Of a stretch of DNA of 64,000 nt, positions 1-64,000 are shown piece by piece. Position numbers and translations under genes: made by a program. The stretch's first letter is position 1. Each line of letters opens with the position of its first letter. The stretch lies in NCBI RefSeq assembly GCF_003253995.1, contig NZ_QKZL01000002.1, forward strand, positions 310,001-374,000, read 5' to 3'. Source of the stretch: Palleronia aestuarii (GTDB lineage: Bacteria; Pseudomonadota; Alphaproteobacteria; Rhodobacterales; Rhodobacteraceae). A model generated the notes under the pieces. That model was not told the origin of the DNA. It did not search any database and was given only the letters and a program-made list of their open reading frames with translations.

Positions 1-620
1 GCGCGACCGTCCCGCCCGCCTTCGCCCGCGACATGGCGACCCGCGCGGAGGCCAGGGGCCTGGCCTATCTCGACGCGCCGATCTCGGGCGGTGCGGCCAA
101 GGCGGCGGCGGGCAAGCTTTCCATCATGGCGTCCGGCTCGCAGGCGGCATTCGAGGGCGCGCGCCCGATGCTCGATGCCTGCGCGGAGACGGTCTTCGAG
201 CTTGGCGCGGACCCGGGGCAGGGCAGCGCGATGAAGGCGATCAACCAGATGCTCGCCGGCATCCACATCGCCGCGATGGCCGAGGCGCTGACCTTCGGGA
301 TGACGCAGGATGTGGATCCCGCCAAGGTGATGGAAGTGATCCCCAAATGCGCGGGCACGTCCTGGATGTTCGAGAATCGCGGTCCGCATGTGGTCGACGG
401 CGACTATTCCCCGAAATCGTCGATCGACATCTGGCCCAAGGATCTCGGCATCGTGCTCGACATCGCGAAGGGCGCGAAGTTCGGGGCGCCGGTGACCGCT
501 GCCGCCTTGCAGCAATTCCTGGCAGCTTCCGGGTCGGGTCTCGGTGCGGAAGACGACGCGGCCGTGGCGAAGGTCTATGCGCGCAACGCCGGATTGACCC
601 TGCCGGGAGGCGCCTCATGA
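1..620 (+). CDS. ltnD: L-threonate dehydrogenase, 3' part (cut by window start)
   Basis: The NAD-dependent dehydrogenase that oxidises L-threonate to 2-oxo-tetronate, first step of four-carbon acid sugar breakdown. Only the C-terminal two thirds is present: the frame is open from base 3, and the ATG at 33 is internal. The N-terminal Rossmann nucleotide-binding part lies outside. Visible family features of beta-hydroxyacid dehydrogenases are the DAPISGG substrate-binding segment, the catalytic lysine in MKAINQML, and a WPKDLGIV segment near the C-terminus. The stop overlaps the next start as ATGA. The fold assignment is firm; substrate is inferred from the otnK, otnC and otnI genes that follow. 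Confidence 0.85.
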   Translation, partial: ATVPPAFARDMATRAEARGLAYLDAPISGGAAKAAAGKLSIMASGSQAAFEGARPMLDACAETVFELGADPGQGSAMKAINQMLAGIHIAAMAEALTFGMTQDVDPAKVMEVIPKCAGTSWMFENRGPHVVDGDYSPKSSIDIWPKDLGIVLDIAKGAKFGAPVTAAALQQFLAASGSGLGAEDDAAVAKVYARNAGLTLPGGAS

Positions 621-1870
621 AGCTCGGCTGCATCGGCGACGATTTCACCGGCTCGTCGGATCTCGCGAACATGCTCGCCAAGGGGGGCATGCGGGTCGTG
701 CAGTACACCGGCATCCCCTCCGGGCCCGCCGAGGACGGGGTGGAGGCGGGGGTCGTGTCACTGAAGTCCCGCACCATCGCGCCCGACAAGGCCGTCGAAC
801 TCTCCCTGAAGGCCCTCGACTGGCTCGAGGCGCAGGGCTGCACGCAATTCTTCTTTAAGTACTGCTCCACCTTCGATTCGACGAAGGAGGGCAATATCGG
901 GCCCGTCATCGACGCGCTGCTGGAGCGGCTCGGAACGGATCGCTGCATCGTCTGCCCGGCCTTTCCGGCGACGGGGCGGAGCCTCTACCAGGGCCATCTC
1001 TTCGTGAACGACACGCTCCTGTCGCAATCGGGAATGGAGGATCACCCGCTGACGCCGATGACCGATCCGGACATCCGTCGCTGGGTCGGGTACCAGACGC
1101 AGCACGAGGTAGGGCATGTCGCGGCGCCCACGGTTTTCGACGGGTCGGACGCGATCGAGGCCGCGATCCGCACGGAAGCGGAAGCGGGACGCTCCGTCAT
1201 CGTCGTCGATGCGATCCGTGACGCCGATCTCCACGAGATCGGCCGCGCGGCGCTCGACCTGAAGCTTGTCACCGGCGGCTCCGGCGTGGCCCTCGGCCTG
1301 CCCGCGAACTTCCTCGGCGAGGGAGAGCGGAAGGCACCTGCGGATACCTGGCGAGGCGATGACGGGCCCGCGGCGATCATCGCCGGGTCTGCCTCGCGCA
1401 TGACGCGCGCGCAGGTGGCCCGGTATGCGCAGGATCATCCCGCGATGGAGATCACCGCGGACGCCGTGATGGCCGGCGAGGTGACGCCGGAGGAAGCGGC
1501 GCGTTTCGCGCTGGAGGCCGACGGCATCGCGCTCCTGTATTCCTCTGCCGATCCCGACACGGTGCGCGCCGCGCAGGAACGCTACGGGCGGGAAGAGGTC
1601 GCCGGACGTCTCGAGGGCTTCTTTGCCGAGACGGCACGGAAACTGACCGAGGGCGGCGTCACGCGTCTCGTCACCGCGGGCGGCGAGACTTCGGGCGCCG
1701 TGGTCGAAGGGCTGGGCCTCACCGCGCTCGAGATCGGACCGGAGATCGCCCCGGGTGTCCCGGCGCTGCGTGCAGAAGGGCGCGACCCTGTGCTCGCCCT
1801 CAAATCCGGAAATTTCGGTGACGAGGATTTCTTCGCCAAAGCGCTCGACATCCTCGGAGGACGCACATGA
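617..1870 (+). CDS. otnK: 3-oxo-tetronate kinase (DUF1537 four-carbon acid sugar kinase)
   Basis: Phosphorylates 3-oxo-tetronate at O4 with ATP, committing the C4 sugar acid to cleavage. The 417-residue product starts with the DUF1537 signature GCIGDDFTGSSDLA, and near its C-terminus has the glycine-rich TAGGETSGAVVEGLG nucleotide-binding segment. Length matches the family. The start at 617 is chosen because it forms an ATGA overlap with the dehydrogenase stop and begins right at the conserved N-terminus; a longer open frame upstream has no homology. The stop region overlaps the otnC start in the same way, so the genes are translationally coupled. Confidence 0.92.
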   Translation: MKLGCIGDDFTGSSDLANMLAKGGMRVVQYTGIPSGPAEDGVEAGVVSLKSRTIAPDKAVELSLKALDWLEAQGCTQFFFKYCSTFDSTKEGNIGPVIDALLERLGTDRCIVCPAFPATGRSLYQGHLFVNDTLLSQSGMEDHPLTPMTDPDIRRWVGYQTQHEVGHVAAPTVFDGSDAIEAAIRTEAEAGRSVIVVDAIRDADLHEIGRAALDLKLVTGGSGVALGLPANFLGEGERKAPADTWRGDDGPAAIIAGSASRMTRAQVARYAQDHPAMEITADAVMAGEVTPEEAARFALEADGIALLYSSADPDTVRAAQERYGREEVAGRLEGFFAETARKLTEGGVTRLVTAGGETSGAVVEGLGLTALEIGPEIAPGVPALRAEGRDPVLALKSGNFGDEDFFAKALDILGGRT

Positions 1871-2517
1871 GCGAAATGTCCGACCTTCGCGAGTGCATCT
1901 GCATGTTCGCCCGCACGATGCACGGGCGGGGCCTGACCCACGGATCGACCGGCAACATCTCGGCCCGGACGCCGGATGGGGGTCTTCTCGTCACGCCGAC
2001 GGGATCGTCCTTCCTCACCCTCGATCCCGCGCGCCTCAGTCATTTCGACGCCGAGCTGAACCTGATCGACGGGGACAAGCCGACCAAGGAGATGCCGCTC
2101 CATAGGGCGTTCTACGACACGCGGGGAACGACGGGGGCGATCGTCCATCTGCACTCCGCGCATTCCGTCGCGCTGTCGATGATGCCCGACGTGGACGAGG
2201 ACGATTTCCTGCCGCACCTCACGCCCTATCCGATCATGAAGCTCGGACGGGTGAAGCTCCTGCCGTACATGCTTCCCGGCGATGCGGCGATCGGGGAGGC
2301 GATCCGCGGGCTCGCGGGCAAACGCTCCGCGGTGATGCTCGCCAATCACGGGCCTGTCGTCGCGGGCAAGGATCTCGAGGCCGCGGTCTATGCGATCGAG
2401 GAGCTCGAAGCCTCCGCGCAGCTCGCGATGATGACCCGGGGGCAGAACCCGCGGCTTCTGTCCGACGACGAGGTCGCCCGCCTCGTCGAGACCTTCGATG
2501 TGGAGTGGGACGCATGA
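1867..2517 (+). CDS. otnC: 3-oxo-tetronate 4-phosphate decarboxylase (class II aldolase family)
   Basis: Decarboxylates 3-oxo-tetronate 4-phosphate to dihydroxyacetone phosphate, the exit step to central metabolism. The 216-residue protein shows the class II aldolase/adducin fold features: HGSTGNIS near residue 25, zinc-ligand HLHS near 94 with a further NHGP motif at 160-163. Position between otnK and otnI, with ATGA overlaps on both sides, fixes the family member as OtnC rather than L-ribulose-5-phosphate epimerase or fuculose-phosphate aldolase, which share the fold. Confidence 0.9.
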   Translation: MSEMSDLRECICMFARTMHGRGLTHGSTGNISARTPDGGLLVTPTGSSFLTLDPARLSHFDAELNLIDGDKPTKEMPLHRAFYDTRGTTGAIVHLHSAHSVALSMMPDVDEDDFLPHLTPYPIMKLGRVKLLPYMLPGDAAIGEAIRGLAGKRSAVMLANHGPVVAGKDLEAAVYAIEELEASAQLAMMTRGQNPRLLSDDEVARLVETFDVEWDA

Positions 2518-3284
2518 TACCGCTTTCGGCCAATCTGGGATTTCTCTGGACCGACCTCTCCCTTCCCGACGCGATCCGTGCCGCGAAGGCGGCGGGCTTC
2601 GACGCCGTCGAATGCCATTGGCCATATGAGGAGGACGCCGACGCCGTGCGTGCCGCGCTCGACGAGACGGATTTCCGTATGATCGGGCTCAACACGGTAA
2701 AGGGGCCGCGGGACGGTGACAGCGGCCTCGCGGCGCAGCCGGGGCGCGAGGACGAGGCGCGGAGCGCCATCGACCAGGCCTTCGACTATGGTGCGAAGAT
2801 CGGCGCGGGTGGCGTCCATGTCATGGCTGGAACGCTTGGCGGTCAGGATCCGGAGGCCTGCGCGGCGACCTTCGCCGAGAACCTCGTCCATGCCTGCGAC
2901 CGGGCGGCGGAGAACGGCATGATGGTCCTGATCGAGCCGCTCAACCCGTACGACAATCCGGACTACTTCCTGATCGGCCTCGACATGGCGAAGGGCGTGA
3001 TCTCGCGGGTGAACCGCGAGGAGCTCAGGATCATGTTTGACTGCTACCATCTGCAGATCACCGGCGGCGATCTTCTCCGGCGGTTCCGCGACACGCGGGA
3101 CCTGATCGGCCATGTCCAGTTCGCGGGCGTGCCCGATCGTGGCGAGCCCGACCGTGGCGAGGTGGCGTTCGACCGTCTCCTTCCCGCCATCGCGGAGGCG
3201 GGGTTCGCGGGGCCGTTCGGGGCGGAGTACCGTCCCGCCGGGGCGACCGGCGAGACGCTTCACTGGATGCGGTCCTTCCGCTGA
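2514..3284 (+). CDS. otnI: 2-oxo-tetronate isomerase (hydroxypyruvate isomerase family)
   Basis: Interconverts 2-oxo- and 3-oxo-tetronate, linking the dehydrogenase to the kinase. The 256-residue protein is a sugar-phosphate-isomerase-type TIM barrel with metal ligands in the usual places: Glu in LIEPLNPYDNPDYF, Asp and His in FDCYHLQ, and Glu in GAEYRPAG near the end. The start at 2514 overlaps the otnC stop (ATGA); an in-frame start nine bases upstream is possible but would enlarge the overlap. Last gene of the + strand operon; its end is only 4 bases from the end of the convergent permease gene. Hydroxypyruvate isomerase (Hyi) is the alternative, disfavoured by context. Confidence 0.9.
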   Translation: MIPLSANLGFLWTDLSLPDAIRAAKAAGFDAVECHWPYEEDADAVRAALDETDFRMIGLNTVKGPRDGDSGLAAQPGREDEARSAIDQAFDYGAKIGAGGVHVMAGTLGGQDPEACAATFAENLVHACDRAAENGMMVLIEPLNPYDNPDYFLIGLDMAKGVISRVNREELRIMFDCYHLQITGGDLLRRFRDTRDLIGHVQFAGVPDRGEPDRGEVAFDRLLPAIAEAGFAGPFGAEYRPAGATGETLHWMRSFR

Positions 3285-3288
3285 TCCG

Positions 3289-4644
3289 TCAGAGAATCAG
3301 CGACAGGATCCAGATCGTGGCGATGCCGACGATGCCGGTGACCGCTGTCGCGACGGTGTAGAGCTTGTAGCCCTGCGCCACGCTCATTCCGGAAAACTGC
3401 GTCACCACCCAGAAGTAGCTGTCGTTGGCATGGGACACCATGACCGATCCGGCCCCGATGGCGAGCGTGGTCAGCGCCAGATCCGTCCCGCTCTCAAGCC
3501 CCAGCGAGCCGGTCAGTGGCGCGATGATCGCTGCCGTGGTCACGATGGCCACGGTCGAGGAGCCCTGTGCCGTCTTCAACGCCGCCGCGAGGAGGAACGG
3601 GAGGAACATGCCGAGCGAGGTGAGCGCGAGGTTGTCGCCGAGAAACGAGGTGATCGGCGTCTCCCTTAGCACACCGCCGAGCGCACCGCCGGCACCGGTG
3701 ATGAGGATGATCGGGCCGGCCACGCGAAGTGCTCGGGTTACCGCGTCATGGGTGATGGATTCTCCCGCGTGATCCGCGGTGACGAAGAACGCGATGAAGA
3801 CCCCGATGATGAGCGCGGTGTTGGGATTGCCGAGGAAGGTCAGGACGGAGGCGATAATCCCGTCGCCGAAGGGCCGGGCGTCGAGTTCCGCGACCGAATT
3901 AAGCGCGATGAGCAGGATCGGCAGGCCGATCGGCAGGAACGCCGCGAAGGTGGAGGGGCGGCGGCCTTTCTGCTTCTCCACGGGCGTCTCGTCCTGACCC
4001 TGGTCGATCGAGACCGTCTCGGGGTCGATGTAGACCCGGTTGCCCTGGAAGAGGGCGTAGAAGTACGTCGCGATCAAAACCGGGATCGACACGACGATCC
4101 CGAGGATGATGACGAGCCCGACATCCGCGCCGAGTTCCTGCGCGCCCGCGATCGGCCCCGGCGTAGGTGGCACGAAGACGTGCGTGGTGACGAGGCCGGT
4201 CGCGAGCGCCAGCGCGTAGGTCGCCATGGAGGCGTTCGAGCGTGCCGCTAGCGAACGGGCGAGCGGCGACAGGATCACGTAGCCCGAATCGCAGAAGACC
4301 GGGATCGAGACGACCGCACCGGTTGCGCTCATCGCCATTGCGGAGCGCCCCTTTCCGATGAGGCCGATGATCGCCTCGGCCATCACTTGCGCGCCGCCGG
4401 AGCGTTCGAGCACGACGCCGATCACCGTTCCCGCCGCGATGATGATCCCGATGCCACCGAGCGTTCCGCCGAACCCGTCGACGATGGCCATCACCGTCTC
4501 CTCCGCGCCAAGCCCGGCTAGCAGACCGAGACCATAGGCCGTTACAAGCAGGATGAGGAACGGATGGACCTTCCAGCGCGCGGTTCCCAGGACGATGAAC
4601 GCGATGGCAAGAACCAGCAAGACGATGAGTAGCCAGCCGGACAT
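3289..4644 (-). CDS. GntP-family permease, candidate threonate/sugar-acid importer
   Basis: A 451-residue inner-membrane protein with about 12 or more hydrophobic segments spread over the whole length, beginning MSGWLLIVLLVLAIAF. The pattern, including the PPTPGPIAGAQELGADVGLV loop and the SMAMSATGAVVSIPVFCDSGY segment, is typical of the gluconate:H+ symporter family (GntP/IdnT). The gene is convergent with the threonate operon, 4 bases apart. The family transports gluconate, erythronate and related acids; a role in threonate uptake is inferred from position. Upstream lies a 165-base gap before eutC, probably holding its promoter. Confidence 0.85.
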   Translation of the reverse strand: MSGWLLIVLLVLAIAFIVLGTARWKVHPFLILLVTAYGLGLLAGLGAEETVMAIVDGFGGTLGGIGIIIAAGTVIGVVLERSGGAQVMAEAIIGLIGKGRSAMAMSATGAVVSIPVFCDSGYVILSPLARSLAARSNASMATYALALATGLVTTHVFVPPTPGPIAGAQELGADVGLVIILGIVVSIPVLIATYFYALFQGNRVYIDPETVSIDQGQDETPVEKQKGRRPSTFAAFLPIGLPILLIALNSVAELDARPFGDGIIASVLTFLGNPNTALIIGVFIAFFVTADHAGESITHDAVTRALRVAGPIILITGAGGALGGVLRETPITSFLGDNLALTSLGMFLPFLLAAALKTAQGSSTVAIVTTAAIIAPLTGSLGLESGTDLALTTLAIGAGSVMVSHANDSYFWVVTQFSGMSVAQGYKLYTVATAVTGIVGIATIWILSLIL

Positions 4645-4809
4645 GATACTTTCCCCCCTAGTGTCGTTCGGGCCTCAGCGACCCTGCAGACCGATCCTGT
4701 CCGAACGGCTCGAAGGTTGTAACCCCCTAACTGGCCTCGCGGATCTCTGCGGCGGAATGGCATCGCCCGACGGTCCGGAGTACCGGGATTCGGACGGTTT
4801 GCCCGCGGA

Positions 4810-5640
4810 TCAGGTGCCCTGGCCGTCTCTCTCCGGCGGGGCGAGGAAGCTGCGTTGTGCCGCCTCGATCGTCGTATCCTCCGTAGAGCGATCCTTGAGC
4901 GCGACCCCCGATGCGCCGATCGCGTGCGCCTCCCGCATCAGGTAGACGGCGCGTTTGGCCGCGCGGTCCGGCGAGAGGCCCCCGGGGCGGACGTTCGAGA
5001 TGCAGTTGCGCCGGGCGTCGCTGAGACCCGTCTCGGGCGCCCAGGTGAAATAGAGCCCGAGGCTGTCGGGAGAGCTCAGACCCGGCCGCTCCCCGATCAG
5101 CACGAGAACGGCCTTCGCACCGAGCAGAGCCCCCACATCGTCGCCGATCGCGACGCGGCCCTGCGCCACCAGAACCGGCGCGGCGGGACGGTCGAGCCCT
5201 TCGCTTTCCATCGCGGCGAGAAGTGCGTCGAGGAACGGCACGGCGTTCTGCTGCACCGCGAGAGAGGAGAGGCCGTCGGCCACCACGAGGGCCAGGTCCG
5301 GCGCCTCGGCATGTCCGTCGAGCTCTTTCGCGCTTTCCGGATGAAGCTTTTCGCCCATTCCGGGATTACGGAGATAGGTGTCGCGGTCGCTTGCCTTCGT
5401 CCGCGCGCGGCCCGGTTTCCCGAGCGCGGCGATCGCGTCCGAGGCGGCGAGATCCGCCTCCAGCCGGTCGAAGTCGAGGGGCAGGTGGACGGCGTCGCGG
5501 GCCTGTGCGTGGGCGAGTTGGAAGGCCAGCAATTCGCGCGTGGGCAAGCTCACCCCCACGCGGCCGAGACCGATCCGGGCGTCGGTGAAGCGCGTGAGGA
5601 TGCGCCATGGGTTTTCGACGAGGATCTCCGGATCAGGCAT
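4810..5640 (-). CDS. eutC: Ethanolamine ammonia-lyase small subunit
   Basis: Light subunit of the adenosylcobalamin enzyme that splits ethanolamine into acetaldehyde and ammonia. The 276-residue product has the family segments LIGERPGLSSPDSLGLYF and ARRNCISNVRPGGLS in its C-terminal half, which help bind the corrinoid. The start at 5640 (MPDPEIL) overlaps the end of eutB by 8 bases; a start 30 bases further upstream is open but adds no conserved sequence. The reactivase gene eutA is not in the window. Confidence 0.93.
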   Translation of the reverse strand: MPDPEILVENPWRILTRFTDARIGLGRVGVSLPTRELLAFQLAHAQARDAVHLPLDFDRLEADLAASDAIAALGKPGRARTKASDRDTYLRNPGMGEKLHPESAKELDGHAEAPDLALVVADGLSSLAVQQNAVPFLDALLAAMESEGLDRPAAPVLVAQGRVAIGDDVGALLGAKAVLVLIGERPGLSSPDSLGLYFTWAPETGLSDARRNCISNVRPGGLSPDRAAKRAVYLMREAHAIGASGVALKDRSTEDTTIEAAQRSFLAPPERDGQGT

Positions 5641-7033
5641 CGGCGGGCAACCTCCCCAGGCTCGCGGCAAAACCTTCGGGTACTCCGCCCGAAAGGCGGT
5701 ATCCGTCGGGATCGAGGATCGCCATCCGTTCGAGCCATGCGCGGAACTCGGGCGCGGGGCTCAGATCGAGCGCGCGGCGCAGGTAGAGAGCGTCGTGGAA
5801 GGACGTCGTCTGATAGTTCAGCATGATGTCGTCGGCACCGGGAATGCCCATGATGAAGTTGACCCCCGCCACGCCCAGGAGCGTCATCAGCGTATCCATG
5901 TCGTCCTGGTCCGCCTCCGCGTGGTTGGTATAGCAGACATCGCAGCCCATCGGCACGCCGAGGAGCTTGCCGCAGAAATGGTCCTCGAGCCCCGCGCGCA
6001 GGATTTCCTTCCCGTCGTAGAGGTATTCCGGCCCGATGAAGCCCACGACGGTATTCGTGAGCAGCGGATCGAAGGCGCGGGCCACGCCGTAGGCGCGCGC
6101 TTCGCAGGTCTGCTGGTCGAGCCCGTGATGCGCCTCCGCCGAGAGCGACGAGCCCTGACCCGTCTCGAAATACATGACGTTCTGGCCCACCGTTCCGCGC
6201 TTGAGCGACAGCGCCGCGTCCCGCGCCTCCGCGAGATCCTTGAGCGCGAAGCCGAAGGAGGCGTTCGTGGCCTCGGTCCCACCGATCGACTGGAAGACGA
6301 GATCGACGGGCGCGCCTGCCTCGATGCATTCGAGCGTGTTCGTCACATGGGTGAGGATGCAGGATTGCGTGGGGATCGCGTAGCCCTCGATGATGTCGGA
6401 CACGAGCTGGCTCAGCCGGATCGCCTGCGCCACGTTGTCCGTCGCGGGGTTGATGCCGATCACCGCGTCGCCCGAGCCGTACATCAGACCGTCGAGGATC
6501 GAGGCCGCGATACCGTTCACGTCGTCGGTCGGGTGATTGGGCTGCAACCGCGTTGCGAGGTGGCCGGGCAGGCCGATCGTGGAGCGGAAGGCGGTGACGA
6601 CACGGGTCTTCTTCGCCACCAGGATCAGATCCTGATTGCGCATGATCTTGGAGACCGCGGCAACCATCTCCGGCATCAGTCCCGGCCGGAGCGCCTCCAG
6701 CGCCTCGGGTGTCGCGTGGTCGCTGAGAAGCCAGTCGCGGAAATCGCCGACGCTGAGATGGGAGACGGGGGCGAACGCCTCCGTATCGTGGCTGTCGAGG
6801 ATCAGCCTAGTGACCTCGTCCGTCTCGTAGGGCACGAGCGCGTCCGTCAGAAAGCGCTTCAAGGGAAGCTCAGCGAGGCACATCTGCGCCACCGCCCGTT
6901 CCTCCGCCGTCTCGGCCGCGACGCCGGCGAGGCGGTCGCCGGAGCGTTCCGGCGTGGCCTTGGCCATCAACTCTGCCAGGTCGCCGAAGCGGTAGGTCCG
7001 CTGTCCGACCGTATGCGTGAATCCATCCGCCAT
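5633..7033 (-). CDS. eutB: Ethanolamine ammonia-lyase large subunit
   Basis: Catalytic TIM-barrel subunit that binds ethanolamine and, with EutC, adenosylcobalamin. The product is 466 residues, close to the usual 450-465, and is colinear with the family throughout (for example VNGIAASILDGLMYGSGDAVIG and the GCDVCYTNHAEADQDDMD segments). The start MADGFTHTVGQ at 7033 is chosen; the open frame runs to 7219, but that part is unlike EutB. First gene of eutBC. No carboxysome-type shell genes or eutA accompany it, so this is the simple cytosolic form. It ties the catabolic region to the cobalamin genes found later in the window. Confidence 0.95.
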   Translation of the reverse strand: MADGFTHTVGQRTYRFGDLAELMAKATPERSGDRLAGVAAETAEERAVAQMCLAELPLKRFLTDALVPYETDEVTRLILDSHDTEAFAPVSHLSVGDFRDWLLSDHATPEALEALRPGLMPEMVAAVSKIMRNQDLILVAKKTRVVTAFRSTIGLPGHLATRLQPNHPTDDVNGIAASILDGLMYGSGDAVIGINPATDNVAQAIRLSQLVSDIIEGYAIPTQSCILTHVTNTLECIEAGAPVDLVFQSIGGTEATNASFGFALKDLAEARDAALSLKRGTVGQNVMYFETGQGSSLSAEAHHGLDQQTCEARAYGVARAFDPLLTNTVVGFIGPEYLYDGKEILRAGLEDHFCGKLLGVPMGCDVCYTNHAEADQDDMDTLMTLLGVAGVNFIMGIPGADDIMLNYQTTSFHDALYLRRALDLSPAPEFRAWLERMAILDPDGYRLSGGVPEGFAASLGRLPADA

Positions 7034-7300
7034 CGCGATTGCCCCCGACCCTGTGCGGGCGACTGCCCGCCATCCGATGCCTGATCCTCGATAACGGCAA
7101 TCCGCGCTTTGGGGAGAGTTTTCTGTGCCCCAAATGAACGCCTGCCTCGAAATTGGTCGCCTGAAACCGGCGAAGGGCAATAGGGAGCCGCATGTGAACC
7201 TTTCCGGGTCCGGTGGCATACCGGCGCCCGCCGCCGTGAACGGAGGCGATTAACCGCCGATTAACCATGCGGGCGGCAGGATGAATGAGTTCATGGAAAG

Positions 7301-8278
7301 ATGGATTCGATGCAGTTCTTCGGACGCAGACACGTGGACGGTCCTTCGGACGACCAGGGGACACCCGCCGAGAAGTATCGCCTCGCGCAGCGATACGTGA
7401 TGCCCGAGGGGCAGGCCACGCCGCCGGGCTTTTCGGAGGACGCCCTGCAGGGTCTTGCCGATCTCGATGCCCGGACGCCGCCGCCCGATGCCGAGGTGCG
7501 GCCGGCCTTCGAGCCCGTCTACCGCCGGACCGAGCGATTGTCCCACACCGCGTCCGCCGGCGGCGGGATGGTGGAGCAGGCGGACGGAACGCGGCGCCCG
7601 CATTACTGGGGCCACCGAGAGCGGCTGCGCCAGCGATTTCTTAAGGGCGGCCACAAGGCGATGCCGGAATACGAGCTGCTGGAGCTTCTGCTCTTCGACG
7701 CGATCCCGCGCATCGACGTGAAACCGCTCGCTAAGCGTCTTCTCGCGGCCTTCGGCGACCTCAACGGCGTCGTCGCGGCCTCCGAACATCGGCTTCTGAA
7801 GGTCGAGGGTGCGACGCCGAAGGTGTACTACCACCTCCGCCTGGCCGAGGCTTTCGCGCAGCGGATGGGGCAGGCGAAACTCCTCCGCCGCGACGTGCTC
7901 ACGTCCTGGGCCGATCTCATCGACTATTGCCGCACGACGATGGCGCATCGCGAGAACGAACAGTTCCGCATCCTCTTCCTCGACCGCAAGAACTCGATCA
8001 TTGCCGACGAGGAGCAGGCCGCGGGCACGATCGACCATGTGCCGGTCTATCCCCGCGAGGTGGCGAAGCGGGCGCTCGAGCTGAACGCGAGCGCGCTCAT
8101 CCTCGTGCACAACCACCCTTCGGGCGATCCGACCCCATCGCCGCAGGATATCGATATGACCCGCCGGGTCATGGCCTCGTGCCAGGCGATCGAGGTGACG
8201 ATCCACGACCACGTCATCATCGGCAAGGACACGGAAACCTCGTTTCGCGCCAGGGGTCTGCTCGACGGCCCCCTCTGA
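7301..8278 (+). CDS. radC: RadC-family JAB/MPN-domain protein
   Basis: A 325-residue member of the RadC (UPF0758) family. After an unconserved 95-residue N-terminus comes a helix-hairpin-helix-like segment (ELLELLLFDAIPRIDVKPLAKRL, split by the usual loop), then the MPN/JAB domain with the metal motif HNHPSGDPTPSPQDID near residue 270. RadC was once linked to DNA repair, but its role is unproven. The start at 7301 is preceded by GGAAAG; another ATG lies three codons on. The gene is divergent from eutB with 267 bases between. Confidence 0.88.
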   Translation: MDSMQFFGRRHVDGPSDDQGTPAEKYRLAQRYVMPEGQATPPGFSEDALQGLADLDARTPPPDAEVRPAFEPVYRRTERLSHTASAGGGMVEQADGTRRPHYWGHRERLRQRFLKGGHKAMPEYELLELLLFDAIPRIDVKPLAKRLLAAFGDLNGVVAASEHRLLKVEGATPKVYYHLRLAEAFAQRMGQAKLLRRDVLTSWADLIDYCRTTMAHRENEQFRILFLDRKNSIIADEEQAAGTIDHVPVYPREVAKRALELNASALILVHNHPSGDPTPSPQDIDMTRRVMASCQAIEVTIHDHVIIGKDTETSFRARGLLDGPL

Positions 8279-8381
8279 GGGTGTCCATCGCTCGACGCCG
8301 ACGCCCCGGCATGCGACCTTGCCCCCATAGGGACGGACCGCGCGCGCGGTTCCTCCGGTGAAACGAGGGAAGGGACGTGGA

Positions 8382-9929
8382 ATGAACGGAGCCGAAAGCG
8401 TGGTGCGCAGCCTGCACGCGGCGGGGGTAGAGGTCTGTTTCGCCAATCCCGGCACGTCGGAGATGCAGTTCGTCGATGCGCTCGACCGGACCCGGCTCCT
8501 GCGCTGCGTGCTCGGGCTTTTCGAAGGCGTGGTGACGGGGGCAGCGGACGGCTATGCACGCATGGCAGGCAAGCCCGGCGTGTCGCTCCTCCATCTTGCG
8601 CCCGGTCTCGCCAATGCCGGGGCGAACCTGCACAATGCACGCAAGGCGCGGACGCCGATGATCACCCTCGTGGGCGATCACGCCGTGCGCCATCGCGGCT
8701 ACGACGCGCCGCTCACCGCGGACGTGGCGGGCGCCGCGGCTCCCTTCGCCGACTGGGTGGATACCGCGCGTTCCTCCGAGAGCTTCGCGGCGCAGGCGAT
8801 GGAAGCCTATGCGGCGGCCACGGGTCATCCGGGACAGGGCGCGGTCCTCATCGCGCCCGCCGATCTCGGCTGGGACGAGGGCGGGGTGGAGGCAGGCGCC
8901 CCGGCCGCGACGGGTCCGGCGGCGGTCGACACCGATGCGGTGGAGCGAGCGCGAGCGGCCCTCGCCGGCGGGGAGCGGACGGTGATCCTCGCCGGTGGCT
9001 CTGCGCTCGAGGATCACCAGACGCTTGCGCGCCTGCAGGGGATCGCGGCTGCGACGGGCGCGGTGATCATGGCGCCCACCTCCAACCGGCGGATCGAGCG
9101 CGGCGGCGGGCGGGCCGATATCCGGCGGCTGCCTTATCCGATCGACCTGGCGCTCGAGACGCTCGCGCCCTTCACCCGTGCGATCCTCGTGGAGACGCAA
9201 CCGCCCGTGGCCTTCTTCGCCTATCCGGGCAAGCCGAGCCTGCTCCTGCCCGAAGCGTGCGAGATCGTGACGCTCGCGGGGATCGACGGCGACGGACCGG
9301 GAGCGATCGCGGCGCTTGCAGATATAGTCGGCGCCGCGCCGCGGACCGAGACGCGCGTTTCGCGGCCGGAGATGCCCGGAGCGGGGCCGATCACGCCGGA
9401 GGCGCTGGCGGCCGCGCTCGCCCATGCGCTGCCCGAAGGCGCGATCGTCGTCGACGAGAGCATCACCGCGGGGCGTGCACTCTACGACGCGACGTCGGAC
9501 GCGGCGGAGACGAGCTGGCTCGCCATCACCGGCGGCGCGATCGGGATCGGACCGCCGCTCGCGACCGGCGCGGCCGTGGCCTGCCCCGACCGGCCCGTGA
9601 TCGCGATGCAAGCCGACGGCTCGGCCATGTACACGATCCAGGCGCTCTGGACCCAGGCGCGCGAAGGGCTGAACGTCACCACCGTGATCCTGTCGAACCG
9701 CGCCTACGAGATACTGAAGGGCGAGTTGCGCGCGGTCGGCAGCAATCCCGGCCCCGATGCGCTCGCCATGCTGAACCTCGATCGGCCGGAGCTCGACTTC
9801 GTCTCGCTCGCACGCGGCATGGGCGTGCCGGGGCGCCGTGTGGAGGATGCGCGGGAGTTGATGGAGGCGATCCGCACGGCGGCGTCGGAGCCCGGACCGT
9901 TCCTCATCGAGGCGGCAATCGCGGGCTGA
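8382..9929 (+). CDS. Thiamine-diphosphate-dependent enzyme, acetolactate synthase large-subunit-like
   Basis: A 515-residue ThDP enzyme with the three-domain layout of the acetolactate synthase/benzoylformate decarboxylase superfamily. The Pyr domain shows NPGTSEMQFVDAL and the putative catalytic glutamate in LFEGVVTGAADGYARM; the PP domain has the Mg-ThDP motif starting ADGSAMYT and ending SNRAYE. It is shorter than true biosynthetic IlvB (about 560-590) and has no ilvN partner next door, so a catabolic decarboxylase or carboligase role is as likely as acetolactate synthesis. The start at 8382 is chosen; the frame is open 24 bases further upstream. Confidence 0.8.
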   Translation: MNGAESVVRSLHAAGVEVCFANPGTSEMQFVDALDRTRLLRCVLGLFEGVVTGAADGYARMAGKPGVSLLHLAPGLANAGANLHNARKARTPMITLVGDHAVRHRGYDAPLTADVAGAAAPFADWVDTARSSESFAAQAMEAYAAATGHPGQGAVLIAPADLGWDEGGVEAGAPAATGPAAVDTDAVERARAALAGGERTVILAGGSALEDHQTLARLQGIAAATGAVIMAPTSNRRIERGGGRADIRRLPYPIDLALETLAPFTRAILVETQPPVAFFAYPGKPSLLLPEACEIVTLAGIDGDGPGAIAALADIVGAAPRTETRVSRPEMPGAGPITPEALAAALAHALPEGAIVVDESITAGRALYDATSDAAETSWLAITGGAIGIGPPLATGAAVACPDRPVIAMQADGSAMYTIQALWTQAREGLNVTTVILSNRAYEILKGELRAVGSNPGPDALAMLNLDRPELDFVSLARGMGVPGRRVEDARELMEAIRTAASEPGPFLIEAAIAG

Positions 9930-9937
9930 GGAACGGA

Positions 9938-9957
9938 GCGCCCCGCCGCCGGGGCGC
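9938..9957. terminator. GC hairpin between convergent genes
   Basis: Perfect 8-bp stem GCGCCCCG / CGGGGCGC around a CCGC loop, sitting in the 39-base gap between the stop of the ThDP enzyme (+) and the stop of the DUF3140 gene (-). There is no U run, as is common in this high-GC group. It could serve both directions. Confidence 0.5.
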
Positions 9958-9968
9958 ATCCACCCGGA

Positions 9969-10310
9969 TCAGGCGCAACCGTCGTCCTTCAACGGATCAT
10001 GGCCCCAGTTCATCAGGGAATAGCGCCAGGTGCTGTCCTCGATGTCCTTGTCGGGCTTCTGCGCGCAGTGGCGATTGATGTAGCCCACGGTCTTGTTCAT
10101 CCAGTCCCACTGGTCGTCGGACAGGTCGTCCTTCTTGGTGCGTTTGATCTCGACGATCTTGCGGCCGCTCTTGTGGCCGGTGCTCTCGCCGTCGTCGCTG
10201 TCGCCGACCGACTTGCTCTCCTCCGTCTCCAGAAACTCCTCGAGCTCCTTCGGGGCCATGTTCACCTTGTCGCCCCATTCGTCCCAGATCTCGTCGCGTG
10301 ACTTGGCCAT
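9969..10310 (-). CDS. DUF3140 domain protein
   Basis: A 113-residue charged, soluble protein of unknown function. It matches the DUF3140 pattern: a DEIWDEWGDKVNMAPKELEE start, a linker with ESKSVGDSDD and GHKSGRKIVEI, then WMNKTVGYINRHCAQKP and the C-terminal YSLMNWGHDPLK. No catalytic motif is visible. It stands alone on the - strand between a terminator hairpin and the acyl-CoA synthetase gene. Confidence 0.85.
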   Translation of the reverse strand: MAKSRDEIWDEWGDKVNMAPKELEEFLETEESKSVGDSDDGESTGHKSGRKIVEIKRTKKDDLSDDQWDWMNKTVGYINRHCAQKPDKDIEDSTWRYSLMNWGHDPLKDDGCA

Positions 10311-10387
10311 CGCCGTCTCCTTTTCGTGCTCGCTTCAAACACGCGAGCCACGGGGCGGATCCCGCGCGCAATCGACGCAGGCGGGAG

Positions 10388-10408
10388 GCCCCGGATCGGG
10401 TCCGGGGC
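10388..10408 (-). terminator. Terminator-like hairpin after acyl-CoA synthetase gene
   Basis: Perfect 8-bp inverted repeat GCCCCGGA / TCCGGGGC with a 5-base loop, 7 bases past the stop codon of the acyl-CoA synthetase gene. No U tract follows, so termination is inferred from position and stability only. Confidence 0.4.
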
Positions 10409-10415
10409 GTCGAGG

Positions 10416-12311
10416 TCAGGACGTTCCGCTCTCCGCCCAGTCCCACCGGCTGGGGAAGGAATCGAGAAGTCTGCGAAGTGCTTCCTCGTCCACGGATCCG
10501 GTGCGGCGGATGCGGGCGACGAGACCGTGGGTCTTGTCCTCTTTCACCTCCTCCACCTCCGCGGCGAGCCCCGCCTCGGCAAAGGCCGCATCGTAGACGC
10601 GACGGATCGCCAGGCGCCTCAGGTCGGGCTTGAAGACCTTGCCCACCGCGGTCTTCGGCAGCTCGTCGAGGATCTCCAGATGCTTGGGCCAGGCGGCGCG
10701 TTCCGGGATCCGCTCCTTGGCATGGGCCATCAACTCGTCGACGTTCACGTCACGGCCTGAAACCAGCTCGACATAGGCGCAGGGCAACTCCCCGGAATGC
10801 GCGTCGGGCTGACCGACCGCGCCCGCCATCGCGACGGCTTCGTGGCCCGCCAGCGCCTCCTCGATCATCGCGGGGTCGATGTTGTGCCCGCCCCGGATGA
10901 TAAGGTCCTTCGACCGACCGGTGATCCAGAGATAGCCGTCCGCGTCGATCCGGCCGAGATCGCCGGTCCGCACGAAGCGGTCGGCGAAGTAGAGATCCTC
11001 GTTTTTCTGCGGATCGGAATAGGTATGGCCGACATTGACCCCGGGGCTCGAGACGCAGATCTCGCCGACCTCGTCGGGCGCGCATTCCCTCGGACCGTCC
11101 TCCGTCGCCGTGAAGATGCGTACCTCGGTATGGGGGAAGGGCAGGCCAACGGAACCCACCTTTTTCTTTCCGTCAGGCGGGACGATTGAGACGAGGCAGG
11201 TCGCCTCCGTCAGCCCGTATCCTTCGCAGATCGTCACGCCCGCGGCCTTCTCGAACCGGTTGTAGAGTTCGAGCGGCAGGGGGGCCGATCCGCAGAAGGC
11301 GAGCTGCAACGAGGAAATATCGGCATCGACCTTGCGCTGCATCAGCATCGACATGGCCGTGGGTACCGCGATCATGAACGACACGCGGTAACGTTCGCAA
11401 AGCTTCCAGAAATTGTCGAACACCCCTTCCCCGCGATAGCCTTGCGGCGTGGGAAAGACGACATGCGCGCCCGAGGCGATACTCGAGCCCATCACCACGA
11501 CGGCGGCGAAGACGTGGAACATCGGCAGCGGGCAGATCATCGTGTCGCGCTCGTTGAAGAGCAGGCGCTGCCCGATCCAACCGTTGTAGACGATACCGCT
11601 GTAGAGATGCTGCGCCACCTTCGGCATTCCCGTCGTGCCGCCGGTATGGAAGTTCGTGCAGACCCGATCGCTTGCCGCATCCTCGAAATCGAGCGTGCGC
11701 GACTGTCCCTCGATCGCCTTGGAGAAGGTATGGACCCTAGCGTCGTGCGTGATCTCGAGTTTCGGGCGCAGGAAGGGCACCGCGAGCTTCTTCACGCCGG
11801 TGAGGTAGCGGCGGAGATCGACTTCCACGACATGGCGGATATCGGGGGCCATCGCGACCGCGGCATGAGCCTTCTGCGCCACGTCGCTCTTCGGAAACGA
11901 GCGCAGCGTCACGAGTACCTTGGCCTTCGTCTGCCGCAGGATGGCGGCGATCTGCTCGGCCTCGAGCATCGGATTGACCGGGCAGACCACGCCCGCAACC
12001 ATGCCGCCGAGATAGGTGATGACCGCTTCGTTGCAATTGGGCAGGAGATACGCGACGCCGTCGCCCTCCTCCACGCCGAGCTCGCGCAGGAAGTTCGCGC
12101 ATTGCGCCACGCGTCCACGCAATTCATCCCAGCTCAGCGTCTCCGCGTGGTCCTTCGGGCCGGAGAGGATTTGGTAGGTTACGGCTGGGCGGTCTCCGTA
12201 CGCATCGGCGGTCCGGTTCAGAAGCTGCCAGACGGTTCGTGGTTCGTCACGTTCGGTCCAGGTGCATTCTGCCCCGATCTCGGAGAAGCTCTTTTGAGCC
12301 AGGCTGGTCAT
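10416..12311 (-). CDS. Acyl-CoA synthetase (AMP-forming)
   Basis: Activates a carboxylic acid, probably a fatty or other acyl chain, to its CoA thioester through an acyl-adenylate. The 631-residue product has the ANL superfamily core: the P-loop-like HTGGTTGMPKVAQ motif, the GYGLTEATCL A5 motif, the RTGDLGRID hinge region and the catalytic lysine in PKTAVGKVFKPDLR. The start at 12311 is preceded by a strong GGAGGGAGGAT ribosome site; the open frame extends 99 bases upstream without similarity. It is some 80 residues longer than typical medium-chain synthetases, resembling long acyl-CoA synthetases of this family. The natural substrate cannot be read from sequence. Confidence 0.88.
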   Translation of the reverse strand: MTSLAQKSFSEIGAECTWTERDEPRTVWQLLNRTADAYGDRPAVTYQILSGPKDHAETLSWDELRGRVAQCANFLRELGVEEGDGVAYLLPNCNEAVITYLGGMVAGVVCPVNPMLEAEQIAAILRQTKAKVLVTLRSFPKSDVAQKAHAAVAMAPDIRHVVEVDLRRYLTGVKKLAVPFLRPKLEITHDARVHTFSKAIEGQSRTLDFEDAASDRVCTNFHTGGTTGMPKVAQHLYSGIVYNGWIGQRLLFNERDTMICPLPMFHVFAAVVVMGSSIASGAHVVFPTPQGYRGEGVFDNFWKLCERYRVSFMIAVPTAMSMLMQRKVDADISSLQLAFCGSAPLPLELYNRFEKAAGVTICEGYGLTEATCLVSIVPPDGKKKVGSVGLPFPHTEVRIFTATEDGPRECAPDEVGEICVSSPGVNVGHTYSDPQKNEDLYFADRFVRTGDLGRIDADGYLWITGRSKDLIIRGGHNIDPAMIEEALAGHEAVAMAGAVGQPDAHSGELPCAYVELVSGRDVNVDELMAHAKERIPERAAWPKHLEILDELPKTAVGKVFKPDLRRLAIRRVYDAAFAEAGLAAEVEEVKEDKTHGLVARIRRTGSVDEEALRRLLDSFPSRWDWAESGTS

Positions 12312-12435
12312 CGGCGATCCTCCCTCCCGCCATGCGGGACCCGCGTGTTGGGCTGTGATTTCGTACGATGCCCCGCCCGCAAGTCTGACGCGGTGCCCGG
12401 AACGTGCCAAGCGGTTTCTCTGGCAGCTTTCGACC

Positions 12436-14223
12436 CTATTCGGCCGCCATCCCGGCGGTGAATTGCAGGCTCGCGAGCCGGGCGTAGAGCCCGCCCTCGG
12501 CGACGAGTGCGTCGTGGGTTCCGGTGGCGACGATCCGTCCCGCCTCGAAGACCATGATCCGGTCGGCCTTCTTCACCGTGGCGAGCCGATGCGCGACGAT
12601 GAGCGTCGTGCGCCCCTGCGCCAGCCGGTCGACGGCCTGCTGCACGAGTTGTTCGCTCTCCGCGTCGAGCGCGCTCGTGGCCTCGTCGAGTAGGAGGACC
12701 GGCGCGTCGCGCAGGATCGCGCGGGCAATCGCGATACGCTGCTTCTGCCCGCCAGAAAGCATCACGCCGCGCTCGCCCAGATAGGTGTCGTAGCCCTCGG
12801 GGAGCTCGCCCAGGAACGTGTGGGCGGCCGCGGCGCGGGCGGCGGCCTCGACCTCAGCGTCCGAGGCGTCGGGCCGGCCGAAGCGGATGTTCTCCCGCGC
12901 GGAGGCCGCGAAGATCACCGGGTCCTGCGGCACGAGCGCAATATGGCGCCGGAACTCCGCGCGCGACATCGCGGCGAGGTCGGTCCCGTCAAGGCGGATC
13001 GTGCCGCTCTGGGGATCGTAGAAGCGCAGGAGGAGCTGGATGATGGTCGATTTGCCCGCGCCGGAGGGTCCGACGAGCGCAACGGTCTCGCCGGGCGTGA
13101 CGCGGAACGTGACGCCGTCGAGAGCGGGGGTGAGCGGCCGCGCGGGATAGGCGAAGCGCACGTCCTCGAAGGCGATGGCCCCCCGCACGGGCTGGAGCGC
13201 TTCTGTCGCGTCGTCCGGATCGGTCACGCTGTCGGTCACGGTGAGAAGCTCCACGAGCCGTTCCGTGGCGCCTGCGGCGCGTTGAAGCTCGCCCCAGATC
13301 TCCGAGAGCGCGGCGACGCTGCCCGCGACCATCACCGCGTAGATCACGAACTGCACGAGTTCGCCCACGCTCATCAGGTCGGCTCGGACGTCGCGCGCGC
13401 CGATCCAGAGGACGCCGACGATGCCGGTGAAGACGAGGAGGATCACGATCACCGTCATCGCGGCGCGGACCCCGATGCGGGTGCGGGCGGCGCGGAAGGA
13501 GCGTTCCGTCACCTCGGCGAAGGCGGCGCGGGAGCGGGCCTCGTGGGTGTAGGATTGCACGGTCTGCACCGCGGAGAGGGCCTCGGACGCGTTGCCGGAG
13601 GAGGCGGCGATCCAGTCCTGGTTCTCCCGGCTCAGGCGCCGGAGCCGTCGGCCGAGCACGATGATCGGCACGATCACGACCGGCACGATCAGCAGCACGA
13701 GCGCGCTGAGCTTTGCCGAGGTGAAGAAGAGGAGGACCAGTCCGCCTGTCAAAATCAACAGGTTACGAAGCGCGATCGAGACCGAGGAGCCGATCACCGA
13801 CAGGATCAGCGTGGTGTCCGTCGTGATCCGGCTCAGCACCTCGCCCGTCATGATGCGTTCGTAGAAGGCGGGGGAGAGGGCGATGACGCGGTCGAAGACG
13901 GATTTGCGGATGTCGGCAACGACGCGTTCGCCGAGGCGGGTGACGAGGTAGTAGCGCAGGCCCGTGCCGACGGCCATCAGGGCGGCGATGAGGAGGGCCG
14001 CGAGGAAATATTCGTCGAGGAGCGCCTCGGCCGAGGTCTCGAATCCGTCTACGACGCGGCGCACCGCGATGGGCAGGACGAGCGAGACGCAGGCCGTGAG
14101 CACGAGGGCCAGGATGGCCGCGACGAGGAGCGGGCGATAGGGGCGGACGAACGGCCAGAGCGCGACCAAAGCCCCGATCTTGCGGGACTTTTCACGTTCC
14201 TCCGTCGAAGTCTTAGCGGCCAA
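12436..14223 (-). CDS. ABC exporter, fused permease and ATPase (MsbA/LmrA type)
   Basis: A 595-residue half-transporter that would work as a dimer in the inner membrane. Residues 20-310 carry six membrane segments of the type IV exporter fold, followed by the ATPase with Walker A GPSGAGKST, signature LSGGQKQRIAIARA, Walker B VLLLDEATSALD and H-loop IVAHRLAT. The start is a TTG at 14223 preceded by GGGAGAG; no ATG lies near the conserved N-terminus. The family exports lipids, lipopolysaccharide or drugs; the substrate here is unknown. It lies 86 bases downstream of tRNA-Gly on the same strand. Confidence 0.88.
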   Translation of the reverse strand: MAAKTSTEEREKSRKIGALVALWPFVRPYRPLLVAAILALVLTACVSLVLPIAVRRVVDGFETSAEALLDEYFLAALLIAALMAVGTGLRYYLVTRLGERVVADIRKSVFDRVIALSPAFYERIMTGEVLSRITTDTTLILSVIGSSVSIALRNLLILTGGLVLLFFTSAKLSALVLLIVPVVIVPIIVLGRRLRRLSRENQDWIAASSGNASEALSAVQTVQSYTHEARSRAAFAEVTERSFRAARTRIGVRAAMTVIVILLVFTGIVGVLWIGARDVRADLMSVGELVQFVIYAVMVAGSVAALSEIWGELQRAAGATERLVELLTVTDSVTDPDDATEALQPVRGAIAFEDVRFAYPARPLTPALDGVTFRVTPGETVALVGPSGAGKSTIIQLLLRFYDPQSGTIRLDGTDLAAMSRAEFRRHIALVPQDPVIFAASARENIRFGRPDASDAEVEAAARAAAAHTFLGELPEGYDTYLGERGVMLSGGQKQRIAIARAILRDAPVLLLDEATSALDAESEQLVQQAVDRLAQGRTTLIVAHRLATVKKADRIMVFEAGRIVATGTHDALVAEGGLYARLASLQFTAGMAAE

Positions 14224-14308
14224 GTGGCTCTCCCACGCCTGTTGCTGAGCCGTCTAGGCCGGGCTGGACGCGCGGACAACCGGCCAAAGGTCGCGGGGGT
14301 CCGGGATG

Positions 14309-14382
14309 TGGAGCGGGTAGCGGGAATCGAACCCGCACCTTAAGCTTGGAAGGCTCTTATGATACCATTTCACCATACCCGC
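14309..14382 (-). tRNA. tRNA-Gly (anticodon TCC)
   Basis: Read on the - strand it begins GCGGGTATGG and folds into a full cloverleaf. The 7-bp acceptor GCGGGTA/TACCCGC is perfect, the anticodon loop is CTTCCAA with anticodon TCC, and the T arm carries GGTTCGATTCC. The discriminator is U, as expected for bacterial tRNA-Gly, and CCA is encoded in the DNA (14309-14311). Confidence 0.97.
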
Positions 14383-14392
14383 AGTGATCGCC

Positions 14393-14421
14393 TACGTAAC
14401 GCGGGCCGGGCCGGGGTTCAA
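14393..14421 (-). promoter_or_regulatory. Candidate promoter of tRNA-Gly
   Basis: On the - strand TTGAAC (14421-14416) and TACGTA (14398-14393) are separated by exactly 17 bases. Initiation would fall about 4-8 bases before the mature tRNA 5' end at 14382. It fits a housekeeping sigma-70 promoter. Confidence 0.55.
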
Positions 14422-14441
14422 TCCCGGAACGGCCCTGTGTG

Positions 14442-14576
14442 CGTACACGCGACGTACACGGGGCGTACACCGCGCGTGCATCCCCCCCCGTACACCGGGC
14501 GTGCGGCAGGCGTGCGGCAGCCGTAGGGCGGGCGTACACAGAACGTGCGGACATCGTGCATCGAACGTACCGACGA
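14442..14576. repeat. Array of twelve 11-bp degenerate repeats (array 1)
   Basis: Twelve consecutive units read on the + strand start CGTACAC, CGTGC or CGTA; the cleanest is CGTACACGGGG (14453-14463). Eleven units are exactly 11 bases; one (14475-14488) is 14 bases because of a run of C. CGT at positions 1-3 and C at position 5 are the best kept. The array fills most of the gap between the tRNA-Gly promoter and the next possible gene. A second array of the same unit lies at 48651-48771. No stop codons arise, so spurious reading frames cross it. Confidence 0.85.
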
Positions 14577-14718
14577 TCCCGCGCAACGCTCGCCGGGCGT
14601 GGCGCGTCCGCAACGGGGGCGGAAGATTTTCCCGCACCGCGCGCCTGACGTTAAGATGCGTTTCACGCAGATGGGCGATTGGGACGCATCGCAACCCGCT
14701 CGCCCGGACCCGACCGCC

Positions 14719-14949
14719 ATGATCCGCTACGCCCCGCTCAACGCCGTCCTGACCCTCCTCCTGCTCGCCGCGATCGGCGCGGCGGCGCTCAGCGGTCTGT
14801 GGCAGGTCGCGGCGGTGGCCTTCGGGATCGACGTGGCGCTGCGCACCGGCCTCGCGCTCCTCGACCGGGGACTGCGGGCCTTCGCGGGGCTGCCGCTCGT
14901 CGATTACGGCACCGGCCTGCGGCGCCCGGCCGGACCGGCGGGGGTTTGA
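14719..14949 (+). CDS. Possible small membrane protein, unrecognised
   Basis: A 76-residue reading frame beginning MIRYAPLNAVLTLLLLAA with two likely membrane segments (about residues 8-24 and 26-45), followed by a short polar tail ending GLRRPAGPAGV. I do not recognise a family. There is no convincing ribosome site ahead of the ATG at 14719; an in-frame ATG at 14656 would add 21 residues. Codon third positions are GC-rich as in neighbouring real genes. Could be non-coding. Confidence 0.4.
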   Translation: MIRYAPLNAVLTLLLLAAIGAAALSGLWQVAAVAFGIDVALRTGLALLDRGLRAFAGLPLVDYGTGLRRPAGPAGV

Positions 14950-15160
14950 CCGCTTCCGAACAAAAAAAGAGCCAAGCATGACGCGCGGGGATGCGCGGGA
15001 GAAATCCGGCTTTCTGAACGGGAGAGGCTCGGCGTTCCGTGCAGGCGGGGAGTCCGTCGAGACCATTTGGCGCAGCTTGTCGCAGATGCGGCGATCGGAC
15101 GGCGAGAACTCCATCTAGACGACCGGTCATTGCTCCAACCGCACCTTCTCTGAGGAGAAG
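14950..15160. other. Stretch without a convincing gene
   Basis: About 210 bases with an A-rich tract (14962-14968). A weak - strand reading frame beginning MEFSPSDRRICDKL runs from 15114 but has no family match and no supporting ribosome site. I see no RNA gene or repeat here. Confidence 0.5.
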
Positions 15161-15274
15161 ATGTCCCAGACCCACCTCTGAAACATCAACCCGCCCGCCT
15201 CGAACAAGCGCAACCTGTGGCCGGTGGTCCAGCAGGACGTTTGGTGCAGCCACTTCGAGAAGGTAGCCGCCTGA
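15161..15274 (+). pseudogene. Small reading frame broken by one in-frame TGA
   Basis: An ATG at 15161 follows a near-ideal ribosome site (GAGGAGAAG directly upstream). The frame reads MSQTHL, stops at TGA (15179-15181), then stays open for 30 codons (NINPPASNKRN..., ending HFEKVAA) to a TGA at 15272-15274. A strong intrinsic terminator starts 6 bases later. A single change of that TGA to TGG would give a 37-residue protein. Alternatives are a degraded gene, a short leader peptide, or a terminated small RNA. No family recognised. Confidence 0.35.
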
Positions 15275-15280
15275 GGAAAA

Positions 15281-15310
15281 GGCCGGGCCGGGTGGCCCGG
15301 CCCTTTTTCG
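15281..15310 (+). terminator. Strong intrinsic terminator
   Basis: GGCCGGGCC-GGGT-GGCCCGGCC stem-loop followed by a run of five T on the + strand. It is the clearest rho-independent terminator in the window and marks the left edge of the low-GC segment. Confidence 0.85.
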
Positions 15311-15465
15311 TTTGGGGGTGGTTACCTTGTTTAGCTCGTTTACAGTCGTTCACACCCGCTGACGGTTCATAGGCCAATGATATGAAGGGGATGCGTCAAA
15401 GGACGTGATGGCTCCAGAAAATTGTAGGATTCAATCAACGAATGGTCCAAGCTTCATGACAGTCA

Positions 15466-17166
15466 TTGGTATTTCATGAGAAAACATTGGAACAAACAGT
15501 CTTGTCCCTCATCAGGCTGAACGATGCCGAGCGTAGTGAAATCTGCAAGTTCTTCAACGATGATCGACCGTTCGGCCCAAGCCAGGCAAACGGATTCCGA
15601 AAAGCTAAGCGAATTCAGGAGCTAGTATTTAGCACCGAAAATGAGATTTGGAAAGAATACAAGAGGAATCCACGCGTAATAGTTGGACGGAAAGGTTCAG
15701 GAAAGACTTCGGTTTTGTCTCAGACTGAACACCTTGGTAAGTTTGGAGTGGTGTTCAAACCCTCGCTTTCAAAAATTATCAGACAAGTTGGCGAGCAGCT
15801 TTTCGAACACGCGCATGATTTACGCCGGATTGATGCAGAGATTTCGGCTGATGTGTGGAAGAGAATTGTAAATGTATCATTGATGGGTGAGGTTTTAAAA
15901 AAGTTCCCTGATCGAGAGTTCCCCAAGATAGAGAAGTATTTCTTTTATATTGGAAAAAAAGCGGAAGGCAGGGAGCATCGCGGAAACATCTTAGAGAAGT
16001 CTGAAGCGTATGTAAGAGGATTAATAACGTCTTTGCGGTCGATCAATCGTGGTTCGACGGAGTCCCACATAGGATATTTAGTCTCATTGGCGCTGGATTT
16101 TGCGGCGTCGAGTGAAATCGACTTTGAGGAAGCATTAGATGAGCTAGATCAGTTCCTCGAAGAGAGTGATATTCACGCAATCGTGATACTCGACTCTAAG
16201 GAAGAATATGACGTAAACGACTTTCAATCGGAAGCAATCCTAAAAGGAATGCTTCGGTTTGTTGGGGCCTATGGGGAGGATTATCGACACGTAAGAATGG
16301 CTATTCCGGCTGAGGGCTTCTTCGATTTGCGTGGAATATCTTCGAATCCATCAAAGGACTTTGAGGACGCAATGGTACTCCATTGGTCTCCAATAGAGTT
16401 ACTTCGTATGGTGGCATGGCGATATTTGATCTTTTTGGCAGGAAACGATCCTGTGAAATTGAAGAAGTTTAGAGACCTTAGCTTGTCTAGCCGTGATGAC
16501 GTTCATCAAATCCTTTCAGATTTTTTAAGCAATGAGATACTTAATCGAGGAGGGAGTAAGGAGTATACCATTGCTTATTTGCTCCGCCACTCGCAGTTGC
16601 TTCCGAGGCAGATCATAAAAATTTTGAATCTTGCTTTTTCAGGTATCAGGCCGTCCGTACCACGGGAAGAAGCGGAAATTCGTGATTCTATCGTTCAGGC
16701 GATAAGGGAAAGCGAGGGCAACATTTGTACGGAGGTATTCATTTCGTACAGAATGAAGTATCCATTCATAGAAAGGCTCTGTGAGGAGGTTTTGCCAAAC
16801 TTGCCGAGATTCTTTTCCGAAGCAGAACTTAAGAACGCCTATCGAGATCGAGGTAAAGCCGTTCTTCAGGACTCTGGGCATTTGATAATTAATTCCTTCA
16901 CCGATTTTAAACGATGCTTGCTCGAAATTGGCTGTATCGGAAGGGTTTCGGTTAAAGAGAAGACGTCGCAGTATGCGGACGCTGAATTTGAGTATGCAAT
17001 TCCAGGAAAATTGTCCATCTCCGAAGATGATGAATTATGCATCCATCCAATTTTTTCTGGTGCATTCGAGACAGCAAAGAATCGTAAGTCTGAGCATTAT
17101 GTTTATCCACACATGAGTCTCTATAACTTTCCTGCAAAAAGAGTGATCAAACTCAAAAGAGTTTAG
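15466..17166 (+). CDS. Low-GC P-loop ATPase (Sll1717-like), probably acquired
   Basis: A 566-residue protein in a segment clearly richer in A+T than all its neighbours, indicating transfer. It has a Walker A motif GRKGSGKTS (residues 74-82) and a likely Walker B IVILDS (239-244), after an FGPSQAN segment near residue 36 like that seen in the Sll1717 family of P-loop ATPases. The C-terminal half (about 400-566) has no motif I recognise and may be an effector or sensor part. The start is uncertain: no ATG is near, a stop lies at 15457, and TTG at 15466 is the first possible start (TTG 15487 next). Family members are of unknown function; a phage-defence role is speculation from isolation and composition. 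The stop codon overlaps that of parE on the other strand. Confidence 0.8.
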   Translation: MVFHEKTLEQTVLSLIRLNDAERSEICKFFNDDRPFGPSQANGFRKAKRIQELVFSTENEIWKEYKRNPRVIVGRKGSGKTSVLSQTEHLGKFGVVFKPSLSKIIRQVGEQLFEHAHDLRRIDAEISADVWKRIVNVSLMGEVLKKFPDREFPKIEKYFFYIGKKAEGREHRGNILEKSEAYVRGLITSLRSINRGSTESHIGYLVSLALDFAASSEIDFEEALDELDQFLEESDIHAIVILDSKEEYDVNDFQSEAILKGMLRFVGAYGEDYRHVRMAIPAEGFFDLRGISSNPSKDFEDAMVLHWSPIELLRMVAWRYLIFLAGNDPVKLKKFRDLSLSSRDDVHQILSDFLSNEILNRGGSKEYTIAYLLRHSQLLPRQIIKILNLAFSGIRPSVPREEAEIRDSIVQAIRESEGNICTEVFISYRMKYPFIERLCEEVLPNLPRFFSEAELKNAYRDRGKAVLQDSGHLIINSFTDFKRCLLEIGCIGRVSVKEKTSQYADAEFEYAIPGKLSISEDDELCIHPIFSGAFETAKNRKSEHYVYPHMSLYNFPAKRVIKLKRV

Positions 17167-19115
17167 ACATCCAGCTCCTCCACGAACTGCGCGTTCTGCT
17201 GGATGTACTCGAACCTGAGCTCCGGCTTCTTGCCCATGAGACGTTCCACCAGATCGCCGGTCTCGCCCGGCATCTCGTCCACGATGGTCACGCGGATGAG
17301 CTTGCGGGTGAGGGGGTCCATCGTGGTGTCCTTCAGGTCCTTCGCGTCCATCTCTCCCAGGCCCTTGAAGCGGGAGACGTCGATCTTGCCCTTGCCGCCG
17401 AGGCCCATCTGGAGAATCCGGTCCTTCTCCGCCTCGTCGAGGCAGTAGACGCGGCGCGCGCCCTGCGTCAGGCGGAAGAGCGGCGGGCAGGCGAGGTAGA
17501 GGTGGCCGTGGTCGATCAGCGGCCGCATCTGCGTGTAGAAGAAGGTCATCAGGAGCGAGGCGATATGGGCGCCGTCCACGTCCGCGTCGGTCATGATGAT
17601 GACCTTGTCGTAGCGCAGATCCTCGATGTTGAACTTGGTGCCCATGCCGACGCCAAGGGCCTGGCAGAGATCGGAGATCTCCGCGTTCGAGCCGAGCTTG
17701 GAGCTCGCGGCGCCGAGGACGTTGAGGATCTTGCCCCTGAGCGGCAGGAGGGCCTGGGTCTTTCTCTCCCGCGCCATCTTGGCGGAGCCGCCGGCCGAAT
17801 CGCCCTCCACGATGAAGAGCTCCGTGCCGTCGCGGGTCGTGGTGGAGCAATCGACGAGCTTGCCGGGCAGGCGCAGCTTCTTGGTGGCGGATTTCCTCTG
17901 CGTCTCCTTCTCCTGGCGGCGGCGCAGGCGCTCCTCCGCCCTGAGGACGAGGAAGTCGAGGATGGCGCCCGCGGCCTTGGTGTCGGAGGCGAGCCAGTTG
18001 TCGAAATGGTCGCGCACGGCGTTCTCGACGAGGCGCGCTGCTGCCGCGGTGGCGAGCCGGTCCTTGGTCTGGCCCACGAATTCCGGCTCCGCGATGAAGC
18101 AGGAGACGAGCGCCGCGCCGCCGGCCGTCAGGTCCTCCCGCGTGATCTGGGAGGCCTTCCTGACGTTCGACCGCTCCCCGTGGGCCTTGATGCCCTTGAG
18201 GATCGCGGCCCAGAACCCGGCCTCGTGCGTGCCGCCCTCGGGCGTGGGGACGGTGTTGCAGTAGCTTTGCAGGAAGCCGTCGCGCGAGGGCGTCCAGTTG
18301 ATCGCCCACTCCACCTTGCCGGGCGCGTCGCGGAACTCCACCGAGCCCGCGAAGGGCCGCTCGGCGTAGGTGGCGGCGGTCCCGAGCGTCTCCGCGAGGT
18401 AGTCCTTGAGGCCGCCGGGGAAGTGGAACGTGGCCTCCTTCGGCGTCTCCCCGTCGTCGATGGCGGTCTTCCAGCGGATCTCCACGCCCGAGAAGAGATA
18501 GGCCTTGGAACGGACCATCCTCAGGAGCCGCGCGGGCTTCAGGCTCAGCGCGCCGAAGATCTCCGCGTCGGGGTGGAAGGTGACGGAGGTGCCCTTGCGG
18601 TTCGGCGCGGCGCCCACGGGGGCGACCGGGCCTTGCGGGATGCCGCGGGAGAATTCCTGTGCCACGAGCTTGCGGTCGCGGGCGACCTCCACCCGGACGT
18701 GGTCCGACAGCGCGTTGACGACTGAGATGCCGACGCCGTGCAGGCCGCCGGAAGTCTGGTAGGCCTTGCCGGAGAACTTGCCGCCCGCGTGGAGCGTGCA
18801 GAGGATCACCTCGAGCGCGGACTTGCCGGGGAATTTCGGGTGCGGATCGGTGGGGATGCCGCGGCCGTTGTCGCGCACGGTGCAGGAGCCGTCGGCATGG
18901 AGCTCCACCTCGATCCGCGTGGCGTGGCCCGCGACGGCCTCGTCCATCGAGTTGTCGAGCACCTCTGCCACGAGATGGTGCAGCGCCCGCTCGTCGGTGC
19001 CGCCGATATACATGCCGGGCCGCTTGCGGACGGGCTCGAGCCCCTCCAGCACCTCGATGGAGGAGGCGTCGTAGCCCTGCGGCTCGTCCGCGCCCGAGAG
19101 GAGGTCTTCGGCCAT
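17163..19115 (-). CDS. parE: DNA topoisomerase IV subunit B
   Basis: ATPase subunit of the type II topoisomerase that unlinks daughter chromosomes. The 650-residue product has the GHKL ATPase features (EVLDNSMDEA, DNGRGIP, GGLHGVGISVVNALS), the TOPRIM motifs EGDSAGGSAK and TDADVDGAHI, and ends in the GyrB/ParE C-terminal domain. Sequence and length (shorter than GyrB, no large insertion) favour ParE over GyrB. The start MAEDLLSG at 19115 is chosen; 69 open bases upstream lack similarity. No parC gene is in the window. Its 3' end meets the foreign ATPase gene. Confidence 0.92.
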   Translation of the reverse strand: MAEDLLSGADEPQGYDASSIEVLEGLEPVRKRPGMYIGGTDERALHHLVAEVLDNSMDEAVAGHATRIEVELHADGSCTVRDNGRGIPTDPHPKFPGKSALEVILCTLHAGGKFSGKAYQTSGGLHGVGISVVNALSDHVRVEVARDRKLVAQEFSRGIPQGPVAPVGAAPNRKGTSVTFHPDAEIFGALSLKPARLLRMVRSKAYLFSGVEIRWKTAIDDGETPKEATFHFPGGLKDYLAETLGTAATYAERPFAGSVEFRDAPGKVEWAINWTPSRDGFLQSYCNTVPTPEGGTHEAGFWAAILKGIKAHGERSNVRKASQITREDLTAGGAALVSCFIAEPEFVGQTKDRLATAAAARLVENAVRDHFDNWLASDTKAAGAILDFLVLRAEERLRRRQEKETQRKSATKKLRLPGKLVDCSTTTRDGTELFIVEGDSAGGSAKMARERKTQALLPLRGKILNVLGAASSKLGSNAEISDLCQALGVGMGTKFNIEDLRYDKVIIMTDADVDGAHIASLLMTFFYTQMRPLIDHGHLYLACPPLFRLTQGARRVYCLDEAEKDRILQMGLGGKGKIDVSRFKGLGEMDAKDLKDTTMDPLTRKLIRVTIVDEMPGETGDLVERLMGKKPELRFEYIQQNAQFVEELDV

Positions 19116-19201
19116 GTGAGCGGGGTCCCTTTCGTTGGTGGTGGCGGAGTCTCGCAGGAAAGCGGGGGGCGGGCAAGTTTGCACGCCAAGGTTGATCTGC
19201 G

Positions 19202-20323
19202 TCAGCGCAGGCTTCCCGCGAGCGCCGTGATGAGGAGGGCGAGGACGCCCACGAGCGCGAAGCCCGCTTGCAGCGAGGTTGCGGACGCGACCCAGCCGAT
19301 GAGCGGCGGGCCGAGGAGCATGCCGCCGTATCCCAGGGTCGCCACGGCGGCGATGGCGCGGCCCGCGGGCAGGTCCGGGTCGCGCGCGGCGCGGGAGAAA
19401 GCGAGCGGGAAGATCACCGCGTAGCCGAGGCCGAGGAGCGCGAAGCCCGCGAGCGCCGGGCCGAGGCTCGGGGCGGCCACGACGAGCGCTACGCCCAGGG
19501 CCGCGACGAGGCCCGCCATGCGCGCCGCGAGAACCGGCCCCGTCCGCGCCACCACCCGGTCGCCCGCGAGCCGCATCGCCACCATCGCCGCGGAGAAGAC
19601 CGCGTAGCCGAGTGCGGCCTGCGCCTCCGTCGTGCCGGTGGCCGCGACGAGGAAGAGCGCCGACCAGTCGGCCATCGCGCCCTCCCCCATCGAGGAGGCG
19701 AAGGCGACGATGCCCACCAGCGCCAGCGCGCCGCGGGGCAGCGCGAAGGCCGGCCCGTCATCGGACGTCCGCGAGGTCCAGGGCGCGCGCGCGAGCCACA
19801 TCGTCAGGGCCGAGGCGGGCAGGACGACCAGCGCGAAATGGATCGCGGGCGGCAGGTCCACCGCCACCGCCGCCCAGCCCGTCGCGGCGCCGAGCCCCGC
19901 GCCCAGCGAATACATCGCGTGGAAGAAGGACATGATCGGGCGTCCGGCCGCCTGCTCCACCTCCGCGCCCCAGGCGTTCATGGCGACGTCGAGCGCACCG
20001 TATCCCGCGCCGAGCAATGCCAGCGCGACGGCGAGGAGCGCGACGTTCGGGGCGAGGGCCACGAGGATCACGGCTATGGCGTAGAGGGGCAGGAGCAGCC
20101 GCGTCAGACGGGCCGCGCCGATCCGGTCGGCGAGGCGCCCGGTGAGCGGGAAGGACACGATCGCGCCCCCGGCGATGCAGAGAAGCAGGAGGCCGAGCGC
20201 GTCGGGCCCGAGCGCGAAACGCTCGACGAAGGCGGGGATCCGCGCGGCCCAGATGGCGAAGAGCGCGCCGTTCAGGGCGAAGACCGCGATGACCGCGCGA
20301 CGGGCGGCGGAGACTTCGCTCAT
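19202..20323 (-). CDS. MFS transporter
   Basis: A 373-residue inner-membrane protein with about 12 hydrophobic segments. The loop GRLADRIGAARLTR after segment 2 is the major facilitator motif A, and ALDVAMNAWGAEVEQ resembles the YbjJ/FucP-like branch. It is a little shorter than usual (about 390-400). The substrate is unknown. It lies 86 bases upstream of parE on the same strand, probably as a separate unit. Confidence 0.82.
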   Translation of the reverse strand: MSEVSAARRAVIAVFALNGALFAIWAARIPAFVERFALGPDALGLLLLCIAGGAIVSFPLTGRLADRIGAARLTRLLLPLYAIAVILVALAPNVALLAVALALLGAGYGALDVAMNAWGAEVEQAAGRPIMSFFHAMYSLGAGLGAATGWAAVAVDLPPAIHFALVVLPASALTMWLARAPWTSRTSDDGPAFALPRGALALVGIVAFASSMGEGAMADWSALFLVAATGTTEAQAALGYAVFSAAMVAMRLAGDRVVARTGPVLAARMAGLVAALGVALVVAAPSLGPALAGFALLGLGYAVIFPLAFSRAARDPDLPAGRAIAAVATLGYGGMLLGPPLIGWVASATSLQAGFALVGVLALLITALAGSLR

Positions 20324-20789
20324 GTGGAGGGACCGGCGGAGAGGGCGTCCGATCGCGCGGTGAAAGGTCTTGTCTGCAGGCCCAAAGGTTCCGAGTCCCT
20401 GTGATTAAGTCGTGGGGTCCGAAGATCTCCCGGCATCGCGACCGCGGCAGGTGCCGCCCGATCAGACGGGTCGTGGCAGGTCGGGCCCCGAGGAGCAAGA
20501 TCCGCCACTCGCGAGGCGCGCTGCGACGGTCCCTCCATGCCCGGTGCGCCCGAGGCCGCACCGGGGTCAGGTCGCGCCCGGAAGACCCGTGCACCCCTTA
20601 CTCGCTGGCGCCGAGCGGAATCGCGGGATGCCCCGAAAAGCGCCGCTTTGAGCGCAAAGGCGGCATTCCGGCGAAGAAGACTGCCGGATTTTGCGCCAAT
20701 CCGGTGCCCGATGCGATTTTGTTTCGCGTAACGCGAGATTCACGATAACGTGGGGAGTCATCACATGGGCGGAAAATGGGGTGTATCAG
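20324..20789. other. 466-base intergenic region between divergent transporters
   Basis: Holds no convincing gene. A perfect 8-bp stem-loop CCGGTGCG/CGCACCGG lies at 20541-20564. The last 80 bases before the symporter gene are A+T-richer and probably hold its promoter (TTGTTT near 20720 with GATAAC about 19 bases on), but the spacing is poor and I do not assign it. Confidence 0.5.
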
Positions 20790-22154
20790 ATGGACGAGAG
20801 CTCAACGGCAGATAGAAGTTCGAATACATCTCTGACGACGAAGATCATGATCGGCATGGGCGCCGGTCTCGCGGTCGGGATCGTGCTCAACCTGATCCAG
20901 TCGTCGTTCCTCGAGACGTATCTCGTGGACGGTCTCTTCACGATGATCGGAACGGCCTTCGTGAACGCGCTCAAGATGCTCGTCGTGCCGCTCGTCGTGT
21001 TCTCGCTGATCTGCGGCGTGCTGGGGATCGGCGATATCCGCATCCTCGGCCGGGTCGGCGGCAAGTCCTTCGGGCTCTACATGCTGACCACGACCGTCGC
21101 CATCGCCGTGGCGATCGCGGTCGCGACGATCATCGCGCCCGGCGCCGGCTTCAACATGGAGGGCGTGGACACCAGCGGCGTCACCGCGGCCGAGGCGCCG
21201 AGCGTCTGGGAGGTCTTCGCCAACATCGTGCCGACGAACCCGGTCGCGGCGCTCGCCAACGGCGAGATGCTGCAGATCATCTTCTACGTCATCATCGTGG
21301 GCGTCGCCGCGCTGATGCTGGGCGAGGCCTCGGCGCCGTTCGCACGTGCCTGCGAATACATGAACGACCTCATGATGAAGATCGTCGGCATCGTGATGGC
21401 GGCCGCGCCCTACGGCGTGTTCTGCCTGATCGCCAAGGTCTTCGCGCAGCAGGGGGTCGAGCTCTTCGTGCCGGTGCTGGCCTATGTGGGCACGCTCACG
21501 GGCGTCCTGTTCCTGCATCTCTTCGTGACGCTGATGCTGATGCTGAAGCTCTTCTCGGGACTCGACCCGTTCACCTTCATGGCCAAGATCCGGCCCGCGC
21601 AGATCTTCGCCTTCTCCACGGCGAGCTCGAACGCGACGATCCCGGTGACGCTGCGCAGCGTGACCGAACGGATGGGCGTCGACAATTCGGTGGCCTCCTT
21701 CACCGTTCCCTTCGGCGCGACGATCAACATGGACGGCACCGCGATCATGCAGGGCGTGGCGACGGTGTTCCTCGCCAACGTCTACGGCATCGACCTTGGG
21801 ATTTCGGGCTACCTGACCGTGATCGCGATGGCGGTGCTCGCCTCCATCGGCACGGCGGGCGTGCCGGGCGTGGGCCTCGTGATGCTCACGATGGTGCTCA
21901 CCCAGGTCGGGCTGCCGATCGAGGGTATCGCGCTGATCCTCGGCGTCGACCGGCTCATGGACATGATCCGCACGGCCGTGAACATCACCGGGGACGCCGT
22001 GGTCACGACCATCGTCGCGCGGAGCGAGGGCAAGGTGGACCTCGCCGTCTACGGCGATCCCAATGCGGGTGTCGTCGGCGACGACCTGTCCATCGATCCC
22101 GAGGACGAGGACCGTCTCGCGGGCGTCACCCGTGGAGCGCAGCCGGCCGAGTAG
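20790..22154 (+). CDS. Dicarboxylate/amino acid:cation symporter (SDF family)
   Basis: A 454-residue secondary transporter of the DctA/GltP family, importing C4-dicarboxylates or acidic amino acids with H+ or Na+. The family hallmarks are clear: the serine-rich FSTASSNATIPVTL re-entrant loop, the FGATINMDGTA motif in transmembrane segment 7, and DRLMDMIRTAVNITGDA in segment 8 binding substrate and cation. The ATG at 20790 is taken; GTG at 20781 in the same frame is an alternative. Substrate cannot be set by sequence alone. Confidence 0.9.
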   Translation: MDESSTADRSSNTSLTTKIMIGMGAGLAVGIVLNLIQSSFLETYLVDGLFTMIGTAFVNALKMLVVPLVVFSLICGVLGIGDIRILGRVGGKSFGLYMLTTTVAIAVAIAVATIIAPGAGFNMEGVDTSGVTAAEAPSVWEVFANIVPTNPVAALANGEMLQIIFYVIIVGVAALMLGEASAPFARACEYMNDLMMKIVGIVMAAAPYGVFCLIAKVFAQQGVELFVPVLAYVGTLTGVLFLHLFVTLMLMLKLFSGLDPFTFMAKIRPAQIFAFSTASSNATIPVTLRSVTERMGVDNSVASFTVPFGATINMDGTAIMQGVATVFLANVYGIDLGISGYLTVIAMAVLASIGTAGVPGVGLVMLTMVLTQVGLPIEGIALILGVDRLMDMIRTAVNITGDAVVTTIVARSEGKVDLAVYGDPNAGVVGDDLSIDPEDEDRLAGVTRGAQPAE

Positions 22155-22208
22155 GCCTGTCCCCTACCGGGCGGCACCCTCCCGCGCCCGGGACATCCCC
22201 GACCTCGC

Positions 22209-22237
22209 CGGGCCCGTGCGTTTGCCACGCGGGCCCG
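22209..22237 (+). terminator. Hairpin after symporter gene
   Basis: CGGGCCCG ... CGGGCCCG, 8-bp outer stem extended by partly paired TGCG/CACG around TTTGC, followed by TTCG. It lies 55 bases past the symporter stop and before the epimerase ribosome site. Confidence 0.5.
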
Positions 22238-22278
22238 TTCGCCTATGTCGCGGACCCTGACCAAGGAGGGACGACGAC

Positions 22279-23175
22279 ATGCGGATCCTATTTACCGGCG
22301 GCAGCGGCAAGGCAGGCAAGTACGCCGTGGACCATCTCGCGCGGCAGGGCCATTGGGTGACGAACCTCGATCTGGAGCCGTCGGGCGTCGAGGGGGTGCA
22401 CGACCTGAAATGCGACCTCACCGACGGGGCGCAGGTCTGGGCGGCGCTGACCCAGCCCGCGGACTGGGGCGATCTCGCGGAGGCCGGGCGCGGCGTGCCG
22501 GCCTACGACGCGGTGGTCCATTTCGCGGCGATCCCGCGGCCTATGCTTCTCACCGACAACGAGACGTTCCACACCAACATCATGGCGCAGTACAACGTCA
22601 TGGAGGCGGCGACGGGCCTCGGCATCCGCAAGGTGATCTTCGCCTCGTCGGAGACGACCTACGGCATCTGCTTCGCGCCGGGGGAGCGGAAACCGGAATA
22701 CATCCCCGTGGACGAGGCGCATCCAACGGTGCCGGGCGACAGCTACGCCATGTCGAAGGTCGCGGGGGAGGCGATGGCGTCGTGCTTCCAGATGCGCTCG
22801 GGCGCCGACATCTACGGGCTCCGGATCAACAACGTGATCGAGCCGCACGAATACGCGGAGATGTTCCCCGATTTCGTGAAGGACCCCTCGCTCAGGCGGC
22901 GCAACATCTTCGCCTATATCGACACGCGCGACCTGGCGCGGATGGTCGTGAACTGCCTCGAGACGGACGGGCTCGGCTTCGAGGTCTTCAACGTCGCCAA
23001 CGCCAACCCGTCTGTGGACCTGACCTCCGACGAGATCGCCGAGCGGTTCTATCCGGGCGTGGAGCGCAAGGGGGAGATGGGGCCGGACGAGACGTTCTAC
23101 TCCATCGAGAAGGCCCGGCGGCTCGTGGGCTACGCGCCCGTCCATGACTGGCGCGAGGAACTCGGGCGGGGCTGA
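22279..23175 (+). CDS. NAD(P)-dependent epimerase/dehydratase (extended SDR)
   Basis: A 298-residue oxidoreductase of the extended short-chain dehydrogenase family. It begins with the nucleotide-binding motif TGGSGKAGKY and has the catalytic pair in SYAMSK (Tyr and Lys about residues 156 and 160), preceded by FASSETTYG. It resembles the NAD-dependent epimerases often found with sugar or uronate catabolism, but nothing nearby names a substrate. A strong AAGGAGGGA site precedes the ATG. Confidence 0.85.
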   Translation: MRILFTGGSGKAGKYAVDHLARQGHWVTNLDLEPSGVEGVHDLKCDLTDGAQVWAALTQPADWGDLAEAGRGVPAYDAVVHFAAIPRPMLLTDNETFHTNIMAQYNVMEAATGLGIRKVIFASSETTYGICFAPGERKPEYIPVDEAHPTVPGDSYAMSKVAGEAMASCFQMRSGADIYGLRINNVIEPHEYAEMFPDFVKDPSLRRRNIFAYIDTRDLARMVVNCLETDGLGFEVFNVANANPSVDLTSDEIAERFYPGVERKGEMGPDETFYSIEKARRLVGYAPVHDWREELGRG

Positions 23176-23218
23176 GCCCGCCGCACGCGCAGCGACTTGG
23201 GGATACGGGCTCGCGGCG

Positions 23219-23244
23219 CCGCACGCGCCACGAGGGGCGTGCGG
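23219..23244 (+). terminator. Terminator-like hairpin after epimerase gene
   Basis: Perfect 8-bp stem CCGCACGC/GCGTGCGG around a 10-base loop, 43 bases past the stop codon. No U run. Confidence 0.4.
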
Positions 23245-23321
23245 AGGCCCGCAAGGGTCCCGCTCCGCCGGATCATGAGGGCCGCTTGCCCCGGCGCAGC
23301 GCCGGGCGTAGGGGCGACGGC

Positions 23322-24677
23322 ATGGACAGTGCCACCCACCTCAAGCGCATCCTCACCCTCGGCGTGCCGCTCGTCGGCAGCCATCTCGCGCAGTTCTCGA
23401 TCCAGCTCACCGACACGGTGATGCTGGGCTGGTACGACGTGGAGGTGCTGGCGGGGCAGGTCCTCGGGCAGACGCTCTTCTTCCTGATCTTCATCGTGGG
23501 CTCGGGCTTCGCCTGGGCGGTCATGCCGCTCATCGCCGAGGCCGAGGCCGCGGGCGATCACACGCAGCTCAGGCGCGCCATGCGGATGGCGCTCTGGCTC
23601 ACCGGGGGGTTCGCGGTGCTCTGCCTGCCGGCCTTCCTCGGGGCGCGGCAGATCTTCGACGCGATCGGGCAGGAGGCGGCGCTGTCCGAGCTCGCCGGGC
23701 GATATCTCTGGATCCAGGGCTGGTCGATCTTTCCCGCGCTGGGCGTGATGGTGCTGAAGAGCACGCTCGCCGCGCTGGAGCGGACGCAGGTCGTCTTCTG
23801 GGTGACGCTCGCCACGGTGGTCGTGAACGCGGTGTGCAACTATTCGCTCATCTTCGGGCATTGGGGCGCGCCGGAGATGGGGGTCGAGGGCGCGGCCTGG
23901 GCGTCGCTCGCCTCGACCCTCGCGGGTCTCGTGGGCCTCGTCGTCTATATCAGGGCGACCCTGCCCGGCGAGGCGCTCTTCGCGCGGCTCTGGCGCGTCG
24001 ATGCGGGCGCGCTCCTGCGCGTGTTCCGGCTTGGCTGGCCGATCGGTCTCACCTCGCTCGCGGAGGCGGGGCTCTTTTCCGCCTCCACGGTGATGATGGG
24101 CTGGATCGGCGCGGTGCCGCTCGCCGCGCACGGGATCGCGCTCCAGATCATCTCCGTCATGTTCATGATCCATATCGGGCTGTCCAACGTGGCCACGATC
24201 CGGGCGGGCGCCGCGCTCGGGCGGCGCGACGGGGTGGAGCTTCGCCGCGGCGGGGCGATCGTTCTCGCCGTCTCGGGCGCGGTCGCGATCGTCACCGTGG
24301 CGCTTCTGCTCGTCGCGCCGCAGCGGCTGATGGGCCTCTTCCTCGACCCCGCCGACCCGGCGCGCGACGCGGTGCTCGCGATCGGCGTGGGGCTGCTCGC
24401 CGCCGCCGCGCTCTTCCAGTTCGTCGATGCCGCGCAGGTGATGGCGCTGGGACTTCTCCGGGGGGTGCAGGACACGCGGGTGCCGATGGTCTTCGCCGCG
24501 CTGAGCTACTGGGTCGTGGGAGTGCCGCTCGCCTGGGTGTTCGCGTTCCGGATGGGGTTCGGCGGGATCGGGCTCTGGCTCGGGATGGCGGTGGGGCTGG
24601 GGCTCGCCGCGGTGCTGATGATGACCCGGTTCTGGAAGCGCGGCGCCTATGCGGTGGAGAACGGGTCGGGGTCGTAG
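23322..24677 (+). CDS. MATE-family efflux transporter
   Basis: A 451-residue protein with 12 predicted membrane segments in two similar halves, as in the multidrug and toxin extrusion family; [22 protein letters not shown] in segment 1 is diagnostic of the NorM/DinF type. It probably exports cationic compounds using H+ or Na+. The start at 23322 (MDSATHLKR) is preferred to an ATG 36 bases upstream, which adds only basic residues. Its 3' end overlaps the convergent truA gene by 31 bases. Confidence 0.88.
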
Positions 24678-25420
24678 CCGACCTCCACGAGGAACAGCCC
24701 ATCGGGCGGCGCGACGGGACCGCAGGCGGCGCGGTCGCGCGCGGCCAGGGCATCCGCGACCTGCTCCGGCGTCCACGCGCCGGCGCCGACCCGCTCGAGC
24801 GTGCCCACGAAGGAGCGGACCTGGTTGTGCAGGAACGACCGGGCGAAGGCCTCGATCCGGAGCTCCATGCCTCCCGGCAGGGCGAAAGCCTCGACGGACA
24901 GCCGGTCGAGCGTCTTCACGGGCGAGGCCGCCTGGCACATCGTCGAGCGGAAGGTGGTGAAGTCGTGATGGCCCACGAGGCGCCCGGCCGCCTGCCGCAT
25001 CGCTTCCGCATCCAGCGCGTGCTTCACGTGCCAGGCCCGGCCGCGCTCGTGGACGAGCGGCGCGCGGCGGCTGACGATCCGGTAGAGATAGCGCCGCGAC
25101 GTGGCCGAGAAGCGGGCGTGCCAGCCTTCGGGTGCGCGGGCGCAGGCGGTAATGGCGACGGGCGCGGGCTTCAGATGGTAGTTCAACGCCTCCGACAGGC
25201 GGAACGGATCCCAGTCGCGGGCCATGTCGGCCTGCGCGACCTGTCCCGACGCATGGACGCCCGAATCGGTGCGCCCGGCGGCGGCGGTGGAGGGCAGATC
25301 CGGCTCGAGCCTTGCCAGCGCCGCCTCGAGCGCGCCCTGCACGGTGGGCAGGTCGCGCTGGCGCTGATAGCCCGCGAACGGCGCGCCGTCGTATTCGATG
25401 CGGAGGGCATAGCGGGGCAT
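24647..25420 (-). CDS. truA: tRNA pseudouridine(38-40) synthase
   Basis: Converts uridines 38-40 in the anticodon stem of many tRNAs to pseudouridine. The 257-residue product has the RTDSGVHA motif with the catalytic aspartate (Asp52), the ALNYHLKP segment, and [13 protein letters not shown] near the C-terminus, all typical of TruA. It is convergent with the MATE gene, overlapping by 31 bases. Confidence 0.95.
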
Positions 25421-25487
25421 GGCCGGGCGATAGCGCCGTGCGCGAGCCGGGGCAAGCGGACTGGAACGGCGGGGCCGGGCGGCCTAT

Positions 25488-26924
25488 GTGGGGACAAACG
25501 GGGAGAGCGACTTGGTTATCGGAGCGATTGCGGACGGGGTGACGCGCGGCGTCGAGGCGGTGAGCGGCACCGTGACGGGCGCGTTCTCCGACGAGGTGAT
25601 CCGCCTGGGCGTCACCGGGCTCAGCCGGGCGGGCAAGACGGTTTTCATCACCTCGCTCGTCGCCAACCTGATGAACCGGGGGCGGATGGGACAGCTGCGC
25701 GCCGCCGCGAACGGGTCGATCCGCACCGCCTACCTGCAGCCGCAGCCCGACGACACCGTGCCGCGTTTCGACTACGAGACGCATCTCGACGCGCTGACGG
25801 GCCCGGCGCCGCACTGGCCCGAGAGCACGCGCGCGATCTCCGAGCTTCGGCTGTCGTTCCGGGTGCAGCAGGCGGGGCTTCTGGCCGGGCTGCGCGGGGT
25901 CAGGACCGTCCATCTCGATATCGTGGATTATCCGGGCGAATGGCTGCTCGATCTCGCGCTCATCGAGAAGGATTACGCGGAATGGTCCGCAGACACGTTC
26001 GCGCGGATGGAGGTGCGACCGCATTCGGAAGCGTTCCGCGCCGCGCTCGAGACCGCTGATCCGGCGGCGAAACTCGAGGAGCCGGAGGCCAAGCGCCTTG
26101 CCGCGGCGTTCACGGAGTATCTCAAGGCCACGCGGGAGGAGGGCTATTCCGACTGCACGCCGGGCCGTTTCCTGCTTCCGGGCGAGATGGAGGGATCGCC
26201 GGTCCTGACCTTCGCGCCGCTGCCGCCCGGGGAGAGCCCCCGCGGCTCGCTCGCCCGCGAGTTCGCGCGCCGCTACGACGCCTACAAGCGGGAGGTGGTG
26301 AAGCCCTTCTTCCGCGAGCATTTCGCCCGCATCGACCGGCAGATCGTGCTCGTCGACGCGCTGGGCGCGATCCATGCCGGGCCGCGCGCGGTCGAGGACC
26401 TGCGCCGTACGCTCGCTGAAATCCTGACGGCGTTCCGTCCGGGGGCGAATTCCTTCCTCAGCCGCATCTTCGGCGGCAAGCGGGTGGAGCGGATCCTCTT
26501 CGCCGCGACCAAGGCCGACCACCTCCACCACGCGCAGCATCCGCAACTCACCGCGATCATGGAGGCGCTCGTCTCCGATGCGCGGCGGCGCGCGGATTTC
26601 GCGGGCGCGCGGACGCAGGCGATGTCGATCGCGGCGCTTCGCGCCACGACGGAGGACCGGGTGAGCCACGGCGAGGAGACGCTCGACGTCGTGCGCGGCG
26701 TGCTTCTCGATTCGGGCAAGCGCGCGGCGTTCCATCCCGGCGCGCTGCCCGCCGATCCGTCGCACCTGCTCGTCCCCGCGCGGCAGGGCGCGGAGGCGTG
26801 GCTCGACGAGGATTACGCGATCATGCGCTTCGCGCCGCAGCCCATCGCGCTGAAACCCGGGGAGGGGCCGCCGCATATCCGCCTCGACCGGGCGGCGGAA
26901 TTCCTGATCGGAGACCGGCTGTGA
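25488..26924 (+). CDS. ycjX: YcjX-family P-loop protein (DUF463)
   Basis: A 478-residue member of the DUF463 GTP-binding family, linked in other bacteria to envelope stress regulons. The Walker A motif GLSRAGKTVF lies near residue 43, and the family segments LDIVDYPGEWLLDL and FFREHFARIDRQIVLVDAL follow. Two starts are open: GTG at 25488, and TTG at 25512, which has a better ribosome site (GGGGAGAG). Translationally coupled to the next gene (GTGA overlap), as ycjX-ycjF pairs are elsewhere. Confidence 0.88.
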   Translation: MGTNGESDLVIGAIADGVTRGVEAVSGTVTGAFSDEVIRLGVTGLSRAGKTVFITSLVANLMNRGRMGQLRAAANGSIRTAYLQPQPDDTVPRFDYETHLDALTGPAPHWPESTRAISELRLSFRVQQAGLLAGLRGVRTVHLDIVDYPGEWLLDLALIEKDYAEWSADTFARMEVRPHSEAFRAALETADPAAKLEEPEAKRLAAAFTEYLKATREEGYSDCTPGRFLLPGEMEGSPVLTFAPLPPGESPRGSLAREFARRYDAYKREVVKPFFREHFARIDRQIVLVDALGAIHAGPRAVEDLRRTLAEILTAFRPGANSFLSRIFGGKRVERILFAATKADHLHHAQHPQLTAIMEALVSDARRRADFAGARTQAMSIAALRATTEDRVSHGEETLDVVRGVLLDSGKRAAFHPGALPADPSHLLVPARQGAEAWLDEDYAIMRFAPQPIALKPGEGPPHIRLDRAAEFLIGDRL

Positions 26925-27937
26925 GCGGGCGGCGCGGGCCGATCCTGATCGAGGAGGAGATCGAGGGCGTCCACGCCTCGCCCGCCGATGCGCCGCCGGT
27001 GCCCGACACGGCGATGGACGCGCCCACGGGGCAGGCGATGAAGACGATGGCCGCGCTCGCCTCCCGCCGCTCCTCCGCGCTCGGGCGCTGGTTCCGACGG
27101 GTGGCGGTGGCGCTCCTGGGCTTCGCGATCTCGGTCGCCGCATGGTCCTGGCTCGAATCGCTGATCCGCAGGAACGAGATCCTGGGCCTCGCCGCGCTGA
27201 TCCTCGTCGCGGCGTTCCTCATCCTGCTTTTCGCGCTCTGCGTGCGGGAGGTCGCGGCGCTCTGGCGGCTGCAGAAGGTGGGGCAGCTCCATCTCGATGC
27301 CGAAGCGGCGATGGCCTCTCCCGACATGGTGCCCGCACGCGCGGTCGCGGACCGGCTCGTGGCGCTCTATGCGGGCCGCGCCGCGCTCGACTGGCAACGC
27401 GCGCGGTTCGAGGAGCGGCGGGGCGAGGTGCTCGATCCCGACGCGCTCTTCCGGCTGGCGGAGCGCGAGCTTCTCGCGCCGCTCGATGCCGCCGCGCGGG
27501 TGGAGATCGAGGCGGCGGCGCGGCAGGTCGCGACGGTGACGGCGGTGGTGCCGCTCGCGCTCGCCGATGTGGCGACGGCGCTCGCGAGCAACCTGCGCAT
27601 GATCCGGCGGATCGCGGAGATCTATGGCGGGCGCGCGGGAACGGTCGGGGCGTGGCGGCTGACGAAGGCCGTGATGACGCATCTGGTGGCCACCGGCGCG
27701 GTGGCGGTGGGCGACGACCTCATCGGGTCGGTCGCGGGGGGATCGGTGCTGACGCGGGTGAGCCGGCGGTTCGGCGAGGGGATCGTGAACGGCGCGCTCA
27801 CCGCGCGGGTGGGAATCGCGGCGATGGAGGTCTGCCGCCCGCTGCCCTTCGCGGGCGAGCCGCGCCCGCAGGTTCATCGCCTAATCGGTCGGGCCCTGAG
27901 CGGATTGTTTCCGGGAAGCGAAGGTCGGGATGGCTAG
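26921..27937 (+). CDS. YcjF-like membrane protein (DUF697)
   Basis: A 338-residue protein, partner of YcjX. An acidic N-terminus is followed by two membrane segments (about residues 50-70 and 80-102) and a C-terminal DUF697 region rich in small hydrophobic residues, ending in VCRPLPFAGEPRPQVHRLIGRAL. The start is a GTG overlapping the ycjX stop as GTGA. No enzyme motif is visible. Confidence 0.82.
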   Translation: MSGRRGPILIEEEIEGVHASPADAPPVPDTAMDAPTGQAMKTMAALASRRSSALGRWFRRVAVALLGFAISVAAWSWLESLIRRNEILGLAALILVAAFLILLFALCVREVAALWRLQKVGQLHLDAEAAMASPDMVPARAVADRLVALYAGRAALDWQRARFEERRGEVLDPDALFRLAERELLAPLDAAARVEIEAAARQVATVTAVVPLALADVATALASNLRMIRRIAEIYGGRAGTVGAWRLTKAVMTHLVATGAVAVGDDLIGSVAGGSVLTRVSRRFGEGIVNGALTARVGIAAMEVCRPLPFAGEPRPQVHRLIGRALSGLFPGSEGRDG

Positions 27938-28042
27938 GCGTTCCGCGCCCGGGTTTGACGTTCGGTCATATTTCGTGATCGCGGGCGTTTCGGGCAGGAT
28001 GGCGCCTTCCGAAGCCACTGTACCGTCCATTTCCTGGATGCC

Positions 28043-29224
28043 GTGAAGGGTCTGCCCGTGCGTGATACCGCCCCCCTCGCCCCCGTCGATCCTCAAAGGG
28101 ATGTCGAGGCGGATTTTCGCGAAACGCAACTGACGGAGCTGCGCCGGATCCGGTTCGGGGTCACGATGCTCGTCCTGCTCGCCGCGGCGATGGCGTGCTA
28201 TTTCGCACGCGACATGGTGCTGCCGCTGATCCTGGGCGTGATGCTCGCCCTGACGCTCAGCCCGGTCGTCCGCGTGCTGCAACGTCGCGGCATCCCCTCT
28301 CCGATCTCCGCCGTGGTGCTGATCCTCTCGCTCGGCATCGGCACCGGCGTCGCCAGTTACGCGATGAGCGGTCCGGTGAGCGAATGGCTGACCTCTCTTC
28401 CGCAGATGAGGCAGCAGATCGAAGGCAAGCTCGATACGATCTTCGAATCGGTCGAGAAGGTCCAGGAAGCCTCGAAACAGGTCGAGGAAATCACCGATTC
28501 CTCGGGCGAGGCGATGCGCGTGCAGATCGAGCAGCCGGGTTTCCTCAATTCGGCGCTGTCGAACGCCGCCACCGTCGGGGCCACGATCGCAGTCGCGCTC
28601 GTCATGGCGCTCTTCGTGCTGGCCGCGGGGGACATGTTCACGGTGAAGATCATCGAGTCGTTTCCGAAAATGAGCGACAAGAAGCGAGCGCTGAAGATTG
28701 TCTACGGAGTCGAGCGGGCGATTTCGCGCTATCTGTTGACAATCACGCTCATCAACGCGGCGCTCGGCGGGGTGATCTTCCTGATGATGTGGGCGATCGG
28801 CCTTCCTTATGCCTATATCTGGGGCGTCGTCGCCTTCGCGTTCAATTTCCTGCCCTTCATCGGGGCGGTCGCCGGCATCTTTCTCGTCGGGGCGTTCGCG
28901 CTCTTGTCGTTCGACACGCTGAGCTATGCGCTGCTCGCTCCGGCCCTCTACATGGCGGCGACGAGTCTCGAGGGGCAGATCATCACGCCCGCGATCGTCG
29001 GCCGGCGCCTCGAACTCAATACCGTGTCGGTCTTCGTCACCGTCGTCTTCTGGGGCTGGCTCTGGGGGATCGCGGGGGCGCTCATGGCGGTGCCGTTCCT
29101 CGTCATCGTCAAGGTCATCTGCGACCACATCCCGGCGATGCAGACGCTCGGCAACTTCCTCGGCTCCTCCACGATCAAGGTGGAGGTGGAGCCCGAGCCG
29201 AAGTCCGACGAAGCCGTCGCCTGA
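28043..29224 (+). CDS. AI-2E family transporter (PerM-like)
   Basis: A 393-residue inner-membrane protein with seven to eight membrane segments and a soluble region at about residues 110-180, the layout of the AI-2E/PerM family. The C-terminal EGQIITPAIVGRRLELN and PFLPFIGA-type segments are typical. Members have been linked to autoinducer export or Na+/H+ exchange; the role here is open. The start is a GTG at 28043, with another GTG at 28058. Confidence 0.85.
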   Translation: MKGLPVRDTAPLAPVDPQRDVEADFRETQLTELRRIRFGVTMLVLLAAAMACYFARDMVLPLILGVMLALTLSPVVRVLQRRGIPSPISAVVLILSLGIGTGVASYAMSGPVSEWLTSLPQMRQQIEGKLDTIFESVEKVQEASKQVEEITDSSGEAMRVQIEQPGFLNSALSNAATVGATIAVALVMALFVLAAGDMFTVKIIESFPKMSDKKRALKIVYGVERAISRYLLTITLINAALGGVIFLMMWAIGLPYAYIWGVVAFAFNFLPFIGAVAGIFLVGAFALLSFDTLSYALLAPALYMAATSLEGQIITPAIVGRRLELNTVSVFVTVVFWGWLWGIAGALMAVPFLVIVKVICDHIPAMQTLGNFLGSSTIKVEVEPEPKSDEAVA

Positions 29225-29230
29225 GGCGGC

Positions 29231-29259
29231 TTGCCGGGCGGGGCACGGCTCCCTATAAC
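29231..29259 (+). promoter_or_regulatory. Promoter of ileS
   Basis: TTGCCG (29231-29236) and TATAAC (29254-29259) with a 17-base spacer, a good sigma-70 match. The transcript would have a leader of about 130 bases, in which GGGCC(C)GGT and ACCGGCCC can pair (29270-29308). Confidence 0.6.
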
Positions 29260-29395
29260 GCGGTCCTGATGGGCCCGGTCGTAACCATACGAATTACCGG
29301 CCCGGCGCGCTGATCCTCGGCCGCCGGGACAAGGCGCCCGACCCCGTCGCGCCGCCCTCTCCTCCTTTCCCCGCCTGACATTGGGATGTGCTCCG

Positions 29396-32300
29396 ATGTG
29401 TGCCGACACGACGACCGACCTCACCGATTACAAGGACACCCTGGCGCTGCCGCGCACGGATTTTCCGATGCGCGCGGGCCTGCCGAAGCGCGAGCCCGAC
29501 TGGCTCGCCCGGTGGGAGCGGATCGGGATCTACGACCGCCTGCGGGAGCGGGCCGAGGGGCGGACGCCCTTCACGCTCCATGACGGGCCGCCCTACGCCA
29601 ACGGGCATCTCCATATCGGGCACGCGCTGAATAAGACGATCAAGGACATGATCGTGCGCAGCCAGCAGATGCTCGGCCGCGACGCGCGCTACATCCCCGG
29701 CTGGGATTGCCACGGCCTGCCCATCGAGTGGAAGATCGAGGAACAGTACCGCGCCAAGGGCCGCGACAAGGACGCGGTTCCGGTGATCGAGTTCCGCCAG
29801 GAATGCCGCGATTTCGCCGCCTCCTGGATCGACATCCAGCGCGACGAGTTCAAGCGCCTCGGCGTGACCGGCACCTGGGACGATCCGTATCTCACGATGG
29901 ATTTCCACGCGGAGCGGGTGATCGCGGAGGAATTCCAGAAGTTCCTGATGAACGGCACGCTCTACCAAGGCTCGAAGCCGGTCCTCTGGTCGCCGGTGGA
30001 GAAGACCGCGCTCGCCGAGGCGGAGGTCGAGTACCACGACAAGGACAGCTTCACGATCTGGGTCAAGTTCGAGGTCGCCGAGCTCGAGCTGCCCGACATG
30101 GAGGTCGCCGACGAGGAGGCCTCCGACGGGGAGCGCGAGGCGATGGAGGCCGCGCGGGAAGCGGCGGTCGACCGGCTCACCGGCGCCAAGGTAGTGATCT
30201 GGACCACGACCCCCTGGACCATCCCGTCGAACAAGGCCGTCGTCTACGGCGCGGATTTCTCCTATGGGCTCTACGAGGTCGTCGAGACGCCCGGGGAATG
30301 CTGGGTCGCGCCCGGCGAGCGTTTCATCCTGGCCGACAAGCTGGCCGCGCAGACCTTTTCGCGCGCGCGGCTCGAGGACGGGCAGTGGCGCCGCGTGGGA
30401 GACGTGAACCAGGCGCAGCTTGCGGGCATGCGGCTTGCCCATCCGCTCCGGGGGGCCGAGGGGTCCGGGGGCGAGTGGGACGGCTTGCGCGATTTCCGCG
30501 CCGCGCCCTTCGTCACCGACGAGGAGGGGACGGGCTTCGTCCATTGTGCGCCCAGCCACGGAATGGAGGAGTTCGACCTCTATCGCGGGCTCGGGATGCT
30601 TGCCGACGTCATCACCTACAACGTGATGGAGGACGGCAGCTTCCGCGCGGATCTGCCCTTCTTCGGAGGCACGCGGATCCTGAAGCCGAACGGCAAGGAA
30701 GGCGACGCGAACAAGGCCGTCATCGACAAGCTCGTCGAGGTGGGCGGGCTCATGGCGCGGGGCAAGATCACCCATTCCTACCCGCATTCCTGGCGGTCGA
30801 AGGCGCCGCTCATCTACCGCAACACGCCGCAATGGTTCGCCGCCATCGACCGTCCCGTGGGCGACGGACAGGACACCTATGGCGAGACGATCCGCGAACG
30901 CGCGCTGACCTCGATCGACGAGCTCGTCTCCTGGACGCCGAAGCGGGGGCGCAACCGGCTGCACGCGATGATCACCGACCGGCCCGACTGGGTGCTGTCG
31001 CGCCAGCGCGCCTGGGGCGTGCCGATGACGTGCTTCGTGAAGGCGGGCGCGAAGCCCACGGACGAGGATTTCCTGCTGCGCGACGCGGCCGTCAACGCCC
31101 GGATCCTCGAGGCGTTCGAGGCGGAAGGCGCGGATGCCTGGTACGCCGAGGGCGCCAAGGCGCGGTTCCTCGGGGGCGATCACGATCCCGACGCCTACGA
31201 GCAGGTCTTCGACATCCTCGACGTGTGGTTCGATTCAGGGAGCACCCACGCCTTCGTGCTGCGCGACCGCGCGGACGGAAGCGAGGACGGGATCGCCGAC
31301 GTCTACATGGAAGGGACGGACCAGCATCGTGGCTGGTTCCATTCCTCGCTCCTGCAGGCCTGCGGCACGATCGGCCGGGCCCCCTATCGCGGCGTGGTGA
31401 CCCACGGGTTCACGCTCGACGAGAAGGGCAACAAGATGTCCAAGTCCCTGGGCAACGTGATCCAGCCGCAGAAGGTCATCGACCAGTACGGCGCCGACAT
31501 CCTGCGTCTCTGGGTGGCGCAGACCGATTACACGGGCGACCAGCGGATCGGCGACGAGATCCTGAAGGGGACGGCCGACAGCTATCGCCGCCTCAGGAAC
31601 ACGCTGCGGTACATCCTCGGCAACGTGGCGCATTTCGAGCCGTCGATGGCCGTGGACGCGGAGGAGATGCCGGAGCTCGAGCGGCTGATCCTGCACAGGC
31701 TCGCCGTGCTCGACGGGGTGGTGCGCGAGGGCTACGCCGCCTACGATTTCCAGCGGGTGTTCCAGGAGGTCTTCACCTTCGCCACGGTGGACCTCTCGTC
31801 GTTCTACTTCGACATCCGCAAGGACGCGCTCTATTGCGATCCCGAGGACAGCGTCGTCCGGCGGTCCGCGCTGACCGTGCTCGACCACCTCTTCCACCGG
31901 CTCGTGACCTGGCTCGCGCCGATCCTCGTCTTCACGATGGAGGAAACCTGGCTCGAACGGTTCCCCGGCGAAGATTCTTCCGTCCACCTGAACGATTTCC
32001 CGGACACGCCCGCGGGGTGGCGCGACGATGCGCTCGCCTCCCGGATCGAGCGGGAGCGCGCGGTGCGGCGCGTGGTGACGGGGGCGCTGGAGCTGAAGCG
32101 GCGGGAGAAGGCGATCGGCGCCTCGCTCGAGGCCGCGCCGATCGTGCACCTGTCGCCCGAACTGGCGGAGATCGTCATCGATCGGGACAGCTTCGCGACG
32201 CTCTGCATCACTTCCGACATCCGCCTGACCTCGGACCCGGCACCCGCGGACGCGTTCCGCCTGCCGGAGGTCGAGGGCGTGGCGGTGGTCTTCGCCGAGG

Positions 32301-32398
32301 CGGAGGGGGAGAAATGCCAGCGCTGCTGGAAGGTCCTGCCGGACGTGGGTACCCACGCGCATCCGGGCGTCTGCGGGCGCTGCGACGCGGCGCTCTGA
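29396..32398 (+). CDS. ileS: Isoleucyl-tRNA synthetase
   Basis: Charges tRNA-Ile with isoleucine. The 1000-residue class I enzyme has the HIGH motif (HLHIGHALNK, about residue 73), the long editing domain, WVLSRQRAWGVPMTC, and the KMSKS loop (NKMSKSLGN, about residue 680). It ends in a zinc-binding CQRCW ... CGRCD pair. The start at 29396 (MCADTTTD) is chosen over an ATG 15 bases upstream. The two-cysteine-pair ending marks the bacterial form. Confidence 0.97.
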   Translation: MCADTTTDLTDYKDTLALPRTDFPMRAGLPKREPDWLARWERIGIYDRLRERAEGRTPFTLHDGPPYANGHLHIGHALNKTIKDMIVRSQQMLGRDARYIPGWDCHGLPIEWKIEEQYRAKGRDKDAVPVIEFRQECRDFAASWIDIQRDEFKRLGVTGTWDDPYLTMDFHAERVIAEEFQKFLMNGTLYQGSKPVLWSPVEKTALAEAEVEYHDKDSFTIWVKFEVAELELPDMEVADEEASDGEREAMEAAREAAVDRLTGAKVVIWTTTPWTIPSNKAVVYGADFSYGLYEVVETPGECWVAPGERFILADKLAAQTFSRARLEDGQWRRVGDVNQAQLAGMRLAHPLRGAEGSGGEWDGLRDFRAAPFVTDEEGTGFVHCAPSHGMEEFDLYRGLGMLADVITYNVMEDGSFRADLPFFGGTRILKPNGKEGDANKAVIDKLVEVGGLMARGKITHSYPHSWRSKAPLIYRNTPQWFAAIDRPVGDGQDTYGETIRERALTSIDELVSWTPKRGRNRLHAMITDRPDWVLSRQRAWGVPMTCFVKAGAKPTDEDFLLRDAAVNARILEAFEAEGADAWYAEGAKARFLGGDHDPDAYEQVFDILDVWFDSGSTHAFVLRDRADGSEDGIADVYMEGTDQHRGWFHSSLLQACGTIGRAPYRGVVTHGFTLDEKGNKMSKSLGNVIQPQKVIDQYGADILRLWVAQTDYTGDQRIGDEILKGTADSYRRLRNTLRYILGNVAHFEPSMAVDAEEMPELERLILHRLAVLDGVVREGYAAYDFQRVFQEVFTFATVDLSSFYFDIRKDALYCDPEDSVVRRSALTVLDHLFHRLVTWLAPILVFTMEETWLERFPGEDSSVHLNDFPDTPAGWRDDALASRIERERAVRRVVTGALELKRREKAIGASLEAAPIVHLSPELAEIVIDRDSFATLCITSDIRLTSDPAPADAFRLPEVEGVAVVFAEAEGEKCQRCWKVLPDVGTHAHPGVCGRCDAAL

Positions 32399-32405
32399 GG
32401 ACGGG

Positions 32406-32666
32406 GTGGGCGTTCCGGACGGGCGAATCGCCGCGGAACTGATGCGGCTCGCGCGGGAGCGGGGGCCGGAGAAGACCTTCTGCCCGTCGGAGGCGGCGCG
32501 CGCGCTCGCGGATGAATGGCGTCCCTTGATGGACGACGTGCGGCGGGTGGCGATGGGTCTGCCCCTCATTGCGACGCAGAAGGGTGAGCGGGTCGATCCG
32601 GTCGCGGCGGGCGGACCGATCCGCCTCTCCCTCGATCCGAAGGGGGGCGAGACCCCCGAGCGCTAG
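32406..32666 (+). CDS. DUF3253 domain protein
   Basis: An 86-residue soluble protein matching DUF3253, with the conserved TFCPSEAARALADEWRPLM, QKGERVDP and GPIRLSLDP segments. The fold is predicted to be a small winged-helix-like domain; function unknown. The start is a GTG 7 bases after the ileS stop, so it is probably cotranscribed with ileS. Its end overlaps the convergent pcs gene by 4 bases. Confidence 0.8.
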   Translation: MGVPDGRIAAELMRLARERGPEKTFCPSEAARALADEWRPLMDDVRRVAMGLPLIATQKGERVDPVAAGGPIRLSLDPKGGETPER

Positions 32667-33358
32667 CCGTCGGGTCCGTGGATCGCCTGCTGCGCGATGC
32701 CCGCGAGCGAGAGGTAGAGGGAGGCCGCGACGAGGCCCCATCCCGCCCAGCTCATCGGGTCGAATGTGTTCCAGGCCGACCATCCGGCGAGCGCCACCCA
32801 GATCGCCGAGACCGGCAGCGTCACCGCGCGCCAGCGTTCCGTCCGAACGGGGTGGACGAACTTCAGCGGCAGGAACATCGCCACGGAGAGCAGCACGACG
32901 AGGGCGAGGATGATGTAGTAGTTCGGCTGCACCGCGAAGAAGACGAGCACCACCATGTTGAAGCAGCCCGGAAAGCCCGAGAACGAGTAATCCGTGGTCT
33001 TCATCCGCGTATCGGCGAAATAGACGACGCCGAAGAAGGTGATGACGATGATCGCGATCCACCCGGTCCAGCCCGGCAGCAGGTCCGACTTGAAGAGCGC
33101 GTAGGCCGGGATGAACACGTAGGTGAGATAGTCGATGATGAGGTCCATGAGGACGCCATCGTATTCCGGCGCGTTCGTATGCACGTCGTAGCGGCGGGCG
33201 AGCGGACCATCGACCCCGTCCACCGCGAAGGCGATGACCAGCCAGAGCCACATCATGTCCCATTGCTCCTGCACGGCCGCCAGCATGGCGAGCATGGCGA
33301 AGACGGCGCCAGTCGCGGTCAGGAAATGGACGGACAGGGCCTTGAGACGCAAGGACAT
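32663..33358 (-). CDS. pcs: Phosphatidylcholine synthase
   Basis: Condenses CDP-diacylglycerol with choline to give phosphatidylcholine in one step at the inner membrane. The 231-residue protein has about seven membrane segments and the CDP-alcohol phosphotransferase motif, with DGPLAR followed by G and two D in YDGVLMDLIID (about residues 47-76). Length and the choline-type FPGCFN segment separate it from phosphatidylserine or glycerophosphate synthases. The start MSLRLKALSVHF at 33358 is chosen; the much longer open frame upstream is antisense-like noise. Confidence 0.93.
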   Translation of the reverse strand: MSLRLKALSVHFLTATGAVFAMLAMLAAVQEQWDMMWLWLVIAFAVDGVDGPLARRYDVHTNAPEYDGVLMDLIIDYLTYVFIPAYALFKSDLLPGWTGWIAIIVITFFGVVYFADTRMKTTDYSFSGFPGCFNMVVLVFFAVQPNYYIILALVVLLSVAMFLPLKFVHPVRTERWRAVTLPVSAIWVALAGWSAWNTFDPMSWAGWGLVAASLYLSLAGIAQQAIHGPDG

Positions 33359-33402
33359 GAAGACTTGATGACGGATCCGCTGCCCGAGCGCAATGCGGAG
33401 CT

Positions 33403-33867
33403 TCACCGGTTGGTGACGGATGTACGATCGAGCTTCCGGGCAAATTCCCCGAGACGGGACCCGAGCATCCTCTCGAGACGGCCGCGACCCGGCAGCAGGG
33501 AGCCGAGCAATAGCCGCGACGCGAGCGTCCGGGCGCGGATCTCGACCGTCGCGGCGATGAGGGTGGCGTCGGGTGCCGTGCGCGCGATATCGGCGACCAC
33601 GACGGCCTCGACCCCGCCGCTGCGCGCGTCGAGCGCGATCCGGGAGGGGGGCAGGGCTTCGGTGACCGTGATCTCGACGTCGCGCGGATGGCCGCGGAGA
33701 TTCAGCCGCAGGTCGAACCGCGCGCCCGCGAGACCGTCTCCGCCGTCGCGCCGGTTCAGGATCATGCCCTGCCGCGCGGCGCCACTCTCGATCGCGCGCA
33801 CATCGCTCAGCGCGGCATAGACCGCCTCGGGAGACGCACCCGTTCGCGCAACCGCCTCGAACCTCAC
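33403..33867 (-). CDS. SRPBCC-family (START-like) protein
   Basis: A 154-residue soluble protein with the helix-grip pattern of polyketide cyclase/START-like domains: an N-terminal SPEAVYAALSDVRAIE strand-helix, alternating strands in the middle and a long C-terminal helix. Such proteins bind hydrophobic ligands. The start is a GTG overlapping the nudC stop (GTGA), so it is coupled to nudC and lies 44 bases ahead of pcs on the same strand. Ligand unknown. Confidence 0.7.
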   Translation of the reverse strand: MRFEAVARTGASPEAVYAALSDVRAIESGAARQGMILNRRDGGDGLAGARFDLRLNLRGHPRDVEITVTEALPPSRIALDARSGGVEAVVVADIARTAPDATLIAATVEIRARTLASRLLLGSLLPGRGRLERMLGSRLGEFARKLDRTSVTNR

Positions 33868-34832
33868 GCCAGATCGTCCCGGAGCCAGGCCTTGAGCAGG
33901 AAATGGGCAATGGCGCCCTGCCTCGCGCCGTCGATCCGGGGGTGGCGGCCCGCGAAGACCTCCATCATGTCCTCGCGCGTGACCCATTCGGCCGCCTCGA
34001 TCTCTTCCGTATCGAGGCGGAGGCGGGAGCTGATCGCATGGCCGTAGCAGCCCAGCATGAGCGAGGCGGGGAAGGGCCAGGGCTGGCTCGCGAGATAGCC
34101 GACCTCGCCCACGCGCACGCCCGTCTCCTCGAAGGTCTCCCGGCGGACGGCGGCCTCCACCGTCTCTCCCGGCTCCACGAAGCCCGCGAGCAGCGAGTAC
34201 ATCCGCGGCGGCCAGGCCGGCGAACGGCCGATCAGGACGGAATTGCCCCGTGTGACGAGCATGATGACGACGGGATCTGTCCGGGGGAAATGATGCGCGC
34301 CGCAGGCGGGGCAGAGTCTCTGCCACCCAGCCTGCGCGATTTCGGAGAGCGCTCCACACCGTGCGCAATGGGGATGGGTCCGGTGCCATTCGAGCAGGCC
34401 GCGCGCGGTCGCGGCCAGTTCCGCATCGCGCGGGGAGAGCGCCGTCATGACCGATCGCAGCTCCACGAAGGCCGCGCCGTCATTGAGCATCGGATGCTCT
34501 TGGCGGGACGGATCGGCGAAGGCGCCGAGCGTCTCCGGCATCTCGCCCGGATCCCAGTGCGAGAGGTCGATTGCGAACCGCGTCCCGGCGCCCTCGCGCC
34601 CGAGAAAGAACGCGGGCGGGGCGCCATCGAGCGCGGGGTGATCGGCGGCGGTCCAGGCGAGCCGCACGCCGCCGTCCTCGAGCGTGCGGACGAGCGGCTT
34701 GCCGCGCCAGACGGGCAGGACACCGCATCCCGGCGCGCGCAGCAGCGCGCCGAGCGCGTTCGGCGCGCCGCGCAGATGAGCGGCCCGGTCGAGGCCGGAT
34801 CCGCCGAACGTGACCTCTTCCGCGCGCTTCAT
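33864..34832 (-). CDS. nudC: NAD(+) diphosphatase
   Basis: Hydrolyses NAD(H) to NMN(H) and AMP, and in E. coli removes NAD caps from RNA. The 322-residue product has an N-terminal domain, a four-cysteine zinc ribbon (CARCG and CPACG), the Nudix box GFVEPGETVEAAVRRE with ETFEETGV, and the NudC-specific SQPWPFPASLM downstream. All catalytic glutamates are present. Divergent from the nucleotidase gene across 160 A+T-rich bases that probably hold both promoters. Confidence 0.94.
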   Translation of the reverse strand: MKRAEEVTFGGSGLDRAAHLRGAPNALGALLRAPGCGVLPVWRGKPLVRTLEDGGVRLAWTAADHPALDGAPPAFFLGREGAGTRFAIDLSHWDPGEMPETLGAFADPSRQEHPMLNDGAAFVELRSVMTALSPRDAELAATARGLLEWHRTHPHCARCGALSEIAQAGWQRLCPACGAHHFPRTDPVVIMLVTRGNSVLIGRSPAWPPRMYSLLAGFVEPGETVEAAVRRETFEETGVRVGEVGYLASQPWPFPASLMLGCYGHAISSRLRLDTEEIEAAEWVTREDMMEVFAGRHPRIDGARQGAIAHFLLKAWLRDDLA

Positions 34833-34992
34833 GAAGGATCCTCGAATATTTGCATGCGACCGCTGTAGGAGGGGTTGCGTAGCGAATGCAAGCGCGACAA
34901 TTTCGTGGTATTCAACCTTAGGTAGTAACGTATTTCATGGTGATCGACATGCCCCCACGTGTGCCCGACCGGTTCGACGAGCAAAGGACGAC

Positions 34993-36930
34993 GTGAGGCA
35001 GCCGCCTCCAACCGAGCCGGCTCCACCGGTCACGGGCACGTTACGGCTGCTTGCGACGACCGATCTGCACGCACGCCTCAGGGGCTACAACTATCCCGCC
35101 GGCGAGGAGGACGTCGAGGTCGGCCTTTCGCGCGCGGCCAGCGTGATCGCCCGGCTTCGCGCTTCCGTGCAGGGTGGTCTGCTCCTCGACAACGGCGATT
35201 TTCTCACCGGCGACATGCTCGGCGACCAGGCGTTCGACGCGGCACGACGAGACGACCCCAATCCCGTGATCGCCGCGATGAACGCCCTGCGCTACGACGC
35301 GGCCGCGCTCGGCAACCACGATTTCAACCCGGGCCTGCCCGCGCTCACTGCTGCGATGGCGCAGGCACGTTTCCCGATCCTGTCGTCGAATGTCCTGACG
35401 CGGCTGGGTCGATCGCCCGTGGAGGACAGCACGCTCGCGGTGCCCTGGACGATGATCGAGCGTCTGGCGCAGGACGGGCGCGGCGTGCTGCGGCCGCTCC
35501 GGATCGGGGTGATCGGCTTCACCCCGCCGCAGATCATGCAATGGGACCGTCATAACCTCGAGGGGCGCGTGATCGTGCGCGGGATCCTCGAGGCAGCGGC
35601 GGCCTGGATTCCCGCGATCCGGGCGGCCGGTGCCGATCTCGTCGTGGCGCTTTGCCATTCCGGGATCGCTCCGGCCGATCCGGCTGTCCCGGGCAGCGAG
35701 GATGTCGGCCTCGCCGTCGCGCGGGCGGGGGGGATCGACGCGCTCGTCCTGGGTCACCGGCACCGCGTCTTCCCCGGACGCGACTACGCCGCGGCGGAGG
35801 GGGTCGATCCGGTCGCGGGAACCCTCGCGGGCGTGCCCACGATCATGCCGGGATGCTGGGGGCGGCACGTGGGGCGGATCGATCTCGCGCTCGACTGGGA
35901 CGGGGTCCGGTGGCGTATGACACGGAGCGTCTCGGCCTGTCACAAGATCGCCGATCGACGCGCCGATGGAGCGATCCGGTCGCTCGCGCACCACAATCCC
36001 GATATCCTCCGGGCGACGGATCGCGCGCACCGGCGCAGCATCCGGGAGACGGCCCGGCCCGTGGGCTCCGTAGATATGCCGCTCACCTCCTATTTTGCAC
36101 AACTCGGGCGGAGCCGGGCGATCGAACTCGTGGCCCGTGCGCAGCGGATCTGCGTCGAGCGGCTGCTGCGCGGCACGCCGGACGCGAAGCTGCCGGTGAT
36201 CGGGATCGCGGCGCCGGTGCGCTGCGGCGGACGTGGCGGGCCCGAGAACTACGTCGACATCCCGTCGGGCGAGGTGACACTCGGCCAGCTTCTGACCCTC
36301 TATCCCTATACCAACCGGATCGCGGCGCTGAAGGCGAGCGGAGGCCTGCTGCGCGAGTGGCTCGAGCGCAGCGTCAGCGCCTTTCACAGGATCGCGCCCG
36401 GCGCGACGAACGCCCTCCTGATCGATCCGCGCTTTCCGAGCTTCGATCTCGACCTCGCGGACCGGGTGGGCTTCGAGATCGATCTCTCGCGGCCACCACG
36501 CTACGGGCCGCAGGGACAATTGCTCGACGCCCGCGCCTGGCGCGTCCGCGACCTGCGGTTTCTCGGCAAGAAAGTTCGAGAGGACGACATTTTTGTCCTG
36601 GCGCTGAGCGAGTTTCGCGCACAGGGCGGGGGCGGCTTTCCCGTCGGTGCCACCCGCCGGCTCGAGTTGCACTCGAGCGTCGAGGTTCACGACGCGATCC
36701 GCGATCTGCTCGGGACCGGCCAAGCGATTCGTTTCGAAAAACAGGCATTTACCTTCACGCCGATGCCGCACACCTCCGTCAACCTGCTCACCGGGCCCGG
36801 TTCGATTGCGCATCTCCGCGATCTCGCGGGGTTGTCTATCGGCGCGCCGGAACAGCTTCCGACCGGATTCGTGCGGCTGCGCGTCGATCTTGCCTCCGAT
36901 GCCCTTGAAACGGCGGATACGGGACGATAG
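34993..36930 (+). CDS. 2',3'-cyclic-nucleotide phosphodiesterase / 5'-nucleotidase family (CpdB-like)
   Basis: A 645-residue two-domain phosphoesterase. The metallophosphatase domain has the metal motifs TTDLHARL, LLLDNGDFLTGD, ALGNHDFNPGL and GHRHRVFPG; the C-terminal 5'-nucleotidase domain has LYPYTNRIAALKASGG and the late VFALSEFRAQGGGGFP-like loop that stacks the base. The family removes phosphate from (cyclic) nucleotides. The start is a GTG at 34993 with an AAAGGA site. No signal peptide is seen, unlike periplasmic E. coli CpdB, so it may act in the cytosol. The ffs promoter lies inside its last codons. Confidence 0.85.
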   Translation: MRQPPPTEPAPPVTGTLRLLATTDLHARLRGYNYPAGEEDVEVGLSRAASVIARLRASVQGGLLLDNGDFLTGDMLGDQAFDAARRDDPNPVIAAMNALRYDAAALGNHDFNPGLPALTAAMAQARFPILSSNVLTRLGRSPVEDSTLAVPWTMIERLAQDGRGVLRPLRIGVIGFTPPQIMQWDRHNLEGRVIVRGILEAAAAWIPAIRAAGADLVVALCHSGIAPADPAVPGSEDVGLAVARAGGIDALVLGHRHRVFPGRDYAAAEGVDPVAGTLAGVPTIMPGCWGRHVGRIDLALDWDGVRWRMTRSVSACHKIADRRADGAIRSLAHHNPDILRATDRAHRRSIRETARPVGSVDMPLTSYFAQLGRSRAIELVARAQRICVERLLRGTPDAKLPVIGIAAPVRCGGRGGPENYVDIPSGEVTLGQLLTLYPYTNRIAALKASGGLLREWLERSVSAFHRIAPGATNALLIDPRFPSFDLDLADRVGFEIDLSRPPRYGPQGQLLDARAWRVRDLRFLGKKVREDDIFVLALSEFRAQGGGGFPVGATRRLELHSSVEVHDAIRDLLGTGQAIRFEKQAFTFTPMPHTSVNLLTGPGSIAHLRDLAGLSIGAPEQLPTGFVRLRVDLASDALETADTGR

Positions 36931-36933
36931 ATT
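36905..36933 (+). promoter_or_regulatory. Promoter of the SRP RNA gene
   Basis: TTGAAA (36905-36910) and TAGATT (36928-36933) with a 17-base spacer. Initiation would fall near 36940, where the SRP RNA helix begins. The -35 box lies inside the final codons of the phosphoesterase gene. Confidence 0.65.
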
Positions 36934-36939
36934 TCTCGG

Positions 36940-37036
36940 CGAGGGGTTGGCGCGGGCAGGCGCCTCGCCAACCCGGTCAGGTCCGGAAGGAAGCAGCCGT
37001 AACGAGCCCCGCTTGGGTCGTTGTCCAGCCTCTCAC
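36940..37036 (+). ncRNA. ffs: Signal recognition particle RNA (4.5S)
   Basis: Contains the near-invariant SRP domain IV core GGTCAGGTCCGGAAGGAAGC (36975-36994) and its paired continuation AGCCGTAACGA to GGGTCGTTGTCC. The ends GAGGGGTTGG and CCAGCCTCTC pair to close the hairpin. This RNA binds Ffh and targets membrane proteins to the translocon. Size is about 97 bases, the small bacterial type. Confidence 0.95.
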
Positions 37037-37041
37037 CACAT

Positions 37042-37070
37042 GCGCCGCCCTTCGGGGCGGCGCTGTCGTT
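37042..37070 (+). terminator. Terminator of the SRP RNA gene
   Basis: Perfect 9-bp stem GCGCCGCCC / GGGCGGCGC with a stable TTCG tetraloop, followed by a mixed T-containing tail TGTCGTTTC. It starts 5 bases after the SRP RNA. Confidence 0.75.
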
Positions 37071-37163
37071 TCACCGCCCCCGATGTCGATGGCCCCCTGC
37101 ACTGGCTGCCCGGAGGCGTGCGGGCTAGGGTCTGGCGGTGCGACGAATCCCCCGAGAGGTGAC

Positions 37164-38912
37164 ATGACCGACGCCCCCGCCGCCTATCAGGTGCTGGCCC
37201 GCAAGTACCGCCCCGCGACCTTCGCCGACCTGATCGGGCAGGACGCAATGGTCCGCACGCTGAAAAATGCGTTCGAGGCCGACCGGATCGCCCAGGCCTT
37301 CCTGCTCACGGGCATCCGCGGCACCGGCAAGACGACGACCGCGCGGATCATCGCCAAGGGCATGAACTGCATCGGTCCCGACGGTACGGGCGGACCGACC
37401 ACGCAGCCCTGCGGCGTCTGCGAGCCCTGCCGGGCGATCGCCGAGAGCCGCCATGTCGACGTGCTGGAGATGGACGGGGCGAGCCAGACCGGGGTGGGCG
37501 ACATCCGCGAGAACGTCCTCAACTCCGTGCAATACGCGCCGTCCTCAGCGCGCTACAAGATCTACATCATCGACGAGGTCCACATGCTGTCGACGAGCGC
37601 GTTCAACGCGCTCCTGAAGACGCTGGAGGAGCCGCCGGCGCATGTGAAGTTCATCTTCGCCACGACCGAGATCCGGAAGGTCCCCGTCACCGTGCTCTCG
37701 CGCTGCCAGCGCTTCGATCTGCGCCGGATCGAGCCGGAAACTATGATCGCGCATCTCAAGGGCATCGCCGGGCGGGAAGGCGCCGTCGTCGCGGACGATG
37801 CCCTGGCGATCCTGACGCGTGCCGCGGAAGGCTCCGTCCGGGACGCGTTGAGCCTGATGGACCAGGCCATCGCGCATGGTGCGGGCGGGGAGACGGGCGC
37901 GGAGGAAGTGCGCGCCATGCTGGGCCTCGCCGATCGCGGCCGGGTGCTCGACCTCATGGACCTGGTGATGCAGGGCGACGCGAAGAGCGCGCTGAGCGAG
38001 ATCGGGGCGCAATATGCGGACGGCGCCGACCCCCTCGCCGTGCTGCGCGAGCTCGCCGAGATCACCCACTGGATCAGCGTCATCAAGATCTCGCCCGACG
38101 CGGCCGACGACCCGACCGCGGGCCCCGACGAACGCGCCCGGGGCCGCGACATGGCCGACCGGCTCGCCATGCGCAGTCTCACGCGGATGTGGCAGATGCT
38201 CCTCAAGGCGCTCGAGGAGGTCGCCGTAGCTCCGAACGCGATGATGGCCGCCGAGATGGCGATCATCCGGCTGACCCACGTGGCCGACCTGCCGCCGCCT
38301 GAAGAATTGGTGCGGCGGCTTTCCGACGCGCCGCCCGCGCCCCCCGCCCCGTCGGGAACGTCTGGCGCGACCCCGTCGCCGTCTCCGGGGGGCGGGTCCA
38401 TGCAGGCGCGTCCGGTACCGGGTGGGCGCACGGGCGGCGCGGCGCCGGCCGTCGCCGCGGCCTCGGAAACGGCGCTGGCGCGGTTTCACGCTTTCGATCA
38501 GGTCGTCGAACTCATCCGGGCCAATCGCGACGCGAAACTCCTCATCGACGTGGAGACCGGACTGAGGCTCGTGCGCTACGTTCCCGGGCGGATCGAGTTC
38601 CAGCCCGCCGAGAGCGCGCCGCGCGACCTCGCCGCGCGGCTCGCGCAGCGGCTTCAGACTTGGACCGGTGTGCGCTGGGCGGTGAGCATCGCCGGGGAAG
38701 GCGGCGGGGCGACCATCGCGGAGACCCGCGACGCGGAGAGCGACGCGCTTAGGCAGGCGGCGGAGGCCCATCCGATGATGCAGGCGGTCCGCAACGCCTT
38801 CCCGAAGGCCCGGATCCTCGGCATCCGGACGCATGACGAGGTTGCCGCGGAGGCCGCCGCGGAGGCGCTGCCCGAGGTCGACGAGGAATGGGATCCCTTC
38901 GCCGAGGAGTGA
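37164..38912 (+). CDS. dnaX: DNA polymerase III subunits gamma and tau
   Basis: Clamp-loader ATPase. The 582-residue protein starts with the DnaX segment YQVLARKYRPATFADLIGQD, then Walker A GIRGTGKTTTAR, a zinc-binding CGVCEPC, the DEVHMLS box and the sensor SRCQRFDLRR. After a Pro/Ala/Gly-rich linker (about residues 390-430) comes the C-terminal tau-type part. The start at 37164 follows GAGAGGTGAC. First of the dnaX-ybaB-recR set that is conserved in many bacteria. Confidence 0.94.
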   Translation: MTDAPAAYQVLARKYRPATFADLIGQDAMVRTLKNAFEADRIAQAFLLTGIRGTGKTTTARIIAKGMNCIGPDGTGGPTTQPCGVCEPCRAIAESRHVDVLEMDGASQTGVGDIRENVLNSVQYAPSSARYKIYIIDEVHMLSTSAFNALLKTLEEPPAHVKFIFATTEIRKVPVTVLSRCQRFDLRRIEPETMIAHLKGIAGREGAVVADDALAILTRAAEGSVRDALSLMDQAIAHGAGGETGAEEVRAMLGLADRGRVLDLMDLVMQGDAKSALSEIGAQYADGADPLAVLRELAEITHWISVIKISPDAADDPTAGPDERARGRDMADRLAMRSLTRMWQMLLKALEEVAVAPNAMMAAEMAIIRLTHVADLPPPEELVRRLSDAPPAPPAPSGTSGATPSPSPGGGSMQARPVPGGRTGGAAPAVAAASETALARFHAFDQVVELIRANRDAKLLIDVETGLRLVRYVPGRIEFQPAESAPRDLAARLAQRLQTWTGVRWAVSIAGEGGGATIAETRDAESDALRQAAEAHPMMQAVRNAFPKARILGIRTHDEVAAEAAAEALPEVDEEWDPFAEE

Positions 38913-38977
38913 CCGCCTTGCGGAGAGCCGGTGTCGACCGTATCTCAGGGGCAGGGATCAGAGGCCGGGAGAACGCA

Positions 38978-39322
38978 ATGTTCAAGGGAATGGGCGGCTT
39001 GGGCGACATGTCCAAGATGATGAAGGCCGCGCAGGAGATGCAGGGCAAGATGGAGAGCCTGCAGGAGGATCTGGCGCGGATCACCGTGGAAGGCGAATCG
39101 GGGGCCGGGCTCGTGAAGGCGACCTCGACCGCCAAGGGCGAGTTGGTGGGCCTCGATATCGATCCGTCGATCTTCAATCCCGACGAGAAGGAAGTCGTGG
39201 AGGACCTGATCCTCGCCGCGATCAAGGACGCGCAGCAGCGCGCCTCCGAGAAGAGCCGCGAGGAGATGCAGAAGCTGACCGAGGGGCTCGGCCTGCCGCC
39301 GGGCATGAAGCTGCCATTCTGA
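38978..39322 (+). CDS. YbaB/EbfC nucleoid-associated protein
   Basis: A 114-residue DNA-binding protein, all conserved features present: the [21 protein letters not shown] helix, the strand [18 protein letters not shown] and the C-terminal helix ending [11 protein letters not shown]. It forms dimers like tweezers that coat DNA. The position between dnaX and recR is the usual one. The start at 38978 is used instead of a longer open frame beginning inside dnaX. Confidence 0.93.
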
Positions 39323-39359
39323 CGGGGTCGAATCCTCCGTCGTCCGCGCCGGGGACCCG

Positions 39360-39959
39360 GTGAGCGGAGATACTCGCGACATCCAGGCGCTGATCGACCT
39401 GATGGCGCGGCTGCCGGGGCTCGGGCCCCGTTCGGCGCGCCGTGCCGTCCTCCACCTGATCCGCAAGCGTGCGCAATTGATGACGCCGCTGGCCGACGCC
39501 TTGCGCGACGTGGCCGCGGGGGTGCGGGACTGCCTCAATTGCGGCAATGTCTCGACCACGGAAGTCTGCGCAATCTGTACCTCGGAAAAGCGCGAGACCG
39601 GGGAAATATGCGTCGTGGAGGACGTGGCCGATCTCTGGGCGATGGAACGGTCGGGCGTCTTTCGCGGACGCTACCACGTTCTCGGCGGCACGCTTTCAGC
39701 GCTCGACGCGGTGGGACCCGATGAACTCGGCATCCCGCGTCTTCTGGACCGGCTGGATCGTGAAGGGGTGCAGGAGGTGATCCTCGCGCTCGCCGTGACC
39801 GTCGAAGGCCAGACGACGGCGCATTACATCGCCGATCAGATGACCGGTCGTGACATTGCCGTTACGTCGCTCGCCCAGGGTGTGCCCGTAGGAGGCGAAC
39901 TCGACTATCTCGACGATGGCACGATCGGCGCCGCGCTCCGCGCGCGCAAATCGTTCTGA
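39360..39959 (+). CDS. recR: Recombination mediator protein RecR
   Basis: Works with RecFO to load RecA on gapped DNA. The 199-residue product shows the helix-hairpin-helix [18 protein letters not shown], a four-cysteine zinc finger (CLNCGN ... CAIC), and a TOPRIM domain with [17 protein letters not shown] and a late [18 protein letters not shown]-type motif. The start is a GTG, giving the standard length. Confidence 0.95.
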
Positions 39960-40159
39960 TCGCTCGGACGGCTCCCCATATCTGGCGAGGAGGCGGGAGT
40001 AATCCACAACTTACGGGGTCGGAGCCCAAGGAAAGGCTTTACACACCGAATCGCATCCCACACCATATGTGAATGGGAACGGACAGGAAGAACGTCCGAC
40101 CCGGAGCAGGCACCGAGCCCCGGGCATCCGCCCGCAGGCCGCAACTCATGAGGCCGCGC

Positions 40160-40663
40160 ATGTCGCTGACCGAGCAATTTATGCATATCGACGACATCGA
40201 CCCAATCGACATCGTCGAACACCTCGCAGAGCATCACGAATGGGATTTCGACCGGATCGCGGAAGACCGGATCGCGATGGTTGTCGACGGGCAGTGGCGC
40301 ACCTACTCGATCTCGCTCTCCTGGGCGCCGCGGGAGGAATGTCTGCGGCTTGTCTCCACCTTCGAGCTCGCTCCACCGGAGGAGCGTCTGCCGGAGCTCT
40401 ACGAGGTGCTGAATGCGGCCAACGACGCCTGCTGGGCCGGGGCGTTCACCTATTGGGACGAGCCGAAGCTGATGGTCTATCGCTACGGCCTCGTCCTCGC
40501 AGGGGGCTATGTCGCGGGACCGGAGCAGATCGACCGGATGATCGCCTCCGCCGTCGCGGCAGCGGAGCGGTTCTATCCCGCGTTCCAGCTCGTCTGCTGG
40601 GGCGGCCGGACGCCCGCTGACGCGATGCAGGTGGCAATCGCCGAGGCCTACGGCACCGCCTGA
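40160..40663 (+). CDS. YbjN domain protein (type III secretion chaperone-like fold)
   Basis: A 167-residue acidic protein with the YbjN pattern: PIDIVEHLAEHHEWDFDRIAED, then a strand MVVDGQWRTYSISLSW, then the RLPELYEVLNAANDACWAGAF helix. The fold is shared with secretion chaperones; cellular role unknown. The ATG at 40160 is preferred (GAGG six bases upstream), with 40148 in the same frame also possible. The end overlaps the convergent exported protein by 16 bases. Confidence 0.8.
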   Translation: MSLTEQFMHIDDIDPIDIVEHLAEHHEWDFDRIAEDRIAMVVDGQWRTYSISLSWAPREECLRLVSTFELAPPEERLPELYEVLNAANDACWAGAFTYWDEPKLMVYRYGLVLAGGYVAGPEQIDRMIASAVAAAERFYPAFQLVCWGGRTPADAMQVAIAEAYGTA

Positions 40664-41361
40664 TCGACGCCGCCGCTGAACGGGCGCGAAAGGCCGCGCG
40701 TGGCGACGGGCACCGCGACGGCCGTGAGAAGCAGCCATAGCGCGGCGGGCAGGGGAATGGCCGGCGGGATCGGTGGCGGGCCATTCGGATCGCCGCCGGG
40801 ACGCTCGGGTTCCACGAATCCCCAATGGGCGATCGGGTCGGCGGGATCGCCGTCATCATGGCGCCCGACAATCGACTGACCGCCCGTCAGGACCGGCGAC
40901 GGACCGGCGACGCCGCGCGGCGTCGCGCCGGGCAGGACCGCCGCCACGAGCGTTCCCGCGACATCCGCAGGCGGAACGAGGCCCGACCAGAATTCGCCCG
41001 GCGCGGGTGCCTCCTCGTCGAAAGGCGTGACCTCGGCGCGGCAATGCTCCGCGTAACGGGCGTAGTACTCGTCCCATTCGGAATCGCTCGTCGGCCGGCC
41101 GATGACGAAATCCCCAAGCTCGCCGCGGGTCAGGACGTCGCAGGGCGCGGGAAGGCAGGTGCGGGGCAGCCGGACGCCCTTGCCGGTCGCGGCGAAGGCG
41201 ATCTCCAGTTCATCCTGCCGGATGCATTCGTAACCCAGGGCATCGACGCGAAGGATCTGCGCCAGGGGGACGGGGCTCGCGATGGCGGGAGCGCAGTGAA
41301 GCGAGGCAGCGAACCCCGCCGCCATCACCGCACTGCCATACATCCGACGCATCCGTTTCAT
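40648..41361 (-). CDS. Exported protein with a VPLPA-CTERM-like tail
   Basis: A 237-residue protein of unknown function. A signal peptide (residues 1 to about 28, ending APAIASP) precedes a soluble region with several cysteines (RTCLPAPCD, AEHCRAE). The C-terminus has IPLPAALWLLLTAVAVPVA followed by a basic patch, which looks like a VPLPA-CTERM exosortase sorting signal. No exosortase gene is in the window. It is 66 bases downstream of cobO but probably not functionally linked. Confidence 0.65.
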   Translation of the reverse strand: MKRMRRMYGSAVMAAGFAASLHCAPAIASPVPLAQILRVDALGYECIRQDELEIAFAATGKGVRLPRTCLPAPCDVLTRGELGDFVIGRPTSDSEWDEYYARYAEHCRAEVTPFDEEAPAPGEFWSGLVPPADVAGTLVAAVLPGATPRGVAGPSPVLTGGQSIVGRHDDGDPADPIAHWGFVEPERPGGDPNGPPPIPPAIPLPAALWLLLTAVAVPVATRGLSRPFSGGVDQAVP

Positions 41362-41427
41362 GGGTTACGACGTTACGCATGCCTAGATTAAGGAGCCGTT
41401 CGCGCCGCGCGCGGTCCCGGGCCATTC

Positions 41428-42033
41428 TCAGTATTCCACGCCGATCTGCGCCTTGATCCCGCTTCGGAAGGGATGCTTGACGAGCTCCATCTCGGTTACG
41501 AGGTCGGCCGCCTCGATCACGTCGGGATGCGCGTTGCGCCCGGTGAGCACGACATGGGTCATCGGTGGCTTCTCCTCCGCGAGGAAGGCGATCACGTCGG
41601 CCACGTCGATATACTCGTAGCGCAGCGCGATGTTGATCTCGTCGAGGAGCACCATGCGATTCTCCTGATCGCGGATCAGCTCCTTGGCCTTTTCCCAGGC
41701 GGCCGCGGCCATCTCCGTGTCGCGGGAACGGTCCTGCGTCTCCCAGGTGAAGCCCTCGCCCATCGTGTGGAAGGCGCAGATGTCGGAGAAGCGTCCGAGG
41801 ATCAGGTCGCGCTCGCCCGTCGACATGCCGCCCTTGATGAACTGAACGACGGCCGAGCGCATGTCGTGGGCGATGCAGCGGAAGATCATGCCGAAGGCGG
41901 CCGAGGACTTGCCCTTGCCTTTGCCGGTATGGACGATGACGAGACCCTTCTCGTCCGTCTTCGTGGCCATGATCTTGTCGCGCGCGGCCTTCTTCTTGGC
42001 CATCTTCGCGGCGTGGCGGTCGTCGTCGCTCAT
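41428..42033 (-). CDS. cobO: Cob(I)yrinic acid a,c-diamide adenosyltransferase
   Basis: Transfers the 5'-deoxyadenosyl group from ATP to the corrinoid cobalt, giving the coenzyme form. The 201-residue product has the P-loop VHTGKGKGKSSAAFG near residue 33, the RDLILGRF/MGEGFTWETQD segment, and LDEINIALRYEYIDV as Walker B. It belongs to the CobO/BtuR family. Last gene of the cobalamin block on this strand, 40 bases after lrgB. Its product supports EutBC. Confidence 0.95.
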   Translation of the reverse strand: MSDDDRHAAKMAKKKAARDKIMATKTDEKGLVIVHTGKGKGKSSAAFGMIFRCIAHDMRSAVVQFIKGGMSTGERDLILGRFSDICAFHTMGEGFTWETQDRSRDTEMAAAAWEKAKELIRDQENRMVLLDEINIALRYEYIDVADVIAFLAEEKPPMTHVVLTGRNAHPDVIEAADLVTEMELVKHPFRSGIKAQIGVEY

Positions 42034-42073
42034 CTCTCGGTTTCCAATCTTTCTGGCATGTCTCGGACCCGGC

Positions 42074-42781
42074 TCACAGGATGAGCCGAACGATCAGGGG
42101 CGCGACGAGCGCGGTCAGGACGGCGTTGAGCCCCATTCCGATGCCGGAGAAGGTGCCTGCCGTCTCGTTTACCTGGAAGGCCCGTGCCGTGCCGATCCCG
42201 TGCGCCGCGACCCCGGCGGAGAAGCCCCGCGCGCGCCAATCCGTCAGCCGCGCGAGATTCAGGAGCGGCGTGACCATGATCGCGCCCGCGATGCCGGTGA
42301 GGATGACGAGGATCGCTGTCAGCGTCGGCGCGCCGCCGAGCTCTTCGGTGATGCCGATGGCCACGGGGGCCGTCACCGATTTCGACGCGAGCGAGATGAG
42401 GGAGATGCGGTCGAGCCCGATCGCCATCCCCATCGCCACGGCAGACAGGAGCGCGACCATCGAGCCCACGACGAGCGCCGCGGCCATGGGCAGGAGCACG
42501 CGGCCCACGCGCTTGCGGTTCACCCAGAGTGGCACGGCAAGCGATACCGTCGCGGGGCCGAGCATGAAGTGGACGAATTGCGCGCCTTCGAAATAGGTCG
42601 CGTAGCTCGTGCCGCTCAGGATCAGGGTCGCGCCAAGCAGGATGATCGCGACGAGGACGGGATTGACGAGCGGGGAGCGGCCCGAGAGCTCGAAAAGCCG
42701 CGTGCCGCAGAGGTAGGCCACGAGCGTGGCCGAGAGCCAGAGAAGCTCTTCCTGTCGGAGGTAGGACCAGATCTCGATCAT
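42074..42781 (-). CDS. lrgB: LrgB/CidB-family membrane protein
   Basis: A 235-residue inner-membrane protein with about six membrane segments and the family hallmarks KSVTAPVAIGITEELGG and AAHGIGTARAFQVNE. LrgB acts with LrgA; the pair was described as a holin/antiholin-like system and in Bacillus subtilis as a pyruvate transporter. The start at 42781 overlaps the lrgA stop (ATGA). Confidence 0.9.
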   Translation of the reverse strand: MIEIWSYLRQEELLWLSATLVAYLCGTRLFELSGRSPLVNPVLVAIILLGATLILSGTSYATYFEGAQFVHFMLGPATVSLAVPLWVNRKRVGRVLLPMAAALVVGSMVALLSAVAMGMAIGLDRISLISLASKSVTAPVAIGITEELGGAPTLTAILVILTGIAGAIMVTPLLNLARLTDWRARGFSAGVAAHGIGTARAFQVNETAGTFSGIGMGLNAVLTALVAPLIVRLIL

Positions 42782-43134
42782 TGCGCCTCGTCCTCCGGCG
42801 CGGTGCGGGCGAGGAGCGCGAAGGTCCAGGCCCCGGCGACGATGGCGAGCGCGGTCGAGACGAGGATGATCCCGATCAGCGCCAGCCCGCTCTCGCGGAG
42901 CGTCCCGAAATGCCCCACGATCCCGACGCCGGCAGGCACGAAGAGGAGCGAGAGATTGCCGAGAAGCGTGCGCGTCACCGGCCTGAGCATCTCCTCCAGC
43001 TTCGGACGGGCGAAGAGCGCGATCAGCAGGAAGATCAGGCCAACGACCGGGCCGGGCACCGGCAGGCCGAGGGCGCGGACCAGGACTTCGCCTGCGAGCT
43101 GCAGGATGAGGAGAAGCGCGATCGGGACGATCAT
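42778..43134 (-). CDS. lrgA: LrgA/CidA-family membrane protein
   Basis: A 118-residue protein with four membrane segments; GLPVPGPVVGLIFLLIAL and the LFVPAGVGIV segment are diagnostic of the LrgA/CidA family. It is locked between cobN and lrgB with ATGA overlaps at both ends, so it is translated from the cobalamin message. Partner of lrgB. Confidence 0.9.
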   Translation of the reverse strand: MIVPIALLLILQLAGEVLVRALGLPVPGPVVGLIFLLIALFARPKLEEMLRPVTRTLLGNLSLLFVPAGVGIVGHFGTLRESGLALIGIILVSTALAIVAGAWTFALLARTAPEDEAQ

Positions 43135-46100
43135 GCGAATTCCTCGAGCATCGCGCGGGCCGAGTTGGAGCGCGGTTGCCAGAGGCCGCGCTCGACGGCC
43201 TCCGAGAGCCGGGCCGCGATCTCGCGCAGTGCCGGGGCGTTGTGTTCCTCGATGAAGTCGCGGGTTTCCTCATCCTCGAGGAACGCCGCGTGGACGAGGT
43301 CGAAATGGTGCGATTTCACCGCGCCGGTCGTGGCCGCGAAGGCGAACATGTAATCCACCGTCGCCGCGATCTCGAACGCGCCCTTGTAGCCGTGCCGCTT
43401 CACGCCCTCGATCCATTTGGGATTGACCACCCGTGATCGTACGACGCGGCCGACCTCCTCCTCAAGCGTCCGAATTACCGGGCGTTCGGGGCGGGAATGG
43501 TCGTTGTGATAGATCGGTCGCGCGCGGCCCTGCAGCGATTCCACCGCAGCCGCCGCGCCGCCTTCGAACTGGTAGTAATCGTCGCTGTCGAGGAGGTCGT
43601 GCTCTCGGTTGTCCTGGTTCTGCACGATCGCCTCCGCCTGTCCCAGCCGCGCCTCGAGTCCGGGGCGGTCGGCGTGTCCCTCGCCGTCCGCGCCATAGGC
43701 ATAGCCGCCCCAGCCGAGATAGGCGTCGGCGAGGTCGGCCTTCGCGCGCCAGAGCCGCTCGTCGATCATCGCCTGCAGTCCCGCGCCGTAGGCACCGGGC
43801 TTCGAGCCGAACACCCGCGCCTGCCCCTCGCCCGCACGGGCCCGCGCGGCGGCGGGATTCATGTCGTCGGGTTCGTCGAGGGCCTGGATCGCGCGCGCGG
43901 CACTGTCGACGAGGGCGATGAGCTGCGGGAAGGCGTCCCGGAAGAAGCCGGAGATTCGAAGCGTCACGTCCACACGGGGGCGGGCCAAAACGTCGAGGGG
44001 CAGGATCTCGAAGCCGGTGACGCGGCGGTTGGCGGCGTCCCATGTGGGCTTCGCGCCCATCAGGGCGAGGGCCTGCGCGATGTCGTCGCCGCCGGTGCGC
44101 ATGTTCGCCGTCCCCCAGGCGGTCAGAAGCAGGCTCCGCGGCCAGTCGCCCTGGTCCTGCAGGTGCCGCTCGACAAGGAGGGAGGCGGATTTCCAGCCGA
44201 GCGCCCAGGCGGTGGGGGTGGGGACGGCGCGGCTGTCGACGGAATAGAAGTTCCGCCCCGTCGGCAGTGTGTCGAGCCGCCCGCGCGTGGGCGCGCCCGA
44301 CGGGCCGGGCGGGATCGCGCGGCCCGAGAGCGCGGTCAGCAGGCCCGCCATCTCCGCCGGGCCGGATTCTTCGACCGCTGGGGCGATCCGCGTGGCGATC
44401 TCGTCGAGCACGGCCGTCGTGGCGGGGCCGGGGGACGACGCTCGCGGCTTCGCCGCATCGCCCCGCCCACCGTCCCAGAGCCGTTGCGCGAGCATCTCCA
44501 GCCGCTCCACCGTGTCGCCGTGGCTGCGCCAGGCGCCGTCTCCCGCAAGGCATTCGGGCCTCGGCCCCGTCCAGGCCGCCGCCATGTCGCAATCGAGGGG
44601 ATCGAAGCCGAGCTCCAGATCCGCGGCCATGGCTCTCAGGAGTGACGCGTCCCCATTCTTGCCCGTCCCGCGCGGGATCCGTGCCAGCGCGATCACCAGA
44701 TCGCGCGCGAGACGCCCTTCCGGCGCCCGACCGAAGATATGGAGCCCGTCGCGGATCTGCGCCTCCTTCAACTCGCACAGATAGGCGTCGAGCTTGGCGA
44801 GATCCGTCTCCGCATCGCCGCTCATGCCGATGTCGCGATCGAGGCCGGTCGACTGGCTCAAGCTGAGGATCTCGCCCCTGAGATGGGCGATCCGGCGCGG
44901 ATCGACGCCCGCCGCCTCGTAGTATTCGTCGACGAGCGCCTCGAGGTCGCGCAGGGGGCCGTAGGTCTCCGCCCGCGTCAGCGGCGGGGTCAGGTGATCG
45001 ACGATGACGGCCTGCGCCCGCCGCTTGGCCTGCGTTCCCTCGCCCGGATCGTTGATGATGAAGGGGTAGACGTGTGGCATCGGCCCCAGGACCGCCTCCG
45101 GCAGGCAGGTGTCCGACAGGGCCACCGACTTGCCGGGCAGCCATTCCAGATTGCCGTGCTTGCCCATGTGGACGATCGCCTGCGCGCCGTGGACGTGCCG
45201 AAGCCAGAAATAGAACGCGAGGTAGTTATGCGGCGGCACGAGGTCCGGCGCATGGTAGGTTTCCGTCGGGTCGATGTTGTAGCCGCGCGCAGGCTGCAGC
45301 CCGACGACCACGTTCCCGTAATCGAGCACGGCCAGCTTGAAGCCGTCCTGCGTGACGAACGGATCGTCCTCGGGCGGGCCCCAGCGGCTCTCGATCCCGC
45401 TCCGGACGTCCCAGGGAAGGGCGCGGTAATGCTCGAGATAGGTCGCCATCGGCAGCGCCACGCCGCCCGCCCGCTCCGCGCGGTCGGTGAGCCAGTTCGT
45501 GGGGCCGGCCATCAGCGCCGCCATCAGCGCGTCGGAATGCGCCGGCGCCTCCGCCACGCCGTAGCCCGCCCCGGCGAGGGCCGCGAGGACGTCGACGGTC
45601 GCGGCGGGCGTGTCGAGCCCCACGCCGTTGGCGAGCCGCCCGTCCTTGTTAGGATAGTTCGCGAGCACCAGCGCGACCTTGCGGTCCTCCTCGGGGGTAT
45701 GCCGCAGCGCGGACCAGTTCGCGGCGAGCGCTGCCACGAAGGCGATGCGGTCGCCCTGGGGGCGGTAGGTGGCGATCGCGCATTCCGTCGCCTCGTCGAA
45801 GAAGGCCGTGTCCTTGAAGCTGATCGCGCGGGAGAGGAGGCGTCCATCCACCTCCGGCAGCGCCACGTTCATCGCGATGTCGCGCGCCGAGAGGCCTGCC
45901 AGACCCTCCGACCAGGCTTCCTCCGTCGATCCCGCGAGCACGGCCTGGAGGACCGGCGCGGCGTTCGCCCAGGGCGCGGCGAGCGGGTTCTCCGACCCCT
46001 CGCCCGCATGGGGGGAGCCGGTGGCGAAGCTCGTGAGGTTCACGATCACAGCCGGAGGTGCTTCGGTAAAGAGATGCTCCAGCGTCGCGGCGGAGACGGG

Positions 46101-46826
46101 GTCCTTCAGCGACGCCACAAAAACCGGCAGCGGGTTCAGTCCCGCCCGGAGGAGCGCCTTGACCATCCGGTTGACCGGTGCGAGCCCCGCGCCCTGCACG
46201 AGGGCGCGGTAGAAGACGATGGGGGCCACCGGCGCGCCCTCCACCCAATTCCCGCGCAAGGAGGCGAGGTCGGTCTGCCCCGTCCCGGGCCAGTAGAGCC
46301 CGGCTCGTAGCAGGGGGCGGGCGGGGCCGGGCCGCTCTTCTCCGTCGAGCATCGCGCGTGCATGGGCGAGGAGCGTCGCGGCATTGTCGGGTCCCCCTTC
46401 CACGAAGCAGGACCAGAGGGCGTCGTAATCCTCGTCCGAGACGGTGGAGAGCGCGCGCAGCTCCGCGTCCGGCTTGTCGTCTCCGGGCAGGAGCACCAGC
46501 GGCACGCCCGCCGCATGGAGCCGCGCGGAATATTGCGCCACGCCGTAGCGCCAGTAGCCGACGCCGCCCAGAAGCCGGACGATCACCATTCGCGATTTCG
46601 CCGCGCAATTCGCCAGATGCAGGTCGACCGACATCGGGTGGCGCAGATGGGCAAGATTGACGAGACGAAGCGAAGGCGGCGCCGTCATCTCGGACCGCGC
46701 GAGGGAAAGCACGGCGAGATCGGTATCGGCGGCCGAAAGGATCACCAGGTCGGCGGGGCTCTGTCCCGGATCGACGGCTTCGGTACCGTCGTCAATGGCC
46801 CCGGGCGTGGCGGCGAGAAGGTGCAT
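43131..46826 (-). CDS. cobN: Cobaltochelatase subunit CobN
   Basis: Large subunit of the ATP-dependent CobNST complex that inserts cobalt into hydrogenobyrinic acid a,c-diamide in the aerobic route. The 1231-residue product matches the CobN/BchH family throughout, for example VHMGKHGNLEWLPGKS, FIINDPGEGTQAKRRAQAV, LPTGRNFYSVD and TRNPKWIEGVKRHGYKGA-like segment near the end. The start at 46826 (MHLLAATPG) is chosen. Residues about 784-799 (DGGRGDAAKPRASSPG) are encoded by a copy of the dispersed palindromic repeat and look like an insertion. cobS and cobT are not in the window. Confidence 0.96.
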   Translation of the reverse strand: MHLLAATPGAIDDGTEAVDPGQSPADLVILSAADTDLAVLSLARSEMTAPPSLRLVNLAHLRHPMSVDLHLANCAAKSRMVIVRLLGGVGYWRYGVAQYSARLHAAGVPLVLLPGDDKPDAELRALSTVSDEDYDALWSCFVEGGPDNAATLLAHARAMLDGEERPGPARPLLRAGLYWPGTGQTDLASLRGNWVEGAPVAPIVFYRALVQGAGLAPVNRMVKALLRAGLNPLPVFVASLKDPVSAATLEHLFTEAPPAVIVNLTSFATGSPHAGEGSENPLAAPWANAAPVLQAVLAGSTEEAWSEGLAGLSARDIAMNVALPEVDGRLLSRAISFKDTAFFDEATECAIATYRPQGDRIAFVAALAANWSALRHTPEEDRKVALVLANYPNKDGRLANGVGLDTPAATVDVLAALAGAGYGVAEAPAHSDALMAALMAGPTNWLTDRAERAGGVALPMATYLEHYRALPWDVRSGIESRWGPPEDDPFVTQDGFKLAVLDYGNVVVGLQPARGYNIDPTETYHAPDLVPPHNYLAFYFWLRHVHGAQAIVHMGKHGNLEWLPGKSVALSDTCLPEAVLGPMPHVYPFIINDPGEGTQAKRRAQAVIVDHLTPPLTRAETYGPLRDLEALVDEYYEAAGVDPRRIAHLRGEILSLSQSTGLDRDIGMSGDAETDLAKLDAYLCELKEAQIRDGLHIFGRAPEGRLARDLVIALARIPRGTGKNGDASLLRAMAADLELGFDPLDCDMAAAWTGPRPECLAGDGAWRSHGDTVERLEMLAQRLWDGGRGDAAKPRASSPGPATTAVLDEIATRIAPAVEESGPAEMAGLLTALSGRAIPPGPSGAPTRGRLDTLPTGRNFYSVDSRAVPTPTAWALGWKSASLLVERHLQDQGDWPRSLLLTAWGTANMRTGGDDIAQALALMGAKPTWDAANRRVTGFEILPLDVLARPRVDVTLRISGFFRDAFPQLIALVDSAARAIQALDEPDDMNPAAARARAGEGQARVFGSKPGAYGAGLQAMIDERLWRAKADLADAYLGWGGYAYGADGEGHADRPGLEARLGQAEAIVQNQDNREHDLLDSDDYYQFEGGAAAAVESLQGRARPIYHNDHSRPERPVIRTLEEEVGRVVRSRVVNPKWIEGVKRHGYKGAFEIAATVDYMFAFAATTGAVKSHHFDLVHAAFLEDEETRDFIEEHNAPALREIAARLSEAVERGLWQPRSNSARAMLEEFA
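44431..44476. repeat. Palindromic repeat, copy A (inside cobN)
   Basis: About 46 bases with GGACG/CGTCC ends and an inner GCGGC-TTC-GCCGC hairpin. From CGCTCGCGGCT onward it matches copy B at 36 of 38 bases. It lies in the cobN coding sequence without breaking the frame. Confidence 0.75.
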
Positions 46827-46854
46827 GATGGCGTCTCCGGGCCCGGATCGGGCC

Positions 46855-47313
46855 TCAAGTCTCCAGGGATTTTTCCATGAAGATGCTGCTTGCATTGGCG
46901 GTGTATTCGCCGAACGGCTCCCGCTCCCGGAAACCGTGCCGTGCGTAGAAGGTTCGTGCCGCGCGAAGCGCGTCGCCGGTCTCGAGACGAAGCACTTCGA
47001 GCCCTTCTTCGCGGGCGCGATCCTCCACCTGGCGCAGCAGGGCGTCGGCCGCTCCGGTGCCGCGCGCGAGGTCGGCCACGAACATCGACTTCACTTCGCC
47101 CCAGCCGTCGCGGATGGCGAGCGCGATGGTCCCCACCACGTCCGCGCCCTGCCGTGCGGCGAAGAAGCGCATGTGTGGCGCGCGCAGGGCCTCGATATCG
47201 AGGAAATGGTTCTCTTCGGGCGGAAACAGGCTCTCCATGAGCTCGTGGCTCATCCTGAGGAGCGCGGCGGCGCCCGGTGCGCCGGGATCGGCTTCTTCGA
47301 CGATCAGGGGCAT
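46855..47313 (-). CDS. GNAT-family N-acetyltransferase
   Basis: A 152-residue acetyltransferase domain protein. The fold pattern is visible: VGTIALAIRDGWGEVKSMFVAD (strands 4), ARGTGAADALLRQVEDRA (acetyl-CoA pyrophosphate loop, R-G-T-G-A variant of Q/RxxGxG/A), and AARTFYARHGFREREPF. Substrate unknown. It ends 28 bases before cobN and is probably in the same transcript. Confidence 0.85.
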   Translation of the reverse strand: MPLIVEEADPGAPGAAALLRMSHELMESLFPPEENHFLDIEALRAPHMRFFAARQGADVVGTIALAIRDGWGEVKSMFVADLARGTGAADALLRQVEDRAREEGLEVLRLETGDALRAARTFYARHGFREREPFGEYTANASSIFMEKSLET

Positions 47314-47367
47314 GCGACTTGCCGGGCCCCGGGCACGGCGCCATATGATGGGGCAAAGAGCGACACC

Positions 47368-47580
47368 ATGGATGACGACGAGATGAAAACCGCGCCGGAC
47401 CACGAGGTGGATCGATCCGAGGCGAGCGACAAGCCCGCGAAGAACGAGGATGACCCGAAGGGCAAGACCAAGTTCGACAAGCCGGCGACGGGCGAGGAGA
47501 GCCTTGCCATCGACGAGGAGGGCAAGAATATCCGCGGTCCGGAAGGTCATGCCAAGGACGGGCACGACGACGAGACCTGA
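47368..47580 (+). CDS. Small highly charged protein, unrecognised
   Basis: A 70-residue, strongly acidic and lysine-rich product starting MDDDEMKTAPDHEVDRSEAS, with no hydrophobic segment, cysteine or known motif; it is probably disordered. It fills the 269-base gap between the GNAT start and the cobW stop, ending 2 bases before the cobW end, on the opposite strand. Reading frame position and codon use fit a real gene, but the ribosome site is weak. Confidence 0.5.
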   Translation: MDDDEMKTAPDHEVDRSEASDKPAKNEDDPKGKTKFDKPATGEESLAIDEEGKNIRGPEGHAKDGHDDET

Positions 47581-47582
47581 TC

Positions 47583-48623
47583 TCACGCCGACAGCGCCGC
47601 GGTGATCGCGGCGCGGTCGAGCCCGGCTTCGCCGATGACGACGAGCCGCGTCTCCCGTTCCGATCCGCCGAGCGGCCGGTCGTAGTAGCTGTCGACGCGC
47701 GGACCCACCGCCTGGATGGTCAGGCGCATGGGCTTGCCCGTCACCGCCGCGAACCCCTTCAGACGCAAGATATCGTGGCTGCGGATCGTTTGCGCCACAA
47801 GATCGGCGAAAGCTTTCGGATCGGCAATTTCGGGGCGGGTCACGACGAAGCTCTCGAACTCGTCGTGATCGTGGTCATGCTCCCCGTCCTCTCCGTGATG
47901 GTGGTGGGGAGCGTCGCGGGCGTCGAGATCGGTCTCCGCCGCCGCGGACCGGCCGAGGAGGACGTCGGCGGGCAGGACGCCCATCGAGGTCGAGACGACC
48001 TGGACGCCGGGGCGGGATTCTGTGCGCAGGCGGTCGGAAAGGCTTTTGGCCTCAATGGGTTCCAGGAGGTCTGACTTGTTGACGACGATGAGGTCGGCGC
48101 AGGCGATCTGATCCTCGAACAGCTCGGAGAGCGGGGTCTCGTGGTCGAGGTTGTCGTCGGCCGCGCGCTGAGCGTCTACCGCGTTGATATCGTGGGCGAA
48201 ACGGCCCTCCGCCACGGCCTTGCCATCGACGAGGGTGACGACGCCGTCTACGGTGACGCGGGTGGAGATCTCGGGCCAGTTGAAGGCCTGGACGAGCGGC
48301 TGCGGCAGGGCGAGACCGGAGGTCTCGATCACGATGTGATCCGGCAAGTCTTTGCGTGACAACAGTTTTTCTAGGGTCGGCACGAAATCCTCGGCGACGG
48401 TGCAGCAGATGCAGCCGTTCGAGAGCTCCATCACGTCGTCGTCGGTGCAGGTGGCGTCGCCGCAGCCCTTGAGGATGTCGCCATCGACGCCGAGATCACC
48501 GAACTCGTTGATGATCAAGGCAATCTTCCGCCCTTCCGCATTGTTCAGGAGGTGACGGATCAGCGTCGTCTTGCCCGATCCGAGGAAGCCGGTGACGATT
48601 GTGGCGGGGATCTTGGCGGGCAT
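47583..48623 (-). CDS. cobW: CobW GTPase, metal chaperone of cobalamin synthesis
   Basis: A 346-residue COG0523-family GTPase, thought to deliver cobalt for CobN. It has Walker A TGFLGSGKTTLIRH near residue 10, the metal-binding CICC motif (GCICCTV), the VNKSDLLE G4 motif, and a histidine-rich loop (HHHHGEDGEHDHDHDE) in the middle. The start at 48623 (MPAKIPAT) follows GAGAGG. Separated from upstream hupE by the 11-bp repeat array. Confidence 0.93.
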   Translation of the reverse strand: MPAKIPATIVTGFLGSGKTTLIRHLLNNAEGRKIALIINEFGDLGVDGDILKGCGDATCTDDDVMELSNGCICCTVAEDFVPTLEKLLSRKDLPDHIVIETSGLALPQPLVQAFNWPEISTRVTVDGVVTLVDGKAVAEGRFAHDINAVDAQRAADDNLDHETPLSELFEDQIACADLIVVNKSDLLEPIEAKSLSDRLRTESRPGVQVVSTSMGVLPADVLLGRSAAAETDLDARDAPHHHHGEDGEHDHDHDEFESFVVTRPEIADPKAFADLVAQTIRSHDILRLKGFAAVTGKPMRLTIQAVGPRVDSYYDRPLGGSERETRLVVIGEAGLDRAAITAALSA

Positions 48624-48650
48624 CTGGGAGCCTCTCAGCGGGTGAAACGG

Positions 48651-48771
48651 CGTACACGGAACGTACACGGGGCGTACACGGAATGTCGGATCCGCGTGCA
48701 GCGGGCGTCAGGCGCCCGTGCATACGGGGTATGGCGGGTGTGCAGCGGGCGTACACAGGTCGTGCGTACGC
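48651..48771. repeat. Array of eleven 11-bp degenerate repeats (array 2)
   Basis: Eleven consecutive 11-base units on the + strand with no change of spacing over 121 bases. Clean units are CGTACACGGAA (48651, 48673), CGTACACGGGG (48662) and CGTACACAGGT (48750); others keep CGT or TGT plus a G-rich end. The unit is the same as in array 1 (14442-14576). It fills nearly all of the 162-base gap between hupE and cobW, so it is probably transcribed in the reverse sense within that operon. Confidence 0.85.
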
Positions 48772-48785
48772 CCGACATCGAGGGC

Positions 48786-49433
48786 TCAGCCCCAGCCGAG
48801 CGCGCCGAAGATGGCGCCTTCGGCCGTCTCGAGCGTGAGGAAGAGCCCCACCCCCGCGACGACGGCACCGGCGAGGCGCGGCTCGAGCGCGGTCGCGGCC
48901 GCGGCGGACGCGAGACGGCGCAGGGCGAGGCCGGCGCCTACGGCGATCGCGTATTGCACGGCGAGGAGCCCGAGCAGGTAGCCCGGAAGGACGGCGCCCA
49001 TCGCGCCCGCCTCGGCCGAGGCCATCGCGCCGCCGAAGGCGGCGCCGTGGAAGAGGCCGAAGCCCGCGAAGAGCGCCATCGCGACCGGCGCGGAGGGCGC
49101 GCGGCCCGACAGCGCCACGGCGCCCAGGCCGAGCAGCGAAACGGCGATCACCGCCTCGGTCAGCGGCAGGGCGGGGCCGAAGGTGGTCAGCAGCACGCCG
49201 GCGAGCATCGCGGCCAGATAGGCGAGCGGCCCGGTGAAGGCCCGGCCCGCGAACGCCGCGACGATCCCCACCAGGGCGACGAAGAAGAGATGGTCGAAGC
49301 CCAGCACCGGATGGCCGACGCCCGAAAGCAGCCCGTGGGCGAACGTGGTCATCTCCGTCCCGCCGAGCGGGTGGTGGGCGAGTGCGGGCGTGGCGGCGAG
49401 CGCGGCCCCGGCGGTCGTAAGAAGTCGTTTCAT
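48786..49433 (-). CDS. hupE: HupE/UreJ-family membrane protein, candidate cobalt importer
   Basis: A 215-residue protein with a signal peptide (ending TPALAHH) and about six membrane segments. The N-terminal HHPLGG and the GHPVLGFDHLFFVALVG segment, with conserved His and Asp, are the HupE/UreJ metal-transport signature. The start at 49433 has GGAAGGGGA nine bases upstream. A cobalamin riboswitch precedes it, so cobalt rather than nickel is the likely substrate. First gene of the - strand cobalamin block. Confidence 0.85.
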   Translation of the reverse strand: MKRLLTTAGAALAATPALAHHPLGGTEMTTFAHGLLSGVGHPVLGFDHLFFVALVGIVAAFAGRAFTGPLAYLAAMLAGVLLTTFGPALPLTEAVIAVSLLGLGAVALSGRAPSAPVAMALFAGFGLFHGAAFGGAMASAEAGAMGAVLPGYLLGLLAVQYAIAVGAGLALRRLASAAAATALEPRLAGAVVAGVGLFLTLETAEGAIFGALGWG

Positions 49434-49539
49434 GTCTGTCCCCTTCCGGTCACTTCTTGAAAGGGGGAGTTCGTCGAGGGGGGATTGCGACGCCGCCGCA
49501 TTCTGACCCATCACCGGAACACCCCGTCCGTTCGTCAGG

Positions 49540-49759
49540 CCGGACGATGTCGCGTCCGGTGCGTGGCTGGTCTCCTGGCTTGCGGGTCACGGCGAACCTC
49601 GGCCTTCCCGGGCAGGCGCCCAGTGGCATCTTCGAGGTCCGCTCGCCGCGTACAGTCGCGGGGGCGGCTGCGGTCTGCCGGGTTCCTGATCGGATCCCCC
49701 GGTCCCGCATTCCCATTTCAGCCCCCGCGGCTTGGCCGCGTCGTGAGGGGCACCATGCG
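49540..49759 (-). promoter_or_regulatory. Cobalamin riboswitch controlling hupE
   Basis: On the - strand, starting near 49754 with GGTGCCCC, the order is: GGGAATGCGG, then CCGCCCCCGCGACTGTACGC, then GATGCCACTGGG, then the B12 box AGCCAGGAGACCAGCCAC (49580-49563). These are the conserved elements of the adenosylcobalamin riboswitch in order. Past the box is a CCGGACG/CGTCCGG hairpin (49559-49540). Further down, TCCCCCTT (about 49468-49461) can pair with the hupE ribosome site AAGGGGA (49445-49439), suggesting that bound B12 blocks translation. Confidence 0.93.
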
Positions 49760-49765
49760 GGACCA

Positions 49766-49794
49766 GCATTGCGATGCCGGGCGCGCCGCGTCAA
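49766..49794 (-). promoter_or_regulatory. Candidate promoter ahead of the riboswitch
   Basis: On the - strand TTGACG (49794-49789), a 17-base spacer and CAATGC (49771-49766). Initiation would fall near 49759, just before the first riboswitch helix. The -10 match is weak; position is the main support. Confidence 0.45.
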
Positions 49795-49832
49795 TGGGGG
49801 GCGGAAAGATGGTCGCGCGCCGGGGTGGCCAT

Positions 49833-50735
49833 TCAGCGCACGGCGACCACGACGAGTACCGACAGGGTGATGAGCGTCATTCCCACCGCCTCGCGCCGGG
49901 TGATCCGTTCGCCGAAGACCAGCGTCGCGGCGAAGATGGAGAAGATCACCTCGACCTGTCCCACCGCGAACACCATCGCGGCGTTCTGCAGCGTGAAGGC
50001 GGTGAACCAGCACAGGCTTCCGGCCATCCCGCTCAGGCCGATCCAGACAGCCCCGCGCCACGCGGCGGCGACCCGCGCCACCTGCCCCTTTTCCCGAAAG
50101 GCGAGCCATGCGGAGAGGGACAGGGTCTGCAGGACGGTGATGATCGCGAGGGAGAGGCCCGCCCGGAGGAGCGGGTCGGGGCTTTCCACGGCGAGGGTGG
50201 CGCCGCGATAGCCGACCGCGGAAATGGCGAAGAACGCGCCCGAGCACAGGCCGAGGATCGTGGCGCGGCTTCGCAGGCCGTCCCGGAGGCGGCCGCCCAG
50301 CGTGGCCGTCTCCGACAAGGCGAGCACGCCGATCAGGCCCATGAGGATCGCGCCCATGCCGATCGCGGAGACCCGATCGCCCAGGACCACGAAGCCCGCG
50401 AGCGCCGTCTGCATGACCTCCGTCTTCTTGAAGGTGATCCCGACCGCGAAATTGCGCTGCGCGAAGAGCGCGACCACGCACCAGGTCGCGAGGATCTGGC
50501 TGGCACCGCCCGCCAGGGCATAGGGCCAGAAGTGCGGCGCGACCTGTGGCACGGGCAGGTCGCGGGCCAGCAGATACGCGGCGAGAAGGGCGGTGACGAA
50601 GGGCACGGAATACCAGAACCGCGCGAGCGTCGCGCCCCCGGCGCTGAGAGTGCCCATGCTGAGCTTTTTCTGGAGCATGAAGCGGAGCGTCTGGAACGCG
50701 GCCGCGGCGATGGCGAGGATGACCCAGAGCTCCAT
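49833..50735 (-). CDS. DMT/EamA-family transporter
   Basis: A 300-residue inner-membrane protein with ten predicted membrane segments in two EamA repeats, beginning MELWVILAIAAAAFQTLRF. The AVGITFKKTEVMQTALAGFVVLGD and VIFSIFAATLVFGERITRREA segments end the two halves as usual for the family. Substrate unknown. Its stop is 74 bases upstream of the riboswitch, so it is a separate unit on the same strand. Confidence 0.85.
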   Translation of the reverse strand: MELWVILAIAAAAFQTLRFMLQKKLSMGTLSAGGATLARFWYSVPFVTALLAAYLLARDLPVPQVAPHFWPYALAGGASQILATWCVVALFAQRNFAVGITFKKTEVMQTALAGFVVLGDRVSAIGMGAILMGLIGVLALSETATLGGRLRDGLRSRATILGLCSGAFFAISAVGYRGATLAVESPDPLLRAGLSLAIITVLQTLSLSAWLAFREKGQVARVAAAWRGAVWIGLSGMAGSLCWFTAFTLQNAAMVFAVGQVEVIFSIFAATLVFGERITRREAVGMTLITLSVLVVVAVR

Positions 50736-50831
50736 CGCGACCGCTTAGCGCCGCGGCTGCGGGGCGACAAGGTGTGCGCGCGGACCGCGACGGGGCCTGT
50801 CGCGCGGCGGCCGCTGCGTTATCCTGCGCCG

Positions 50832-52028
50832 ATGACACGCCCCCTGCTTCAGAACCGGACGGCCCGACGCCTCTTTCTCGACCGTCACCTCCTCCTGCGT
50901 CCCGGATCGGGGCCGGGCCGGGGGACCGACCTCGATGACGTCCTGGGGCGGCTGGGCTTCGTGCAGATCGACAGCGTCAACACGCTCGCGCGCGCCCACG
51001 ACCTCATCCTGTGGTCGCGGCGCGGACGGTACCGCCCGCGCGCGCTCGAGGCGCTCGTCGCGCGGCGGCGGACGGCCTTCGAGCACTGGACCCACGACGC
51101 GGCCGCGATCCCGATGGCCTTCTATCCGATGTGGCGGCTGAAATTCGCCCGCGACGAAGCCCGGATGCGCCGGCGCTGGCCTGCCTGGCAGCGCGGCGGC
51201 TGGCAGGGCGAGCTCGACACCGTGCTGCGCCACGTCTCCGATCGCGGGCCGGTCAGCGCGCGCGAGCTCGGCGGCGACGGGGGCGGCGGCTCGTCGGGCT
51301 GGTGGAACTGGCATCCGTCGAAGACGGCGCTTGAATTCCTCTGGCGCTCCGGACGGCTCGCGATCTGTCATCGCCGCGGGTTTCAGAAGCTCTACGATCT
51401 GCCCGAACGGGTCATCCCGCCCGAGGTCCGCGCCGCGCGGCCCGACGATGCCGAGATCGTGGACTGGGCGATGTCGGAGGCGCTGGAGCGGGTGGGGTTC
51501 GCCACGAGCGGCGAGCTCGCGGCCTTCTTCGAGATCGCGACCCGCGATGAGGCGCGGGAATGGTGCGCCGAAGCGCTCGCCCGCGGGCGGATCGTGGAGG
51601 TCGATGTCGAATGCACGGGCGGTGCGCGGCGCCGCGGCTTCACCACGGAGGGGCTGCTCGACCGGGCCGCGACGCTGCCCGCGCCCTCGTCGCGCGTGCG
51701 GATCCTGAGCCCGTTCGACCCTGCCCTGCGCGACCGGGCGCGGGCCGAGCGCCTCTTCGGGTTTCGTTACCGCATCGAGATCTTCGTGCCGGAGGCGAAG
51801 CGGCGCTATGGCTACTACGTCTTTCCGGTGATGCAGGGCGACCGCGTGATCGGCCGGATCGACGCGCGGCGCGACGGGTCCGAGATCGCCGTGCGCGCCT
51901 TCTGGCCCGAGCCGGGCGAGAAGATGGGGAAGGGGCGCCTCGCGGGGCTGGAGGCGGAGCTTTCCCGTCTGCATCCGTTCCTCGGCACGACGTCCGTCAC
52001 GTTCGCGGCGGACTGGTTGCGGGCGTGA
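50832..52028 (+). CDS. YcaQ-type winged-helix DNA glycosylase (HTH_42)
   Basis: A 398-residue protein of the YcaQ/AlkZ family, which unhooks interstrand DNA crosslinks and removes bulky alkylated bases. The N-terminal LGFVQIDSVNTLARAHDLILWSR segment has the catalytic QxD motif (QID, about residue 43), followed by HWTHDAAAIPM and tandem winged-helix regions, ending WLRA. The QxD form matches the YcaQ (AlkX) branch. The ATG at 50832 matches the family N-terminus; the long upstream frame is an artefact. Confidence 0.87.
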   Translation: MTRPLLQNRTARRLFLDRHLLLRPGSGPGRGTDLDDVLGRLGFVQIDSVNTLARAHDLILWSRRGRYRPRALEALVARRRTAFEHWTHDAAAIPMAFYPMWRLKFARDEARMRRRWPAWQRGGWQGELDTVLRHVSDRGPVSARELGGDGGGGSSGWWNWHPSKTALEFLWRSGRLAICHRRGFQKLYDLPERVIPPEVRAARPDDAEIVDWAMSEALERVGFATSGELAAFFEIATRDEAREWCAEALARGRIVEVDVECTGGARRRGFTTEGLLDRAATLPAPSSRVRILSPFDPALRDRARAERLFGFRYRIEIFVPEAKRRYGYYVFPVMQGDRVIGRIDARRDGSEIAVRAFWPEPGEKMGKGRLAGLEAELSRLHPFLGTTSVTFAADWLRA

Positions 52029-52079
52029 CGATATCTTGTGGATATCGCGTCTGCCTGCGGCAGATGCGGGGCGGGTTCG

Positions 52080-52108
52080 TTGACACGCCCGGGTTGTTCG
52101 CGAAGACT
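52080..52108 (+). promoter_or_regulatory. Possible smc promoter
   Basis: A perfect TTGACA (52080-52085) followed after 17 bases by AAGACT, a poor -10. A strong AAGGAGGCG ribosome site follows just before the smc ATG at 52138. Confidence 0.35.
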
Positions 52109-52137
52109 CGCCGCCGCGGTTCAAGGAGGCGCGGCGC

Positions 52138-55100
52138 ATGCAGTTCACCCGGCTGAGGCTCACGGGCTTCAAGTCCTTCGTCGATCCGACGGATCTCGTG
52201 ATCCAGGACGGGCTGACGGGCGTCGTGGGGCCGAATGGCTGCGGCAAGTCGAACCTGCTCGAGGCGCTCCGCTGGGTGATGGGGGAGAGCCGGCCGACCG
52301 CGATGCGCGGCGGCGGGATGGAGGACGTGATCTTCGCGGGCACGACCCGGCGGCCGGCACGGAACTTCGCGGAGGTGGCGCTCCATATCGACAATGCCGA
52401 GCGGCTGGCGCCGGCGGCCTTCAACTCCCACGACGCGATCGAGATCGTGCGGCGGATCACCCGCGACGCAGGCAGCGCCTACAAGGCGCAGGGCCGCGAC
52501 GTGCGGGCGCGCGATGTCCAGATGCTCTTCGCCGACGCCTCCACCGGCGCGCAATCGCCCGCGCTCGTCCGCCAAGGCCAGATCGCGGAGCTCATCAACG
52601 CGCGGCCCACGCAGAGGCGGCGCATCCTGGAAGAGGCGGCGGGGATCTCCGGCCTCTACCAGCGGCGCCACGAGGCGGAGCTGAAGCTGAAGGCGGCGGA
52701 GGCGAATCTCACCCGCGTCGACAGCGTGGTCGAGAGCCTCGCGGCGCAGCTCGCACAGCTCGCGCGGCAGGCGCGGCAAGCGGCGCGCTACCGCGAGATC
52801 GGCGCGGCGCTCAGGCGGGCGGAGGGGCTTTTGCTCTACCGCCGCTGGCGCGAGGCTGACCGGGCGCGGTCGGACGCAGAGGCCGCGCGAGCGCTGAAGG
52901 GCACGGAGGCCACGCGGGCGGAACGGACGGCGGTCGCGGCCACGCGGGCGCGGGAAGAGGCGGAGGCCGCGCTGCCGCCCCTGCGCGAGGAGGCGGCGAT
53001 CGCCGGCGCGCTGCTCCAACGGCTCGAGGTGGAGCAGGGCGGGCTTGCGGAGCGGGAGGGGCAGGCGGCGGAGAAGATCGCGCAGCTCGAGGCCCGGCTG
53101 GCCCAGATCGGGCGCGACGCGGAGCGGGAGGCGGGGCTCAACGCCGACGCGGACGGCACGATCACCCGGCTCGAGGCGGAGGGGCGCGAGCTGACCCAAG
53201 CGGAGGCGGGGTTCGACGAGGCGCTCGCCGCCGCCGCCGCCGCCGCGCGGGAGGCCGGTGGCGTGCTCGCGGCCCGCGAGGGCGCGCTGGCCGAGATCAC
53301 CGAGGAAGTGGCCCGGCTCGCCGCGCGGCACCAATCCGCGGACCGGGAGGTGGCGGAGGCCGAAGGTGCCCGGTCGCGCGCCGCGGCGGCGGTCGCGAAG
53401 GCCCGTGAGGCGCTCCGCGCGGCGGAGGCGGCGCGCGCGGGCGTCGAGGGCGAGGTCGACGCGGCGGAGGCCGAGGAGGCCGCGGCGAGCGCCGCGGCGG
53501 AGCGCGCGGAAGCCGAGATGGGCCGGGCGGAGGCCGCGCGCGACGCGGCGCAGGGCGCGGAGGCGGAGACGCGCGCGCGGCTTTCGGAAGCCGAGGGTGA
53601 GCGGGGCGCGCTCGCCGCCGAAGCGGGCGCGCTCGAGAAGATCGTCGCGCGCGGGGCGGGCGGGGGCACGGAGGTGCTCGACCGGGTCCGCGTCGCGGCG
53701 GGTTTCGAGAAGGCGCTGGGCGCAGCACTCGGCGACGATCTGCGCGCGCCGGAAGTCGAGGGCGGGACCGGCTGGACGCGGCTGCCGGATTACGACGCGG
53801 CCGAGCCCCTGCCGGACGGCGCGGCGCCGCTCGGCCTCCATGTCGAGGCGCCTGAGGTGCTCGGGCGGCGGATCGCGCAGGTGGGTCTCGTCTCCGCCGA
53901 GGCGGGCCCGGGCCTGCAATCCGCGCTCCGCCCCGGGCAACGGCTCGTCAGCCGGGCGGGCGATCTCTGGCGCTGGGACGGGTACGGCGCCGCGGCCGCC
54001 GATGCGCCGTCGGCCGCGGCGCTCCGGCTCGAGCAGCTGAACCGGCTTTCGACGCTGCGCGAAGCGCTCGCCGCACTCGAGGCGCGGGCGGCGGAGGCGC
54101 GGAGCGCCCACGACGAGGCGGCGCGCCTGCTGCGCGAGGCGGGGGAGGCCGACGGCGCGGCGCGGCGGGCCCGGCGCGAGGCCGATACGCGCCTCGCGGA
54201 GGCGAGCCGGGCGCTGTCGCGCGCGGATGCCGCGCGCAGCCTCGCCGATGGCCGCCGGGTGCAGGCGGAGGCGGCCCTGCAGCGCCACGACGAGGAGGCG
54301 AACGCGGCGGCGGAGCGGTCGGAGGCCGCGCGGGCGGCGCGGGACGCGCTCGACGATCTGGACGCGCTGCGCGCCCGCGTGGCGACGCGGCGCGAGGAGG
54401 TCGAGGCGGCGCGGCTCGCGACGCTCGCGCGGCGCGCGGCGCATGACGAGCGCGCGCGGGAGGGGGCCGCGCGGGAGAAACGGCAGGCGGCGATCGCCAA
54501 GGAGCTCTCCACGTGGCGCGGGCGCCTCGCCTCCGCCGGCGGGCGGCTCGCCGATCTCGAGGCGCGGCGGACGCGCGGCGAGGACGAGCTTGCCCGGGCC
54601 CGCGCGGTGCCCGAGACGCTCGCGGCGGACCGGGCGCGGCTCGACGCGGGGATCGCGGAGGCGCGCGCGCGCGACGCGGCCTCCCGCGAGGCGCTCGCCT
54701 CGGGCGAGGACCGGCTCGCCGCCGCCGCGCAGGCCGAGCGTGCCGCCGAACGCGAGGCGGGTGCCGCGCGGGAGGCACGGGCGGGCGCGGAGGCGCAGGC
54801 CGAGGCCGCGCGGGCGGGCGTGGCGGAGGCCGCGGCGCGGATCGAGGAGGCGCAGGGCACGACGCCCGACGGCCTTCTCGAGACGCTCGAGGCCGATTTC
54901 GAGACCATCCCGGGCACGGACGAGATCGAGGCGGATGTCGGGCGCCTGCGCCGCCAGCGCGACGGGATGGGCGCGGTGAACCTGCGCGCGGAGGCCGATG
55001 CGCAGGAGGTGGAGGCCGAGCACGAAGAGCTCGTTCGCGAGAAGGCCGATCTGGAGGCCGCGATCGCCACGCTGCGCTCCGGGATCGCGGGGCTGAACCG

Positions 55101-55587
55101 CGAGGGGCGCGAACGGCTCCTCGCCGCGTTCGAGGAGGTGAACGCGAATTTCGGAACCCTCTTCGCCGCGCTTTTCGGCGGCGGGGAAGCGCGGCTCGAA
55201 CTCGTTGAATCGGACGATCCGCTCGATGCTGGGCTGGAGATTCTCTGCCAGCCGCCGGGCAAGCGGCTCTCGACGCTGTCGCTTCTGTCGGGCGGCGAGC
55301 AGACGCTGACCGCGATGGCGCTGATCTTCGCGGTGTTTCTCGCCAATCCCGCGCCGATCTGCGTGCTCGACGAGGTAGACGCGCCGCTCGACGACGCGAA
55401 CGTCACGCGGTTCTGCGACATGCTCGACGAGATGACGCGGCGGACGCGGACGCGGTTTCTCGTCATCACCCACCATGCCGTGACGATGGCGCGGATGGAC
55501 CGGCTCTTCGGGGTGACGATGGGCGAGCAGGGGGTGAGCCAGCTCGTCTCCGTCGATCTGTCGCGCGCGGAAGCGATGGTGGCGTGA
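52138..55587 (+). CDS. smc: Chromosome segregation ATPase SMC
   Basis: Condensin-type ATPase that organises and separates chromosomes. The 1149-residue product has the head N-half with Walker A GPNGCGKSNLLEALRWVMGE (about residue 32), long Ala/Glu/Arg-rich coiled coils on both sides of a hinge near residues 500-630, and the C-terminal head with LSGGEQTLTAMALIFA and Walker B CVLDEVDAPLDDAN. The alanine-rich coils give long antisense open frames, which are not genes. scpA and scpB are not adjacent. Confidence 0.96.
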   Translation: MQFTRLRLTGFKSFVDPTDLVIQDGLTGVVGPNGCGKSNLLEALRWVMGESRPTAMRGGGMEDVIFAGTTRRPARNFAEVALHIDNAERLAPAAFNSHDAIEIVRRITRDAGSAYKAQGRDVRARDVQMLFADASTGAQSPALVRQGQIAELINARPTQRRRILEEAAGISGLYQRRHEAELKLKAAEANLTRVDSVVESLAAQLAQLARQARQAARYREIGAALRRAEGLLLYRRWREADRARSDAEAARALKGTEATRAERTAVAATRAREEAEAALPPLREEAAIAGALLQRLEVEQGGLAEREGQAAEKIAQLEARLAQIGRDAEREAGLNADADGTITRLEAEGRELTQAEAGFDEALAAAAAAAREAGGVLAAREGALAEITEEVARLAARHQSADREVAEAEGARSRAAAAVAKAREALRAAEAARAGVEGEVDAAEAEEAAASAAAERAEAEMGRAEAARDAAQGAEAETRARLSEAEGERGALAAEAGALEKIVARGAGGGTEVLDRVRVAAGFEKALGAALGDDLRAPEVEGGTGWTRLPDYDAAEPLPDGAAPLGLHVEAPEVLGRRIAQVGLVSAEAGPGLQSALRPGQRLVSRAGDLWRWDGYGAAAADAPSAAALRLEQLNRLSTLREALAALEARAAEARSAHDEAARLLREAGEADGAARRARREADTRLAEASRALSRADAARSLADGRRVQAEAALQRHDEEANAAAERSEAARAARDALDDLDALRARVATRREEVEAARLATLARRAAHDERAREGAAREKRQAAIAKELSTWRGRLASAGGRLADLEARRTRGEDELARARAVPETLAADRARLDAGIAEARARDAASREALASGEDRLAAAAQAERAAEREAGAAREARAGAEAQAEAARAGVAEAAARIEEAQGTTPDGLLETLEADFETIPGTDEIEADVGRLRRQRDGMGAVNLRAEADAQEVEAEHEELVREKADLEAAIATLRSGIAGLNREGRERLLAAFEEVNANFGTLFAALFGGGEARLELVESDDPLDAGLEILCQPPGKRLSTLSLLSGGEQTLTAMALIFAVFLANPAPICVLDEVDAPLDDANVTRFCDMLDEMTRRTRTRFLVITHHAVTMARMDRLFGVTMGEQGVSQLVSVDLSRAEAMVA

Positions 55588-55642
55588 CCCGAGGGGCCCC
55601 CGCGTGACGCCGTCCCGGGCTCGACCCGGGACCTTGCGGGGC

Positions 55643-56404
55643 TCAGAGCGTGCGGGAGCGGGCGGGCAGGACCGGGCCGTCGGGCAGGTGGAGGAGCCGC
55701 CGGACCTCCGCCGTCTCCGCCGCCGTCACGGGATTGGCGGCGATGTAGCGCAGCTTGTCGTTCTCCCGCCCCGAACGGCTTTCCTGGTTTTCCCCGTGGG
55801 CCACGAGATAGGCCGCGGCGGGGAAGGGGATCGGGCGGAGGTGCTGTCCGTGCAGGGGCGCGGTTTCCGGCAGTTCGAAATGGCGCACCATCATCTGCCG
55901 CGTGGCCTTGAGATCTCCCGCCACGCGCCGGACCGCGCCCGCGGTGCCGCAGACGCGGTAGAAGGGCGCGCGCTTGGGGTGGTCCGCGGAGGGCGCGCCG
56001 TGGCGCCCGATCCGGCCCGTCCGCGCGTCGATGGACCAGCCGTCGGTGAGCAGCCAGCCATCGGCGGCCTCGCTGCGCATGTGGGCGACGAGATCGGGCA
56101 CGACCAGGTCGTCCGCGTCGAGGGCGAAGAGTAGCGTGTCGTCCTCGGGCTCCGCGCGCAGGATGGCGGTGATCTTGGCCCATTTGTCGTCGCCGTCGAG
56201 CGGGCGGTCGAGGGGGAGGCCGGTAACGCGCGGATCGGGGGGGAGCGGCGGGACATCCTGCCCGCAGACGACCGCGCGCCAGTTCGGGTCGGTCTGGCGC
56301 AGGAGCGTGCCGAGCGTGAGCTCGAGGCAGCGGGTGACGACGGACCAGTCGCGCACCATCGCGCGGGCGATGAGCGGGATGCAGAAGAGAACGCGCGGGG
56401 GCAT
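55643..56404 (-). CDS. GT2-like glycosyltransferase
   Basis: A 253-residue protein with a GT-A type layout: an N-terminal RVLFCIPLIARAMVRDWSVVTR strand region, WAKITAILRAEPEDDTLLFALDADDLVVPD containing the DxD-like metal motif (LDADDLV, about residue 95), and a HFELPETAPLHGQH acceptor-side segment. Donor and acceptor sugars are unknown. It stands alone, convergent with smc. No signal or membrane segment. Confidence 0.75.
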   Translation of the reverse strand: MPPRVLFCIPLIARAMVRDWSVVTRCLELTLGTLLRQTDPNWRAVVCGQDVPPLPPDPRVTGLPLDRPLDGDDKWAKITAILRAEPEDDTLLFALDADDLVVPDLVAHMRSEAADGWLLTDGWSIDARTGRIGRHGAPSADHPKRAPFYRVCGTAGAVRRVAGDLKATRQMMVRHFELPETAPLHGQHLRPIPFPAAAYLVAHGENQESRSGRENDKLRYIAANPVTAAETAEVRRLLHLPDGPVLPARSRTL

Positions 56405-56441
56405 CGTCGGCAGATGGATCGCGGTGCGTCGGGGTCAAGCG

Positions 56442-56499
56442 GCGGGACGGACGGAACGGCGCTCGCGGCTACGCCGCATCGCCCCGCCCGCCGTCCCGC
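56442..56499. repeat. Palindromic repeat, copy B
   Basis: A 58-base imperfect palindrome with perfect 9-base ends GCGGGACGG/CCGTCCCGC and an inner GCGGC-TAC-GCCGC hairpin. It lies in the gap between the Dps-like gene and the glycosyltransferase and may also act as a terminator for the Dps-like gene. Confidence 0.75.
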
Positions 56500-56508
56500 A
56501 GGCTTTCG

Positions 56509-57099
56509 TCACTGCTGCGCGGGGGCGTCCGGGGTCTGCAGGTGGGCGCGGATCTGCCACATCTGGTGGTCGATCAGATCGGTCACGGAGATCAGGAGGT
56601 CCTGCGTGACGAGGTCGTCCTCCGTCGCGTCGATGCGGTCGTAGAGCGCGTCCGAGACCTGGCTCCAGTTCCCGGCGAGCGCGTCGAGCGTCGTGTCCGC
56701 GTCGCGTTCCGCGGGGTCGGGCTCCGTCGCGGAGGCGTTCTCGGCGACCGCGGAGGGCCGTCCGTCGGCGGGGGCGCCCAGGGCGCGGAGACGTTCGGCC
56801 ACCTCGTCGATCACGGGGAAGATGGCGCTGTAGAGCTCCTCGTAGAACTCGTGCAGCTGGTAGTAGTCGGACCCGACCACGTTCCAATGCTCCTGGTGGG
56901 CGTCGTGCTGGAGCGCGGTAAGGTCGTAGAGCGTGGCCTGCAGAGCCTCGATCGCCGGGCCGCGGGCCTCTTCGGTCGATGGCAGTGGCGGGGTCGGTCC
57001 CTCAGTCACAGAGGTGGAGGTGGTCGTGGCGTCCTGCGCCGCGAGGGGTGTCGCGGCCGCGAGGGCCAGTGCGAGGATGGTGGAGGTCAATGCGCGCAT
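56509..57099 (-). CDS. Dps/ferritin-like protein with a signal peptide
   Basis: A 196-residue protein. Residues 1-22 form a classical signal peptide (MRALTSTILALALAAATPLAAQ), then a Thr/Pro-rich linker, then a Dps domain. The ferroxidase residues are all present: His in HQEHWNVVG, His in QLHEFYEEL, Asp and Glu in VIDEVAERLRALG. Dps proteins oxidise and store iron and bind DNA in the cytoplasm; this one is predicted to be exported, so DNA binding is unlikely and periplasmic iron or peroxide handling is a better guess. The start at 57099 has GGGAGCGGG upstream. Confidence 0.82.
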   Translation of the reverse strand: MRALTSTILALALAAATPLAAQDATTTSTSVTEGPTPPLPSTEEARGPAIEALQATLYDLTALQHDAHQEHWNVVGSDYYQLHEFYEELYSAIFPVIDEVAERLRALGAPADGRPSAVAENASATEPDPAERDADTTLDALAGNWSQVSDALYDRIDATEDDLVTQDLLISVTDLIDHQMWQIRAHLQTPDAPAQQ

Positions 57100-57201
57100 G
57101 ATGGCCCGCTCCCTTGGTGTCGTTGTGCGTGGGCAGCCAAGGAGCGGGCGGGAGGGGTTGTTCCGGGGGTGCGACATCGCGGTCGCCCCCCGGTCGGACG
57201 A

Positions 57202-58371
57202 TCAGAGCCGCGCGAGCAGGTCGCGCGTGGGCCAGCCATCGGCGGGAAGGCCGAGCCGCGCCTGTTCGGCGCGCACGGCGCTCCGGGTTCCGGCCCCGAG
57301 GATGCCGTCGATCTCGCCCACGTCGTGGCCCATCGCGTTGAGGCGGGTCTGGAGCGACCGCATCTCTGCGTCGGACAGCGCCGGGGACGGATTGCCGGGG
57401 GCGAAGACGGGCGCGCCTTCGAGGCGGGTGGCGAAGTAGGCGGCGGTCAGAACGTAGGTGAAGCTCTGGTTCCACTCGAAGAAGACGTCGAAATTCGGGT
57501 AGCCGACGAAGGCCGGGCCGTCCTTGCCCTGCGGCAGGACGAGGCTCGAGGGGAGTTCGGCGGCCCAGGCACCGGAGCGGGGCGCGACGCCCATCGCCGC
57601 CCATTCGGCGGGCGAATGGCGATTCTCGAGATGCGCGCGGGACCAGTCCATGTTGGCGGGTACGACGACCTCCTGCAGCCACGGCTCGTTCGGCCGCCAG
57701 CCGAGCGCGGAGAGCATCGAGCCGCCCGACATCAGCGCGTCGGGTGCGGAGGTCTTGAGACGGACATGGCCGTCGCCGTCGCCGTCGATGCCGTTCTCGA
57801 GGATGTCGCGGGGCAGCATCTGGACCTGTCCGATCTCGCCCGCCCAAGCGCCGGTCGTGGCGCGCGGGTCGAGATCGCCCATCGCCGCGAGTTCGAGCGC
57901 GGCGAAGACCTGCGGGCGGAAGAGGTCGGGGCGGCGGCAATCATGCGCGAGCGTCATCAGGGCGTCCACGGTGTTGAAATCGCCCTGCACCGCGCCGTAA
58001 TCGGTCTCGAAGGCCCAGAACGCCAGGAGAACGCCGCGGGGCACGCCGAATTCCGCCTGGATCCGCTCGAAGGTGGCGTCGTATTCGCGCGACATGGCCT
58101 GTCCGCGATCGACGCGGTTCTGGGAGATGAGGCGGCGGGCGAAATCGGTGAAGGGCAGGGTGAAGACCCCCTGCCGTCTGTCGGCGGCGAGGACGTCCTG
58201 GTTTTGCCGCGTCCCCGCGAAGAACGACCGCGCGAGGGCCGGATCGGCGCCGCGGGAGACGGCCTCGGCCTCCATCGTGTCGCGGAAGGCAGCAAAGTCG
58301 CCGCCGCAGGGGACCTGTGCCGCGGCGGGGGCGGCGAGGGCTATGGCGGCGAGGATGGACAGGGATCGCAT
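57202..58371 (-). CDS. Lytic murein transglycosylase, MltB type
   Basis: Cleaves peptidoglycan glycan strands in the periplasm. The 389-residue protein has a signal peptide (ending AAPAAAQVP), the SLT domain with catalytic glutamate in FWAFETDYGAVQGDFN (about residue 117) and GEIGQVQMLPRDIL, and a C-terminal peptidoglycan-binding domain (LQTRLNAMGHDVGEIDGILGAG). There is no lipobox cysteine, so it is soluble rather than anchored. Confidence 0.9.
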   Translation of the reverse strand: MRSLSILAAIALAAPAAAQVPCGGDFAAFRDTMEAEAVSRGADPALARSFFAGTRQNQDVLAADRRQGVFTLPFTDFARRLISQNRVDRGQAMSREYDATFERIQAEFGVPRGVLLAFWAFETDYGAVQGDFNTVDALMTLAHDCRRPDLFRPQVFAALELAAMGDLDPRATTGAWAGEIGQVQMLPRDILENGIDGDGDGHVRLKTSAPDALMSGGSMLSALGWRPNEPWLQEVVVPANMDWSRAHLENRHSPAEWAAMGVAPRSGAWAAELPSSLVLPQGKDGPAFVGYPNFDVFFEWNQSFTYVLTAAYFATRLEGAPVFAPGNPSPALSDAEMRSLQTRLNAMGHDVGEIDGILGAGTRSAVRAEQARLGLPADGWPTRDLLARL

Positions 58372-58416
58372 AACGGGCCTCCGGTTTTCGTTCCGGGGGA
58401 TAGCAGAGAGCCCGGC

Positions 58417-59316
58417 TCAGGCAAGGAGCAGCACGATCACGATGACGACGAGCGCCGTCCATGCGCGCCAGAGCGCCCGGACCGAGGCCTCGATCTCGTC
58501 CGCGCCGATCTCCCGCCGGCCCTCGGGATGGACGTAGGGAAAATCGCGCATCTCGCCGTCATAGGCGCGGGGACCGGAGAGCGCGATGCCGAGGACGAAG
58601 GCCATCGCCGCCTCGGGCCAGCCCGCGTTGGGCGAGCGGTGGAGCGGCCCGTCGCGCAGGATCACGCGCCAGGCATCGGGCCGCGCGTGCGAAAGGGCGA
58701 GAAGCGCCGCGGTGAGCCGGGCGGGCACCCAGTTCAGCACGTCGTCGAGCCGCGCGGCGGCCCAGCCGAACTGCTCGTGGCGCGGCGTGCGGTAGCCCAC
58801 CATCGAATCGGCCGTGTTGACGAGCTTGTAGACGAGCAGCCCCGGCAGCCCTGCCACGAGGAACCAGAAGGCCGGGGCCACGACGGCGTCCGAGAGGTTC
58901 TCCGCGGCCGATTCGATGGCGCCGCGGGCGATGGCGGTGGCGTCCATCGCCGCGGTGTCGCGCCCGACGATGCGGGCGACGGCCTCGCGCCCCTCGGGAA
59001 GCGAGCGGCGCAGCGCGGTGGCGACGTCCGCCACGTGATCGGCGAGGCTGCGTTGCGCAAGGAGGATCGCGCCGAGGAGGACGGAGACGAGGCCGCCGCC
59101 CGGCAGCGCCTCGATCCAGAGGCCGAGGAACGCCGCGCCCGCGACGAGAGCCGCCGTGATGAGCACGCCGTTGCGGCGCGCGGGCGCGCGGTTAAAGCGG
59201 CGGTCGGCGGCGGCGACGAGGCGGCCCATGAGGATCGCGGGATGCGGGGCGCGCGACCAGATCGCGCGCGGCTCGCCGAAGGCCGCGTCGAGAAGAAGGG
59301 CCGCGAGGAGGATCAC
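58417..59316 (-). CDS. cbiB: Adenosylcobinamide-phosphate synthase
   Basis: Attaches aminopropanol (or its phosphate) to adenosylcobyric acid; also called CobD in the aerobic nomenclature. The 299-residue membrane protein has five or so hydrophobic segments and the family motifs IESAAENLSDAVVAPAFWF, VNTADSMVGYRTPRHEQFGWAAARLDD and DGPLHRSPNAGWPEAAMA. The start is a GTG at 59316 (VILLAALLLDAAFGEP) that lies within copy C of the palindromic repeat. It is 58 bases after the DUF1636 gene. Confidence 0.92.
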   Translation of the reverse strand: MILLAALLLDAAFGEPRAIWSRAPHPAILMGRLVAAADRRFNRAPARRNGVLITAALVAGAAFLGLWIEALPGGGLVSVLLGAILLAQRSLADHVADVATALRRSLPEGREAVARIVGRDTAAMDATAIARGAIESAAENLSDAVVAPAFWFLVAGLPGLLVYKLVNTADSMVGYRTPRHEQFGWAAARLDDVLNWVPARLTAALLALSHARPDAWRVILRDGPLHRSPNAGWPEAAMAFVLGIALSGPRAYDGEMRDFPYVHPEGRREIGADEIEASVRALWRAWTALVVIVIVLLLA

Positions 59317-59366
59317 GGGGACGCCGGACGACGCTCGGCTGCGCCATCGCCCCGCCCGCCGTCCCG
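59316..59366. repeat. Palindromic repeat, copy C
   Basis: A shorter member of the repeat family: GGGGACG and CGTCCC ends, and the 20 bases before the right end identical to copy B. The inner hairpin is reduced. It fills the gap between cbiB and the DUF1636 gene and touches the cbiB start codon. Confidence 0.65.
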
Positions 59367-59374
59367 CGCGGCGC

Positions 59375-59734
59375 TCATTCCTCGGGCAGCGGCGTGTGGC
59401 GGGTGACGAAATGGCCCTTGATCGGTTCGGGCCAGGCGCGATAGGGCACCTGCCCCGTGCGGCTTTCGGCGTGAAGGCGGGCGTAGTCGACGATGGCGCG
59501 CGCCGCCTCCCGGTCGGGGGTGAACTCGCCCAGCGTGTAGGCAAGCTTGCCCTGCGATTGCAGCGCCACGTTGCAGGCCCGCGAACAGCCCATCAGGCAG
59601 GAGAACCGCCGCGTGCGCAGGTCGCTGCCTTCCGCCTCCGCCTCGATCAGCGCGGCGAGGCGTTCGCCGTCGGTGTCGCCGCCCGACCAGTCGTCGCGCT
59701 TGCAGGTGTCACAGATGGTGATCCAGGTGGTCAT
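59375..59734 (-). CDS. DUF1636 protein, probable Fe-S protein of the cobalamin cluster
   Basis: A 119-residue protein with the DUF1636 pattern: ITICDTCKRDDW at the start and FSCLMGCSRACNVALQ in the middle, giving cysteines placed as in thioredoxin-like 2Fe-2S ferredoxins. Members often lie with cobalamin genes in alphaproteobacteria, as here upstream of cbiB. A redox role, such as cobalt reduction before adenosylation, is a guess. Confidence 0.82.
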   Translation of the reverse strand: MTTWITICDTCKRDDWSGGDTDGERLAALIEAEAEGSDLRTRRFSCLMGCSRACNVALQSQGKLAYTLGEFTPDREAARAIVDYARLHAESRTGQVPYRAWPEPIKGHFVTRHTPLPEE

Positions 59735-59857
59735 GAGCTCTCCTCCGGGCGCGGGACTTGAACCGGATCCGGGCGGTCGGCGCAAGGGGGTGCGGAGGCC
59801 GGCCCTCGGCGATTCACGCGATCTCAACCGATCCGTGGAAAGCTTTCCTGGACCGAC

Positions 59858-61102
59858 ATGCAGAGGAAGACGTCGATGTCGAGCGAGATGCGCTCCTATC
59901 CCATCCCCGTCAACGACACGTCGCGCGGCCTTGTCATCGAGGCGATGGACCTCACCAGACGGCAGGGCGATCCGTTCTTCGGCTACGTGACCGAGGCCGC
60001 GAAGCGGATCTTCGGCGCGCCAGTGGCGTTCCTGTCGCTGATCAAGGGCGACACGCAGTGCCTGCTGCATTGCGACGGGGTGGACGTTCCCGAGACGCCG
60101 CGCCAGATGTCGCTTTGCGCCTTCACCGTCGCGGCCAAGAAGACCATCGTGCTGCACGACACGCTCCTCGATCCGCGCAGCGCCGGCCATCCGATCGTCA
60201 CCGGGGGGTTCCGCCTGCGCTTCTCCGCCTCCGCGCCGGTCATCCTGTCGTCGGGATATTGCGTCGGCACCCTCTGCGCCGTCGATTTCGTGCCCCACGA
60301 CGCGCCGGAGCCGCATCAGGTGGAGATGCTCGAGAGCCTCGCGGCGATGACCGCGCGCTTCTACGAGGTTCCGGCCGAGCCCGATCCCGTCCGCGCGGCC
60401 GAGCTGCGGCGGATCGTGGACGATGCGCAGGACGAGTTCCTGTCGCTCGTCAGCCACGAGCTGCGCACGCCCCTGAACGGGATCTACGGCATGGCGCAGC
60501 TCCTCGACCTGCCCGACGGGGAGAACGCGGCCCTGGTCCGGGCGATCACCGATTCGGCGGAACTCCTCAACGGCATCGTCGAGAGCATCCTGAGCTTCAC
60601 GCAGATGAAATCGGGCGACATCGTGCTCGACGAGGAGACGTTCGACGTGGGCGCGCTGATCGGGGCGGTGGCGCAGACGCAAGCGGGCCTGATGCGGGCG
60701 GATGGCAAAACCTGCGACGCGTCGGGCCTGCCGGTCGGGCTCAGCATCACGGCCGACCGGGCGAAGATCGAGCTCGCGCTGTCCTGCCTGATGATGAACT
60801 TCGTCGCGCATGGCGGGCAGATGGCCCGCGTGGGGGCCCATCGCGGCGCGGACGGCACGCTGGTCGTGACCCTTTCGGACGATGGCGAGGGCATCTCGCC
60901 CGACCGCGAATCCCGTATCTGGGAGGCGTTCGGCACCGGCAAGTCGGTGCGGCGGCGCGATGCCGACGGGATCGGCCTCGGCCTGCCGCTGACGCGCAGG
61001 ATCGTCGAACTCCACGGCGGGGAGTTCGACCTGATCCAGTCGCATCCCGGCATGAGCGCGGTGATCCGGTTGCCGGCCTGGCGCGTGTGCGCGCCCGACT
61101 AA
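59858..61102 (+). CDS. Orphan soluble histidine kinase with GAF domain
   Basis: A 414-residue sensor kinase without membrane segments. Residues 20-170 form a GAF-type sensor (FFGYVTEAAKRIFGAPVAFLSLI ... GTLCAVDF). Then comes the dimerisation helix with the phospho-acceptor SHELRTPLNG (His about 206), and the ATPase with N-box-like CLMMNFVAHGG, G1 SDDGEGISP and G2 GIGLGLPL. No response regulator is adjacent. The ATG at 59858 is used; ATG at 59876 is also possible. Signal unknown. Confidence 0.87.
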   Translation: MQRKTSMSSEMRSYPIPVNDTSRGLVIEAMDLTRRQGDPFFGYVTEAAKRIFGAPVAFLSLIKGDTQCLLHCDGVDVPETPRQMSLCAFTVAAKKTIVLHDTLLDPRSAGHPIVTGGFRLRFSASAPVILSSGYCVGTLCAVDFVPHDAPEPHQVEMLESLAAMTARFYEVPAEPDPVRAAELRRIVDDAQDEFLSLVSHELRTPLNGIYGMAQLLDLPDGENAALVRAITDSAELLNGIVESILSFTQMKSGDIVLDEETFDVGALIGAVAQTQAGLMRADGKTCDASGLPVGLSITADRAKIELALSCLMMNFVAHGGQMARVGAHRGADGTLVVTLSDDGEGISPDRESRIWEAFGTGKSVRRRDADGIGLGLPLTRRIVELHGGEFDLIQSHPGMSAVIRLPAWRVCAPD

Positions 61103-61115
61103 ACCCAGGCCCGGC

Positions 61116-62105
61116 CTAGCCGCGTCCGTGCGGCGCCTCCCAGTCGAGGATCGGATTGATCGGGATGATCCGGTTCGGGTTCACCGTCGGATGGCTGTAG
61201 TGGTAGTGCTGCACGATGTGGTCGAAGTTCACCGTGTCGGCGATGCGACCGCCATCGGGCGTCTGCCACTGGTAGAGTTCGCGGGTATAGGCCCAGAGGT
61301 TCGGGTAATCGATGATCCGCCGCCGGTTGCACTTGAAATGCAGGTGGTAGACGAGGTCGAACCGCACCAGCGTGGAGAAGAGGCGCCAGTCGGCTTCGGT
61401 GATCCGGTCGCCCATGAGGTAGCGGTTCTCGGCGAGGATGCCCTCGATCCAGTCGAGGCTTTCGAAGAGCGGATGGACGGCCTTGTCGTAGGCGCCCTGC
61501 GAGGTCGCGAAGCCTGCCTTGTAGACGCCGTTGTTGACGGTGTCGTAGATGCGCGCGTTGACGGGCTCGATCGCGTCGCGCAGATCCTCGGGCCAGTAAT
61601 CGTCGGTGTTGCCCGTGATCCCGTCGAAGGCGGAGTTGAACATGCGGATGATCTCCGCGCTCTCGTTCGAGACGATCGTCTCGCGCTCGAGATCCCAGAG
61701 GATCGGGACGGTGACGCGGCCCGACGCCTTGGGCTCCGCGCGGAGATAGATGTCGCGCGCGAAAGGAAGGCCGTAGACCTTGTCGCCCGTCGCCCCCTCC
61801 CAATCGGTGCGGAATTCCCAGCCTTGCGACAGCATGTGGGGGTGGACGACCGAGACGTCGATGAGGGGTTCGAGCGCCTTGAGCTTGCGAAAGAAGAGCG
61901 CGCGGTTGGCCCAGGGACAGGCCAGCGAGACGTAGAGGTGGTAGCGGTTCGGCGCGGCCTCGAACCCGCCTTCGCCCGACGGGCCGGGGCTTCCGTCGGC
62001 GGTGATCCAGTTGCGGAAATCGGAGGTGTCGCGTTTGAATTCGCCCCCTGTGCTTTCCGTATCGTACCATTCGTCGCGCCAGACGCCGTCGACCAGCTTG
62101 CCCAT
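61116..62105 (-). CDS. Glutathionyl-hydroquinone reductase (GST Xi class, YqjG/ECM4-like)
   Basis: Reduces glutathionylated quinones to hydroquinones. The 329-residue cytosolic protein has the class signature LACPWANRAL with catalytic Cys63, the GRVTVPILWD and SAEIIRMFN glutathione-site segments, and a C-terminal all-helical domain with ADWRLFSTLVRFDLVYHLHFKCN. The start at 62105 (MGKLVDGVW) fits the family; an upstream in-frame start adds no similarity. Confidence 0.92.
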   Translation of the reverse strand: MGKLVDGVWRDEWYDTESTGGEFKRDTSDFRNWITADGSPGPSGEGGFEAAPNRYHLYVSLACPWANRALFFRKLKALEPLIDVSVVHPHMLSQGWEFRTDWEGATGDKVYGLPFARDIYLRAEPKASGRVTVPILWDLERETIVSNESAEIIRMFNSAFDGITGNTDDYWPEDLRDAIEPVNARIYDTVNNGVYKAGFATSQGAYDKAVHPLFESLDWIEGILAENRYLMGDRITEADWRLFSTLVRFDLVYHLHFKCNRRRIIDYPNLWAYTRELYQWQTPDGGRIADTVNFDHIVQHYHYSHPTVNPNRIIPINPILDWEAPHGRG

Positions 62106-62214
62106 GATGTCGCTCCATTGCTTATGACGTCGATTTAAGTCCTCTGCGGCACCTGCCCAACGGACGGGCCGCGCAGCAGGGTCCGCATTCGCGCACATGA
62201 GCGTCGCTTATGCC

Positions 62215-62253
62215 TTTGCAGGCGCCGTCGCGGTTCTGTATACGAACCGCGAC
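62215..62253 (+). promoter_or_regulatory. Candidate promoter and operator of the + strand cobalamin operon
   Basis: TTGCAG (62216-62221) and TATACG (62239-62244) with a 17-base spacer. A perfect 10-bp inverted repeat, GTCGCGGTTC (62227-62236) and GAACCGCGAC (62244-62253), flanks the -10 box. Such placement is typical of a repressor site. Downstream, GTATCGGGGGGCC (62298-62310) can pair with GGCCCCGATACC (62351-62362) directly before the ribosome site. Confidence 0.55.
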
Positions 62254-62375
62254 GACGTCCCACGGGGGCCGGAAAGGTGATCGCGGCGGTCCGACCCGTA
62301 TCGGGGGGCCAGACGCGGTATCGTCAGGGCACGGTCCCGGCACGCCAGATGGCCCCGATACCGGAAGGTTCCGCC

Positions 62376-62609
62376 ATGCCCCGTTTCTTGCTTCCCGTCG
62401 CTTTCGTGCTGCTGCCGGTCCCGGCCCTGGCGCATACCGGCCATCTGGGCGCGCTTTCGGGCCACGATCACTGGATCGCGGGGGCCGCGCTCGGGGTCGC
62501 CGCGGGGATCGCCATCTGGAAGGCCGCGAAGGGCCGGGCATCCCGCCCCGAGGATCAGGCGGTCCCCGAGGCCGCTGCGGAAGAAGACGCGGAAGGACGT
62601 CCGGCATGA
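62376..62609 (+). CDS. Small exported/membrane protein of the cobalamin operon (DUF6732-like)
   Basis: A 77-residue protein with a signal peptide (MPRFLLPVAFVLLPVPALAH), a histidine-bearing HTGHLGALSGHDHW stretch, one membrane segment (about residues 32-50) and an acidic tail. It resembles small proteins beside cobalamin genes in Rhodobacteraceae; the family name is from memory. Metal handling is possible from the histidines. GGAAGG precedes the ATG, and the stop overlaps the next start (ATGA). Confidence 0.7.
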   Translation: MPRFLLPVAFVLLPVPALAHTGHLGALSGHDHWIAGAALGVAAGIAIWKAAKGRASRPEDQAVPEAAAEEDAEGRPA

Positions 62610-63727
62610 AGACGGGCGTGATGATCTGCGGGCACGGGTCGCGCAGCCAGGCGGCGGTGGACGAGTTCGCCGTCCTTGCAAAGAAACTGCCGCCGCTCCT
62701 GCCCGCCGACTGGGAAGTCGATTACGGGTATCTCGAATTCGCCAACCCGGTGATCCGCGACGGGCTCGATAGGCTGCGCGACGCGGGCTGCGAACGGATC
62801 CTCGCTGTGCCGGGAATGCTCTTCGCCGCGATGCACGCGAAGAACGACATCCCGACGGTGCTGATGACCTATGCCGCCAAGCACGGGATCGAGGTGAGCT
62901 ATGGCCGCGAGCTCGGCGTCGATCCGAAGATGATCGCGGCCGCCGGCGCGCGGGTGCGAGAGGCCATCGCGCGGGCCGATGCGGAGGAGGGGGAGGTGGC
63001 CCTCCACGAGACCTGCCTCGTCGTGATCGGACGCGGCGCCAGCGACCCGGATGCCAACGGCAACGTCGCCAAGGTCGCGCGGATGCTGCACGAGGGGATC
63101 GGCTTCGGCTGGCACGAGGTCGGTTTTTCCGGCGTGACCTTCCCGCTCGTCGAGCCCTGCCTCGAACATGTGGCGAAGCTCGGCTACCGCCGCGTGGTCG
63201 TGTTTCCCTATTTCCTCTTTACGGGCGTGCTGATCGACCGGATTTACGGTTTCACCGACCGGGTGGCCGCGGCCAATCCGGGGATCTCCTTCGTAAAGGC
63301 GGGCTATCTCGGCGATCACCCTGCCGTCCTCGAGACCTTTGCGGAGCGCGCGACGGAGCAGGTGGGGGAAGTGCCGCCGCCCAATTGCGCGATGTGCAAG
63401 TACCGCACGCAGGTCCTGGGCTTCGAGGCGGAGATGGGCGCGGTGCAGGAGAGCCACCATCATCACGTGGAAGGGCAGGGGGCGAGCGCGCCGGGCTCCA
63501 ACGTGGCAGATTGCGCCCTCTGCGACACGTTCTGCACGGGTGAATGCCGGCTGGAGATGACCGGGCACGGGCATCATCACCATCACGACGCTCCCGGTCA
63601 TGCCCACGGTCATGCCCACGGCCATGACCACGCGCACGATCACGATCACGATCACCACCACCACGCACCCTATCCGCATGCGGACCATCCGCACGGGCCG
63701 CTCTCGGCGCGGAAGGCGCGGAAATGA
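62606..63727 (+). CDS. CbiX-like chelatase with cysteine-rich and histidine-rich C-terminus
   Basis: A 373-residue protein with two class II chelatase half-domains: MKTGVMICGHGSRSQAAVDEF with active-site His10 and LAVPGMLFAAMHAKNDIP, then CLVVIGRGASDPDANGN and VVVFPYFLFTGVLIDRI. After residue 255 come CAMCKYR and CALCDTFCTGEC cysteine groups, perhaps a metal or Fe-S site, and a tail with long His/Asp/Gly repeats (about 325-360). The family inserts cobalt into sirohydrochlorin. Its coexistence with CobN is discussed under findings. Confidence 0.85.
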   Translation: MKTGVMICGHGSRSQAAVDEFAVLAKKLPPLLPADWEVDYGYLEFANPVIRDGLDRLRDAGCERILAVPGMLFAAMHAKNDIPTVLMTYAAKHGIEVSYGRELGVDPKMIAAAGARVREAIARADAEEGEVALHETCLVVIGRGASDPDANGNVAKVARMLHEGIGFGWHEVGFSGVTFPLVEPCLEHVAKLGYRRVVVFPYFLFTGVLIDRIYGFTDRVAAANPGISFVKAGYLGDHPAVLETFAERATEQVGEVPPPNCAMCKYRTQVLGFEAEMGAVQESHHHHVEGQGASAPGSNVADCALCDTFCTGECRLEMTGHGHHHHHDAPGHAHGHAHGHDHAHDHDHDHHHHAPYPHADHPHGPLSARKARK

Positions 63728-63794
63728 GAGGGAGCGGGCCGACCGTCCTCCCCGCCGCGGGCCCGCATTCCCGCGGCGCGGCCTGAGGACCGCC

Positions 63795-64000
63795 ATGCGC
63801 CCCTACGAGAAGGACCCGGCCGCGATCTACGCACAGAGCTTCGCCACCGTGCAGGCGGAGGCGCGGCTCGAGCGGTTCTCGCCCGACATGGCGGTCCTCG
63901 CCACGCGGCTGATCCATGCCTGCGGCATGGTGGAGATCGCCGACCGTCTCGCGTTCTCGCCGCGCGCGGCCGAGGCCGGGCGCGCGGCGCTGTCGGCGGG
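63795..64000 (+). CDS. cobH: Precorrin-8X methylmutase, 5' part (cut by window end)
   Basis: Moves the C11 methyl to C12 to make hydrogenobyrinate. Only the first 68 residues are present. MRPYEKDPAAIYAQSFATVQAEA and MAVLATRLIHACGMVEIADRL match the CobH/CbiC N-terminus, including the catalytic histidine in LIHACG. It begins 67 bases after the CbiX-like gene, with GAGGAC upstream, as part of the same operon. Confidence 0.9.
   Translation, partial: MRPYEKDPAAIYAQSFATVQAEARLERFSPDMAVLATRLIHACGMVEIADRLAFSPRAAEAGRAALSA

Follow-up and report, generated by a model that had tools for sequence, protein, structure and literature searches.

Related repeat systems

In the type II partition system of plasmid R1, the protein ParR requires at least two 11-bp repeats, and ParR and parC form a solenoid-shaped segrosome (passages of PMC9426499); the title of a work cited in that source gives R1 parC ten direct repeats. 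The small winged-helix protein BldC of Streptomyces binds variable numbers of direct repeats head to tail (passages of PMC5859096), and in an extended BldC complex the protomers are separated by one DNA turn (passages of PMC11963761). The arrays that we describe here resemble parC in their 11-bp direct repeats in helical phase, which in parC are bound by a repeat-binding protein. However, parC lies beside parM and parR on a plasmid, whereas the arrays number about 30 per genome and the letters of their unit differ between genomes. BldC operators are 9-bp AATT-type repeats at promoters, while the arrays have a period of 11 and a YGTRC core and often lie at gene ends. By analogy the arrays would work like ParR-parC or BldC sites. 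They are not classed as members of either group, because no par genes were seen among the 17 Palleronia aestuarii flanking genes that were scanned, out of 58 gene positions next to the 29 arrays, and because the BldC repeats are of 9 bp.

An 11-bp direct-repeat step is also found in the pho box of PhoB, the CtrA box TTAA-N7-TTAA and the alphaproteobacterial LexA box GTTC-N7-GTTC. These boxes consist of two or few units at promoters, whereas the arrays have up to 12 units; we know of no comparable 12-unit dispersed arrays. The REP and BIME repeats of enterobacteria are dispersed, intergenic and biased to gene ends, and they form hairpin palindromes. The arrays differ from these in their strict 11-bp phase and in having no overall hairpin signal (29 arrays). 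Among open-licence PMC papers, no paper describing the 11-bp array repeat was found by title and abstract.

The array and its surroundings

The window analysed here is the whole stretch of 64,000 nucleotides of P. aestuarii DNA; its relevant features are collected in Table 1. The first-pass annotation had described twelve 11-bp units with a single 3-base slip, and this description is confirmed. The full CGTRC core is present in 11 of the 12 units, the remaining unit reads CGTAG, and every step is 11 bp except one of 14 bp, which is the slip. Chance is excluded by a pair count and by a phase score. For the pair CGTRC-N6-CGTRC the window has 14 occurrences where 0.88 would be expected, and none of 100 shuffles reached 14. 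The phased YGT score, taken over 11 units in 11-bp phase, is 8 for this array, whereas 2000 dinucleotide shuffles gave at most 5; for the second array of the window it is 10, with a shuffle maximum of 4.

Table 1. Position and strand of the arrays and neighbouring features in the window
Feature	Position	Strand	Remarks
Helically phased array, 12 units of 11 bp, CGTACAC / CGTGC-type core plus about 4 free bases	14442..14576	+	14-bp step at unit 4
GCAACG box	14583..14588	+	3' of the 14442-14576 array; another at 14610-14615
tRNA-Gly(TCC)	14309..14382	-	neighbour without sign of a functional link
566-aa ORF	15466..17166	+	TTG start; P-loop-like stretch; not called coding by the codon model
cobW	47583..48623	-	flanks the second array, which lies upstream of it
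Second array of the family, 11 units, exact 11-bp register	48651..48771	+	supported by phase score and match to model R1
HupE/UreJ-family gene	48786..49433	-	other flank of the second array

The 5' end of tRNA-Gly(TCC) is separated from the first array by 59 bp. A search of positions 14200-14800 with Rfam covariance models, at E-values up to 1, gave four matches, all inside 14224-14382, and none over the array. The 566-aa ORF of Table 1 is perhaps compositionally foreign; Pfam and PADLOC gave no match to it.

A family of arrays in the P. aestuarii genome

The array is not unique: about 30 arrays, including the second one of the window, are dispersed over 14 contigs. In the 4.54-Mb draft genome the pattern CGTACAC-N4-CGTRCR has 76 matches, against 0 for the reversed control pattern. 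A sequence-only model, R1, was built from 29 of the arrays, the array at 14442-14576 included, and hence re-finds its own input. It returned 30 distinct places (the 29 input arrays and one on contig C8) plus 12 antisense shadows; the first and second arrays of the window, scored with this same model, have E-values of 1.5e-21 and 1.1e-20.

Arrays were located by a finder that uses CGTRC at 11 bp as its seed and gives a step of 11 the first try, and the following figures for register, step and lag depend on this procedure. In fixed register, unit positions 2-3 read GT in all 29 arrays for ordinals 0-3 and in 24-28 of them for ordinals 4-10. Of the 320 steps, 318 measure 11 bp. The probability of a further GT at +11, +22, +33 or +44, given a GT, is 0.84-0.85, compared with at most 0.064 at the other lags from 3 to 45. 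Beyond ordinal 10 the GT is found in 17, 7, 6 and then 1 of the 29 arrays. Because occupancy falls off at this point, the length of an array is taken to be about 11-12 turns. The leading units are CGTACAC and later units are often CGTGCAG. The phased YGT score is 7-11 across the 29 arrays and at most 4 in the controls (164 intergenic and 1771 genic windows, both strands). The first-pass annotation had raised the possibility that random intergenic DNA has an equal 11-base periodicity, and this was not found: the 164 intergenic windows never exceed 4 phased YGT.

Two further features of the P. aestuarii arrays concern their composition and their downstream side. T is scarce outside unit position 3 (29 arrays), a scarcity of which a plain contact model gives no account. 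GCAACG or CGTTGC occurs within 90 bp downstream in 12 of the 29 arrays, against 1.25 expected. At one place (L174:4454-5182) two arrays of the same orientation lie about 500 bp apart with no gene called between them.

Agreement at unit positions 6-11 was compared within and between the 29 arrays. It is 0.389 for neighbouring units and 0.383 for non-neighbours in the same array; between arrays it is 0.398 for units of other ordinals and 0.457 for units of the same ordinal. Since same-ordinal units are the most alike, the arrays are related as whole elements and not by local duplication of units. This agrees with the earlier proposal that spacing is kept while letters vary and that slippage is not the source, as neighbouring units are no more alike than units of different arrays. 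RNA folding of the 29 arrays gave mean z values of -0.40 on the sense and -0.86 on the antisense strand, with single arrays down to -4.5, and hence no overall signal on either strand. A reading of the arrays as RNA elements was rejected on this result and on the lack of an Rfam match over the array at 14442-14576.

Gene context

Gene context was taken from 138 of 165 arrays; 20 at contig ends and 7 called inside genes were left out. The gaps that hold them are tandem in 83 cases, convergent in 35 and divergent in 20, against a background of 248, 58 and 110 (p 8e-4), so that convergent gaps are enriched for arrays and divergent gaps depleted. Where a P. aestuarii array has an upstream gene in its own direction, it starts 0-19 bp past the stop codon in 11 of 12 cases. 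Both orientations relative to genes occur. Genes were called by a codon-score script, which gives only approximate start positions and distances to them and which missed the 566-aa ORF of the window. The flanking genes scanned, among them serC, serA, bchL, bchM, a csp-like gene, ppk2, DNA ligase, lpd and chorismate mutase, show no common function, and no array-binding protein was found among them.

Same step, other letters in related bacteria

The pattern CGTACAC-N4-CGTACAC-N4-CGTACA was found in at least 110 stretches of named genomes, and 69 of the 80 loci among the matches listed belong to Rhodobacterales. The genera with arrays among these matches include Paracoccus, Litoreibacter, Roseicyclus, Jannaschia, Nioella, Yoonia, Sulfitobacter and others. 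The other 11 of the 80 (1 Streptomyces, 1 Oscillospiraceae, 2 Bacteroidales and 7 Limisphaerales) were left out of the Rhodobacterales set, and 67 of its 69 loci entered alignment A2. The arrays at the 69 loci among the matches listed are shorter, with three or four full units and with CGTACATACG, CGTATGTACG and CGTCGTGACAG as frequent endings. In the 53 of these loci that are fully flanked, GTTAAC has a density of 3.30/kb within 100 bp of the short arrays, compared with 0.16/kb in other intergenic and 0.033/kb in genic DNA.

A survey of 198 genomes of the family found CGTACAC-N4-CGTACAY in six, P. aestuarii included. Matches of the CGTACAC and GTCGGRC types number 42 and 2 in P. aestuarii, 27 and 1 in G214, 0 and 68 in G064, and 0 and 85 in G093, and the reversed control for GTCGGRC-N4 has 0 matches in G064 and 2 in G093. 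These counts by genome indicate that the 11-bp design is common and that the letters are genome-specific. One or more matches to the GTCGGRC pattern occur in 104 of the 198 genomes, but their numbers are mostly no higher than those of the reversed control; six of the 7 matches in G160 fall within one tandem stretch. The spacer in G214 is mostly CCCCC or CCGGG. The unit of G064 is GTCGGGCAAGT or near it, with about 4-7 units per array. The 68 matches of this genome fall into about 31 places on both strands, all of those listed being on the 3.79-Mb contig C1, and at least 3 of the 31 (L379, L421 and L423 minus) resemble chance matches in coding DNA. Judged by eye, the strands of the arrays along C1 show no clear pattern of replication polarity.

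Two side observations belong to this comparison. Downstream of the array, four of 17 elements of G214 (L251, L254, L255 and L256) have a further common sequence, GGTTTCGCCGCCTGCCGGCGTCGA-like, and this longer repeat may be mobile. A Limisphaerales MAG, of another phylum, has 11-bp arrays of 9-15 units on six contigs (L048, L058, L063, L064, L096 and L103), with units such as CGTACACCATC and CGTACAATATC and mostly the same YGTAC core; this likeness may reflect convergence or a common reader.

Shared sites and orientation

Comparison of the flanking genes of 165 arrays shows that several gene gaps hold arrays in different genera, usually in one orientation and with a different unit (CGTACAC in P. 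aestuarii, GTCGGGC in G064), the step being unchanged. The gap between a GNAT gene and chorismate mutase (site A) has arrays in P. aestuarii (L189), L065, G040 and G064, all in a single orientation. By eye, its congener counterparts in G003 (about 10 units) and in G002 and G010 (about 3 each) have other units in the P. aestuarii direction; the gene matches in these three are only 52-56% identical. Site B, between a queuosine-precursor transporter gene and a downstream gene that we take to be arfB, has arrays of the same orientation in P. aestuarii, L102 and G214. Arrays are further shared by P. aestuarii and L070 at site D (lpd / MAPEG) and by P. aestuarii (L196) and L091 at site G, and at sites E and F CGTACAC arrays of named genomes are paired with GTCGGGC arrays of G064.

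Overall, with two paralogous transporter matches excluded, 11 of the 136 arrays from outside P. aestuarii lie at P. aestuarii array sites, and both flanking genes are matched in 8 of them. With an estimated 2145 P. aestuarii gaps and arrays treated as independent, 1.8 would be expected by chance (p 4e-6), or 3.7 with two chances allowed per gap (p 0.0015). Counted by gaps shared between sets, orientation agrees in 13 and differs in 3 (p 0.011); the three are serC-serA (through G122), L090 and G214 L253 (51% identity), and a paralogous transporter match. Counted by gene-matched pairs, which are non-independent (two flanks, and several members per gap), 42 agree and 6 differ. Within the named set the orientation of L056 and L084 differs also, and L100 and G064 L431 have their arrays at opposite ends of one gene.

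Within the genus, arrays lie at or beside a P. aestuarii site at 4 of the 5 loci examined in G009, 3 of 7 in G008 and 3 of 8 in G013, not counting G013 L291, where the P. aestuarii array is about 2 kb away. Both flanking genes are common at serC-serA, bchL-bchM and L190 (where a 53-aa gene is missing in G008 and G013). One flank is common at csp, where the G009 array is 430 bp off, and at the ligase gene.

Turnover and sequence constraint

No R1 match was found in 8 of the 14 genomes of the genus, a search that would miss other units. The link to tRNA-Gly suggested by the position of the window's first array is not sustained. A tRNA-Gly(TCC) lies at most 1.4 kb upstream of the same gene in 9 of 13 congeners, in eight of them within about 200 bp, and none of the 9 has phased YGT at that place (S at most 3; this score misses short arrays and other units). 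The first-pass annotation had named absence of the array at the same place in close relatives as evidence against its reading, and for this one array such absence is what was observed; other arrays of the family do share sites across species and genera. By eye, the arfB gap is empty in seven congeners (G011, G007, G008, G013, G004, G009 and G012), in which a matching terminator runs straight to the gene. The serC-serA gap has an array in P. aestuarii and G009, G006 shows a weaker array there, and most other congeners have none; the P. aestuarii array stands as extra DNA after the serC stop codon, the remainder of the gap resembling that of G007 (both by eye). Since arrays are missing at individual sites in congeners, sites are gained and lost, and the absence of the tRNA-Gly and arfB arrays where congener gaps are comparable means that no single array is essential.

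Seven orthologous arrays could be compared between the sister species G008 and G013. With the column split taken from the P. aestuarii unit, there are 9 differences among 394 positions in columns 1-6 and 27 among 324 in columns 7-11 (Fisher p 2e-4); a single indel was seen in the seven arrays. The GT alone compared with the rest (3/133 against 33/585, p 0.07) is not significantly different. Whole arrays have changed as much as their flanks (36/718, or 5.0%, against 61/1302, or 4.7%). This pattern of substitution indicates that constraint acts on columns of the unit and not on the whole stretch. In G005, a congener with a small genome, the palindrome GTACAANTTGTAC was seen at all three array sites examined (L303, L385 and L406) and was absent at one control locus, L148; it is possibly a different version of the element.

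A proposed phased DNA platform and its alternatives

The explanation that we propose, and to which we give an even chance, is that the arrays are a DNA platform on which a putative protein assembles, one protomer per helical turn. The array at 14442-14576 would belong to a dispersed element that is present in about 30 copies per genome and works as double-stranded DNA. Protomers of the putative DNA-binding protein would line up head to tail on a single face of the helix, one for each 11-bp turn, each protomer reading a YGT(R)C-type core and leaving about four bases free between cores. How large the complex becomes would depend on the number and phase of the contacts: 11-12 turns in P. aestuarii and about 4-7 in other genera. 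We infer the protein, its oligomerisation and its chromosomal role. The proposal is drawn from several observations: the phase stays fixed for as many as 12 turns, the core is conserved while the spacers are free, both orientations occur, and there is neither an RNA-fold signal nor a common theme among the genes scanned. That arrays recur at some of the same sites in related bacteria, with the same spacing but different letters, points to a reader protein. A role in the chromosome (anchoring, segregation, topology) is more likely for such a complex than one in a regulon, given that arrays face either way relative to genes and that the neighbouring genes scanned are unrelated.

The main rival, which we consider possible if on the unlikely side, is a non-autonomous mobile or REP-like intergenic repeat, in which the copying enzyme recognises the phased units and spread within each genome yields a genome-specific unit and unit number. 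The homology of whole elements implied by the likeness of same-ordinal units, the genome-specific unit, the empty arfB gaps and the serC-serA array standing as extra DNA relative to G007 (by eye) all fit such copying. However, independent insertions would hardly give different units in the same gap, mostly in the same orientation, across genera; no terminal inverted repeat was noticed in the array flanks inspected; and the core columns change less than the spacer columns between G008 and G013. Genome-specific units require either a protein with a drifting preference or a copying process, and the mobile repeat explains them more directly. The platform and the mobile repeat are compatible if copies spread and were then kept as platforms.

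The placement of arrays directly after stop codons of genes in the same direction, and their excess in convergent and deficit in divergent gaps, would also suit a transcript-end element that works like REP/BIME repeats, as a Rho-type loading site or a supercoil-relief (gyrase) site. We think this quite unlikely, as there are just some 30 arrays per genome, RNA folding z is near 0, and both strands are used relative to genes whereas a role at the RNA level needs one strand; to our knowledge a phased GT core is no feature of Rho or gyrase sites. The unit anatomy of 7 + 4 bp, in 11-bp direct repeats like the pho box, and the density of GTTAAC near short arrays suggest instead a single regulon whose operators are bound by a response regulator of the OmpR family (PhoB or CtrA-like). 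Promoter location does not bear this out, with more arrays in convergent gaps than the few in divergent ones, and the flanking genes scanned are unrelated; such operators are a very unlikely explanation. An ordinary minisatellite made by slippage would produce 11-bp units in tandem, but it was rejected as extremely improbable, because neighbouring units are no more alike than distant ones and the length and ordinal pattern are fixed over 29 arrays.

A broader form of the platform proposal, which we regard as doubtful and offer tentatively, would be a chromosome-wide set of some thirty centromere-like phased platforms that is conserved as a system across Rhodobacteraceae. Part of the sites, the orientation and the geometry of one contact per turn would be inherited, and the letters of the unit would change in concert in each genome, following or driving a drifting reader. 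If a protein does read the arrays, they would be a bacterial case in which the geometry of a platform is conserved while its letters are rewritten genome-wide, and the co-change of dispersed sites and their reader would become directly testable. The arrays would then reveal that a large and well-sequenced family of marine and soil bacteria has a chromosome-organising or mobile system that has gone unrecognised.
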